A stretch of 33,116 nucleotides of DNA, from IMG/VR virus record IMGVR_UViG_3300042526_001040, positions 1 to 33,116 of that record; one strand, 5' to 3'. Under the pieces are notes generated by a model, which had not been told where the DNA came from, made no database searches, and saw nothing but the letters and a program-made list of their open reading frames with translations. Below, piece after piece: positions 1 through 33,116 of this stretch. Each line of letters starts with the position of its first letter. Within the stretch, counting starts at the first letter, position 1. The position numbers and the translations under genes are program-made. This stretch comes from a virus.

Positions 1-168
1 TCGACGGTGACGACGACCGTTTCATGCACCCGTCGCGTGAGGCAGAGCCTTCCCATCGATCCCTCTCGTGTTGCCCGCGGCGCCGGTCCGTGACGCTGCG
101 GGATTGATCCTGTCGATGCCCCGTCCTACGGGGCTCCATCCCGCCCGGATCCTCCGAGCGGTCTCCTG
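1..168. other. Left-edge non-coding stretch with a small hairpin
   Basis: No convincing gene is seen here. A perfect 6-bp stem (CCCCGT at 119-124, ACGGGG at 128-133) with a 3-base loop lies about 35-50 bases past the stop codon of the minus-strand gene that ends at 169. It could serve as that gene's terminator, but no T-run follows it on the minus strand, so this is weak. Confidence 0.35.
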
Positions 169-527
169 TTAGATGCCGTGCTCTCGCTCCCATCCCTCGG
201 CCGCCTCGACGAGCGCCTCCGCGGCGTCTCGCATCGCATCGCTCACCGCGATCGGGTCTCCGGAACGGATGCGGAGGTCGATGTCGCGCTCGTTGGCCCA
301 GTCGGCGGACAGGAGCGGAGCACCACCGGATCGGACGTCGCGGTATCGCTGCGTCCGTCGCAGAATCCGCCGAGCGATCTCGTCGGCGTACTTGAGAAGC
401 CGGAGCTTCGCGGGCGGGAAAGAAGGGCGAGCCGCTTCTGGAGCAATCGCCCCATGGCCAGCCGGTTCCGCCGCTGCCGGGCCTCCCAGTCGATTCGCTC
501 GAGGGCTGCCCTGTCGGTCGCTTCCAT
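169..527 (-). pseudogene. Small unknown protein, apparently frameshifted (about 118 aa if joined)
   Basis: Not a recognised family. Two reading frames each look coding over only part of the stretch. From the ATG at 527 one frame gives a natural charged helical start (MEATDRAALERIDWEARQ) down to about position 415. The frame one base back then continues as AKLRLLKYADEIARRI to an acidic C-terminus (EGWEREHGI) and stops at 169. Outside those halves each frame is Arg/Ser/Pro-rich shadow sequence. Joining them needs a -1 shift near GCCCTTCTTTCCCGCC (minus strand, about 410-425). No canonical slippery heptamer is visible, so this may be a decayed gene, a sequencing indel or an unusual recoding site. 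A longer uninterrupted reading from an upstream ATG at 585 exists, but its extra residues look non-coding. The operator and promoter at 724-760 point toward this gene. Confidence 0.5.
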
Positions 528-606
528 TGCGTTCCCCGTTGGTTTTAGGGACCGCCGAGCGTCGAGTCTTCCTGGCTCGCTGCATCGGCGTTCCTCGCCT
601 GTGTGA

Positions 607-657
607 TGCCAACGGCGGGGGTTGATCCCGGAGGAAATCCCCCCCCGCCGCTTGGCA
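607..657 (-). promoter_or_regulatory. Strong hairpin in the leader of the leftmost minus-strand gene
   Basis: TGCCAA plus CGGCGGGGG (607-621) pairs with CCCCCGCCG plus TTGGCA (642-657), giving 15 base pairs with a single bulged C at 651 and a 20-base loop. It lies between the promoter at 724-752 and the gene start at 527, so it would be in the leader RNA. On the minus strand the loop carries TTTCCTCC, an anti-Shine-Dalgarno-like sequence. It could be an attenuator or a structured small RNA. The fold is seen directly; the role is inference. Confidence 0.45.
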
Positions 658-723
658 CGTGCGATCCCGGGTGGAGCCGGAATCTGGCGGCGATTGCGTT
701 CCCGCGTTCACCGATGGGGGGGA

Positions 724-760
724 GTTGTATTGAACACTAAAACTCCTGTCAACAGGAGTT
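724..760 (-). promoter_or_regulatory. Minus-strand promoter overlapped by a perfect 20-bp operator palindrome
   Basis: AACTCCTGT / CA / ACAGGAGTT at 741-760 is a perfect inverted repeat with 9-bp arms. Read on the minus strand its centre is the consensus -35 hexamer TTGACA (752 to 747). Seventeen bases further is TACAAC (729 to 724), a 4/6 match to the -10 consensus. A repressor bound to the palindrome would cover the -35 box. The site lies in the divergent gap between the leftmost minus-strand gene and the plus-strand ferritin-like gene, so it may control both. The XRE regulator encoded at 1309-1587 is an obvious but untested candidate binder. Confidence 0.6.
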
Positions 761-837
761 CTCCAGTTCAGTAGAACTACGTTGTTCCGCTCGTGAAAAC
801 CACACCATCCAGGGGGCCGGCAGAAGGCCGGGAAAGA

Positions 838-1302
838 ATGCCCGCAGGAAATCCAGCCGTGATCGACGCGATTCGCTCATCGCTCCGGCTGCATTGGGAG
901 GCGATCGAGTTCTATTCCGCCTATGCGGCGTGGATTCGTCCGCAGTACCCAAAGCTCGGCACGAAATACGCGACCGAGTCAGCGGAGGAGAGGGGCCATG
1001 CGGAAGCGTTGCTCGATCGGCTGCGGTTCTACGGGGAGCCCGGCGTCTTCGACCACGCCGACCCGACGGTGCCCACCGAGGGGTTTGAGTCGTTCCTCGC
1101 GGCTGCGCTCCTGCTTGAGACCATGGCCGCGGGCGTTGAGGGTGGCAACGTCACCATCTGCCGCAACGCTGGCGACGAACGTAGCGCGATGGTCTTCGCC
1201 GAGCTGTTGGCCGGATCCGAGGCCTCGATTCTGGAGATCGAGGCGGCGCAGGCGACCATCGAAGAGATCGGCCTGGAAAACTACGTGGCCGCATTCCTCT
1301 GA
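838..1302 (+). CDS. Ferritin-like protein resembling bacterioferritin
   Basis: A 154-aa four-helix ferritin-like protein. Hand alignment with E. coli bacterioferritin matches the first-helix glutamate (HWEAIEFY), the ExxH pair (EERGHAEA), the third-helix glutamate (LLLETMAAG) and the characteristic C-terminus IEEIGLENY. Known members store iron or carry a di-iron ferroxidase site. Here the second ExxH (normally DEEGH) reads GSEAS, so two of the usual di-iron ligands appear to be lost. The heme-binding Met between the first Glu and His is Arg. It may therefore have a half site or a non-oxidative role. The ATG at 838 follows a purine-rich stretch; an upstream in-frame GTG at 793 lacks a ribosome site. 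It converges with the XRE gene. Whether it is host DNA or a phage-carried gene is unresolved. Confidence 0.7.
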   Translation: MPAGNPAVIDAIRSSLRLHWEAIEFYSAYAAWIRPQYPKLGTKYATESAEERGHAEALLDRLRFYGEPGVFDHADPTVPTEGFESFLAAALLLETMAAGVEGGNVTICRNAGDERSAMVFAELLAGSEASILEIEAAQATIEEIGLENYVAAFL

Positions 1303-1308
1303 TCGAGG

Positions 1309-1587
1309 TCAGCCGTCGCGCTTCGGGGGGAAGAGCTTGTCGAGCTTCACCCCGAGCGTGGCGGCAATGGCCTGGGCAACGCTCACCCGAGGATCCGCGG
1401 TTCGCCCCGACACGATGCTGTAGATCGTGGCGACAGAGACTCCGGCTCGCTCGGCAACGTCTTGGAGGCGGAGATCCTTCCTCGCGGCGAGGGCCATGAT
1501 CTGCCTCCCGGTGTCGGTCGGCTCTTCCCAGGTTCGGGGCCGGCCACCCGGGCCGTGGGCCTTGATCGTCTTGGCGGTTGTTGGCAT
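1309..1587 (-). CDS. XRE-family helix-turn-helix regulator, candidate phage repressor
   Basis: A 92-aa protein with a basic N-terminus and a Cro/CI-type helix-turn-helix in its C-terminal half (LQDVAERAGVSVATIYSIVS, then LGVKLDKLF). This is the usual single-domain size of small lysogeny regulators; there is no peptidase or oligomerisation domain of the CI type. The ATG at 1587 follows a G-rich stretch. A longer in-frame reading to 1848 runs through the tRNA-like sequence and is spurious. The start lies just beyond the 3' end of the tRNA-like sequence, so the gene may be read from that transcript. The position beside the integrase fits control of lysogeny, but if 1-1640 is host flank it would be a host gene. 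Confidence 0.75.
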   Translation of the reverse strand: MPTTAKTIKAHGPGGRPRTWEEPTDTGRQIMALAARKDLRLQDVAERAGVSVATIYSIVSGRTADPRVSVAQAIAATLGVKLDKLFPPKRDG

Positions 1588-1643
1588 TCCCAGAACCCCC
1601 AGCGTATTGTTCCGATCGCCCCGAATCCCGCACCACACCGAAA

Positions 1644-1719
1644 TACACCCCGCTGGGCTCGAACCAGCAACCTTCGGTTCCGTAGACCGATGCTCTACCG
1701 AACCAAGCGCGCCCCCATC
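1644..1719 (-). tRNA. tRNA-Arg(ACG)-like sequence without a paired acceptor stem; probable attachment site
   Basis: On the minus strand a D-arm (GCTT/GAGC), a perfect anticodon arm (TCGGT, loop CTACGGA, ACCGA; anticodon ACG), a 5-base variable region and a perfect T-arm (GCTGG, TTCGAGC, CCAGC) follow with normal spacing. The 3' acceptor strand GGGGTGT plus discriminator A would need ACACCCC at the 5' end. The sequence there is TGGGGGC, which cannot pair, so this is not a functional whole tRNA as it stands. A tRNA body with a phage-altered 5' end next to an integrase is the classic look of an attachment site, with the integrase on the 5' side and foreign or host flank beyond the 3' end. A degenerate phage-borne tRNA is the alternative. 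Confidence 0.65.
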
Positions 1720-1811
1720 TAAGGGGGTGGGGGGTTGTGGCGCCGGATCGGCCAAGCACGATCCTCCAATCCCCCCATGGACGGGGCCACCGAAGAAGGG
1801 TTCTGCCCACC

Positions 1812-2678
1812 ATGTTCCGCCGATCCGGTCCCGAGACGCTCGTGGCATTTGCCCGGGACTACGGCCTCCTCCGGGAAGTGTCGCCCGATACGGTCCGCCA
1901 GTTGACGATGGCGGCGGAGCTGTTTGAGCGCTGGGCCGGCGGTCCCGTCCGCCTCGACGAGCTCGACGAGCGGAGCGTCTCGCTCTGGCTCCGGGATTTA
2001 GCGGCCACCCGAGCCCCGGCCACCGTCCGGAGCAAACGGGTGGCGATCCTTTGCCTGTGGAGGGCCGCGGCCGACGAGGATCTCTGTTACCCGCCCAGGC
2101 GGCGTGTCCGGGCGGCCAGAGTGCCCGTCCAGCCGGTGGACTGCTGGACCCGGGAGGAGGTTGGGGCGATCGCGACCGCCTGCCGGCGCCTCCAGCGGTG
2201 GCACCCCTCGGGCCTGCGCCGATCCGTCTGGTGGGAGCTTGCCGTCCGGGTCGCCTGGGACACTGCCCTCCGTCGCGGGGACCAGCTCGCTCTCCGGGTC
2301 GCCGAGATCGAGCCGACGAGCCGGGCCACGGTCGTGCAACACAAGACCGGCCGGGCCCAGCCCATCCGCCTGGGCGATGAAACCATGGCCCTTCTCCGCC
2401 GGAGCCTCGCCGATGCCCCTCGGGAGCTCGTCTGCCCCTGGGAGGCCTCCGAGGAGACGTTTTGCAAGCAATTCCACCGGATCGTGGAGCTGGCCGGCGT
2501 CCGCCAGGGGTGCTGGAAGTGGCTTCGCCGAGCCTCCATCACCGATTGCGAGGCCCAACAGGCTGGCGCCGGGGGCCCGCAGGGCGGCCACGCGCCTGGG
2601 TCGAGGATCACCGCCTTGAGCTATGTCAACCCGCGGATCGTCCAGGGGCCCGAGCCGGTCCGCCCACGCACCATCTGA
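1812..2678 (+). CDS. int: Tyrosine recombinase / phage integrase
   Basis: A 288-aa site-specific recombinase expected to integrate and excise the phage at the neighbouring tRNA-like site. An N-terminal SAM-like core-binding region (about 1-110; LVAFARDYGLLREVSPDTV, LWLRDLAATRAPATVRSKR) is followed by the catalytic domain. Visible catalytic elements are the first Arg in the TALRRGDQLALR box, the beta-hairpin Lys in QHKTGRAQPIRL, the second Arg in WLRRAS, the His in GGHAPGS and the nucleophile Tyr in LSYVNPRI. The usual H before the second Arg (HxLR) is replaced by Lys-Trp, a variation I associate with planctomycete integrases from memory. ATG 1812 was chosen because the upstream in-frame extension to 1737 looks non-coding and GAAGAAGGG precedes it. 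It is convergent with the HNH gene. Confidence 0.9.
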   Translation: MFRRSGPETLVAFARDYGLLREVSPDTVRQLTMAAELFERWAGGPVRLDELDERSVSLWLRDLAATRAPATVRSKRVAILCLWRAAADEDLCYPPRRRVRAARVPVQPVDCWTREEVGAIATACRRLQRWHPSGLRRSVWWELAVRVAWDTALRRGDQLALRVAEIEPTSRATVVQHKTGRAQPIRLGDETMALLRRSLADAPRELVCPWEASEETFCKQFHRIVELAGVRQGCWKWLRRASITDCEAQQAGAGGPQGGHAPGSRITALSYVNPRIVQGPEPVRPRTI

Positions 2679-2696
2679 TCCGCCCGGGGCCACCAG

Positions 2697-2729
2697 AAAA
2701 GGCCCCAATTTTGCCCTCTGCGGCCTTTT
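2697..2729 (+). terminator. Terminator after the integrase
   Basis: AAAAGGCC (2697-2704) and GGCCTTTTT (2722-2730) form an 8-bp stem with a 17-base loop, ending in T-rich sequence about 20 bases after the integrase stop. With A-run and T-run on the two sides it could work in both directions between these convergent units. Confidence 0.6.
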
Positions 2730-2798
2730 TGGCGCAGGAAGGGCCGGGATTACCCCCCAGGTTCTCGCTCCCGCCAGAACTCACCCAGCGACTTTCGG

Positions 2799-2811
2799 GA
2801 GTGAGTCACTC
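2799..2811. promoter_or_regulatory. Perfect 13-bp palindrome between convergent genes
   Basis: GAGTGA-G-TCACTC is an odd-length perfect inverted repeat in the roughly 200-base gap between the integrase and the HNH gene. It resembles a small protein-binding site. G-runs follow at 2836-2880 and no gene is seen in the gap. Confidence 0.3.
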
Positions 2812-2884
2812 AATACGGGGAGTTCGAATAGAGCAGGGAGGGGGGGACACCAGGAGGGACCCAAGCCGGGGGGGGGCAGGGGGC

Positions 2885-3163
2885 CTACCCCTGATCTTCG
2901 CGGCCCCATGCGTCGCCTGGGTCAGCATGCACCCGCGCCACTGCGTGGCACATTGCGACAAACTCGCCCCAGTTCATTTGGCCTTTCGCCGCATTCACCG
3001 TTTGATGAACAATATGCAGGTTCTTCAAGTCATTCGTCCCACCACGAGAACGTGCAGTTTTGTGGTCCAGGCTGGCTTTTGCCGGCGTCAATTCGACCCG
3101 CGTGGCGGCGCACTTGTAGTCCTGCACAGCGATCATCTGCCGAATGTCGGTCATGCTTGCCAT
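2885..3163 (-). CDS. HNH endonuclease
   Basis: About 92 aa from the ATG at 3163 (ATG 3154 is also possible). It carries a compact HNH core: CAATRVELTPAKASLDHK, then RSRGGTNDLKNLHIVH, N, KG and a final EFVAMCH. This His/Asn arrangement binds a divalent metal and nicks or cuts DNA. The first 34 residues of the longer in-frame reading to 3265 mirror the neighbouring 200-aa gene in another frame and are not convincing. It overlaps that gene by about 130 bases in a +1 relation, so the two may be separate overlapping genes or a split fusion. The sequence here is less G+C-rich than the rest, typical of mobile HNH genes. A role in packaging, as for HNH genes beside terminases, is less likely this far from terminase. 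Confidence 0.75.
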   Translation of the reverse strand: MASMTDIRQMIAVQDYKCAATRVELTPAKASLDHKTARSRGGTNDLKNLHIVHQTVNAAKGQMNWGEFVAMCHAVARVHADPGDAWGREDQG

Positions 3164-3632
3164 TGGCTTCGGGTTCCTTTCTTCGCCAGTTCCTTGATTT
3201 CGTGTCGGCCCATATTGCCCAACTGTCCCTCTCGCGGAGGTTGGCTTTGCGGTTGTGATTTTCAAACTGGAAACGCATGAGGCGAATGGCGTCGTCCCAA
3301 GTCTTGCGATTGCGGCTCGAGAAAAACCGCTCCCCAGATCGAGGTTGGGGGTATCGGTGCTGCGCGTTTGCCCACCACTTAGCGTTGGCTTCCCACGGAT
3401 TCGTGGGCTTCCACTTTTTGTTGCTCTGCGATCTCAATCGCCGAAAAGCGCACTCCCACAAATGGCCTAAAACCGCTTCTGCGTGAGGCTCTCTGGCGAT
3501 TGACTCGTGTACTTCAGCGATCAGCCTTCCGCGACGATCAAGAATCCGAAGACGGCCCGCAGAAACCCTGATCGCGGTAAGGCAAATCGATGCGACAGTT
3601 CCGCAGTGGAATAGGGGTTTCGCTCGCGACAT
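3030..3632 (-). CDS. Unknown protein, C-terminus overlapping the HNH gene
   Basis: Up to 200 aa, unrecognised. The first roughly 155 residues look coding: a basic, Trp- and Arg-rich protein (NKKWKPTNPWEANAKWW, FFSSRNRKTWDDAIRL, SWAIWADTKSRNWRRKEP). From about 3163 the frame runs through the HNH gene out of register and looks like shadow. Either the protein really extends into the overlap, or the true product switches +1 into the HNH frame near AAAGGAACCCGAAGCC, giving one nuclease with an N-terminal domain. The base composition is visibly lower in G+C than neighbours, which suggests recent acquisition together with the HNH gene. Confidence 0.55.
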   Translation of the reverse strand: MSRAKPLFHCGTVASICLTAIRVSAGRLRILDRRGRLIAEVHESIAREPHAEAVLGHLWECAFRRLRSQSNKKWKPTNPWEANAKWWANAQHRYPQPRSGERFFSSRNRKTWDDAIRLMRFQFENHNRKANLRERDSWAIWADTKSRNWRRKEPEANGKHDRHSADDRCAGLQVRRHAGRIDAGKSQPGPQNCTFSWWDE

Positions 3633-3707
3633 GCCCCGAACTGTAGCGGGGTGTTTTGCCGCGCCAAGAGTAGTTTTCGGAAAAGCTATAACTGCCGAGA
3701 AATTGCG

Positions 3708-4085
3708 TCATTTCACGGGGCCGGTCTTCTTGCCTGCTGTTGAAGCGTCTTCGTGGCGTTTCGCCTTGTTCTTCCATTCCTGGACGGATTTCTTGTCTTT
3801 TCGCGTCAGAAATGCTCTGGCGACCGATTCGGCCGCTTCGGCCTTCTGCAGCTCTCTCGCTTCCGGATCAGCGGTCATTGCCTTGTAGTCCAGGATCAGT
3901 TCATTGATCTGTTCTACGGTCGCAACATTGGGGTTTGGAGGTGGAGGGAGAGAGGCAAGGAAAGCATTCCAAGATGCGATCCCGACAACGGCGCCGAAAA
4001 TCGAAGTGAGCACAGAACCGAAAAAGATGCCGAGCGCAATCTTGAAAACGTCTGTCCAAAAATCCGGCGAGCGTTGATTTGCCAT
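3708..4085 (-). CDS. Small membrane-anchored protein with charged tail
   Basis: 125 aa from ATG 4085, preceded by GGAGGGGGG at good spacing, which rules out the longer reading to 4271. One N-terminal transmembrane segment (about residues 13-40: FKIALGIFFGSVLTSIFGAV) is followed by a Pro-rich hinge (LPPPPNPN) and a charged, helical, lysine-rich cytoplasmic tail (RKDKKSVQEWKNKAKRHED). No family recognised. The shape is compatible with a spanin-like or holin-associated protein, but nothing specific shows this. G+C is lower than in the genes upstream. Confidence 0.65.
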   Translation of the reverse strand: MANQRSPDFWTDVFKIALGIFFGSVLTSIFGAVVGIASWNAFLASLPPPPNPNVATVEQINELILDYKAMTADPEARELQKAEAAESVARAFLTRKDKKSVQEWKNKAKRHEDASTAGKKTGPVK

Positions 4086-4138
4086 GGTTGCCCCCCTCCA
4101 CGAGAGCGTTGCCATGGTATCCCCGAGGCCTGCCGCAG

Positions 4139-4534
4139 TCACTCCAAGCCGTGTCGAGCCACCCATCGGGAAAGGTCGGCGGCGTGGAGGCGAAACCCCT
4201 CGTCTCGTGCGTGGTAGTCGCAGAGGCACACCCAGATAAGGGCGACTGTTCCTTCCAGGATGATCGGCCACGCGGGCGTCACCCCGTCGATGGCTTCATA
4301 TGTCTCGCGGACCCGAGCCACGAGGATCCTCCCCACCTTCTTACGCTCGGCCCCCTGCCAGTGGCCGGCCTTGCGGATTCGCTCCAAGCTGTCGGCTGGC
4401 CAGTGTCGCACCGTGAGGCGGGCGAGCCGGCGAAATCGAGCCGGGCCCACGGCCTTGGCGCGAGCCCCGAGGAGCTTCCAGAGTTGCGCCTCGAGGCGCT
4501 CCATCGGGGCCGCTTCCGGCCCTGGATCGAGCAT
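4139..4534 (-). CDS. Unknown protein, translationally coupled
   Basis: 131 aa from ATG 4534, whose A is shared with the TGA of the upstream gene (TGATG). ATG 4567 and ATG 4504 are alternatives. The N-terminal two-thirds are basic and helical (AQLWKLLGARAKAVGPARF, ERIRKAGHWQGAERKKVGRI). A hydrophobic stretch near residues 93-112 (WPIILEGTVALIWVCLC) could be one membrane segment. I do not recognise the family. It belongs to the run of small envelope-type genes downstream of the papain-like peptidase. Confidence 0.6.
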   Translation of the reverse strand: MLDPGPEAAPMERLEAQLWKLLGARAKAVGPARFRRLARLTVRHWPADSLERIRKAGHWQGAERKKVGRILVARVRETYEAIDGVTPAWPIILEGTVALIWVCLCDYHARDEGFRLHAADLSRWVARHGLE

Positions 4535-4869
4535 CACCCGCCCCGCGGCGATGGAGGCTTTGGGCATGTGCCGTCGGGGCAGGCGGTGCCGGCCGCGGCC
4601 TTGGGGCCTCGGCAACCGCACGAGCAGTCGAGGGAGCATGTCCCGCCGCACTTGCACACCGGGGCAGGTTCTCGCGTGGGCCTGGGGACCGGCTTCGGGC
4701 TCGGGCTTGGTGGCTCCGGCTGCGGCGAGGGCTCGGGGTCGTCGGCCGCGGCGAACGTGGCGTAGGCCACGCGGTAAGACGCGTGCGCCCGGGGCCGCTG
4801 CTCCTCGATGGAGTTTGGGTCGGCCGACATGGCGGCGAGCCAGACGAGAAGGGATTTCCACGCGGTCAC
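4534..4869 (-). CDS. Secreted Pro-rich, Cys-rich small protein
   Basis: 111 aa, GTG start at 4869 behind AGGTGG. A short hydrophobic N-terminus (about 1-16, WKSLLVWLAAMSA) looks like a signal or anchor sequence. It is followed by a Pro/Ser-rich linker (about 45-70) and a C-terminal cluster of eight cysteines at residues 72, 74, 78, 82, 84, 86, 97 and 102 (VCKCGGTCSLDCSCGC). The even cysteine count and export signal suggest disulfide bonds or a metal-thiolate site outside the cytoplasm. No family recognised. It could be a lysis-accessory (o-spanin-like) or surface protein. Confidence 0.6.
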   Translation of the reverse strand: MTAWKSLLVWLAAMSADPNSIEEQRPRAHASYRVAYATFAAADDPEPSPQPEPPSPSPKPVPRPTREPAPVCKCGGTCSLDCSCGCRGPKAAAGTACPDGTCPKPPSPRGG

Positions 4870-4916
4870 AGATCACCACCTTTCGGATTTCGATACACCA
4901 ACTCGGTGTACCGTTT

Positions 4917-5048
4917 TCAGCCCTTGAGCCATCGCACGGCCGCTTCGATGCCGGCGCCGATCGCGTGATACATCGCCACGCCGACAAACGACCCGAGGGC
5001 CGCAAAGCCGGCGATCCAGATCACTATTTGGAAAAGGATCGGATCCAC
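4917..5048 (-). CDS. 43-aa membrane protein (holin candidate)
   Basis: A tiny gene between two recognised neighbours: GTG at 5048, stop at 4917, with AAGGATGG upstream, overlapping the 3' end of the previous gene's ribosome-site region by spacing of only 3 bases. The product is one hydrophobic helix (ILFQIVIWIAGFAALGSFVG) with a short amphipathic, basic C-terminus ending VRWLKG. Holins and small lysis regulators look like this, but so do many unrelated microproteins. The context of three consecutive single-helix proteins supports an envelope role. Confidence 0.55.
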   Translation of the reverse strand: MDPILFQIVIWIAGFAALGSFVGVAMYHAIGAGIEAAVRWLKG

Positions 5049-5051
5049 GTT

Positions 5052-5372
5052 TCACCATCCTTCCGCGTGGTTGATTTCCTCGAGCCCGTCGGCGCCGATG
5101 ACCGGGGCCTTTGCCCGCACCACGTGCCGCTCGTCGCCGTGCATCGCCGGGGGCCGCTCTGCAGATCGCGGCCGATCGCCGGCGTTCTCGCCTGCCAGGG
5201 CGAACCAGAGGCCGGCGCGAGCTGCGAGACGAACCACGCGCGCGAAAGCCTTGAGCACCGGCCGGTCGGGCACCGGGTGGGGATTCACGGGCGAGCTCGG
5301 CGACGACCCGAGCCACCACCCGAGGGCCAAACAGAGCGCGACGACCGCAACGGTTTTCCTGTCGATGGTCAT
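5052..5372 (-). CDS. Small protein with N-terminal membrane segment
   Basis: 106 aa from ATG 5372, which overlaps the stop of the upstream gene as ATGA. One N-terminal transmembrane helix (about residues 7-22, VAVVALCLALGWWLG) is followed by a Pro-rich hinge and a basic then acidic soluble tail. No family recognised. The topology (N-in anchor, exported or cytoplasmic tail) resembles an i-spanin, but the tail lacks an obvious long coiled coil. Confidence 0.6.
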   Translation of the reverse strand: MTIDRKTVAVVALCLALGWWLGSSPSSPVNPHPVPDRPVLKAFARVVRLAARAGLWFALAGENAGDRPRSAERPPAMHGDERHVVRAKAPVIGADGLEEINHAEGW

Positions 5373-5572
5373 GGTGTCACGGTTCCCGAGAGGAGCAGGG
5401 CGAGGGCAACGGCTTCGAGGAGGGCGACGGCAATGGCAAGGCGACCCCAGAAAAGCTTTCGCCGGAGAGCGACGATTGTTCGGGCGGAGTAGCCGATCGC
5501 GCCGGCGACGGCCTGGGACTGCGCGATCTGGGATTTCATGCGTCGTGAGCGAGAGCGATGTGGCGCGGCCAT
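5369..5572 (-). CDS. Small single-helix membrane protein
   Basis: 67 aa from ATG 5572, nine bases after the peptidase gene; ATG 5539 is a shorter alternative with a poorer upstream region. A basic N-terminal half precedes one C-terminal transmembrane helix at about 45-63 (LAIAVALLEAVALALLLSG), so the protein is probably tail-anchored. Unrecognised; a holin or antiholin-like role is possible from context only. Confidence 0.55.
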   Translation of the reverse strand: MAAPHRSRSRRMKSQIAQSQAVAGAIGYSARTIVALRRKLFWGRLAIAVALLEAVALALLLSGTVTP

Positions 5573-5580
5573 GGCGGTTC

Positions 5581-6732
5581 TCACGGGGCGAGGGAGTAGG
5601 CGTTGGCGACGGTGGAGGGCTTGGCGGCCCTCTCGGGGCGGGCGGGAGCAGGCTCCAGCCACGCGCCGTTATCCAAGTCTCTGGCCGAAAAGCCGTTGAC
5701 TCCCGCGATGGCGAACGAATCTTCGGCGTCGAGGATTTCTTCGATCGCCTCGCGGCTTGCCCAGAAACACCCTTCGGGCATGTCGTGTGGCCAGCGCGGT
5801 CCGCTGATCCAGTCGGGCGACCACGAATTGGCGATGAGGGCACCGTCGCGAGGGCTGCCGTTCGCCTTGTGCCGAACCGAGATAATGCACATGCAGTGGC
5901 TCCAACGGCTCCCCGGGACGCGTGGGCGAAAGCCGTTGGCATCGCGGACCGCGCCCCACTTCGTGCCGAAACCCACGCCACTACAGATCGCCACCGGCAT
6001 CCCGTTTTCCAGGGAGGCGCACAAAGAGGCCCAGTCGCGGCAGAGGGCAACATTCTGGGCGGGGTGCTTCATCCCCTCTTTGGCGAGCTCGGCGGGCACA
6101 CCGTCGCGCCCCCAGCTCTCCGAGCGAGGGATCGAGTATTCCGTGAGATCGATGTTGCCGTACTTCTGTCGATAGAGGATCCCGCCGACGGCCGGATCCT
6201 TGCATCGCCCGGAAATCCATCGGGCGGCGGCGCCCCCGTAGCTGCCGTCGCCGTCGTAGTTTTTCTGCTGCGGAGGAAGACGGGCCAGGGTTCTCGATCC
6301 CGCGTAGATCGGTTCGGTCGCGACGAGGAGCGGCGGATCGTCGCGCTCGCCCTGCGACCAATCGACCGTTTGGCCCACGTAGCTGGCCAAGGCGAAACCA
6401 AAGCTCACGCACGAGCCGTGGTCGCCTTGATCCCAAACCGTGAAGGGCTTGCCGTAGACCTGTCTGTGGGCCTTGTCGGCATAGCGGTAGAGGAAGACGT
6501 CGCGCCCCTTGGCGTTGTTCATGACGTCGGGCGCGGCATCGGCAAAGAGAGGGTGCTTCAGCTCACGAAGAAACTCGCGCGTGCCCTCGGGGTTGGGGAC
6601 GTAGCCGAGGCGGGCCTCGACCCGCGCGGCGATCCGGTGAGTAGCTCTTTCGATCAACGTGCCGAGGATCGCGGCAAAGATGACGAAAGAGACGGCGGAC
6701 CATGTCCAAACCGTGCGTTGGCGTGCGGTCAT
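5581..6732 (-). CDS. Membrane-anchored papain-like cysteine peptidase
   Basis: 383 aa from ATG 6732 (ATGA overlap with the upstream gene). A single N-terminal membrane anchor (about 10-26) leads into a papain-fold domain. The catalytic elements are clear: the oxyanion Gln and nucleophile in DQGDHGSCVSFGFA (Q102, C108), the His in SRWSHCMC (H279) and the Asn in IANSWSPDW (N302, followed by the typical Ser-Trp). Family C1 enzymes cleave peptide bonds; the order Q-C-H-N is canonical. There is no obvious propeptide. The anchor suggests action on the periplasmic face, or on the cytoplasmic face if the topology is reversed. With no muramidase, amidase or transglycosylase in the window, and with small membrane proteins immediately downstream, it is a candidate lysis enzyme attacking protein or cross-links in the envelope. 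Processing of a virion or host protein is the alternative. Confidence 0.8.
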   Translation of the reverse strand: MTARQRTVWTWSAVSFVIFAAILGTLIERATHRIAARVEARLGYVPNPEGTREFLRELKHPLFADAAPDVMNNAKGRDVFLYRYADKAHRQVYGKPFTVWDQGDHGSCVSFGFALASYVGQTVDWSQGERDDPPLLVATEPIYAGSRTLARLPPQQKNYDGDGSYGGAAARWISGRCKDPAVGGILYRQKYGNIDLTEYSIPRSESWGRDGVPAELAKEGMKHPAQNVALCRDWASLCASLENGMPVAICSGVGFGTKWGAVRDANGFRPRVPGSRWSHCMCIISVRHKANGSPRDGALIANSWSPDWISGPRWPHDMPEGCFWASREAIEEILDAEDSFAIAGVNGFSARDLDNGAWLEPAPARPERAAKPSTVANAYSLAP

Positions 6733-7115
6733 CGCGTGGCCTCCCGAGCGGCCATCCATTCGGCCACCTCTTCGACGGAGTGAAACACCGGCTTGCCGAG
6801 CCGCTGGCACTCGGCCACCTCTCCGTCAGCGCCGGACGATTCCGACTGTCTGTAGGCCGTGCCGTCGGCGTAATCGTGCGAAGCGGTCAGCCGAAGGCAG
6901 GCGTCACAACGCTGGATCACCTCAAGATCGAGATCGATCCAATCCTGGTAGGGGCGAGGGAAAGCCATGTGCTGGAAATGGCTGTAGAGCGGCGCGACCG
7001 GCACCGCTCCGAGCGTGAGCAGATGGTCGAAGGCGACGAGCTGCATCCGCACGTTGATGGCGCAGTCGCCCTGCGTGTAGGGCGAGGCGATGTAGACCCA
7101 GGGCTTTGCGCTCAC
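6729..7115 (-). CDS. DUF1937/DUF4406-type nucleoside deoxyribosyltransferase-like protein
   Basis: 128 aa from GTG 7115 in a GTGA overlap with the upstream stop. It shows the Rossmann-like pattern of this superfamily: VYIASPYT at the N-terminus, then LTLGAVPVAPLYSHF, a PYQDWI segment, the CDACLRL strand, an SGADGEVAEC nucleotide-pocket helix and GKPVF. Relatives are nucleoside 2-deoxyribosyltransferases or sugar-nucleotide binding proteins, common in phages, with mostly unproven reactions. The acidic catalytic Glu may be the one in GADGEV. It may recycle or edit nucleosides, in line with the diphosphohydrolase-like gene at 10409. Confidence 0.7.
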   Translation of the reverse strand: MSAKPWVYIASPYTQGDCAINVRMQLVAFDHLLTLGAVPVAPLYSHFQHMAFPRPYQDWIDLDLEVIQRCDACLRLTASHDYADGTAYRQSESSGADGEVAECQRLGKPVFHSVEEVAEWMAAREATR

Positions 7116-7777
7116 TGCACGGCCTCCACGGCGGCCCGATGGATCACGCGAAAGGCGTCTTCCCAAACGGCTTTTTGCTCGGGCGTGAGCTCCCCGGAAG
7201 ACTTCCCGCAGCGCTCATCGAGATACCGTTTGATCTCGTCGCGAACCTTCGGTTGACGGTCGCCCAGCAGCTCGCCTCCCGTGTGGTAGGAGCGCATCAG
7301 ATTTCGTAGCTCCCAAATCTGCCGGCCGGTGAGCAACCTCGCCTCGTCGATCCGGCCGTCGCCGTCGAAATCGATCTTGCCGTCGTCGTGGATCGCGTCG
7401 GCGGTTTGCAGGGTCAACACGGCCACCGTCGAGGCATCCTCGGCGGCATGCTCTCCCACGAACTTGCCCCGCAGATCGATTCCCTCGACGATCGGTCTGT
7501 CGTCGGGCTTCGGCTCGGGCCTGGAGAGGTTCGACCACGCGATCAGCCCCCATGGCAGCAGGATGGCCCCGAGGAGGATCGGGTTGAGGCCCTGCGGGGC
7601 AGGGGAGGGGGCGGGCAGTTGATACGTTTGCCAGTCGGCGGGCACTTCGATCGGCCGCCCTGGAATGACGGGGATCGTCGGGATCGGCGACAGTGGCCCC
7701 GGGCGGGCCGGATGCCGCGAGAACCACCACACCACGGCGGCGGCGATGGCGGCGAAGACGAGCGAGGTCGTGCTCAT
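7112..7777 (-). CDS. Membrane protein with one EF-hand-like calcium loop
   Basis: 221 aa from ATG 7777 (ATGA overlap). There is an N-terminal membrane helix (about 5-19, SLVFAAIAAAVVWWF), a Pro-rich stretch and a second hydrophobic helix near 66-82 (PILLGAILLPWGLIAW). A soluble domain follows with the loop DFDGDGRIDEAR at about 137-148, which matches the D-x-D-x-DG spacing of an EF-hand, though the position-12 acid is Arg, and a helical C-terminus. Calcium binding is plausible but unproven. No family recognised. It lies two genes upstream of the papain-like peptidase in the same overlapping run. Confidence 0.65.
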   Translation of the reverse strand: MSTTSLVFAAIAAAVVWWFSRHPARPGPLSPIPTIPVIPGRPIEVPADWQTYQLPAPSPAPQGLNPILLGAILLPWGLIAWSNLSRPEPKPDDRPIVEGIDLRGKFVGEHAAEDASTVAVLTLQTADAIHDDGKIDFDGDGRIDEARLLTGRQIWELRNLMRSYHTGGELLGDRQPKVRDEIKRYLDERCGKSSGELTPEQKAVWEDAFRVIHRAAVEAVQ

Positions 7778-8172
7778 GCGGCACTCGGGGTAGGCGCGGC
7801 GGCCGCGCGGGAGAGTTGGAGAACCTGCTCCAGGGCCCCCGAGGCCGCGGCGAGCACGAGCTGCCGGACGAGGGGTTTGGCGATGAACCAAAACGGCTGG
7901 AGGGCGAAGGGCACCGCGTAGCCGGCGACGTTGTCGAAGAGCGTGCCGATGATCCCGAGGGCCCACGCTTTCTTGGCGGCGCCGTCGGTCGGGATCGCAT
8001 CGAGCCCGGTGACGGTGAGGCGCAGCAGCTCCACGACGAGACTGCCGAACTCGGAGACGGTGAAACCCCCGGAGGCCTTCGCGCGAGCGGCGGCGAGGAA
8101 TGCGGCCACTTGCCGCTGGAGCTCGGCGGCTGGGTCCTGCGGAGCGATCGGGAGGATGTCGGGCATGGTCAT
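7774..8172 (-). CDS. Unknown small hydrophobic protein
   Basis: 132 aa from ATG 8172 (ATGA overlap; ATG 8166 is an alternative). A helical N-terminus (DPAAELQRQVAAFLAAARA) is followed by long semi-hydrophobic helices around residues 70-115 (WALGIIGTLFDNVAGYAVPF, WFIAKPLVRQLVLAAASG). They could insert in or lie on a membrane. I have a weak impression of recurrence in planctomycete phages, without assigned function; holin is one option. Confidence 0.55.
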   Translation of the reverse strand: MTMPDILPIAPQDPAAELQRQVAAFLAAARAKASGGFTVSEFGSLVVELLRLTVTGLDAIPTDGAAKKAWALGIIGTLFDNVAGYAVPFALQPFWFIAKPLVRQLVLAAASGALEQVLQLSRAAAAPTPSAA

Positions 8173-8672
8173 GTGTCCTCGATGGTTCCGAGGCCGTAGA
8201 CGCCGATGGCGATGGCCACCGATGAGGCCCCAGGGTTTGAGACGGTGAGGTAGCGGTTGGCGGAGTTGATCGGCCGGCCGGCGAGCGGGGCCGCCCAGAG
8301 GAATGTTCCGCCCCCCTCGACGTTCACCGCGTAGCCGCCGACGTCGGTGCCCCCGGCGATGCCGATGAGCACGTTGTTGGCGGCGCTCGTCTGCTGGTTT
8401 TCGAGGTAGACCCCGCGGACGGTGTTGAAGACCACGCGACCGGCGAGGCCGAAGGCGTTCTCCCCCGCGGCCATGAGATCGACCACGTAGGTCTGGCCGG
8501 CGGGGATGGCGACCAGATCGGCCCACCCGACTTGGCCGGCCCCGGCCGTGGTGCCGTTGGCGACGGTGCGGGATGCCGAGAGCGAGACGCTCTTGGTCTC
8601 GGTGCCGATGGCCGGCGCGCCGCTGATCGCAAACGACAGGGCTGCGGAGATCGAGCCGGAAAACGTGCTCAT
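8169..8672 (-). CDS. Probable beta-rich virion-type protein
   Basis: 167 aa from ATG 8672 (ATGA overlap with the gene upstream). The sequence is Gly/Ala/Thr/Ser-rich with alternating hydrophobic strands throughout (SVSLSASRTVANG, TYVVDLMAAGENAFGLAG, SSVAIAIGVYGLGTI) and no membrane helix or signal. This is typical of small phage structural or receptor-binding proteins. No family is recognised and it lies apart from the main structural cluster. Confidence 0.55.
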   Translation of the reverse strand: MSTFSGSISAALSFAISGAPAIGTETKSVSLSASRTVANGTTAGAGQVGWADLVAIPAGQTYVVDLMAAGENAFGLAGRVVFNTVRGVYLENQQTSAANNVLIGIAGGTDVGGYAVNVEGGGTFLWAAPLAGRPINSANRYLTVSNPGASSVAIAIGVYGLGTIEDT

Positions 8673-8902
8673 GCCTGGGCCCTTCGTTTCACTTCCTCGA
8701 CCGTGCAGCCGGCCTTCAGGGCGGCCACCTCCCAGAAATCGAGCTCGGGCGTCCGCCTGGAGGTGATGCAGCCGATGCCGACCCGGGAGGAGCTCGGCAC
8801 GTGGATCACGGCGATCCCGCCTCGGAGCGACGGAGGGACCATCGGGATACGCTCCCCGCCCCTTACTGCCCGGTACGACGTTTCGGTGCCGAAGCTGTCC
8901 AT
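8669..8902 (-). CDS. Unknown small protein, first gene of the 8.9-3.7 kb run
   Basis: 77 aa from ATG 8902. A mixed basic protein with a short helical C-terminus (ELDFWEVAALKAGCTVEEVK). It is unrecognised. It is the promoter-proximal gene of the overlapping minus-strand run; the repeated element at 8963-8999 and a copy of the CCAGCGGCGGA motif lie just upstream. Confidence 0.5.
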   Translation of the reverse strand: MDSFGTETSYRAVRGGERIPMVPPSLRGGIAVIHVPSSSRVGIGCITSRRTPELDFWEVAALKAGCTVEEVKRRAQA

Positions 8903-8962
8903 GTGCCGAGCCTAAGCCTGCGGGGGGGCAAAACCGGCCCTTCCGCCGCTGGGCAGGGTCGT

Positions 8963-8999
8963 GGCACCCAGGGTTTTCGTTTTGCCGAGAACTGGCAAG
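8963..8999 (-). repeat. Intergenic repeat element, copy 1
   Basis: A 37-bp element that recurs almost identically at 23109-23146 in the same orientation relative to the downstream gene. Read on the minus strand it starts CTTGCCAGTTCT, continues with CAAAACGAAAACC and ends CTGGGTGCC. The two copies differ at the SGS triplet after TTCT and by one C. Both lie just upstream of a minus-strand gene. The ends TTGCC/GGCAA form an inverted repeat. It may be a promoter or operator for a phage-specific regulator, or a small mobile sequence. Confidence 0.6.
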
Positions 9000-9004
9000 G
9001 GGAG

Positions 9005-9028
9005 CATTTCGCCGGCGTCGGCGAAATG
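9005..9028. promoter_or_regulatory. Perfect 9-bp hairpin in the central regulatory hub
   Basis: CATTTCGCC (9005-9013) and GGCGAAATG (9020-9028) pair perfectly around GGCGTC. The neighbouring TTTTCGCGGGG and ATTTCGCGGG (9034-9052) repeat the TTTCGC core at an 11-base step, about one helical turn, as expected for operator clusters. It lies between divergent operons. Confidence 0.5.
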
Positions 9029-9075
9029 GTCGTTTTCGCGGGGATTTCGCGGGTGGATTTTTTTGGGTGGAGGGC

Positions 9076-9104
9076 TTGCCCAACCCTATCCGATTGGATA
9101 GAGT
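9076..9104 (+). promoter_or_regulatory. Plus-strand early promoter with operator
   Basis: TTGCCC (9076-9081) and TAGAGT (9099-9104) are separated by exactly 17 bases and match the -35/-10 consensus at 4/6 each. A perfect inverted repeat CTATCC-GATT-GGATAG (9086-9101) fills the spacer and overlaps the -10 box, the classic place for a repressor. It would drive the plus-strand operon at 9148-10380. Confidence 0.6.
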
Positions 9105-9147
9105 GTCGGGCACGACGGGACGAACGACACCAACCAAGGAACGAACG

Positions 9148-9303
9148 ATGAACGCTGCCAAGAAAACCGAGATCAGCCGCCGGATCCTTGCCAAGGTTGC
9201 CGAGGGCATGACCCTTTCCCAAGCCCTCGACGCTGTGCTCGGGGCGGGCCGGTATGACGCAATCGTGTCGGATCTGTACCACGCGTTGCGGGGCGAGGCA
9301 TGA
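9148..9303 (+). CDS. Small unknown early protein
   Basis: 51 aa from ATG 9148, preceded by AAGGA with 7-base spacing. It is helical and basic (AAKKTEISRRILAKVAEGMT, SQALDAVLG, YDAIVSDLYHAL). Its size, charge and position as first gene after the regulated promoter suggest a small DNA-binding or regulatory protein, but no family is recognised. Its stop overlaps the next start as ATGA. Confidence 0.6.
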   Translation: MNAAKKTEISRRILAKVAEGMTLSQALDAVLGAGRYDAIVSDLYHALRGEA

Positions 9304-9521
9304 CCCCCCGCATCAACACCGCGGAATGGATCCGCCCCACGACTGCGGCCACGCTCCTCGGCGTGACGAGAGCCCGGGTGAAACAGTTGATCGCCGCGGG
9401 GCTTCTGCCCGCGGTCGAGATCGATGGCGTTTGGCATGTCCGCCGCGCCGACGTCGAGCGACGAGCTGCCGGCGAGAGCCCGAAACGCTCCGGCCCCCGG
9501 CCCGGCGCGAAACCAGAGTGA
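9300..9521 (+). CDS. Excisionase / MerR-type helix-turn-helix protein
   Basis: 73 aa. A winged-helix-type domain of the excisionase/helix_turn_helix_17 family: TTAATLLGVTRARVKQLIAA, then GLLPAVEIDGVWHVRRADVE. The helix, turn helix and wing with an R-x-D-V motif are typical. It is followed by a basic Pro-rich tail (SPKRSGPRPGAKP). Such proteins bend DNA at attachment sites (excisionase) or act as early regulators. In an operon ahead of the primase, either is plausible. Start overlaps the previous stop (ATGA). Confidence 0.75.
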   Translation: MTPRINTAEWIRPTTAATLLGVTRARVKQLIAAGLLPAVEIDGVWHVRRADVERRAAGESPKRSGPRPGAKPE

Positions 9522-9568
9522 ATCCGACAGACCCGTGGCTTTGTCAACCCCTTCAAAGGATTATGAAG

Positions 9569-10120
9569 ATGCGCACCACCGCGACCCTTTCCGAGATTGA
9601 AACGCTCCTGGCCCTCGGGGCCCGCATCGTCCGCCTTGCCCGCCGCGAGAAACGACCCCTCGGGGCCGGCTGGCAGAATCGCTCCACCGATTCCCTCGAT
9701 GAGGTCGAGCGGTGGCTCTCCCAGGGGAGCAACATCGGCCTCCTCCTCGGCCCCGAGTCGGGCTTGATCGACGTCGAGAGCGACACCCCCGAAGGCGAGG
9801 ATCTCGCCCACCACCTGGGGCTCGACCGGGTGGACGGGGCCGGCTTCACCCCCACGTGGAGCTCGGAGCGGGGTGTGCATCGGCTCTACCGATGGGAACC
9901 GTGGATGCCGACCGCGGCGACGATCAATCTCGGCGGGCTCGAGGCGCGGATCGGCGGGCGGGCGGCCCAGTCGGTGCTCCCGCCGTCGATCCACCCCTCC
10001 GGCCGAGCCTACCGATGGGAGATTCGCCCCTGGCTCCAGGCGGGCGAGAGTTGCGTGGCGATGGTGCCCGAGAGCCTGCGGGAGATCCTGGAGGGGGCCG
10101 GCGTGGCTCGCGGCCGATGA
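9569..10120 (+). CDS. Prim-pol (bifunctional DNA primase/polymerase N-terminal) domain protein
   Basis: 183 aa from ATG 9569, eight bases after AAAGGA (ATG 9563 is too close to it). The prim-pol fold is visible in order: RPLGAGWQNRSTD at the N-terminus, GLLLGPESGLIDVES with the D-x-E metal-binding pair, the conserved His in ERGVHRLYRW, and SVLPPSIHPSGRAYRWE. Family members initiate DNA replication by making primers. Here only the N-terminal domain is present, without the helicase usually fused to it, so it must work with a host or separate helicase, or has been trimmed. The third acidic ligand is probably Glu (GGLEARIGG) where Asp is usual. Confidence 0.8.
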   Translation: MRTTATLSEIETLLALGARIVRLARREKRPLGAGWQNRSTDSLDEVERWLSQGSNIGLLLGPESGLIDVESDTPEGEDLAHHLGLDRVDGAGFTPTWSSERGVHRLYRWEPWMPTAATINLGGLEARIGGRAAQSVLPPSIHPSGRAYRWEIRPWLQAGESCVAMVPESLREILEGAGVARGR

Positions 10121-10380
10121 GCTGCTCCGTTGTCTTCGTGGATCGCCACGAGAATATCTTGCGGGTTGTCACTGCCCCCCGCGAGCTCAAAGGCTTGGCC
10201 CCGGCATTCGTCGGCGATTCGATGAAACGGGGCCGCCTGTTTCGGTTTGAAGGGCGGATCTATAGGCCGATCGATGTGTGGATCGGTAGGCAAATAGTGA
10301 AGGTCACGCTCGACGAAATGCTTCCCCATCGGGCGATTTCCTACGTGCTGAAATGCCAACGCTCCGCCGGGGGCGGATGA
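10117..10380 (+). CDS. Small unknown protein, last of the early operon
   Basis: 87 aa from ATG 10117, overlapping the primase stop as ATGA. Short beta-type segments (SVVFVDRHENILRVVTAP, GRLFRFEGRIYRPIDVWIG) and a basic C-terminus. No family recognised. It converges with the diphosphohydrolase-like gene, whose stop is 29 bases away. A weak GCGCAG/CTGCGC inverted repeat (around 10394-10419) spans the gap. Confidence 0.55.
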   Translation: MSCSVVFVDRHENILRVVTAPRELKGLAPAFVGDSMKRGRLFRFEGRIYRPIDVWIGRQIVKVTLDEMLPHRAISYVLKCQRSAGGG

Positions 10381-10408
10381 TTTCGCAAAAACGCGCAGGT
10401 TTCGCGAA

Positions 10409-10849
10409 TTACTGCGCAGTGGATTCCCAGGTTTCTCGGCCTGAAACAGTGGATTCGTCCGGCGTGAACTGCGCAGGATTCGGCGCCGAGCACCCAGGGC
10501 CGCGAAGCGTTCCTTCGTTGAGGTGCGGCCAAAGCTCCTGGGAATGGATGGCGGCGAGGAGATTCCAGGCGGCGTGCCCGAGGTGCGGCTCGCTCCGGTC
10601 TCCGGCGAGGAACTGGAAAATGTGGGCGGTTGCGTGGTTCAAAAGATCGTGAACCGGCATTCCCTTTTCCCAATTCCAATCCCCGTACTTCTCGGCCCCC
10701 TCGGCGCAGGCTCTCGCCACCTCCCGAAGGCCGATCGGAGAAACAAGGTCGTAGCGGAATGACTCGACGGTGTTGCTGCGGATCGCCCCCGTGCCAAACT
10801 TCTCCGTGATGCCTTCTCCCATCGCGATTCCCTCCTCGTGAACGGTCAT
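10409..10849 (-). CDS. dATP/dGTP diphosphohydrolase-like protein (PF18909 type)
   Basis: 146 aa from ATG 10849, ATGA-overlapped with the phosphoesterase stop. The central region fits the domain annotated as dGTP_diPhyd_N: FRYDLVSPIGLREVARACAE, GAEKYGDWNWEKGMP, LLNHATAHIFQFLAGD, and HAAWNLLAAIHSQEL. The conserved Glu, Lys-Tyr-Gly and His/Asp positions of the all-helical MazG-like fold are there. In phages that replace adenine with 2-aminoadenine a related enzyme (MazZ) removes dATP/dGTP, but no PurZ is present in this window, so that link is not supported. It more likely trims nucleotide pools. The last roughly 35 residues after ELWPHL are Pro/Thr-rich. Confidence 0.7.
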   Translation of the reverse strand: MTVHEEGIAMGEGITEKFGTGAIRSNTVESFRYDLVSPIGLREVARACAEGAEKYGDWNWEKGMPVHDLLNHATAHIFQFLAGDRSEPHLGHAAWNLLAAIHSQELWPHLNEGTLRGPGCSAPNPAQFTPDESTVSGRETWESTAQ

Positions 10850-11925
10850 GCCGCGGCCCTCCCCTCGCGGAGATCGGCATCGCACCAGATCGGCACCGCT
10901 CGCGTCACCTCCCGGCGGCCGTGATCGACGAGGAGCATCGACTGGCAAGGGGCCTCGAACTCCGCCTTGATCCGGAGAGCGTAGGCGCTCATGCCGATGA
11001 GGGAGCCGTTGCTCACGTACTTCCCGCGGAGCCATCCCCATTGGTGCCAGTGGCCGAAGATGTCGAGGTTCGCGGGCCGAGAGCGATTCCATTTGTCTAC
11101 GGCTTTGTTTACCGGCACGGCAATTCCGCCCACCCCGCCTTGATATCGAATCTCGTGCCCGTGGTGATACCGGATCGTAAAGCCGTCGAGATCGAGGTAG
11201 CCCAGATAGCCCTCGGCGATCTGCCAGTGGACGTTGGCCCGAGTCTCCGCCGCGGCCATGATCAAGTATGCGTTTTGCTCGTGGGAATGGTCGTGCTCGG
11301 TGCTCTTCCGCGGCTTGCCGAAGTTGCTCCGGCCGTGGTTGCCGGGCTGCGTGACGACGATCACCTCCCGGGCCATCTCCGATGCCATGTCGATGATCCC
11401 CCGGAGCCGCTTGGCGGCCCACCGGGTGGCGGCATGGGGAGCCAGGGAGCAGGTTTCCACAAGCTCCTCGTGGATGTGGCCCGAAATGAAGTCGCCCAGG
11501 GCGGCAATTACTATCCGGTCGATCTTCACGAGCTGCCGCTCGTGCTCGACAAGGATGCCGATCCTCTTGGCGAGCTCATCGATTCGCCGGTCGGCGATGG
11601 TGAGATCGTAGGCGTTGAGGCCGGCGGTCTGCTCCCGCGTAACCGTCTCCTCCACGTGCCAATCGGAGAGCACCACCACCGCGGTAGCGGAGTTGGGCCG
11701 AGCCGGCTTTGACCGCCTGGGCATCGTCTTGGCCGTGATCCCGGCGAGGCCGGCGAGGGAATCGGCCCGCTCCCGCTCGGTGTCGATCTGCCGGAGCGCG
11801 GCTTTGTAGCGCGACTGCGTGGCGCCGAGCTCGGCGCGGAGCCGGGCCAGCTCGGCGTCGGTGCGGAGCCGTTCGGCGTGATCGATGCCGGCGTGGATGT
11901 CTGCGGTCAGCCGGCGTTGAGCCAT
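10846..11925 (-). CDS. Calcineurin-like metallophosphoesterase
   Basis: 359 aa from ATG 11925, preceded by GGAGGTG; the longer in-frame reading is shadow of the gene upstream. Residues 15-60 look like a coiled coil. The catalytic domain has every signature in order: DWH at 88-90, GDF at 144-146, GNH at 195-197, HGH at 255-257 and GHWH at 291-294. These bind two metal ions. The family includes nucleases, cyclic-nucleotide phosphodiesterases and phosphatases; the substrate cannot be read from the sequence. It follows the small protein at 11907 and is coupled to the diphosphohydrolase-like gene, so a DNA or nucleotide role is likely. The start overlaps the preceding gene by 19 bases. Confidence 0.88.
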   Translation of the reverse strand: MAQRRLTADIHAGIDHAERLRTDAELARLRAELGATQSRYKAALRQIDTERERADSLAGLAGITAKTMPRRSKPARPNSATAVVVLSDWHVEETVTREQTAGLNAYDLTIADRRIDELAKRIGILVEHERQLVKIDRIVIAALGDFISGHIHEELVETCSLAPHAATRWAAKRLRGIIDMASEMAREVIVVTQPGNHGRSNFGKPRKSTEHDHSHEQNAYLIMAAAETRANVHWQIAEGYLGYLDLDGFTIRYHHGHEIRYQGGVGGIAVPVNKAVDKWNRSRPANLDIFGHWHQWGWLRGKYVSNGSLIGMSAYALRIKAEFEAPCQSMLLVDHGRREVTRAVPIWCDADLREGRAAA

Positions 11926-12164
11926 CGGAGCACCTCCGTGTAGGCGGAGGTGATCAGCTTTCGACCCGAGAGAGCGGCGTGGATGCTCTTGGCGACGGCG
12001 GTTTTCGTGCCGGAAATCTTGCCGGCAAGCAACTGCTCCCGGATCGCGACGAGCTCGGCCTGGAGCTCGGCCGGAAGTTTGTGGAACCACCCCGCGGGGC
12101 CCTTCTTCGTGGCGACGATGCCGCGAATGATTTCCTCGGTCAGGGGCTTTTGGGCTTTCGGCAT
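11907..12164 (-). CDS. Small helical protein, possible DNA-binding
   Basis: 85 aa from ATG 12164. Entirely helical in appearance (LTEEIIRGIVATKKG, ELQAELVAIREQLLAGK, TAVAKSIHAALSG, SAYTEVLRWLNAG). The final section reads like a helix-turn-helix of the sort that decides target choice. Unrecognised otherwise. It overlaps the 65-aa gene upstream by 25 bases and the phosphoesterase downstream by 19, so the three are probably translated together. Confidence 0.6.
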   Translation of the reverse strand: MPKAQKPLTEEIIRGIVATKKGPAGWFHKLPAELQAELVAIREQLLAGKISGTKTAVAKSIHAALSGRKLITSAYTEVLRWLNAG

Positions 12165-12337
12165 CGGCGATCCTCCGATTTTGGTTTCTTCGCGGCCCGA
12201 GTCTTCCGGTCGTCCTTCTTACCGAACTCGACCAACTCCCCGTCGTGATCGTCTTCGCCGTCGAATGGACTGCCCTCCCCAGGGTCGAGGCCGGGCCACG
12301 TTTGGCCGGGCTGCCGTTTCTGCGAGGGCTTGGGCAT
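12140..12337 (-). CDS. Small charged unknown protein
   Basis: 65 aa from ATG 12337, two bases past the upstream stop. Low complexity: a basic N-terminus (PKPSQKRQPGQTW), an acidic centre (DGEDDHDGELVEF) and a strongly basic end (DDRKTRAAKKPKSEDRRCRK). Probably disordered. No family recognised. It is too simple to assign but is flanked tightly by real genes. Confidence 0.5.
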   Translation of the reverse strand: MPKPSQKRQPGQTWPGLDPGEGSPFDGEDDHDGELVEFGKKDDRKTRAAKKPKSEDRRCRKPKSP

Positions 12338-12339
12338 GA

Positions 12340-13887
12340 CTACCCCACCGCCTGGAGCGTGAGGGTGCCGAGCCGGTTGGTGGGTGTGGGGGTTGGGTAG
12401 GTGCCCTGCATGTAGTCGCCCGGAATCGTGATTTGATTCCGCGCCAACAGGGCGAGCGCGTCGGCTTCCGAGAGCATCGCGGACCCTACCCACGGGACAT
12501 ACTCGAGCGACTGAGAACCGTCGAAGGGGCTTGTCACTCGCGTCTTTGAGGCCACGAACCACCGCACGACGAAGCGCGTCACCTGGACCGCGTCGGCTTT
12601 GGCGGCGATGCCGCCGAGATTGGTGGCGTCGATCCGCGAGAGGCTGAGCGCGATGAAAACCCCCTCGATCGTGCCGGGCATGGCTTCGCCGCTGCTGGAA
12701 GTGTTTGTCGCCGCGCCGGCCGGGAGCCAAGCCGGGGGCCGGTATTCGTTCCACGCGCCGAACGATCCGAGGCCGATGTCGCGAGGGCCGGTCGCGAACG
12801 TGGCGAAATTGCTGCTGAACTGGATCGGCGTCGTGATGCTCCAGCTCGCCCGGAGCGTCGTGAGGAGTTGATTGTTTGCCCCAGAGGCCGAGACGTTGGA
12901 ACGGTGGGCCGCAGCCGGAACAATCGCTGCCGGCCGGCCGCGGTCGAAGAGTCTCGAGGCGCCTGGGTGGTAGGCCAAGGGCTCGGGGTGGTAGACGTCG
13001 CCATCCTTGAGCACCCACTCCGGATGCCCCTGGGCCTCAAGATCGGTCATCCCCCACGCCAAGGGCATCGATGCCACCTGGGCGCGGTGGCGGCCCCACG
13101 CAATATGATCGTCCGATCGATCGGCGATCGCTGCCGCATCGGGGACCAGCGTGAGGCGATCCTCGAGGGGCGTGTGGTGAGCGAACCACGACACAACCGG
13201 CAAAGATTGGTAATAGTCTTGATACTCGGCGGTCAGTCCGATTGGACCGATCGGGGATTCAATCCCAGCGGCCGAGACGAGAGCCGAAATGCCTCTCCCG
13301 AAAGGCCCCGCCAGCCGACGACCGTAAAGCACCGTGCCCGGGATCGACGGGCTACTCTCGACCGCCATGACGTCACTTGTTTGTGGCAGATCAAATGCAT
13401 GAGCGTAGAGCTGGAGCTCCCCGTCTTCTCCGACTACGAACCCAGCCGATAGTGAATAACTTCCGGCGTTTGGAATGGCGGACATTAAAACGAGAGACTC
13501 GCCGTGAATCTCCCACTGCCGGCGGCGCTCTTCGACCACGACCCCGTCGCGGCGAATGCGAAGCACCAAGCAAACGTCGATCCACCACTTGTATTCCGGG
13601 ATCGCGACGAAGAAGATGCCGAGCCGGTTTTCCTCCGGCACCTCCTCGCGGGCGAGCTCGACGGTGAAGCCACCGGGGAGCGAAAGCACGATGGGGAGAC
13701 GAAAGAAAGAGTAGAGGGCCACACCCGAGGCCGGCCGATCGAGGGCCCACGTGGGGCGGCCGTTGGCGTCGGTGCCGGTCTCCAGCCACATCGTTTTCGG
13801 CTGGCGGGAAAAGAGCCGGAAACCGGGGCTCCCAGTGGAGTCAAACTCTTCGGGGCTGCCGGGTGGATACTCGGGCGTCGAGAGCAT
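12340..13887 (-). CDS. Large tail-associated protein of unknown family
   Basis: 515 aa from ATG 13887, three bases after the upstream stop. A soluble, beta-rich protein with many aromatic and Pro/Gly turns, no signal or membrane segment (FRLFSRQPKTMWLETGTD, VALYSFFRLPIVLSLPGG, SYSLSAGFVVGEDGELQLY, QFSSNFATFATGPRDIGLG). Its position third after the tape measure is where siphoviruses encode distal-tail, hub or tip proteins. No catalytic motif is seen. Assignment rests on position. Confidence 0.6.
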   Translation of the reverse strand: MLSTPEYPPGSPEEFDSTGSPGFRLFSRQPKTMWLETGTDANGRPTWALDRPASGVALYSFFRLPIVLSLPGGFTVELAREEVPEENRLGIFFVAIPEYKWWIDVCLVLRIRRDGVVVEERRRQWEIHGESLVLMSAIPNAGSYSLSAGFVVGEDGELQLYAHAFDLPQTSDVMAVESSPSIPGTVLYGRRLAGPFGRGISALVSAAGIESPIGPIGLTAEYQDYYQSLPVVSWFAHHTPLEDRLTLVPDAAAIADRSDDHIAWGRHRAQVASMPLAWGMTDLEAQGHPEWVLKDGDVYHPEPLAYHPGASRLFDRGRPAAIVPAAAHRSNVSASGANNQLLTTLRASWSITTPIQFSSNFATFATGPRDIGLGSFGAWNEYRPPAWLPAGAATNTSSSGEAMPGTIEGVFIALSLSRIDATNLGGIAAKADAVQVTRFVVRWFVASKTRVTSPFDGSQSLEYVPWVGSAMLSEADALALLARNQITIPGDYMQGTYPTPTPTNRLGTLTLQAVG

Positions 13888-13890
13888 GGC

Positions 13891-14556
13891 TCAAAACCTC
13901 ACGAGTGCCCAGACGATCGAGCCGGAGGTAAACGAAGCCCCGCCGGTGATTGTGGTCAGCGCGCCATTGGCTGGATCGAAACCGACCGGGGCATACCCGA
14001 GGATCTCCGCCGGACCCCAGCCGCATGAGTCGAGGCAGCCGGCCACCGCGGCGAGCTGCGTGGCGTTGTCGGTCGGCTGGGCCACACACCGCCGGGCGTA
14101 TCGGTGCCAGGATTTCAGCGTCCGCACCCGCACCCACGCGAGGCCAGAGACAACAAACCGCATCCGGATCGGATCGATGCAGATGGCGAAAGAATCTTCC
14201 AGTGAGAACGGGTTGCCTGTCGGCGTGAGCGGGCGGAACCGCGGGGCGTATTCATTCCACAGCCGTTTCTCGACCGTCGAAAACTCCATCCCGGCGGAGA
14301 TCGGTGTGGTCGCTGTCTCTCCGGCGTAATCGCCATTGCCTTCCCGAATGAGCACCGCCTCTCCGAGAACGCATTTGTGGCTGGAGAACGTCGAGAGCCG
14401 CGCGACCGTGGCCGGCAGCCCCGGGGCCGTGGTGCCGCCACCCTGCGGACTCCCCGAGGCGCGGAGCAGATCCAGCAGGGCGTTCCAAGCCGTCGCCGTG
14501 ATCCTCACAGCCTCGCCCGGCCGCACCCGGCGGAATGGATCGCCTCCAGCTCCCAT
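13891..14556 (-). CDS. Tail-tip region protein, unknown family
   Basis: 221 aa from ATG 14556, one base after the upstream stop. Beta-rich with alternating strands in the second half (DSFAICIDPIRMRFVVSGLA, ALTTITGGASFTSGSIVWAL) and a helical N-terminus (VRITATAWNALLDLLRASG). Two cysteines lie close together (AGCLDSCGWG). Placed between two other presumed tail-tip genes; function unknown. Confidence 0.55.
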   Translation of the reverse strand: MGAGGDPFRRVRPGEAVRITATAWNALLDLLRASGSPQGGGTTAPGLPATVARLSTFSSHKCVLGEAVLIREGNGDYAGETATTPISAGMEFSTVEKRLWNEYAPRFRPLTPTGNPFSLEDSFAICIDPIRMRFVVSGLAWVRVRTLKSWHRYARRCVAQPTDNATQLAAVAGCLDSCGWGPAEILGYAPVGFDPANGALTTITGGASFTSGSIVWALVRF

Positions 14557-14557
14557 G

Positions 14558-15667
14558 TCAGACCCTCCCCACGAAGTCGTCGAAGGTGTGGGCCAACTGG
14601 GAGTCGTCGAGCCAGTATTTCGGCAGGGTCTCGCCGATGCCGAGCTCAGAGAAATCGGCCGGCGGGATCACCTTCATGGTGTAGACCACTTTCGGCCGCT
14701 TGATCGTCATCGTGGATTCGGAGGCCGTTTCGTAGAGGATGTCGAGGATGTCCCAGCCGGCCTTGATCGGCACGAGGATGTCGCCCACCCAGAAGTTGCG
14801 TTTCGTGCGGCTGACGGAAAACGAAAACGTGACCGTCGCCATCGATTGCCCGTCGGAGATCGGCGACGAGCGAGGCGTGCCGAGGAGCACCTCTCCGCTC
14901 TCAAAGCCGCGGAAGGGCTTTGAGTTGGTCGTGTTGGCCAGCTTCTCCATCACCTCCACGAGCGGGAGCTGGGGGATTTCGTAGCGCTCGCGTTGACCGG
15001 CCACCTCCACATCCGAGAGCTTTTTGAGGGGCGGCCGCTTCTGGGTGAGGAGGTAGGAGGGGAAATGCCACACTTCCGCCCACGAGAGCGAGGCCTTCGG
15101 GATGTCGGCCCCGCGAACTTGATCCACCTCCACGCCGATCGCTCCGCGGAAGTCGGGAACGAAGATCCCGCCTTCAAATCGGCCCGGGGCTTCCGGCGTT
15201 GATGGGATGTAGGTTCCGCCGTTGGTCTGGCCGATCTGGGCAGTCGGAAACCCAACCACGCTCGCGGCCACGTAGGCGTTGGGATTCGCCGTGGCCTCCG
15301 GCGTTGCCCGCGAATCGCTGTAGGCCTGGGTGATGTGCTCGGTGCGGGATTCAAAATCGAACTGCCACGACCCGAACGTGCCGAGGCATCCAGGCGTCGG
15401 CGGGAGCACGATCGAGCCGTTGGCATACTCCGCGGTGATCTGATACCACCCCCCGCCCACGACTTGGGGCTCGAGACGGATTCTCCGGTGCCCGCGAAGC
15501 GTGTCGGGGGCGAGCCGCTTGCCGCGGGCCTCGGCGGCGTCGTACCCCGAGACGTTCCCCACGAGCCAACGGAGCTGGGCCGCGCGGCTCTGGGTGCCGT
15601 CGGCATTGATGACGAGCGAGCCGGAGCCGCTTTCGCCGCATTCGATGACGTCGGGGATCGTGGGCAT
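14558..15667 (-). CDS. Tail protein downstream of the tape measure, unknown family
   Basis: 369 aa from ATG 15667. It directly follows the tape measure gene (18-base gap), the usual place for a distal tail or baseplate hub protein. A beta-rich sequence without transmembrane segments; recognisable stretches are GSGSLVINADGTQSRAAQL, VEVDQVRGADIPKASLSW and TVTFSFSVSRTKRNFWVG. No protease or glycosidase motif. Role inferred from gene order only. Confidence 0.6.
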   Translation of the reverse strand: MPTIPDVIECGESGSGSLVINADGTQSRAAQLRWLVGNVSGYDAAEARGKRLAPDTLRGHRRIRLEPQVVGGGWYQITAEYANGSIVLPPTPGCLGTFGSWQFDFESRTEHITQAYSDSRATPEATANPNAYVAASVVGFPTAQIGQTNGGTYIPSTPEAPGRFEGGIFVPDFRGAIGVEVDQVRGADIPKASLSWAEVWHFPSYLLTQKRPPLKKLSDVEVAGQRERYEIPQLPLVEVMEKLANTTNSKPFRGFESGEVLLGTPRSSPISDGQSMATVTFSFSVSRTKRNFWVGDILVPIKAGWDILDILYETASESTMTIKRPKVVYTMKVIPPADFSELGIGETLPKYWLDDSQLAHTFDDFVGRV

Positions 15668-15685
15668 TTCTCTGGAAAGCTCCGA

Positions 15686-17350
15686 TTACGTGAAGGCGGG
15701 CCGTTGGCCCTTGGAGACGTCCACGAGCTCGCGGAGGAGCCCCTCGACGTTGCGGAGCGAGAGGGCGGATGCCTCGCCGGGGGCGAGGATCGGTTTCTGG
15801 GGCGCACCGCCAGGGGGCGGCGCCGCCGGGGCCATGCCGGCCTGGAGCTGATCCGCGTTGGGCATCCCCGCTCCCACAGCCTGCTGCCCCCCGGCCTTCT
15901 TCTTCGGCGCCGCGGGCTTGGAATAGAACCACCACGCGGCGGCCCCGAGGGCCCCGAGAGCCGTGATGATTCCGGCGATCCACCCGATGCCGGGGATGGC
16001 GTAGATGGCCCCCGCCACCATGAAGATGGCCTTCGACAGAGCCCCAAAAGCCACCGAGGCCCCCCATGCCAGGGCCGTCGTCACCTTGAGCGGAAGGTTG
16101 GTCATGAAGAAGTTGGTGAGGGCACAGCCGGCCGCCACCGCGAACAGGGCCACCGCGAGGATGCCGGCAGCCAGGGCCACGCCCGTGAGGAGCGGCCCGA
16201 GGCCCGGGACGTTGTCGAGCACCCAGGCGATCTTCTCGGAGACAAACAGAAACGCCCGGCCGGCATAGAGGAGGGCTGGCCCGAGGCTCGACTGGTAGGC
16301 GATGGCCACGATCTTCGCCCCCGCCTCCAGGGCCGAGAAGAAACCGCTCACGCCCCCCATGAGGTACTCAAACTGCTGGGTAAGCGGGACGGCATCCTCC
16401 ATCGCGCCGAGCATCTTCGTGATGCCCATTTCCCCCTCTTTGGTGAGGATCTGGGCGGCCCGGATCGCGTCGGTGCCGAACAGCCGAACCAAAGCATCCT
16501 TCTTCGCGATGTCGTTGAGCTTGCCCATCTTGGCGTTGAGGAGGCCCACCATCTGCGGGAGCCGGATCGGCTTGTTGGCTTTGTCCACGAAGCTCTTCGC
16601 CGAGAGCCCCAGCTCGGCCATGGCGGTTTTGGCTTCGCCGGTGGGGGCGTTGAGCCGGAGGAGCATCGTCTTGAGGCTCGTGCCGGCGTCGGAGCCCTTG
16701 AGCATGTTCTTCCCGAGCACAGCCAGGGCGGCGGAGGTGTCCTCGATGCCTTGGCCGGTCATGCCGGCGACGGCCCCCACCATCGCGAAGCTCTGCACCA
16801 TCTGCTCGATCGAAACGCTGGAGGCATTCGCGGCCGCGGCAATCGTGTTGCCGGCATTCTCCGCGCTCGTGCCGAAGACGTTCATCGAGTCGGCCAGCAG
16901 CTCGGCGGCGGCGCCCCCCTCCAGCCCGCCCACCTTGGCAAACATCACCGCCGTCTTTGCGGCCCCCCCGAGGGCGGCCTCCACGCTCACACCCGCCTTC
17001 GCGAGGTTGAGGAACTGGTCGGCGATCTTGTCGGGGGCCACCCCCAGCTCCGCGGCCATCCGGAGGGCTTCCTTGCGGATCGCCGTGAGCTGGTCGGGGG
17101 AGAGGTCGGAAACCGAAGCCTGGATGCCGCGGATGGCGTCGTCGAAGCCTTGGGAAGCCCGGATGCCGGCGATGAGCGGGGCCCCGAGGATCGCGGCGAA
17201 CATGCCCACCTGGGAGCCGAGGCGCTTCATGATCGACCCGACGTTGGTCATCTGCTCCTGAAACCGGAGCATCGACGTCTGAAACTCGGTGTCGTGCGCC
17301 TTGATCTCGATGAACGCGAGCCCCGCGCGAATGCCGCCCGCTACTCCCAT
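15686..17350 (-). CDS. Tape measure protein (TP901 family)
   Basis: 554 aa from ATG 17350, three bases past the chaperone stop. The N-terminus carries the TP901-type core: FEEI-like FIEIKAHDTEFQTSMLRFQ, then MKRLGSQVGMFAA, ASQGFDDAIRGIQAS, LRMAAELGVAPDKIADQFLN, VEAALGGAAKTAVMFAKV and MVQSFAMVGAVAGMTGQGI. Residues about 340-470 contain several long hydrophobic helices (GPLLTGVALAAGILAVALFA, YAIPGIGWIAGIITALGALG), which in tape measures end up near or in the host membrane at DNA ejection. A Pro/Ala-rich stretch precedes the C-terminal helix. By the usual rule of about 1.5 angstrom per residue the tail would be near 80 nm. The neighbouring chaperone pair confirms the assignment. Confidence 0.9.
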   Translation of the reverse strand: MGVAGGIRAGLAFIEIKAHDTEFQTSMLRFQEQMTNVGSIMKRLGSQVGMFAAILGAPLIAGIRASQGFDDAIRGIQASVSDLSPDQLTAIRKEALRMAAELGVAPDKIADQFLNLAKAGVSVEAALGGAAKTAVMFAKVGGLEGGAAAELLADSMNVFGTSAENAGNTIAAAANASSVSIEQMVQSFAMVGAVAGMTGQGIEDTSAALAVLGKNMLKGSDAGTSLKTMLLRLNAPTGEAKTAMAELGLSAKSFVDKANKPIRLPQMVGLLNAKMGKLNDIAKKDALVRLFGTDAIRAAQILTKEGEMGITKMLGAMEDAVPLTQQFEYLMGGVSGFFSALEAGAKIVAIAYQSSLGPALLYAGRAFLFVSEKIAWVLDNVPGLGPLLTGVALAAGILAVALFAVAAGCALTNFFMTNLPLKVTTALAWGASVAFGALSKAIFMVAGAIYAIPGIGWIAGIITALGALGAAAWWFYSKPAAPKKKAGGQQAVGAGMPNADQLQAGMAPAAPPPGGAPQKPILAPGEASALSLRNVEGLLRELVDVSKGQRPAFT

Positions 17351-17353
17351 GGC

Positions 17354-17663
17354 TCACACCAACCTTTCGAGGTCTTCGTCGGTCGCTTCGGGGATCGCGT
17401 CTTCCAGGGAGCGGAGGAAAGCCGCCCGCTCCATCGGATGAAACTCTTGCCAGTGGTAGGGGCTCGATCGTTGCTTGGGGTCGCGCGTGCTCTCGGCGAG
17501 CTGGGCCACGATCAGACTTGCACGCTGCCAGGAGTCGTGTCGGGATCCTTCGGCGGCCCAGTGAAGCTCTCGGAGCCTTCCCCAGACGTCGGGGTGGGTG
17601 CCGACGATGCCGGCGCAGATGCAGGCGTGGCGCCAGGGATGGACGGGGGCGGCGGGGGCGGGC
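17354..17663 (-). CDS. Tail assembly chaperone, -1 frame extension (T part)
   Basis: A reading frame without any start codon near its upstream end that continues the chaperone gene after a -1 shift. From the poly-Pro tract it gives 95 residues: HPWRHACICAGIVGTH, PDVWGRLRELHWAAEG, QRASLIVAQLAESTRDPK, YHWQEFHPMERAAFL and an acidic end. The pattern (PWR..., a run of helix, then a DPK followed by an aromatic-x-x-x-F-HP motif) is what I recall for the second tail-chaperone frame of related phages, and it ends six bases before the tape measure start. The only way in is a frameshift, as in lambda G/GT. See the finding for the shift site. The exact switch point and efficiency are unknown. Confidence 0.75.
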
Positions 17664-18090
17664 TGTCGCCGGCGAACGTGTCGCGGATCTTCTGCCGAAT
17701 CTCCCCGGACGGATCCTCGATCGCCCCCCGCATCAAACTCATCTTCCCCACGGCCTCCTCCATCGAGACCCGCAAGGCCGTGAATTGCGGGCTCTGGGAG
17801 AAATCCTCCAGGTCATCCACGATCGCCTTCATCCCGGTCTCGATCGCGGGGCCGTGGAGGGCCAGCCAGAATGTTTCCCGGTCGATGCCGGCCTCCAGGG
17901 CCTGGGCCTCGCAGTAGAGCCAGAGCACCACGCCGACGTTCTCCATCTGGGAGAGCTGCCGGAGGGATTTGGTGTCGGGCATGGCGACGTCGAGGAGATC
18001 GATCTCCGTCTCGCTCTTGATCCGCCGCCAGAGGGCGAAGGAAAGCTCGATCTTCCACTCCTGCCCGTTTCGATCCTGGAACTTCTTCAT
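17512..18090 (-). CDS. Tail assembly chaperone (G-type protein)
   Basis: 192 aa from ATG 18090, overlapping the upstream stop as ATGA; upstream in-frame ATGs at 18108 and 18123 would overlap more. The N-terminus (MKKFQDRNGQEWKIELSF, ALWRRIKSETEIDLLDVA) matches a recognised chaperone layout, with an alpha-helical middle (FWLALHGPAIETGMKAIVD, EEAVGKMSLMRGAIED). Then come six consecutive prolines (17644-17661) and a low-complexity Pro/Ala/Ser/Thr tail to the stop. The tail looks like the filler usually left behind by a frameshifting gene. In siphoviruses a minor G-T fusion coats the tape measure before tail assembly. Confidence 0.8.
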   Translation of the reverse strand: MKKFQDRNGQEWKIELSFALWRRIKSETEIDLLDVAMPDTKSLRQLSQMENVGVVLWLYCEAQALEAGIDRETFWLALHGPAIETGMKAIVDDLEDFSQSPQFTALRVSMEEAVGKMSLMRGAIEDPSGEIRQKIRDTFAGDSPPPPPPSIPGATPASAPASSAPTPTSGEGSESFTGPPKDPDTTPGSVQV

Positions 18091-18476
18091 ACGGTCCGCT
18101 GCCCCCATTGCCGAAACTGCCATTGGCTACTCACCACGTTGGAAACACCCTGCTCCTCGCCGACGTCGTGCATCGTGGCGAGGAAGACGCGAGACACGTG
18201 CCCCTGCTGCACGCTCACTTCGACAATCGGATTGCTCCCCGGAACGGAGATTTTTCCGTCGAGGTATTGCGTCTCCTCAAAGTCGAGAAGGGCAAACTCG
18301 ATCTCCAGATCGCGACGGATGACGATCTCGCTGGAGGATTGGTTGCCCGGCCCGGTGGCGTCCTGCCCCTGGGCCTTGAGCCGTAAGAATGCGTCGGTGA
18401 CGCTCTTGAGGATCGTGCCGTCAATCGCCAAAACGCAATTCCGGCCAAGCCGGTATTCGAGCGGTCGCGACGGCAT
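18087..18476 (-). CDS. Tail tube-type protein, paralogue 2
   Basis: 129 aa from ATG 18476. It shares a layout with the next gene: an N-terminal Y-[RK]-LGR signature (LEYRLGRNCVLAIDGTIL), a charged beta-strand centre (SEIVIRRDLEIEFALLDF) and a C-terminal strand pattern (PIVEVSVQQGHVSRVFLA). Directly upstream of the tail chaperone, a position usually held by the major tail protein. The two paralogues are likely tube or tube-capping subunits; which is the major one cannot be told. Confidence 0.6.
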   Translation of the reverse strand: MPSRPLEYRLGRNCVLAIDGTILKSVTDAFLRLKAQGQDATGPGNQSSSEIVIRRDLEIEFALLDFEETQYLDGKISVPGSNPIVEVSVQQGHVSRVFLATMHDVGEEQGVSNVVSSQWQFRQWGQRTV

Positions 18477-18493
18477 GGCACGCTCCCGTCAGG

Positions 18494-18859
18494 TCAGTTG
18501 CCGACGGTGCGACGGAACGTGATCGTGTGGGCGATGACGTCTTGGAAGGGCTGGGGCTCGCTGATCGAATTAACGTAGTACATGCCCGTCTTGATGGTGC
18601 CGGTGTAGCCCGACTTCGGGCCGATCGTCACCTGGAGCGAGGAGTGCATGACGAGCGCGTGGTGCAGGCTCACCACCTCAAAGCTCGTGCTCTTGTGGAT
18701 CGGCACGAACTCCTCGTCGGCATCGCTGCCGCGGGTCGTGACGTTGCCCTCGTTGCTCGTCTCCTCGGTGATCGTGACATCCTTGATGTCGTCGTTTGAG
18801 AGGCCGGTGCAGGCAAAGATTTGATGGCGGCCGAGCTTGTATGTGCGGGTCGCTGGCAT
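18494..18859 (-). CDS. Tail tube-type protein, paralogue 1
   Basis: 121 aa from ATG 18859. It has the same opening as its neighbour (TYKLGRHQIFACTGL, compare LEYRLGRNCVLA), then alternating beta strands (DVTITEETSNEGNVTTRG, SLQVTIGPKSGYTGTIKTG) and ends HTITFRRTVGN. It probably arose by tandem duplication with its neighbour. It follows an unusually long gap (18860-18967) that carries the CCAGCGGCGGACCCCC motif, so it may have a promoter or start of a new dosage unit, fitting for a major tail protein. Confidence 0.6.
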   Translation of the reverse strand: MPATRTYKLGRHQIFACTGLSNDDIKDVTITEETSNEGNVTTRGSDADEEFVPIHKSTSFEVVSLHHALVMHSSLQVTIGPKSGYTGTIKTGMYYVNSISEPQPFQDVIAHTITFRRTVGN

Positions 18860-18947
18860 GGCGAAATCGCTCCCGAGGGCGGTGTTTCGTGGGGGTGCCC
18901 GCGTGGGGCTGCAACGCTCACCCTACCGCCACCGAAACGCTCCCCCC

Positions 18948-18963
18948 GGGGGTCCGCCGCTGG
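18948..18963 (-). repeat. Intergenic 16-bp motif, copy 2
   Basis: Minus strand reads CCAGCGGCGGACCCCC, identical to 31996-32011. In both cases it begins 4-5 bases past a stop codon and stands in an unusually long gap (about 100 bases) before the next gene. A shorter match (CCAGCGGCGGA) is at 8942-8952. Here the C-run continues into CCCCCGGGGGG, which could fold. Confidence 0.55.
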
Positions 18964-18967
18964 GGCG

Positions 18968-19711
18968 TCAGGGGCCGCCGAAGCTGTTGCGGAAGTGGCG
19001 GGCGATGTCGCCCCGCTGGATCGCCTTCGCGAGGGCCGGCCGCATGAACGGGCGTTTGGGGTATCCCACCCGCTTGCGGCGCTTCATTCGGAGCCACAGC
19101 GGAGAGGTTGGCGGGAGGGCCTCGTCGAACCACTTGATGAGAGGCGTTTTCGACGGGGTGCGGCTTTTGTACAGGTATGCCCGCAAGGTCTTGGCGAGGC
19201 CAAACTCGTGGAGCGCCGGCAGGCCCGGCACCTCCCCGCGCATCATCGGGCCGGCCACCGCCGATTGGCTGGAGCTGTCCCAGGCGTTGTAGATGTTGCG
19301 GCGGAAGCCGAGCATGTGCCCGCCGTCTACGTGGGTGTACGGGGGCGTGTTGGGCTTTGAGCCCCCGCGCTCTTTGAGCTCGCGGAGCTTTTTGATGAGC
19401 ATCCCTTTGGTACGGGACGGAATCCCCGGCATTTCCACGAGCTTGGAGAGCGGGGTGCCCTCGTTGAGCACCTCGATCTTTGAGGGAGACCGGGCGGCCC
19501 CACGCTTCTTGATGCTCTTCTGGGCGTAGCGCCGCACCTGGAGCGAGGCCCGAGAGAGGGCATGCATGTTCATGTATTTGAGCGCGTCTTTGATCGCTTG
19601 GCGATCGAAGAACCCGTGTTTCGTGATCGAGACACGAAACTGCCCCGTGCCGAAGCGGGCGAGATTTGCGAATCCCGAACCGCCGCTGATCCCAGGGGCC
19701 TTGAAGGTCAT
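18968..19711 (-). CDS. Minor tail protein / HK97-gp10-like tail completion protein
   Basis: 247 aa from ATG 19711 (ATGA overlap with the upstream gene). Strongly basic N-terminal half (SLQVRRYAQKSIKKRG) and a C-terminal RPFMRPALAKAIQRGDI, the kind of FMRPA ending seen in gp10-type and lambda Z-type head-tail or tail-completion proteins. No membrane segment. These proteins join the tail to the head or close the tube end. Confidence 0.6.
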   Translation of the reverse strand: MTFKAPGISGGSGFANLARFGTGQFRVSITKHGFFDRQAIKDALKYMNMHALSRASLQVRRYAQKSIKKRGAARSPSKIEVLNEGTPLSKLVEMPGIPSRTKGMLIKKLRELKERGGSKPNTPPYTHVDGGHMLGFRRNIYNAWDSSSQSAVAGPMMRGEVPGLPALHEFGLAKTLRAYLYKSRTPSKTPLIKWFDEALPPTSPLWLRMKRRKRVGYPKRPFMRPALAKAIQRGDIARHFRNSFGGP

Positions 19712-20208
19712 GAAACGGCCCTCGATAGCATGGCGGAAAACTTGAGCTGGAGCCCGCCGGAGTAGACCCGCGGGCCGCGGAGGCCTTCGCGCGAAAACGT
19801 GCTCTGCACGTTGATCTCCCGGAGATCCCAGTAGACCGGCACCGAGGCGATAAGGCAGCCCGCCACCTCCCGGTCGATCCGGAGCCGGTTTTGGAGCTGG
19901 GTGCGGAGCTTGGCCAGCGTCTTCCGCTCGGCGTCGGAGGAGAGCCGCTTGATGAGGATCACGAGCACGACGATCTCGTGGAGATCCCCGCCGCGGGTCT
20001 CGGCCAGGGCGATGTCGAGCTCGGGGCCGGGCACCACGTAGACCCGGGGCGCGCTGTTGGCCGGGTTGTCGAGGTTTTCGGGCTCGGCGATTTCATCGAC
20101 CACAGCCGAGAGGGCGGTGATCGGCCCGGTGAACGTGGCGGCGTTGATCGCGGCGGCGATCGCTTCGGCGATCACGTATTCCGGGGGATCGTCGGAAATG
20201 CTCGGCAT
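19708..20208 (-). CDS. Tail completion / tail terminator-type protein
   Basis: 166 aa from ATG 20208, three bases after the glycosyltransferase stop. An alpha/beta protein (DDPPEYVIAEAIAAAINAA, HEIVVLVILIKRLSSDAER, CLIASVPVYWDLREINVQS, LQLKFSAMLSRA), of the size and arrangement of lambda U/ gp17-type terminators that end tail polymerisation. Assigned by shape and position before the gp10-like gene; no specific motif. Confidence 0.5.
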   Translation of the reverse strand: MPSISDDPPEYVIAEAIAAAINAATFTGPITALSAVVDEIAEPENLDNPANSAPRVYVVPGPELDIALAETRGGDLHEIVVLVILIKRLSSDAERKTLAKLRTQLQNRLRIDREVAGCLIASVPVYWDLREINVQSTFSREGLRGPRVYSGGLQLKFSAMLSRAVS

Positions 20209-20211
20209 GGA

Positions 20212-21264
20212 TCACCTCTGGGGCTGGGCGGTCAGATCGGCGTGGAGATCGAGGAGCTCGGCGTGCTCCGGGTTGCGGGCGAGGCCGGCCCGGCAGAAGT
20301 GGAGCGCCTCCGAGGCCCTGCCGAGCTGGATGGCCGCCTGGAGGCCGATCTCGGCCGGGAGGGCACCGTAGGCGGGGTAGTCGCTTGCGTGGTTGCAAAG
20401 CTGCGGAGGGGCCTGGACGGCAAATCCTGCCCAGTAGAGGGCCCCGGCGGGGTCGGCCTTCTGCTGGCAGTCAAAGGCTAGCGCCAGATAGGCCTCGGGC
20501 TCGGCCGGCGATTCAAGGGCGGCGAGGGTGAGGTAACGGCGGGCTTCTGCCGGCCGGAGCTTGGCGAGCTGCCGGAGCGCGAAGGCCCGCTCGTGCGGGT
20601 TGCCGCCCTGCATGGCGAGATAGCGATCCCAGGAGGCCATCTGCTCCTCGGGGGGCCGGCCGGCAAAGCCCTGCTCCCGGGAGAGATACCACGCGGCACG
20701 GGCGTCGTGAGGATCCTCGCGGACAGCCACCTCCAGGAGCGAAAGATCGTGGCGCCACTTCTTCCCCTCGCAGCGCCGCTGCACGAACAGGAGCCGGTCG
20801 AGATCGATCTCCCGTTGCGGCGCGCCGTCCCAGGCGTGAAGCCACTCGTGGCAAGCCACGCGCCACCGGAAGCCAGATCGGGCGTGGATCCGGTCGCACC
20901 AGATCACTTCGCCGGGGGCCCATTCGTAGCGGCATCGGCATCTGGTGGCGCCGTCGGTCCAGACTTCCTCGAGCGCCTCCCGCCAGCCCGGGGCGAGGGC
21001 TTCGTCGAGATCGAGGCGGATGGCGACGTCGAGCCCCTCTGGCAGGCCCTGCATGGCGGCGTTGTGGGCGTCGTCCCAGCGCCAGGGGAGGATCGAGGCG
21101 GTGCGCGTGGGCACCCCGCGGGCGTGCAGCTCCTGGAGCGTGCAGTCGGTGGAGCCGGTGTCGGTGACGATCCGGCAGTCGGCCTCCCGGCAGGATTCCT
21201 CCCACCGAGCGACGTTGTCGGCTTCGTTTTTCGCGAGCGCGTAGATGCCGATGTGGAGAGACAT
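20212..21264 (-). CDS. Family 2-type glycosyltransferase with TPR-like C-terminus
   Basis: 350 aa from ATG 21264, three bases past the methyltransferase stop. The N-terminal half is a GT-A fold: LHIGIYALAKNEADNVARW, the nucleotide-sugar loop TDTGSTDCT and the metal-binding D-x-D at 85-87 (IRLDLDEA). An acceptor-side region follows with HEWLHAWDG. The C-terminal half (about 190-345) consists of repeated helix pairs with TPR character (DPHDARAAWYLSREQG, NPHERAFALRQLAKLRPAE, GRASEALHFCRAGLARNP). It transfers a sugar to an unknown acceptor: the virion, the host envelope or a protein substrate captured by the TPRs. Tail genes flank it closely. Confidence 0.82.
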   Translation of the reverse strand: MSLHIGIYALAKNEADNVARWEESCREADCRIVTDTGSTDCTLQELHARGVPTRTASILPWRWDDAHNAAMQGLPEGLDVAIRLDLDEALAPGWREALEEVWTDGATRCRCRYEWAPGEVIWCDRIHARSGFRWRVACHEWLHAWDGAPQREIDLDRLLFVQRRCEGKKWRHDLSLLEVAVREDPHDARAAWYLSREQGFAGRPPEEQMASWDRYLAMQGGNPHERAFALRQLAKLRPAEARRYLTLAALESPAEPEAYLALAFDCQQKADPAGALYWAGFAVQAPPQLCNHASDYPAYGALPAEIGLQAAIQLGRASEALHFCRAGLARNPEHAELLDLHADLTAQPQR

Positions 21265-21267
21265 GGA

Positions 21268-21921
21268 TCACCCTTGTTTGCCCGAAGGCCCGGTCGGCCC
21301 ATCCCAGAAAATCACGCCGAGCGTTCGGAGCCCGTCGTTGACGAATTGAACGCTGCGGCCGGGATGCGCGTTGACGAAGGCGGCCACAGCGGATCGCACC
21401 CCGGCGTTGTCGCAGTCATCGGCAAGGATCACGCGTGAACAGGCGACGAGATGCAGATCGTGGAGGCAGCCGGTGTAACTGTGATCGCCATCGACATGGG
21501 CGAAATAGCGGGTCGGGAGTGCCAATACGTTCTTCGTGTTGACCACCACAAGGTCGGCGGAAATGCCCATATTTTCCGTCTGTTCTCGGAAATGGAGGAG
21601 GCACCGGGGAGAATCGTCGTCGATCGCTCCGTCGAAACAGAGAACCGGCTCGTTTTCGTCGATGCAGGCGCTGTAACGATAGTTTCCCCAAAGGCCCGCG
21701 GCATCGAAGGCCTGGATCGAGTAGCCGCACCGCGTGCCGATTTCGATCACGGGTGGCGCGAAGTTATCGCCCTGGGCCGACAGATACACCGCCGCTTTCC
21801 ACGCGTAGTGCATCACCACCTGTTCGGTGAGCTCAAACCAGTCGCCCGGCATCCAGACGGATTCCAGTCGGTCGCGAACGGCTTCGACCAGCTCGGCACT
21901 TGGGGGCGTGATCGTCAGCAT
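21268..21921 (-). CDS. Class I SAM-dependent methyltransferase (Methyltransf_24 type)
   Basis: 217 aa from ATG 21921, overlapping the upstream stop by seven bases (ATGCTGA). Motif I is VIEIGTRCGYSIQAF, and the typical strand-4 signature is FAHVDGDHSYTGCLHDL with the DGDH core, followed by VILADDCDNAGVRSAVAAF. This group methylates sugars in glycan pathways and small molecules. Between the GH130-like gene and a glycosyltransferase, sugar O-methylation of the glycan is the most natural reading. A longer frame to 21975 is not supported. Confidence 0.8.
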   Translation of the reverse strand: MLTITPPSAELVEAVRDRLESVWMPGDWFELTEQVVMHYAWKAAVYLSAQGDNFAPPVIEIGTRCGYSIQAFDAAGLWGNYRYSACIDENEPVLCFDGAIDDDSPRCLLHFREQTENMGISADLVVVNTKNVLALPTRYFAHVDGDHSYTGCLHDLHLVACSRVILADDCDNAGVRSAVAAFVNAHPGRSVQFVNDGLRTLGVIFWDGPTGPSGKQG

Positions 21922-23090
21922 GGGATATCCGTGAGGGTGGCTTCGACCGAGTTGACGGGGAGCGAGGCCAGCCACGCTTCTTCATCCCGGAGGCCGTAGG
22001 AGACGATGAACGTGCCGTGCCGCCGCTGGAGGCCGGCGACAAACTCCACGCCCCGCTGCGGCCCGAGGCGGAAGGGGGGCGACCAGCGGAGCGGGTGGAG
22101 ATCGCGGGAGAACTCGACCCAGCGGTGGTCGTACATGCGGCGGCCGTCGTCGAAGGCTTCGCCGAAGACGCCGATCAGTCGGCTCCCGCCGTGGGTCTCG
22201 ATGAGCTGCGAGCGGCCGCGGAGGTGCCGGAGGGCATGCGGGGAGGGGGGGCGGGACCCCACGAGCCACGCGTGGTTTCCGGGCTTATTGCCAAACCGAG
22301 CGACCGTCGCCACGCGGCCTTCTTCCCAGGCGGAGTAGAGCCACGTTGGCCGATTGTCGGAGCACATGTCGCTCTCGATCGGCACCCAATTTTTTTCGTA
22401 GCGCCCCTGGAATGGCTCCGGCAGGCACTCAAAGTGGGTGAGCACGCCGGCGTCGGGGAGAAGCCTAGCGGTGGCGATCCGGGCCATCGGCGCGCCGTTT
22501 GGCGCCGTCGGCTGGTTGGCCGTGTCGAGGCATGTGCCACTGACAACAATCCGACCGCCGTGGTTGAAGTCGTACCGGAGCCGGAGATCCTCAAGGCCGG
22601 TGATGTGGATCTCGTCTCGCGAAGCGTAGTCGGGGCCGTAGAGCTGCACGGCCTCGCCCTTGGGCGCGAGCCCGTTTGTCGTGAGGTCGTAGCGGAGGAG
22701 GAGATTTCGCGTCTTGATCCACGGCATCGAGCCGTCGGCGGGAACGTCGGCCTGGGGGACGACGTATTGCCCCTCCACGATGTGGTAGTTGCTCGACCGC
22801 ACGAGCACGAGGAGCTCGTCGCCGAAGATGAGGCAGCTCGGGTTGAAGGTCGTCCACCCCTCGGGGCGATCCTCGCAGAGCGATTCCGGGATCTGCTGGG
22901 CCTGGAGCCCGGGGAACAGACCGGCCGCGGCGGGCACGAGGTAGGTGCGGAGGATCCGGGCCTCGGCCTCGATCAGCGGCGGAAGCCCCTGGGGACGCGA
23001 GAGGAGCCGCTCGCAGGCGCGGAGGCCGGCGGCATGCTCGCCCGACTGGCGGGCAGATCGAGCGAGGGCGAGATCGGAGAGGATCGACAC
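21915..23090 (-). CDS. GH130-like five-bladed beta-propeller protein
   Basis: 391 aa from GTG 23090, eight bases after GGGAG; upstream sequence in this frame is the shadow of the HNH gene. The core shows the conserved turns of the GH130-like family: TTFNPSCLIF, the ITGLEDLRLRYDF pair, YEKNWVPIESD, LVGSRPPSPHALRHLRGRSQ, DHRWVEFSRDLHPL, and the closing GVEFVAGLQRRH plus FIVSYGLRDEEAWLASL. True GH130 enzymes phosphorolyse or hydrolyse mannosides. Members found in glycan clusters are often of unknown activity, so sugar binding or trimming is all that can be said. An N-terminal helical region of about 70 residues precedes the propeller. First gene of the glycan cassette. Confidence 0.75.
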   Translation of the reverse strand: MSILSDLALARSARQSGEHAAGLRACERLLSRPQGLPPLIEAEARILRTYLVPAAAGLFPGLQAQQIPESLCEDRPEGWTTFNPSCLIFGDELLVLVRSSNYHIVEGQYVVPQADVPADGSMPWIKTRNLLLRYDLTTNGLAPKGEAVQLYGPDYASRDEIHITGLEDLRLRYDFNHGGRIVVSGTCLDTANQPTAPNGAPMARIATARLLPDAGVLTHFECLPEPFQGRYEKNWVPIESDMCSDNRPTWLYSAWEEGRVATVARFGNKPGNHAWLVGSRPPSPHALRHLRGRSQLIETHGGSRLIGVFGEAFDDGRRMYDHRWVEFSRDLHPLRWSPPFRLGPQRGVEFVAGLQRRHGTFIVSYGLRDEEAWLASLPVNSVEATLTDIPC

Positions 23091-23108
23091 GGGCGGTCTC
23101 CCAGGGGG

Positions 23109-23146
23109 GGCACCCCAGGGTTTTCGTTTTGGCCAGAACTGGCAAG
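23109..23146 (-). repeat. Intergenic repeat element, copy 2
   Basis: Near-identical to 8963-8999 (minus strand: CTTGCCAGTTCT..., CAAAACGAAAACC, CTGGGGTGCC). In this copy the SGS-type variation completes a perfect inverted repeat GCCAG-AA-CTGGC (23132-23143). It ends about 20 bases upstream of the GTG of the GH130-like gene, in the same orientation as copy 1 relative to its downstream gene. A regulatory element for the glycan cassette is one reading. Confidence 0.6.
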
Positions 23147-23158
23147 CCCTTTTCCAGG

Positions 23159-23506
23159 TCAGCGGGATTTTTGTGCCTTCTTCGCCGCCATCCGCTTGGC
23201 GAGAAAAGCCGCGGCGTCGGTATCGAAGTCGGGGTTGTAGAGCCGAAAGTCTTTGAGGTGCCCGATGACCAAATGACAGTCGGTGCCGTCGCAGATCGGA
23301 GCGACGTTGCTCTCGACGAGCTCTAGGTCTGGCCGGACATGGAACGGGATCTTGTGGTGGCCGGTGAGCGGTCCCCGCGAGCCGCAGCAGACGCAAACCT
23401 TGCCGCGCAGAAACGCCTTCACCCAGGCTGGCCACTTGCTCGATCGCGGCACGCCAGCGGCGATGAGGCCGGGATCTGTTTTGCGGAAGATGTCGAACAT
23501 ATTCAT
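23159..23506 (-). CDS. HNH endonuclease-like zinc protein
   Basis: 115 aa from ATG 23506 (ATG 23500 is an alternative). It has a CxxC pair (VCVCCGSR), then GHHKIPFHVRPDLELVESN and CDGTDCHLVIGH, the spacing of a zinc-stabilised HNH/treble-clef nuclease. The C-terminal tail is basic and helical (AAAFLAKRMAAKKAQKSR). It may assist packaging or recombination, or be a mobile nuclease. It lies between the LamG gene and the glycan cassette; its 3' end is 12 bases from the repeat element. Confidence 0.7.
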   Translation of the reverse strand: MNMFDIFRKTDPGLIAAGVPRSSKWPAWVKAFLRGKVCVCCGSRGPLTGHHKIPFHVRPDLELVESNVAPICDGTDCHLVIGHLKDFRLYNPDFDTDAAAFLAKRMAAKKAQKSR

Positions 23507-23530
23507 CTCACGACGCCTGCGTCGATCGCA

Positions 23531-24292
23531 TCATGGCTTCCAGTATTCCGTGCCTCGATACTCAAACAGCGCCCTGACCTCGGTGTCGGACAACGCACGG
23601 TTGTACATTCTCGCGTCGTCCATTGCTCCCGTACCAACCAGCCGAAGAGGTTGCGTGTTGACAGAGAAGTCGGCATACCCGCCTCCGCTTGATGGCACTC
23701 GCACGCCATCGAGATAGAGCCGTATTACTGCTCCGGCCCTGGTCGCGCAAATGTGGTGCCAGTGCCCATCGTGTATTAAAGCAATTTGACTTCTTAACGG
23801 AATCGCGTCGAGTGCGCCTGTCCCTGGTCGAAAATAAAACCCGTTATAGCCCACTGAGCGCAGACTCAAGTTCCATTGCCCGATTGCGTTGCTTAGGTTC
23901 TTGGTGATTGTAATACCACCACCCCCGGCATCAATAGCACTGGGAAGAGCCCAGTAGCACATCGTGAAGTCGCCAGTAAAGTTTAGCAGGTCGTTATTTG
24001 CGACAGTTACAGGTCTAAGCGTGGTCATTCCAGCAAGGCAATTCCCGACAGCACCAGGGGTGTTTTGGAACCTATGCCCACTCACCAAAGTGCCGTTGAG
24101 TCCGTTGCCGCTGGAGTCAGCGGCGACACCTCCGCTGGCCTCATCCAGCTTCCACCACGCCACAAGTCCGCTTGTGATGTTTCCGTCGCTTGATTCAAGC
24201 GGGTACGTTGTCGGAACCGGAGTCTGGTATCCGAGCAAACCGCGAGGCATCACGGCAAATTGGCGCGAGATTGGAATGACCCCTTGATTCAT
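23531..24292 (-). CDS. LamG / concanavalin A-like lectin-domain protein
   Basis: 253 aa from ATG 24292, with the A shared with the upstream TGA. A jelly-roll lectin domain: GLVAWWKLDEASGGVAAD, NGLNGTLVSG, FTGDFTMCYWALPSAID, HDGHWHHICATRAG, VIRLYLDGVRVP, and the closing GAMDDARMYNRALSDTEVR. Such domains bind carbohydrate on host surfaces when carried by phage tails. There is no signal peptide. G+C here is visibly lower than in the fibre genes, as for the gene upstream, so this receptor-binding piece may be recently exchanged. Confidence 0.82.
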   Translation of the reverse strand: MNQGVIPISRQFAVMPRGLLGYQTPVPTTYPLESSDGNITSGLVAWWKLDEASGGVAADSSGNGLNGTLVSGHRFQNTPGAVGNCLAGMTTLRPVTVANNDLLNFTGDFTMCYWALPSAIDAGGGGITITKNLSNAIGQWNLSLRSVGYNGFYFRPGTGALDAIPLRSQIALIHDGHWHHICATRAGAVIRLYLDGVRVPSSGGGYADFSVNTQPLRLVGTGAMDDARMYNRALSDTEVRALFEYRGTEYWKP

Positions 24293-24675
24293 CAGAGGTC
24301 AGCACCGAGAGCAGTGACATGCGTGGCTTGCGCAATGCTGGTGGTGACGCGAATACTCCACGAAGCGTTCGGCAGAACCAGATTTTGATACACAGTGCTG
24401 ACGCGAGTCGTGGCTCCAGTGTTGGAGCTAGTCGCAGCGGCGACCACGATCTCGTCCATCAGCCAGTATGTCGTCCCGTCGTAAAGAAAAACGCGAACGA
24501 TGCTGGCCGCGGTCGTGGCCGCAGCCTTCACAACGATCTCAGCAACTCGCGTTCCGGCTGCGACCGCTGTGATCAGTGTGCCGAAGTTTGTGGGCGCAGT
24601 CAGCGATGTTTCGGCGGTGGCGATCGCCACAGAACCAATTCGCGGGGTGACGGCGAACGCGGGGTCAGTTGCCAT
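24292..24675 (-). CDS. Small beta-rich virion protein between fibre and lectin genes
   Basis: 127 aa from ATG 24675, preceded by an excellent TAGGAGT site six bases away. An Ala/Thr/Val-rich beta protein (ETSLTAPTNFGTLITAVAAG, EIVVKAAATTAASIVRVFL, SIRVTTSIAQATHVTALGA), common in shape to phage proteins next to fibres. Lower G+C than the genes before it. Perhaps a fibre-tip or adaptor protein; no family recognised. Confidence 0.6.
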   Translation of the reverse strand: MATDPAFAVTPRIGSVAIATAETSLTAPTNFGTLITAVAAGTRVAEIVVKAAATTAASIVRVFLYDGTTYWLMDEIVVAAATSSNTGATTRVSTVYQNLVLPNASWSIRVTTSIAQATHVTALGADL

Positions 24676-24684
24676 AGGAAACTC

Positions 24685-26052
24685 CTAACGGAAGGATGTC
24701 CAAGAGAACAAGTTTGCGGACACGCGAGTGCGTGCTTGTAGCCGAGCGTTATTGAGAGTGCCGGTCGTGATGTCGCTGGCAGAGGCGGACCCGGAACCCG
24801 TTGGTCCCGTAGGGCCGTTCGTGCCATTGCTGCCAGGGGCCCCCGTCGCTCCGGTCGGCCCGGTGGCGCCGGTGACGCTCGCGCCGTCGGTGCCCGCGGC
24901 CCCGGTGCTTCCGGTCGGGCCCGTTGCTCCCGTTGCTCCTGCCGCCCCGGCGGAGCCTGCCGATCCAGCGGCGCCCGCCGAGCCTGTTGGCCCCGTGACC
25001 GTGCTTGCCGCTCCCGAGGAGCCCGTCGCTCCCGCGGGCCCGGTGGCTCCCGTCGCCCCCACGGCGCCCGAGCTGCCGGCAGAGCCTTGGCTACCAGTCG
25101 CCCCGGTGGGCCCGGTTGCCCCGGCGCTCCCCGAGGCCCCAGGGCTACCCGTGCCCCCGGTAGGCCCGGTGACGGTGCTCGCGGCGCCCGTCGAGCCCGT
25201 GGGGCCGGTGCTTCCCTGGGACCCGGCCGCTCCGGTGGGGCCCGTCGCGCCGGTGGCTCCCACCGCGCCCGAGCTGCCCGTCGAGCCCTGGGAGCCGGTG
25301 GAGCCGGTGGAGCCGGTTGGCCCCGTGGCCCCCGTGTTGCCCTGAATGCCCGTCGGGCCGGTGAACCCCGCGCCGGTGGGCCCGGTCGCTCCCGCCGAGG
25401 CTGCTTGGCCCTGCGCGCCGGTGGGGCCAGTGAAGCCCGAGCCAGTCGGCCCGGTGACTCCCGTGCCACCCTGCACGCCCGTGGGGCCCGTCGGGCCGCC
25501 GAGGATCACGGCAACGGACCATGTCGCACCCTTCGGCCCCCAAAGGAGCGGTGGGGAGGCCGAGGAGTCGAGATAGTAGTCGCCGGTGATTCCGAGCGAG
25601 TTGGAGGGGTTGCCGAATCCGCTCCAGATTTTCGCGCCTCGAGCTCCGGTTGGGCCGGCGGCCCCCGTCGCGCCGGTCACGCTCGCCCCGGTCGGGCCCG
25701 TGGTGCCGGCAGACCCGGCCGAGCCTGTCGGCCCCTGGGGCCCGCTGGCAAGCTGGAGCGGCGTGCCCCACGAACCGGAGGCCTTGGGGCCGTAGAGGCG
25801 GCCGTTGGTCGCGTCGAGCCAGTAGTCGCCGCTGTTGCCCACGCTCGTCGAGGGAGCGCCAGAGCCGTCGTACCACTGCGGTCCATCGGCGCCGGCGGGG
25901 CCGGTCGGGCCGGGCGTGCCCGTCTTCGGGGTCCAGGCGGAGCCGTCCCACACCAGCGTATGCCCCACGCTCGGGCCGGTCGCCGAGATCGCGCGGCCCT
26001 GGAGCTGCGTGGCGTTGCCACTGGTCGCGGAGGTGGTCGAGTAGAAGGGCAT
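24685..26052 (-). CDS. Collagen-like fibre protein 2
   Basis: 455 aa from ATG 26052. The N-terminal module ([35 protein letters not shown]) matches that of the gene upstream. Two GDY[YW]LD-type globular modules are spaced along Gly-X-Y runs (GPTGATG, GAAGATG) that make up most of the protein. The C-terminus is short ([17 protein letters not shown]), with no lectin domain; the next two genes may supply the tip. Gly-X-Y repeats in phages form trimeric collagen helices in fibres. The N-terminal identity with its neighbour suggests tandem duplication. Confidence 0.8.
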
Positions 26053-26064
26053 GTGCAACCGTGG

Positions 26065-27216
26065 TCAGAGGGGGAAGGTTTCCCAGGCTGAAATGGATGG
26101 ATTCCAAACCACGTGTTGGATCGGAGTACCGCCGGTGATGGTTGCGATTCTCGTTCCCGAGGCGTATTGGATTTCTAGCGAGCCTCCGCCGTAGATCGTG
26201 AAAAGAAACTCGGCGCCGTTGATTCCGGAAGGTGCGGTCGGAAGCTTCACGGTGCAGGCGCTCGCGCTTCCAAACTTCTGGTATTTCGCCGAGGTTGTTG
26301 AGAGCACGCGCGTCGTGCCGATCCCTTCGATGCCGTAGAGCCAAGCGCCGAGAACAGTGCCGGTTGGCCCCGTCGGCCCAGATCCAGTTGGGCCGGTTGC
26401 TCCCGCCCCCGTTGGACCGGTTGCTCCGGTTGCTCCGATGCCCGTTGGGCCAGTCGGCCCTCCCGAGGGGCCCGTGGGGCCCGTCGTTGCCACGCCCGTC
26501 GCACCCGTGGCCCCGGTCGCCCCGGTGATGCTCGTGCCGTTGGTGCCAGCCGTGCCCGTGGGGCCAGTCGCTCCGGTGCTCCCAGCGCTCCCCGCCGCGC
26601 CGGCGGCCCCGGCCGCGCCGGTGGGCCCGGTCATGCCCGTCGAGCTGGCTCCCGTTGGGCCGGTCACGCCCGTCGGGCCGCCCGAGGGGCCCGTGGGGCC
26701 GGTGACAGCCGAGGCGGGGCCCGTGGGGCCCGTGCCGCCTGCCCCGGTCGGCCCGGTGGCTCCGGTGGCTCCAGACGATCCCGCGGCGCCAGCGCCCCCG
26801 GTGCTGCCCGTGGGGCCGGTGGCCCCGGTGCCCCCGGCGCCGGTCGGGCCGGTTGATCCGATGCCCGTGGGGCCGGTCGAGCCCGCAGCGCCCTGCTGCC
26901 CGCCCTGGAGCGAGATGCCGGTGCCCCAGGAGCCAGAGGCCTTCGGCCCGTAGAGCCGGCCGGCGTTGCTCGTCACATCGACGTAGCTATCGCCCGAGCG
27001 GCCGAGGTTGGAGGCCGGGGTGCCCGTGCCGTAGAAGATTCGCCCGCCGTCGGCGCCCTGGGCCCCGGTGGGGCCGGTCGTCGCGAAAGCCGGCGCCCAC
27101 GAGCTGCCGTCCCACACGAGGCTCTGGCCCCCGGTCGGCGCGGTGGCGGCAATCGCCCGCCCCTGGATCTGGGTGGCGTTGCCGCTCGTCGCGCTGGTCG
27201 TGGAGTAGAAGGGCAT
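26065..27216 (-). CDS. Collagen-like fibre protein 1
   Basis: 383 aa from ATG 27216. The N-terminal module ([16 protein letters not shown]) is followed by one GDSYVD/LYGPK globular module, then a long Gly-X-Y run dominated by GPTG and GATG. A C-terminal non-collagen domain ([49 protein letters not shown]) probably nucleates trimerisation or binds the host. It differs from its neighbour, which lacks this domain. It sits next to head completion genes, so attachment to the capsid or the neck is possible, not only the tail. Confidence 0.8.
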
Positions 27217-27228
27217 GGGCGTCTCGCG

Positions 27229-27597
27229 TCAGGCGGCAACGGGGAGGCAGTGGATCTTCCGGAGAACCTGGGTGCGGTCGCTCCACTGCCAAACGGGCTC
27301 CCCGTCGCTGGGCGGGGTGGCTTCGTAGACCATCGTTCGGCCATCCTCCACCAGCGTGATCCGCATGCCGCGGGTTGGCTCCTCGGGGAGATCCTCGCGG
27401 CTGACAAGGAAGGCCCGGAACTGCGAGACGATGAACGCTCCGTTGGCGTCCATGGTCGAGCGGTTGGTCGCCGAGACGGTGGCGGGGATGTTGTTTCGCG
27501 TGCCGCCTCCTCCAGGAGGAACGATCGACACACCGACCGAAAGCCACGCCACACGCTGCTGCTCCAGCCAGAGGTTTCCGTTGCGCGACATGTCCAC
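27229..27597 (-). CDS. Head completion / head-tail connector-type protein
   Basis: 122 aa from GTG 27597; ATG 27591 two codons later is also possible. A soluble protein (QRVAWLSVGVSIVPPGG, GAFIVSQFRAFLVSRED, RITLVEDGRTMVYEATP). Its place between decoration and fibre genes matches head completion proteins, but no diagnostic motif is visible. A strong hairpin lies just upstream. Confidence 0.5.
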   Translation of the reverse strand: MDMSRNGNLWLEQQRVAWLSVGVSIVPPGGGGTRNNIPATVSATNRSTMDANGAFIVSQFRAFLVSREDLPEEPTRGMRITLVEDGRTMVYEATPPSDGEPVWQWSDRTQVLRKIHCLPVAA

Positions 27598-27625
27598 GGC
27601 GGGAGCCTCGGAGGGGTCGATCGGC

Positions 27626-27665
27626 GGCCGGGCGCGAGTGCAGTTGGAGCACCGCGCGCCCGGCC
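27626..27665 (-). terminator. Strong hairpin between decoration and completion genes
   Basis: GGCCGGGCGCG (27626-27636) pairs with CGCGCCCGGCC (27655-27665), an 11-bp perfect stem with an 18-base loop. There is no T-run, so it would be a pause, a partial terminator or an mRNA end protector. It lies 33 bases past the decoration gene's stop. Confidence 0.5.
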
Positions 27666-27698
27666 AATCCGGAAGAGCAGGGGATCAAGCCGCGACGG

Positions 27699-28046
27699 TC
27701 AGAGGCTGGCGCCGGGAATCAAACACACTTGCACGGTCGTGTCGGTCGTGGCCGGCTGCACCGCCACGAAGCCGAGCTTGATCCCAGTCGCACCAGTGAC
27801 AGCCAAGCCGTCGGGAGTGACGGGAAACAGGGAGACCGTCGCGAACTGGGCGTAGTTCGTGCCGGCGCCGGTTCCCTTGGCGATCGAAACGACACGGCCG
27901 AAGGTGAGATCGACCGCCGTGAGCTGGTTGGCGACCGCACCACGATCGAGAATCCCGACGACCCCAGAGCCGAGCGGGTAAGGCTTGCCAACGGCGATGC
28001 CGGTGGTCGGCGTGACGTTGACCGAGCCTCCGAGAAGATTGGGCAT
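27699..28046 (-). CDS. Probable head decoration protein
   Basis: 115 aa from ATG 28046. A Gly/Val-rich beta protein (NLLGGSVNVTPTTGIAVG, LGSGVVGILDRGAV, AVDLTFGRVVSIAKG, ATTDTTVQVCLIPG), directly after the capsid fusion where lambda-type phages encode a gpD-like decoration protein. No motif identifies it. Bracketed by strong hairpins, so it forms its own expression unit, which fits a protein made in capsid amounts. Confidence 0.6.
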   Translation of the reverse strand: MPNLLGGSVNVTPTTGIAVGKPYPLGSGVVGILDRGAVANQLTAVDLTFGRVVSIAKGTGAGTNYAQFATVSLFPVTPDGLAVTGATGIKLGFVAVQPATTDTTVQVCLIPGASL

Positions 28047-28098
28047 GGAAAGTGTCCTTTGAGCTTGAGGCGAGAGTGGGGGAGTGAGTGAACGAGGC

Positions 28099-28133
28099 CC
28101 GGGGGGCCGGAGCTTGGGCGTCCGGCCCCCCGG
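28099..28133 (-). terminator. Very stable hairpin after the capsid gene
   Basis: CCGGGGGGCCGGA (28099-28111) and TCCGGCCCCCCGG (28121-28133) pair perfectly over 13 bp around a 9-base loop. It lies 19 bases past the capsid fusion's stop on the minus strand. No T-run follows, so it may be a leaky terminator or a 3' stabiliser of the capsid message. Confidence 0.6.
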
Positions 28134-28151
28134 TCATGACGTCGGATCGGG

Positions 28152-30155
28152 TCAGGCAACTTCGTTCCAGACCATCGTTTGCTTTTCGGCGTTGCGGCAG
28201 CCCCACGCCATCCAGCCCTTGAGGATGAAACCGAGGGTGTCCGGGGCGGGATCGGCGCTGACAATCGTCGGGCTCATCACACCGTTGAGCCAAGCCACCT
28301 GCATCGGAGCCAGACCACCACGGCCGCCCACGAGACCCCATCCCGTCGAGGAGGTGAGGAACTGCGTGCTCGCCACCGCATAACGGCCCGCGAGGCTGTT
28401 GGCACTCGGGAGCGTCTTGTTCTCGCCCGTGACCACGGTGCCGGCCTTCATCAAGTCGTTGGCGACGACGTCCAGCTCCGGCGGCACAAGGATCAACCGA
28501 CCCTGGATCACGATCGGCTTTCCGGCCGTGTTCTTCTGCCGCTCGATGAGGGCCTTCGCGGCCCGCAGCGAGGTGAGCGAGAGAGCATTTCCGGCCGCAG
28601 GCGAGACCGTGAGGTAGTAGCTGCTTGAGATGCCCGCGAGGAGCGTGGTGTAGAAGTCCTCGAGGAAGCCCATGCCGGCACCGTCGCCGAGCGCCGTGCC
28701 GAGCTCGTTGAATCGGCCGGTGTCGTCGTTGAGGAAATCTTCCAGCGTCCAAGCAGTGCATCGACCCCACAGATCAGCCTTGATCGTGCGGGTATCCTCG
28801 ATGAGCTTCGCATCCTCCAGTTTTCCGGAGTTGGTCGCTCGCTTGAAGGAGAAGTCGCCCATGGTGCGGACACCGGGGATCTGCTTCAGATCGTTGACCA
28901 TCTTTGGGGTGTGGATCTGCTTCCAGGGATCGGCGTTCATGACCGATTCCCAGCTATCGAGCACGAACTTCCCGTAGCTGGCCGAGAGGGTCGTGGGAAC
29001 GTCGTGCTGGCTGAAGGCAGCCTGAATCACTTCCTTGGAGTTGCCGAGGTGCATCCGGTTTTCGGGGGAGCTCCACCCGGCGGCGCGGGCCGCGCGGAGG
29101 AAGAACTCCTGGATGCCCATGTTCATCCGCTGGTCGTTGCCGGCGGTGAGCTCGTTTTCCTTGAACCGGCGGTGGAGGGCTTCGTCGCCCATCCCCGCGG
29201 CCATGCAGAGAGCCGCGACCGAAGCCATCACACTGAGGCCCGCCCCCTTCATCGACTGGCCGGCGATGTGGCCGGCGGGAGCCGTGCCGAAGCTCCCGCG
29301 GTGGGCCTGGAGCCCCTGAACGCGCTCAAGCTCGATCGTCGCGGCCTGCGCCTCGGCCTGAGCCTTGACGAGCTGGGCCTTCAGGATCTGCTGGGCCGTG
29401 TCATCACCGGCGCCTGCACCGTCACCACCCTTGGCGGCAACGATCGGCGCGGGGGCCGGGGGCGTGGGAGCCGGCGGGGTGCCGGCAGAGGCAGCGGGGG
29501 GAGCACCAGCCGCCACGTTGGTCGGCTCGGAGGTCCCCTCCGGGTTTCCGTTCGAGGGCTTCGACATTGAGGAACCTCCATTGCTCGCCTTCGCGGCGAT
29601 CGCGGCCGACGTCCCGGGGTCGGCTCCCTGCTGACAAATCGTTGCTTCGCGGAGCCGCCCCGAGCGGACCACGAGAATCGGACCGTCGAAGGTGCGGCCG
29701 TTGACCGTTACCTTCTCCTTCGGGCTGAAATATTCGGTTTCGTAGACGTCTCCGCCGACGCTCGCCTGCCACTCAAAGCCCTTGGCGGCCATCCGGACCA
29801 CGTGTTGCGTGATCTCGCTCTCGGTGTTGAGGAGCTGCCCCTGGAGAGCGATTTGCTTCCCGTTGTTGTCAACGGAGGTGGTCTGGCCCAGGAGCGAATC
29901 GGGGGAATAGGTGTCATGGACGTAGTTGATCGCGACCCGCTGACCACACTCAAAGCCCGCGAGGTCAATGACCATCGGGTAGTCGCTCCAGTACTGGCGA
30001 ATCGAATCGCCGGTGTAGAGCACCATGTCAACGGTGGGGATCCTGGGAGCGCCGGCAGAGCCGTCGGCGGCGCGGATCGACACGGCGCCCGTGAGCGAGA
30101 GCCCGTTGGTGCGGGCGGCGGCCTGGAGCTCGGCGGCAGCAAGGATCTTTGTCAT
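28152..30155 (-). CDS. Fused prohead protease-scaffold-major capsid protein
   Basis: 667 aa from ATG 30155, two bases after the portal stop and ten after GGGGA; an in-frame extension to 30179 lies inside portal. Domain 1 (to about 180): a herpes/HK97-type prohead protease with His in INYVHDTYSPDSLLG and Ser in FEWQASVGGDVYE (H80, S132 from this start). Domain 2 (about 195-290): disordered Pro/Ala-rich then coiled-coil sequence (LKAQLVKAQAEAQAATIELE), scaffold-like. Domain 3 (about 300-667): a Mu gpT-type major head protein (FFLRAARAAGW, SYGKFVLDSWESVMNADPW, GDFSFKRATNSGKLED, AKALIERQKNTAGKP, LILVPPELDVVANDLM). Domains 1 and 3 are usually separate genes. One chain would give a protease per capsid subunit, so an internal start at 29567 is probably used. 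The protease would remove itself and the scaffold during maturation. Confidence 0.88.
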   Translation of the reverse strand: MTKILAAAELQAAARTNGLSLTGAVSIRAADGSAGAPRIPTVDMVLYTGDSIRQYWSDYPMVIDLAGFECGQRVAINYVHDTYSPDSLLGQTTSVDNNGKQIALQGQLLNTESEITQHVVRMAAKGFEWQASVGGDVYETEYFSPKEKVTVNGRTFDGPILVVRSGRLREATICQQGADPGTSAAIAAKASNGGSSMSKPSNGNPEGTSEPTNVAAGAPPAASAGTPPAPTPPAPAPIVAAKGGDGAGAGDDTAQQILKAQLVKAQAEAQAATIELERVQGLQAHRGSFGTAPAGHIAGQSMKGAGLSVMASVAALCMAAGMGDEALHRRFKENELTAGNDQRMNMGIQEFFLRAARAAGWSSPENRMHLGNSKEVIQAAFSQHDVPTTLSASYGKFVLDSWESVMNADPWKQIHTPKMVNDLKQIPGVRTMGDFSFKRATNSGKLEDAKLIEDTRTIKADLWGRCTAWTLEDFLNDDTGRFNELGTALGDGAGMGFLEDFYTTLLAGISSSYYLTVSPAAGNALSLTSLRAAKALIERQKNTAGKPIVIQGRLILVPPELDVVANDLMKAGTVVTGENKTLPSANSLAGRYAVASTQFLTSSTGWGLVGGRGGLAPMQVAWLNGVMSPTIVSADPAPDTLGFILKGWMAWGCRNAEKQTMVWNEVA
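29565..29579 (-). promoter_or_regulatory. Internal ribosome binding site and start inside the capsid fusion
   Basis: On the minus strand GGAGG (29579 to 29575) lies seven bases before an in-frame ATG (29567 to 29565) that opens MSKPSNGNPEG. It falls exactly at the protease-scaffold boundary and would give a 471-aa scaffold-capsid protein without protease. It is a better ribosome site than that of the full-length start. Lambda C/Nu3 and many capsid genes use such nested starts. Seen: the site and its location. Inferred: use. Confidence 0.65.
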
Positions 30156-30156
30156 G

Positions 30157-31665
30157 TCAGTTGGTCCCCTGGGTTTCACGGTCGAGGGCCGCGAGGAGCC
30201 CGATGCCGGCAGTCGCTGCCGCCTGAGTCACCGCCTGGAGGTCGAGGCCGAGGCTCTTGGCAAAGGCCTGTTCGGCTGCCTTCTGCTGGAGCACCTTCCG
30301 CCAGTCGGCCCCGCGACGGCTGCACACATCCGCCAACGTGGTGGCGTTGCCGGAGAGGGCGACTTGCTCGGCCGTGGCTTCTTTGAGCGGGTCGATGTGG
30401 CTTGTGCCGTCCCAAGCCCATTCCCAGCTCCACTTGTCGCGGACCGGCAGCCCGTAGGGGATCACCCCCTTGAGCTGCACAGCCTCGTCGAGCCAGAGGT
30501 TAAGGAACGGGTTGAGAATCTTCCGCTCGATGGCGGCTTGGTTCGATTCGATCTTCCGCTTGTAGGCGATCCGGTCGCCCCGCATCGAGGAGTAGTTGCT
30601 CTGGCTCGCGTCCATGCACGCGACGACGTAGGGCATGTCGAGGGCGGAGCCGATCTGCGAGAGGATCCGCCGCTCAAACTCGGCAAACGTGCTCGTGGGA
30701 TGCTCGGCCTTCATCTGGACAGGTTCCCAGCCTTCCGGCGCGGCCATTCCCATGCCGCGAACGATCGGCATCGTCGCCCATAGCGGTTGCTCTGCGGAGG
30801 CGGCGGAGGCCGGCATCGTCGTCTTCAGGATCGCGGCGATGCTCGCGGCAAACTCGGCCGCCGACAGGGTGGCCATGGTGAACCGCCGCAGGATCGCGAA
30901 CAGCTCTAGCACCGGGGCGATCTCGGCCACGCCACGCTGGAGGCCGGGGCGCGTGGTGTGGGCCCAGTGGGTAACTAGCTTCGCGGGGATCCATTTCCCT
31001 TCAAAGCTGCCGCCGATATTCCACGTGCTGCCGGGGTGCTGATCGAGGAGGAAATACTCGATCGGGTTGCCGAAATCGTCGTACCGGATGCCGTTGACGA
31101 CTTCGGGCTCGGAGCGGATGAACAGCTCTAGAAACTGATCGGTCTCGCGGAGCACCCAGTCGAGTTGCACATCGTCGGCCCCGAAGAGCCCTTTGTTCAT
31201 CTGGAAAAGCCCGAACTGATCGCCGTCGGTGAGGTAGCTTTTCCGCGCGGTGCGGAGCTTGCCCGGCATGTCGATGGCGAGCATGTGCTCGAAAACGCGA
31301 TCCTCGACGAGCGACACGAGGCGCTGATCGACCCCCGCGCCGCAGTTGAGGAGGAGCCGCGGGCCGGTGCCCACAACGTCGTTGGCCAAGCGCGTCTGGA
31401 TGCCGGCGAGCCAGCCGTTATTTTGGGCCTCGGCGCGGGAACGGTTGCGGAGGATCCGCCGCACCTCGGGCCGGGCGGCGGAGTTGGCGTCCCACTGGTC
31501 GGCACTCGCGCCCCAGTGGTTTTTGTTGAGGTCGGTCGTCTGGGCGGCATCCCACCGGGCGTGAAGCGCCGAGGCGAGCGTCGTCCGCTGTTCGGAGACG
31601 GTCCGCTCCAAGGCGGAGATCCTCCCCCCCGTGATCGCGTCGGCGATGGTCCCCAGGATTCCCAT
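30157..31665 (-). CDS. Portal protein (lambda gpB family)
   Basis: 502 aa from ATG 31665. The dodecameric portal forms the DNA entry vertex. It matches the lambda-type portal family: RNRSRAEAQNNGWLAGI, TRLANDVVGTGPRLLLNC, WTRETDQF-like VLRETDQFLELFIRSEPE, WIPAKLVTHWAHTTRPG, PVLELFAILRRFTMATLS, and the C-terminal SYSSMR-type QSNYSSMRGDRIAYKRKIES. N-terminal residues 15-45 are helical. The last part (QKAAEQAFAKSLGLDLQAV) resembles the tails seen in this family. It sits between the gpW-like joiner and the capsid gene, in canonical order. Confidence 0.92.
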   Translation of the reverse strand: MGILGTIADAITGGRISALERTVSEQRTTLASALHARWDAAQTTDLNKNHWGASADQWDANSAARPEVRRILRNRSRAEAQNNGWLAGIQTRLANDVVGTGPRLLLNCGAGVDQRLVSLVEDRVFEHMLAIDMPGKLRTARKSYLTDGDQFGLFQMNKGLFGADDVQLDWVLRETDQFLELFIRSEPEVVNGIRYDDFGNPIEYFLLDQHPGSTWNIGGSFEGKWIPAKLVTHWAHTTRPGLQRGVAEIAPVLELFAILRRFTMATLSAAEFAASIAAILKTTMPASAASAEQPLWATMPIVRGMGMAAPEGWEPVQMKAEHPTSTFAEFERRILSQIGSALDMPYVVACMDASQSNYSSMRGDRIAYKRKIESNQAAIERKILNPFLNLWLDEAVQLKGVIPYGLPVRDKWSWEWAWDGTSHIDPLKEATAEQVALSGNATTLADVCSRRGADWRKVLQQKAAEQAFAKSLGLDLQAVTQAAATAGIGLLAALDRETQGTN

Positions 31666-31667
31666 GG

Positions 31668-31916
31668 TCAGGGCGAATCCTCCGGGGTGTAGCTCTGCCC
31701 CATTGGCGAGGAGGGAACCGCCTGGGCGTAGCGAAGGGCCGCAAACGGGTTGCCGCCAACGCTCGCGGCGCCGGCAAACTTTGCGGCGGCGATCTGGTCG
31801 GCGAGGCTGTGTTGCTCCACCTCGATCGCGTCGGTCTTCGTGCGCTTGGGCGCGCCGACAGCCCCGACCGAATCGGCGACAGACTGCGCGAGCGCGGCAA
31901 CGTCGATGTCGGCCAT
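31668..31916 (-). CDS. gpW-like head-tail joining protein
   Basis: 82 aa from ATG 31916, two bases before portal. Lambda W is about 68 aa and lies at this place between terminase and portal. The middle shows the typical Q-H-S-L-A-D-Q-I-A helix (EVEQHSLADQIAAAKFAG). The C-terminal tail is Pro/Ser-rich. Assignment by position, size and one helix; moderate confidence. Confidence 0.65.
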   Translation of the reverse strand: MADIDVAALAQSVADSVGAVGAPKRTKTDAIEVEQHSLADQIAAAKFAGAASVGGNPFAALRYAQAVPSSPMGQSYTPEDSP

Positions 31917-31995
31917 GGGGTGGATTCCGGGAGGTTGAAGCTCCGGCGAGAACCGGGGCCTCCTCGGAATCTATCCCTGCCCGCCGGTCGTTCCG

Positions 31996-32011
31996 GGGGG
32001 TCCGCCGCTGG
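31996..32011 (-). repeat. Intergenic 16-bp motif, copy 1
   Basis: Minus strand CCAGCGGCGGACCCCC, five bases after the terminase stop codon, identical to 18948-18963. The gap to the gpW-like gene is 100 bases, long for this operon, and otherwise empty. Confidence 0.55.
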
Positions 32012-32016
32012 TGGGC

Positions 32017-33116
32017 TTATCGCATCATGGCGGCCAGCTCGGCGGCGCGGGCGGCGATCTCGTCGGATGTGACCACCTTGCGGGCCTTGTGGCGGTCCAT
32101 GATCGTCGCCCCGATCGCCTCTACCCCGGAGTAGCTCGCGGCCACAGCAGACCCCACCAAGCAATCCCACCAGTGGTTGTCCTGGCCGGGGGTGAGGCTC
32201 CAGAGATCGCAGGCCCGCTCCCGGGAGATCGCGCGGGTGGGGTATTCGCTCGCGAGGTGATCGGCCAGGAGGTCGTGGGGCTTCCCCGAGTGGATCGTGA
32301 TCCTCGTGGTGTCGCCGTCGCCGAGCTTGAGCCGGCCGGCCACCATCGATTTCCACACGTTGGTATCCCACTGGAGGTGCCGCACCTTCTCCGTCGTGCT
32401 CGTGCGCCAGTTGGCCCCCTGCCTCTCGCCGGGGGGCGGGGCCTTGTCGGTGAGCGTGCGGCCGGCCACGCCGACGTAGCGGCCCTGGGAGGGGAGCACC
32501 CGCGTTCCCCAGGGCGAGCGGCGCGCAAACTCCCGGACGACGTTGGAGCTTTGCTGCCAGTTGGCATCCACGAGCATGAGCGAGAGCTTGCTCGTGGCAT
32601 CGTCCCACTCGTGGCCCACTTCGCGATTCATGAGATCCTTGCAGACCACATCGAGCCCCTGGGAGATCGCGGTCTCAAGGCTCGCGCCACCGGCGGCATC
32701 CACGAGCGTCCTCCCGGCCTCGCGGAGCGTGAAGTAAGGGCGGCCTTGGTCGGGGTAGGCGCCGTAGCCGACGATATGCCCGCGGAGCCCCGGGCCCCAA
32801 GCGGCCACGAGCCAGTAAAGCAAATCCTTCTGGACGTCGATGAAGCCCGTGAGCGTGTTGGTGCCCGTGGGCATCTTCCAGGCAAGCGCCGAGATCACGT
32901 GTGCCCGGACGTCTGCCACCGTGACCGCGGCGGTTTTACTGTCGTCTTGGAGGGGCTCGTTTTGGCACTCGGTCGCGAAGTAGTCGGCACCGCGATCGAT
33001 GAGGAGGTTGTAGGCGTGTTGGATCGCGCTGGTCTCGGTGTCGCGGGAGAAACAATGCTCCCACGACACGACAGCGCCGGCATCCATCGCGATCCGGTTG
33101 GCGGCATAGTAATCGT
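32017..33116 (-). CDS. Terminase large subunit, GpA family (5' end beyond window)
   Basis: 366 residues visible; the frame stays open to the window edge (DYYAANRIAMDAGAVVSW), so the ATPase half is outside and the visible ATG at 33087 is internal. The part seen is the nuclease half: EISALQ-like TSAIQHAYNLLIDRGADYF, the GpA marker FIDVQKDLLYWLVAAWGPG, a VWKSMVAGRLKLGDGD segment and the late DNHWWDCLVGSAVAASY. It cuts concatemeric DNA at packaging; GpA relatives make cohesive ends. The small terminase subunit must lie to the right. A C-terminal ARAAELAAMMR helix may bind portal. Confidence 0.9.
   Translation of the reverse strand, partial: DYYAANRIAMDAGAVVSWEHCFSRDTETSAIQHAYNLLIDRGADYFATECQNEPLQDDSKTAAVTVADVRAHVISALAWKMPTGTNTLTGFIDVQKDLLYWLVAAWGPGLRGHIVGYGAYPDQGRPYFTLREAGRTLVDAAGGASLETAISQGLDVVCKDLMNREVGHEWDDATSKLSLMLVDANWQQSSNVVREFARRSPWGTRVLPSQGRYVGVAGRTLTDKAPPPGERQGANWRTSTTEKVRHLQWDTNVWKSMVAGRLKLGDGDTTRITIHSGKPHDLLADHLASEYPTRAISRERACDLWSLTPGQDNHWWDCLVGSAVAASYSGVEAIGATIMDRHKARKVVTSDEIAARAAELAAMMR

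Follow-up and report, generated by a model that had tools for sequence, protein, structure and literature searches.

The window, a 33-kb virus contig from IMG/VR (33,116 nt), carries a tail assembly chaperone gene (G) immediately upstream of its tape measure gene, both on the minus strand, with a second domain (T) encoded in the -1 frame beneath G. Comparison with related loci identifies this as a real lambda G/GT-type arrangement, shared by the window and its relatives. The best explanation is a lambda-type chaperone pair in which ribosomes on the window probably slip by -1 at a heptamer over codon F97 (17803-17797), the degenerate counterpart of a slippery sequence conserved in the family. 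The contig belongs to a tailed phage whose host is probably a planctomycete-type bacterium.

G (17512-18090, minus strand) encodes a 0-frame product of 192 aa and lies directly upstream of the tail tape measure gene (15686-17350, minus strand), whose product, starting at 17350, matched PHROG tape-measure families down to 6e-48 and Pfam PhageMin_Tail at 1.1e-36. The G reading frame can be extended to an ATG at 18123; the true start is most likely ATG 18090, giving 192 rather than 203 aa, because this codon and the end of the upstream gene overlap as ATGA and relatives begin with M-K-T-F (they align from M-K-[TK]-F). The 0-frame stops at 17512 within S/P/T/G-rich sequence, the low-complexity end already described in the initial annotation. 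The -1 frame is open from stop to stop across 17354-17812 (minus strand), bounded by TGA 17815-17813 upstream and TGA 17356-17354 at its end, so that T ends at 17354. The initial annotation had recognized this frame and took it to be entered at a hexaproline tract; the frame is indeed present, but its opening at 17812 lies some 150 nt 5' of that tract. As also described there, a 95-residue domain (HPWRHACICAGIVG...DLERLV; 17357-17641, minus strand) is encoded under the 3' half of G and ends just before the tape measure gene, and alignment with Planctomycetota and IMG/VR relatives together with an AF2 model supports it as a domain. It overlaps G without a start codon of its own: the first ATG, GTG or TTG in the -1 frame is GTG 17509, in the middle of T. 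Elsewhere in the window, a match to PHROG 13126 beta-1,4-glycosyltransferase (1.8e-51) lies within the structural gene block at 20212-21264 (minus strand). A 'major head and protease protein' profile covers most of a single 675-aa ORF at 28152-30179 (minus strand), which also matches head maturation protease profiles and probably represents a fusion of protease and capsid genes.

Searches with the window's G and T as direct queries found no relative in viral contigs or phage sequences, and its tape measure protein found none in viral contigs. A contig labelled as a Candidatus Kuenenia MAG (L002, CAMBFA010000068.1) encodes a tape measure protein 89% identical to that of the window, but its upstream gene is unrelated, which suggests that modules were exchanged where the chaperone and tape measure genes meet; for the same reason, this contig was unusable as a test of the frames. 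Relatives were first found by searching 392 genomes of the same phylum (Planctomycetota) with G and T joined into one query, which gave matches in 37 of them, usually as two adjacent matches. With iterated profiles, T was in the -1 frame relative to G at 61 of 61 loci (60 genome loci and the window). The proportion was 140/141 once 80 IMG/VR loci, collected with an alignment of T, were added, and 165 of 166 G/T loci after a further genome sample was included, although these loci are related and the counts overstate their independence. In total, 423 IMG/VR candidates encode a relative. A Synechococcus match to T was judged to be due to chance, and no further viral relatives were found for L184, a window-like locus with the residues DFSQ. 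The relatives share a T motif of approximately W.[LV][IV]W..AG..G..P...LREL..MAE....W...A..AN..RDPK...F.P.DF.P.

With T conserved at 165 further loci, only one of which has it outside the -1 frame, the relation between G and T is far beyond chance. The exception, L158, has the N- and C-terminal halves of G in different frames, with an indel in a homopolymer region. Such an indel, together with the window's origin as an IMG/VR virus contig, would be in keeping with the two frames resulting from a base missing or added during assembly or sequencing, but the same -1 relation is shared by 165 loci from both bacterial genomes and viral contigs. Sequence error is already refuted for the family, and we regard it as practically negligible for the window. 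The initial annotation had proposed aligning relatives to see whether the -1 relation and the Pro/C-tract are conserved; the relation is (165/166), and the tract is not.

To locate the slip site, we measured how far upstream the -1 frame stays open. No in-phase heptamer occurs within 60 nt of the T motif in the relatives. Farther upstream, mostly 150-190 nt before the "AG" of the T motif, nearly every relative has GAT TTT TTC in the 0-frame of G (protein motif D-F-F), which contains the heptamer U_UUU_UUC. Among 103 non-redundant loci, the heptamers at this position were TTTTTTC (77), TTTCTGC (8), TTTTTCC (5), TTTTACC (3), TTTCTTC (2) and CTACTTC (2), the remainder being singles that include the window's TTTCTCC. 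Where the site encodes Phe-Phe, T_TTT_TTC was used in 77 of 81 non-redundant loci, against 3.5 expected from their own synonymous codon usage, and where only the first of the two residues is Phe, the base just before its codon is T in 17 of 18 loci (3.6 expected). U_UUU_UUC remained the main form after clustering by protein identity, in 22 of 33 clusters at 60% and 13 of 20 at 50%. From the site to the stop codon of G, the median distance is 189 nt.

Several features around the heptamer point to ribosomal frameshifting. None of 4925 codons between the heptamer and T is a stop in the -1 frame, compared with 181 of 8352 (2.2%) upstream; five loci have a -1 stop directly adjoining the heptamer. 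An SD-like sequence precedes the heptamer in 81 of 97 loci, whereas synonymous resampling gave 55.9 +/- 4.2 (maximum 65); an internal SD-like element at a defined spacing is also a stimulator in E. coli dnaX. Predicted structure, followed over 150 nt to each side, peaks in the 50 nt right after the heptamer (mean z -1.02; z -0.91 against synonymous resampling), and RNAalifold found no common downstream hairpin in the family. The run of six T in most relatives could also suit transcriptional slippage as the source of the -1 frame. However, slippage by RNA polymerase would be expected on longer runs than six T, the window's run counts just three, and both the SD-like element and the structure downstream speak for ribosomes instead, making this reading highly improbable.

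The same features bear on whether T is a separate gene, translated without fusion through termination-reinitiation or an unusual start codon. Six prophage loci of one genome, G353 (L052, L058, L063, L068, L069 and L070), have a G ending in ATGA whose ATG coincides with the beginning of the T motif, and there T could also arise as a separate protein. Even so, L052 keeps T_TTT_TTC upstream, no ATG, GTG or TTG precedes the T motif in the -1 frame at 97 of 102 loci, the window (where the first lies inside the domain) included, and in all loci the -1 frame is free of stops back to the heptamer, which a separate gene would not need. We therefore consider independent translation of T very improbable.

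In the window, alignment by HMM to the relatives' heptamer column places the most likely shift site at U_UUC_UCC (17797-17803, minus strand), which reads GAU UUC UCC in the 0-frame and precedes the Pro tract by about 136 nt. The initial annotation found no X_XXY_YYZ heptamer, and none is present in phase anywhere in the window's overlap. The window's sequence is best read as a decayed form of the family heptamer, because its two nearest relatives by G identity, L193 and L023, have U_UUU_UCC. The T before the Phe codon is retained. At this site, the P-site tRNA-Phe can re-pair (UUC to UUU), while the A-site tRNA would do so poorly (UCC to CUC). U_UUC is kept at the ancestral site in 11 non-redundant loci, the window included, so P-site-only slippage there is apparently viable. 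The -1 stop at 17815-17813, just upstream, means that the shift in the window cannot occur further 5'.

The window's SD-like GGAGG and its heptamer are 1 nt apart, against about 9-10. A candidate stimulatory hairpin, CCCGCAA-TTCACGGCC-TTGCGGG (17769-17791, minus strand), was found by folding 5 nt downstream of the heptamer, with 7 bp between 17791-17785 and 17775-17769. The 42 nt containing it fold at -14.8 kcal/mol (z -1.32); the 50-nt stretch used for the family folds differently and, with a z of only -0.47, is unremarkable. In the window, U_UUC_UCC is the likely slip site but a putative one, because the perfect heptamer has been lost.

The loss of the heptamer also raises the possibility that the chaperone shifts by -1 in the window at a site that has moved 3'. 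Within the -1 open stretch shared with G (17812-17512), the window has in phase a near-canonical G_GGG_AAG (17743-17749, minus strand), one base from lambda's slippery heptamer G_GGA_AAG, as well as P-site slips at a G6 run (CGG GGG GCG; 17724-17729, minus strand) and at several CCC-CCG steps of the Pro tract, six codons reading CCG CCC CCG CCG CCC CCG (17644-17661, minus strand). The two runs that the initial annotation had put forward as shift sites, the six Pro codons and the G-run, therefore do exist, but the runs tested are not conserved. A G6 run between the heptamer and T is shared by just two of 102 loci, the window and one relative. Six Pro codons were found in the window only, and the relatives share U_UUU_UUC upstream of that position. 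Between the ancestral site and T, the other 101 non-redundant loci include one with four consecutive Pro codons and two with three, and 98 of 102 loci, counting the window, have two or fewer. Being unconserved, the C-tract is not the family's mechanism, and it may simply be part of the disordered tail of G, read as Ala/Pro in the -1 frame. Slippage promoted by ribosome stalling on polyproline, the mechanism suggested in the initial annotation, is not supported. The retained T before the Phe codon and the U_UUC kept at the ancestral position likewise stand against a relocated site, which we consider unlikely, if less so than the alternatives above. Among the frameshift readings for the window, the ancestral position is favored with reasonable confidence.

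Four non-redundant loci (L166, L172, L178 and L182) have lost the heptamer: the site reads C_TTC_TTC, C_TAC_TTC or C_TTC_CTC and offers no obvious slip, but T at these loci is still in the -1 frame. It is conceivable, though somewhat short of probable, that part of the family, including the window, abandoned tandem slippage for a selected P-site-only U_UUC_UNC (11 non-redundant loci), or that the window's lineage now shifts at a new run, for example the C/Pro tract.

In the protein models, the putative products diverge at a predicted domain boundary. The AF2 model of G (pLDDT 80.8) has a helix spanning residues 81-97 that ends exactly at F97, followed by two more helices and a disordered tail, and the slip codon thus falls on the last residue of a predicted helix. 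The best Foldseek matches of this model among viral structures (BFVD) were tail assembly chaperones (E 0.012, prob 1.00, TM 0.37/0.55). The T domain was modeled as helical with a pLDDT of 85. Sequence and fold searches of the PDB with G and T returned nothing significant, the window's G and T matched nothing in PHROG or Pfam, and no family profile links either to lambda. Relatives are recognized only weakly: their T matches PHROG 5297 and 337 ('tail protein') and the G of one relative matches PHROG 183 ('tail chaperone protein'), profiles to which the window's T and G, respectively, gave no match.

We infer continued shifting at the window's decayed heptamer, as well as the shift efficiency and protein roles in the following scheme. 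The majority of ribosomes would read G in full (192 aa). A minority would slip back one base at F97 (GAU UUC UCC, 17803-17797), where the P-site tRNA-Phe would re-pair from UUC to UUU, and would read on in the -1 frame to produce GT (245 aa), in which residues 1-97 of G are joined to the helical T domain through roughly 50 residues of linker rich in Gly, Arg and Asp. If the proteins act as their lambda counterparts do, G would coat the tape measure protein and T would recruit the major tail protein.

In lambda, gpG and gpGT are tail chaperones that work together with the tape measure protein; the T domain is encoded in the -1 frame close to the end of G, to which a -1 frameshift fuses it (PMC5009743). 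The initial annotation had recognized this arrangement. The window agrees with it in the constant -1 frame of a conserved T without a start codon, the position upstream of the tape measure gene and the presumed -1 fusion; in keeping with this, the best viral structural matches of the G model are annotated as tail assembly chaperones. It differs in that the family slips deep inside G, leaving G alone with about 60-95 extra residues, including helices absent from GT, and in the heptamer, which is G_GGA_AAG in lambda and U_UUU_UUC in the family (U_UUC_UCC in the window). An in-phase X_XXY_YYZ is absent from the window and present as T_TTT_TTC in 77 of 103 non-redundant loci, but a canonical heptamer does not strictly define lambda-type G/GT pairs, as some members shift at other signals.

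The closest counterpart in heptamer and in shifting inside the gene is SPP1 17.5/17.5*, where a putative -1 shift at UUUUUUC within the chaperone gene leaves the first 112 residues common to both products (PMC6316719). SPP1 differs in host and sequence, and the window's heptamer is degenerate. In E. coli dnaX, a slippery heptamer is combined with a downstream hairpin (PMC7282821). The family shows a dnaX-like combination of upstream SD-like element, heptamer and downstream structure, in a different gene, with U_UUU_UUC in place of A_AAA_AAG and without a conserved hairpin shape.

These loci constitute a new tail chaperone family that uses a known mechanism, with mild novelty in the depth of the slip site within G (median 189 nt before its stop) and in a homologous series of degraded heptamers. 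They add a large group of chaperones, found in many genomes of Planctomycetota and in IMG/VR contigs numbering in the hundreds, that are nearly invisible to PHROG and Pfam profiles and whose T half offers ORF callers no start codon. At a single homologous position, the family presents a natural series of U_UUU_UUC, U_UUU_UCC, U_UUU_ACC, U_UUC_UGC and U_UUC_UCC, together with some loci that have none, making it directly testable to what extent A-site re-pairing is needed for a working frameshift.
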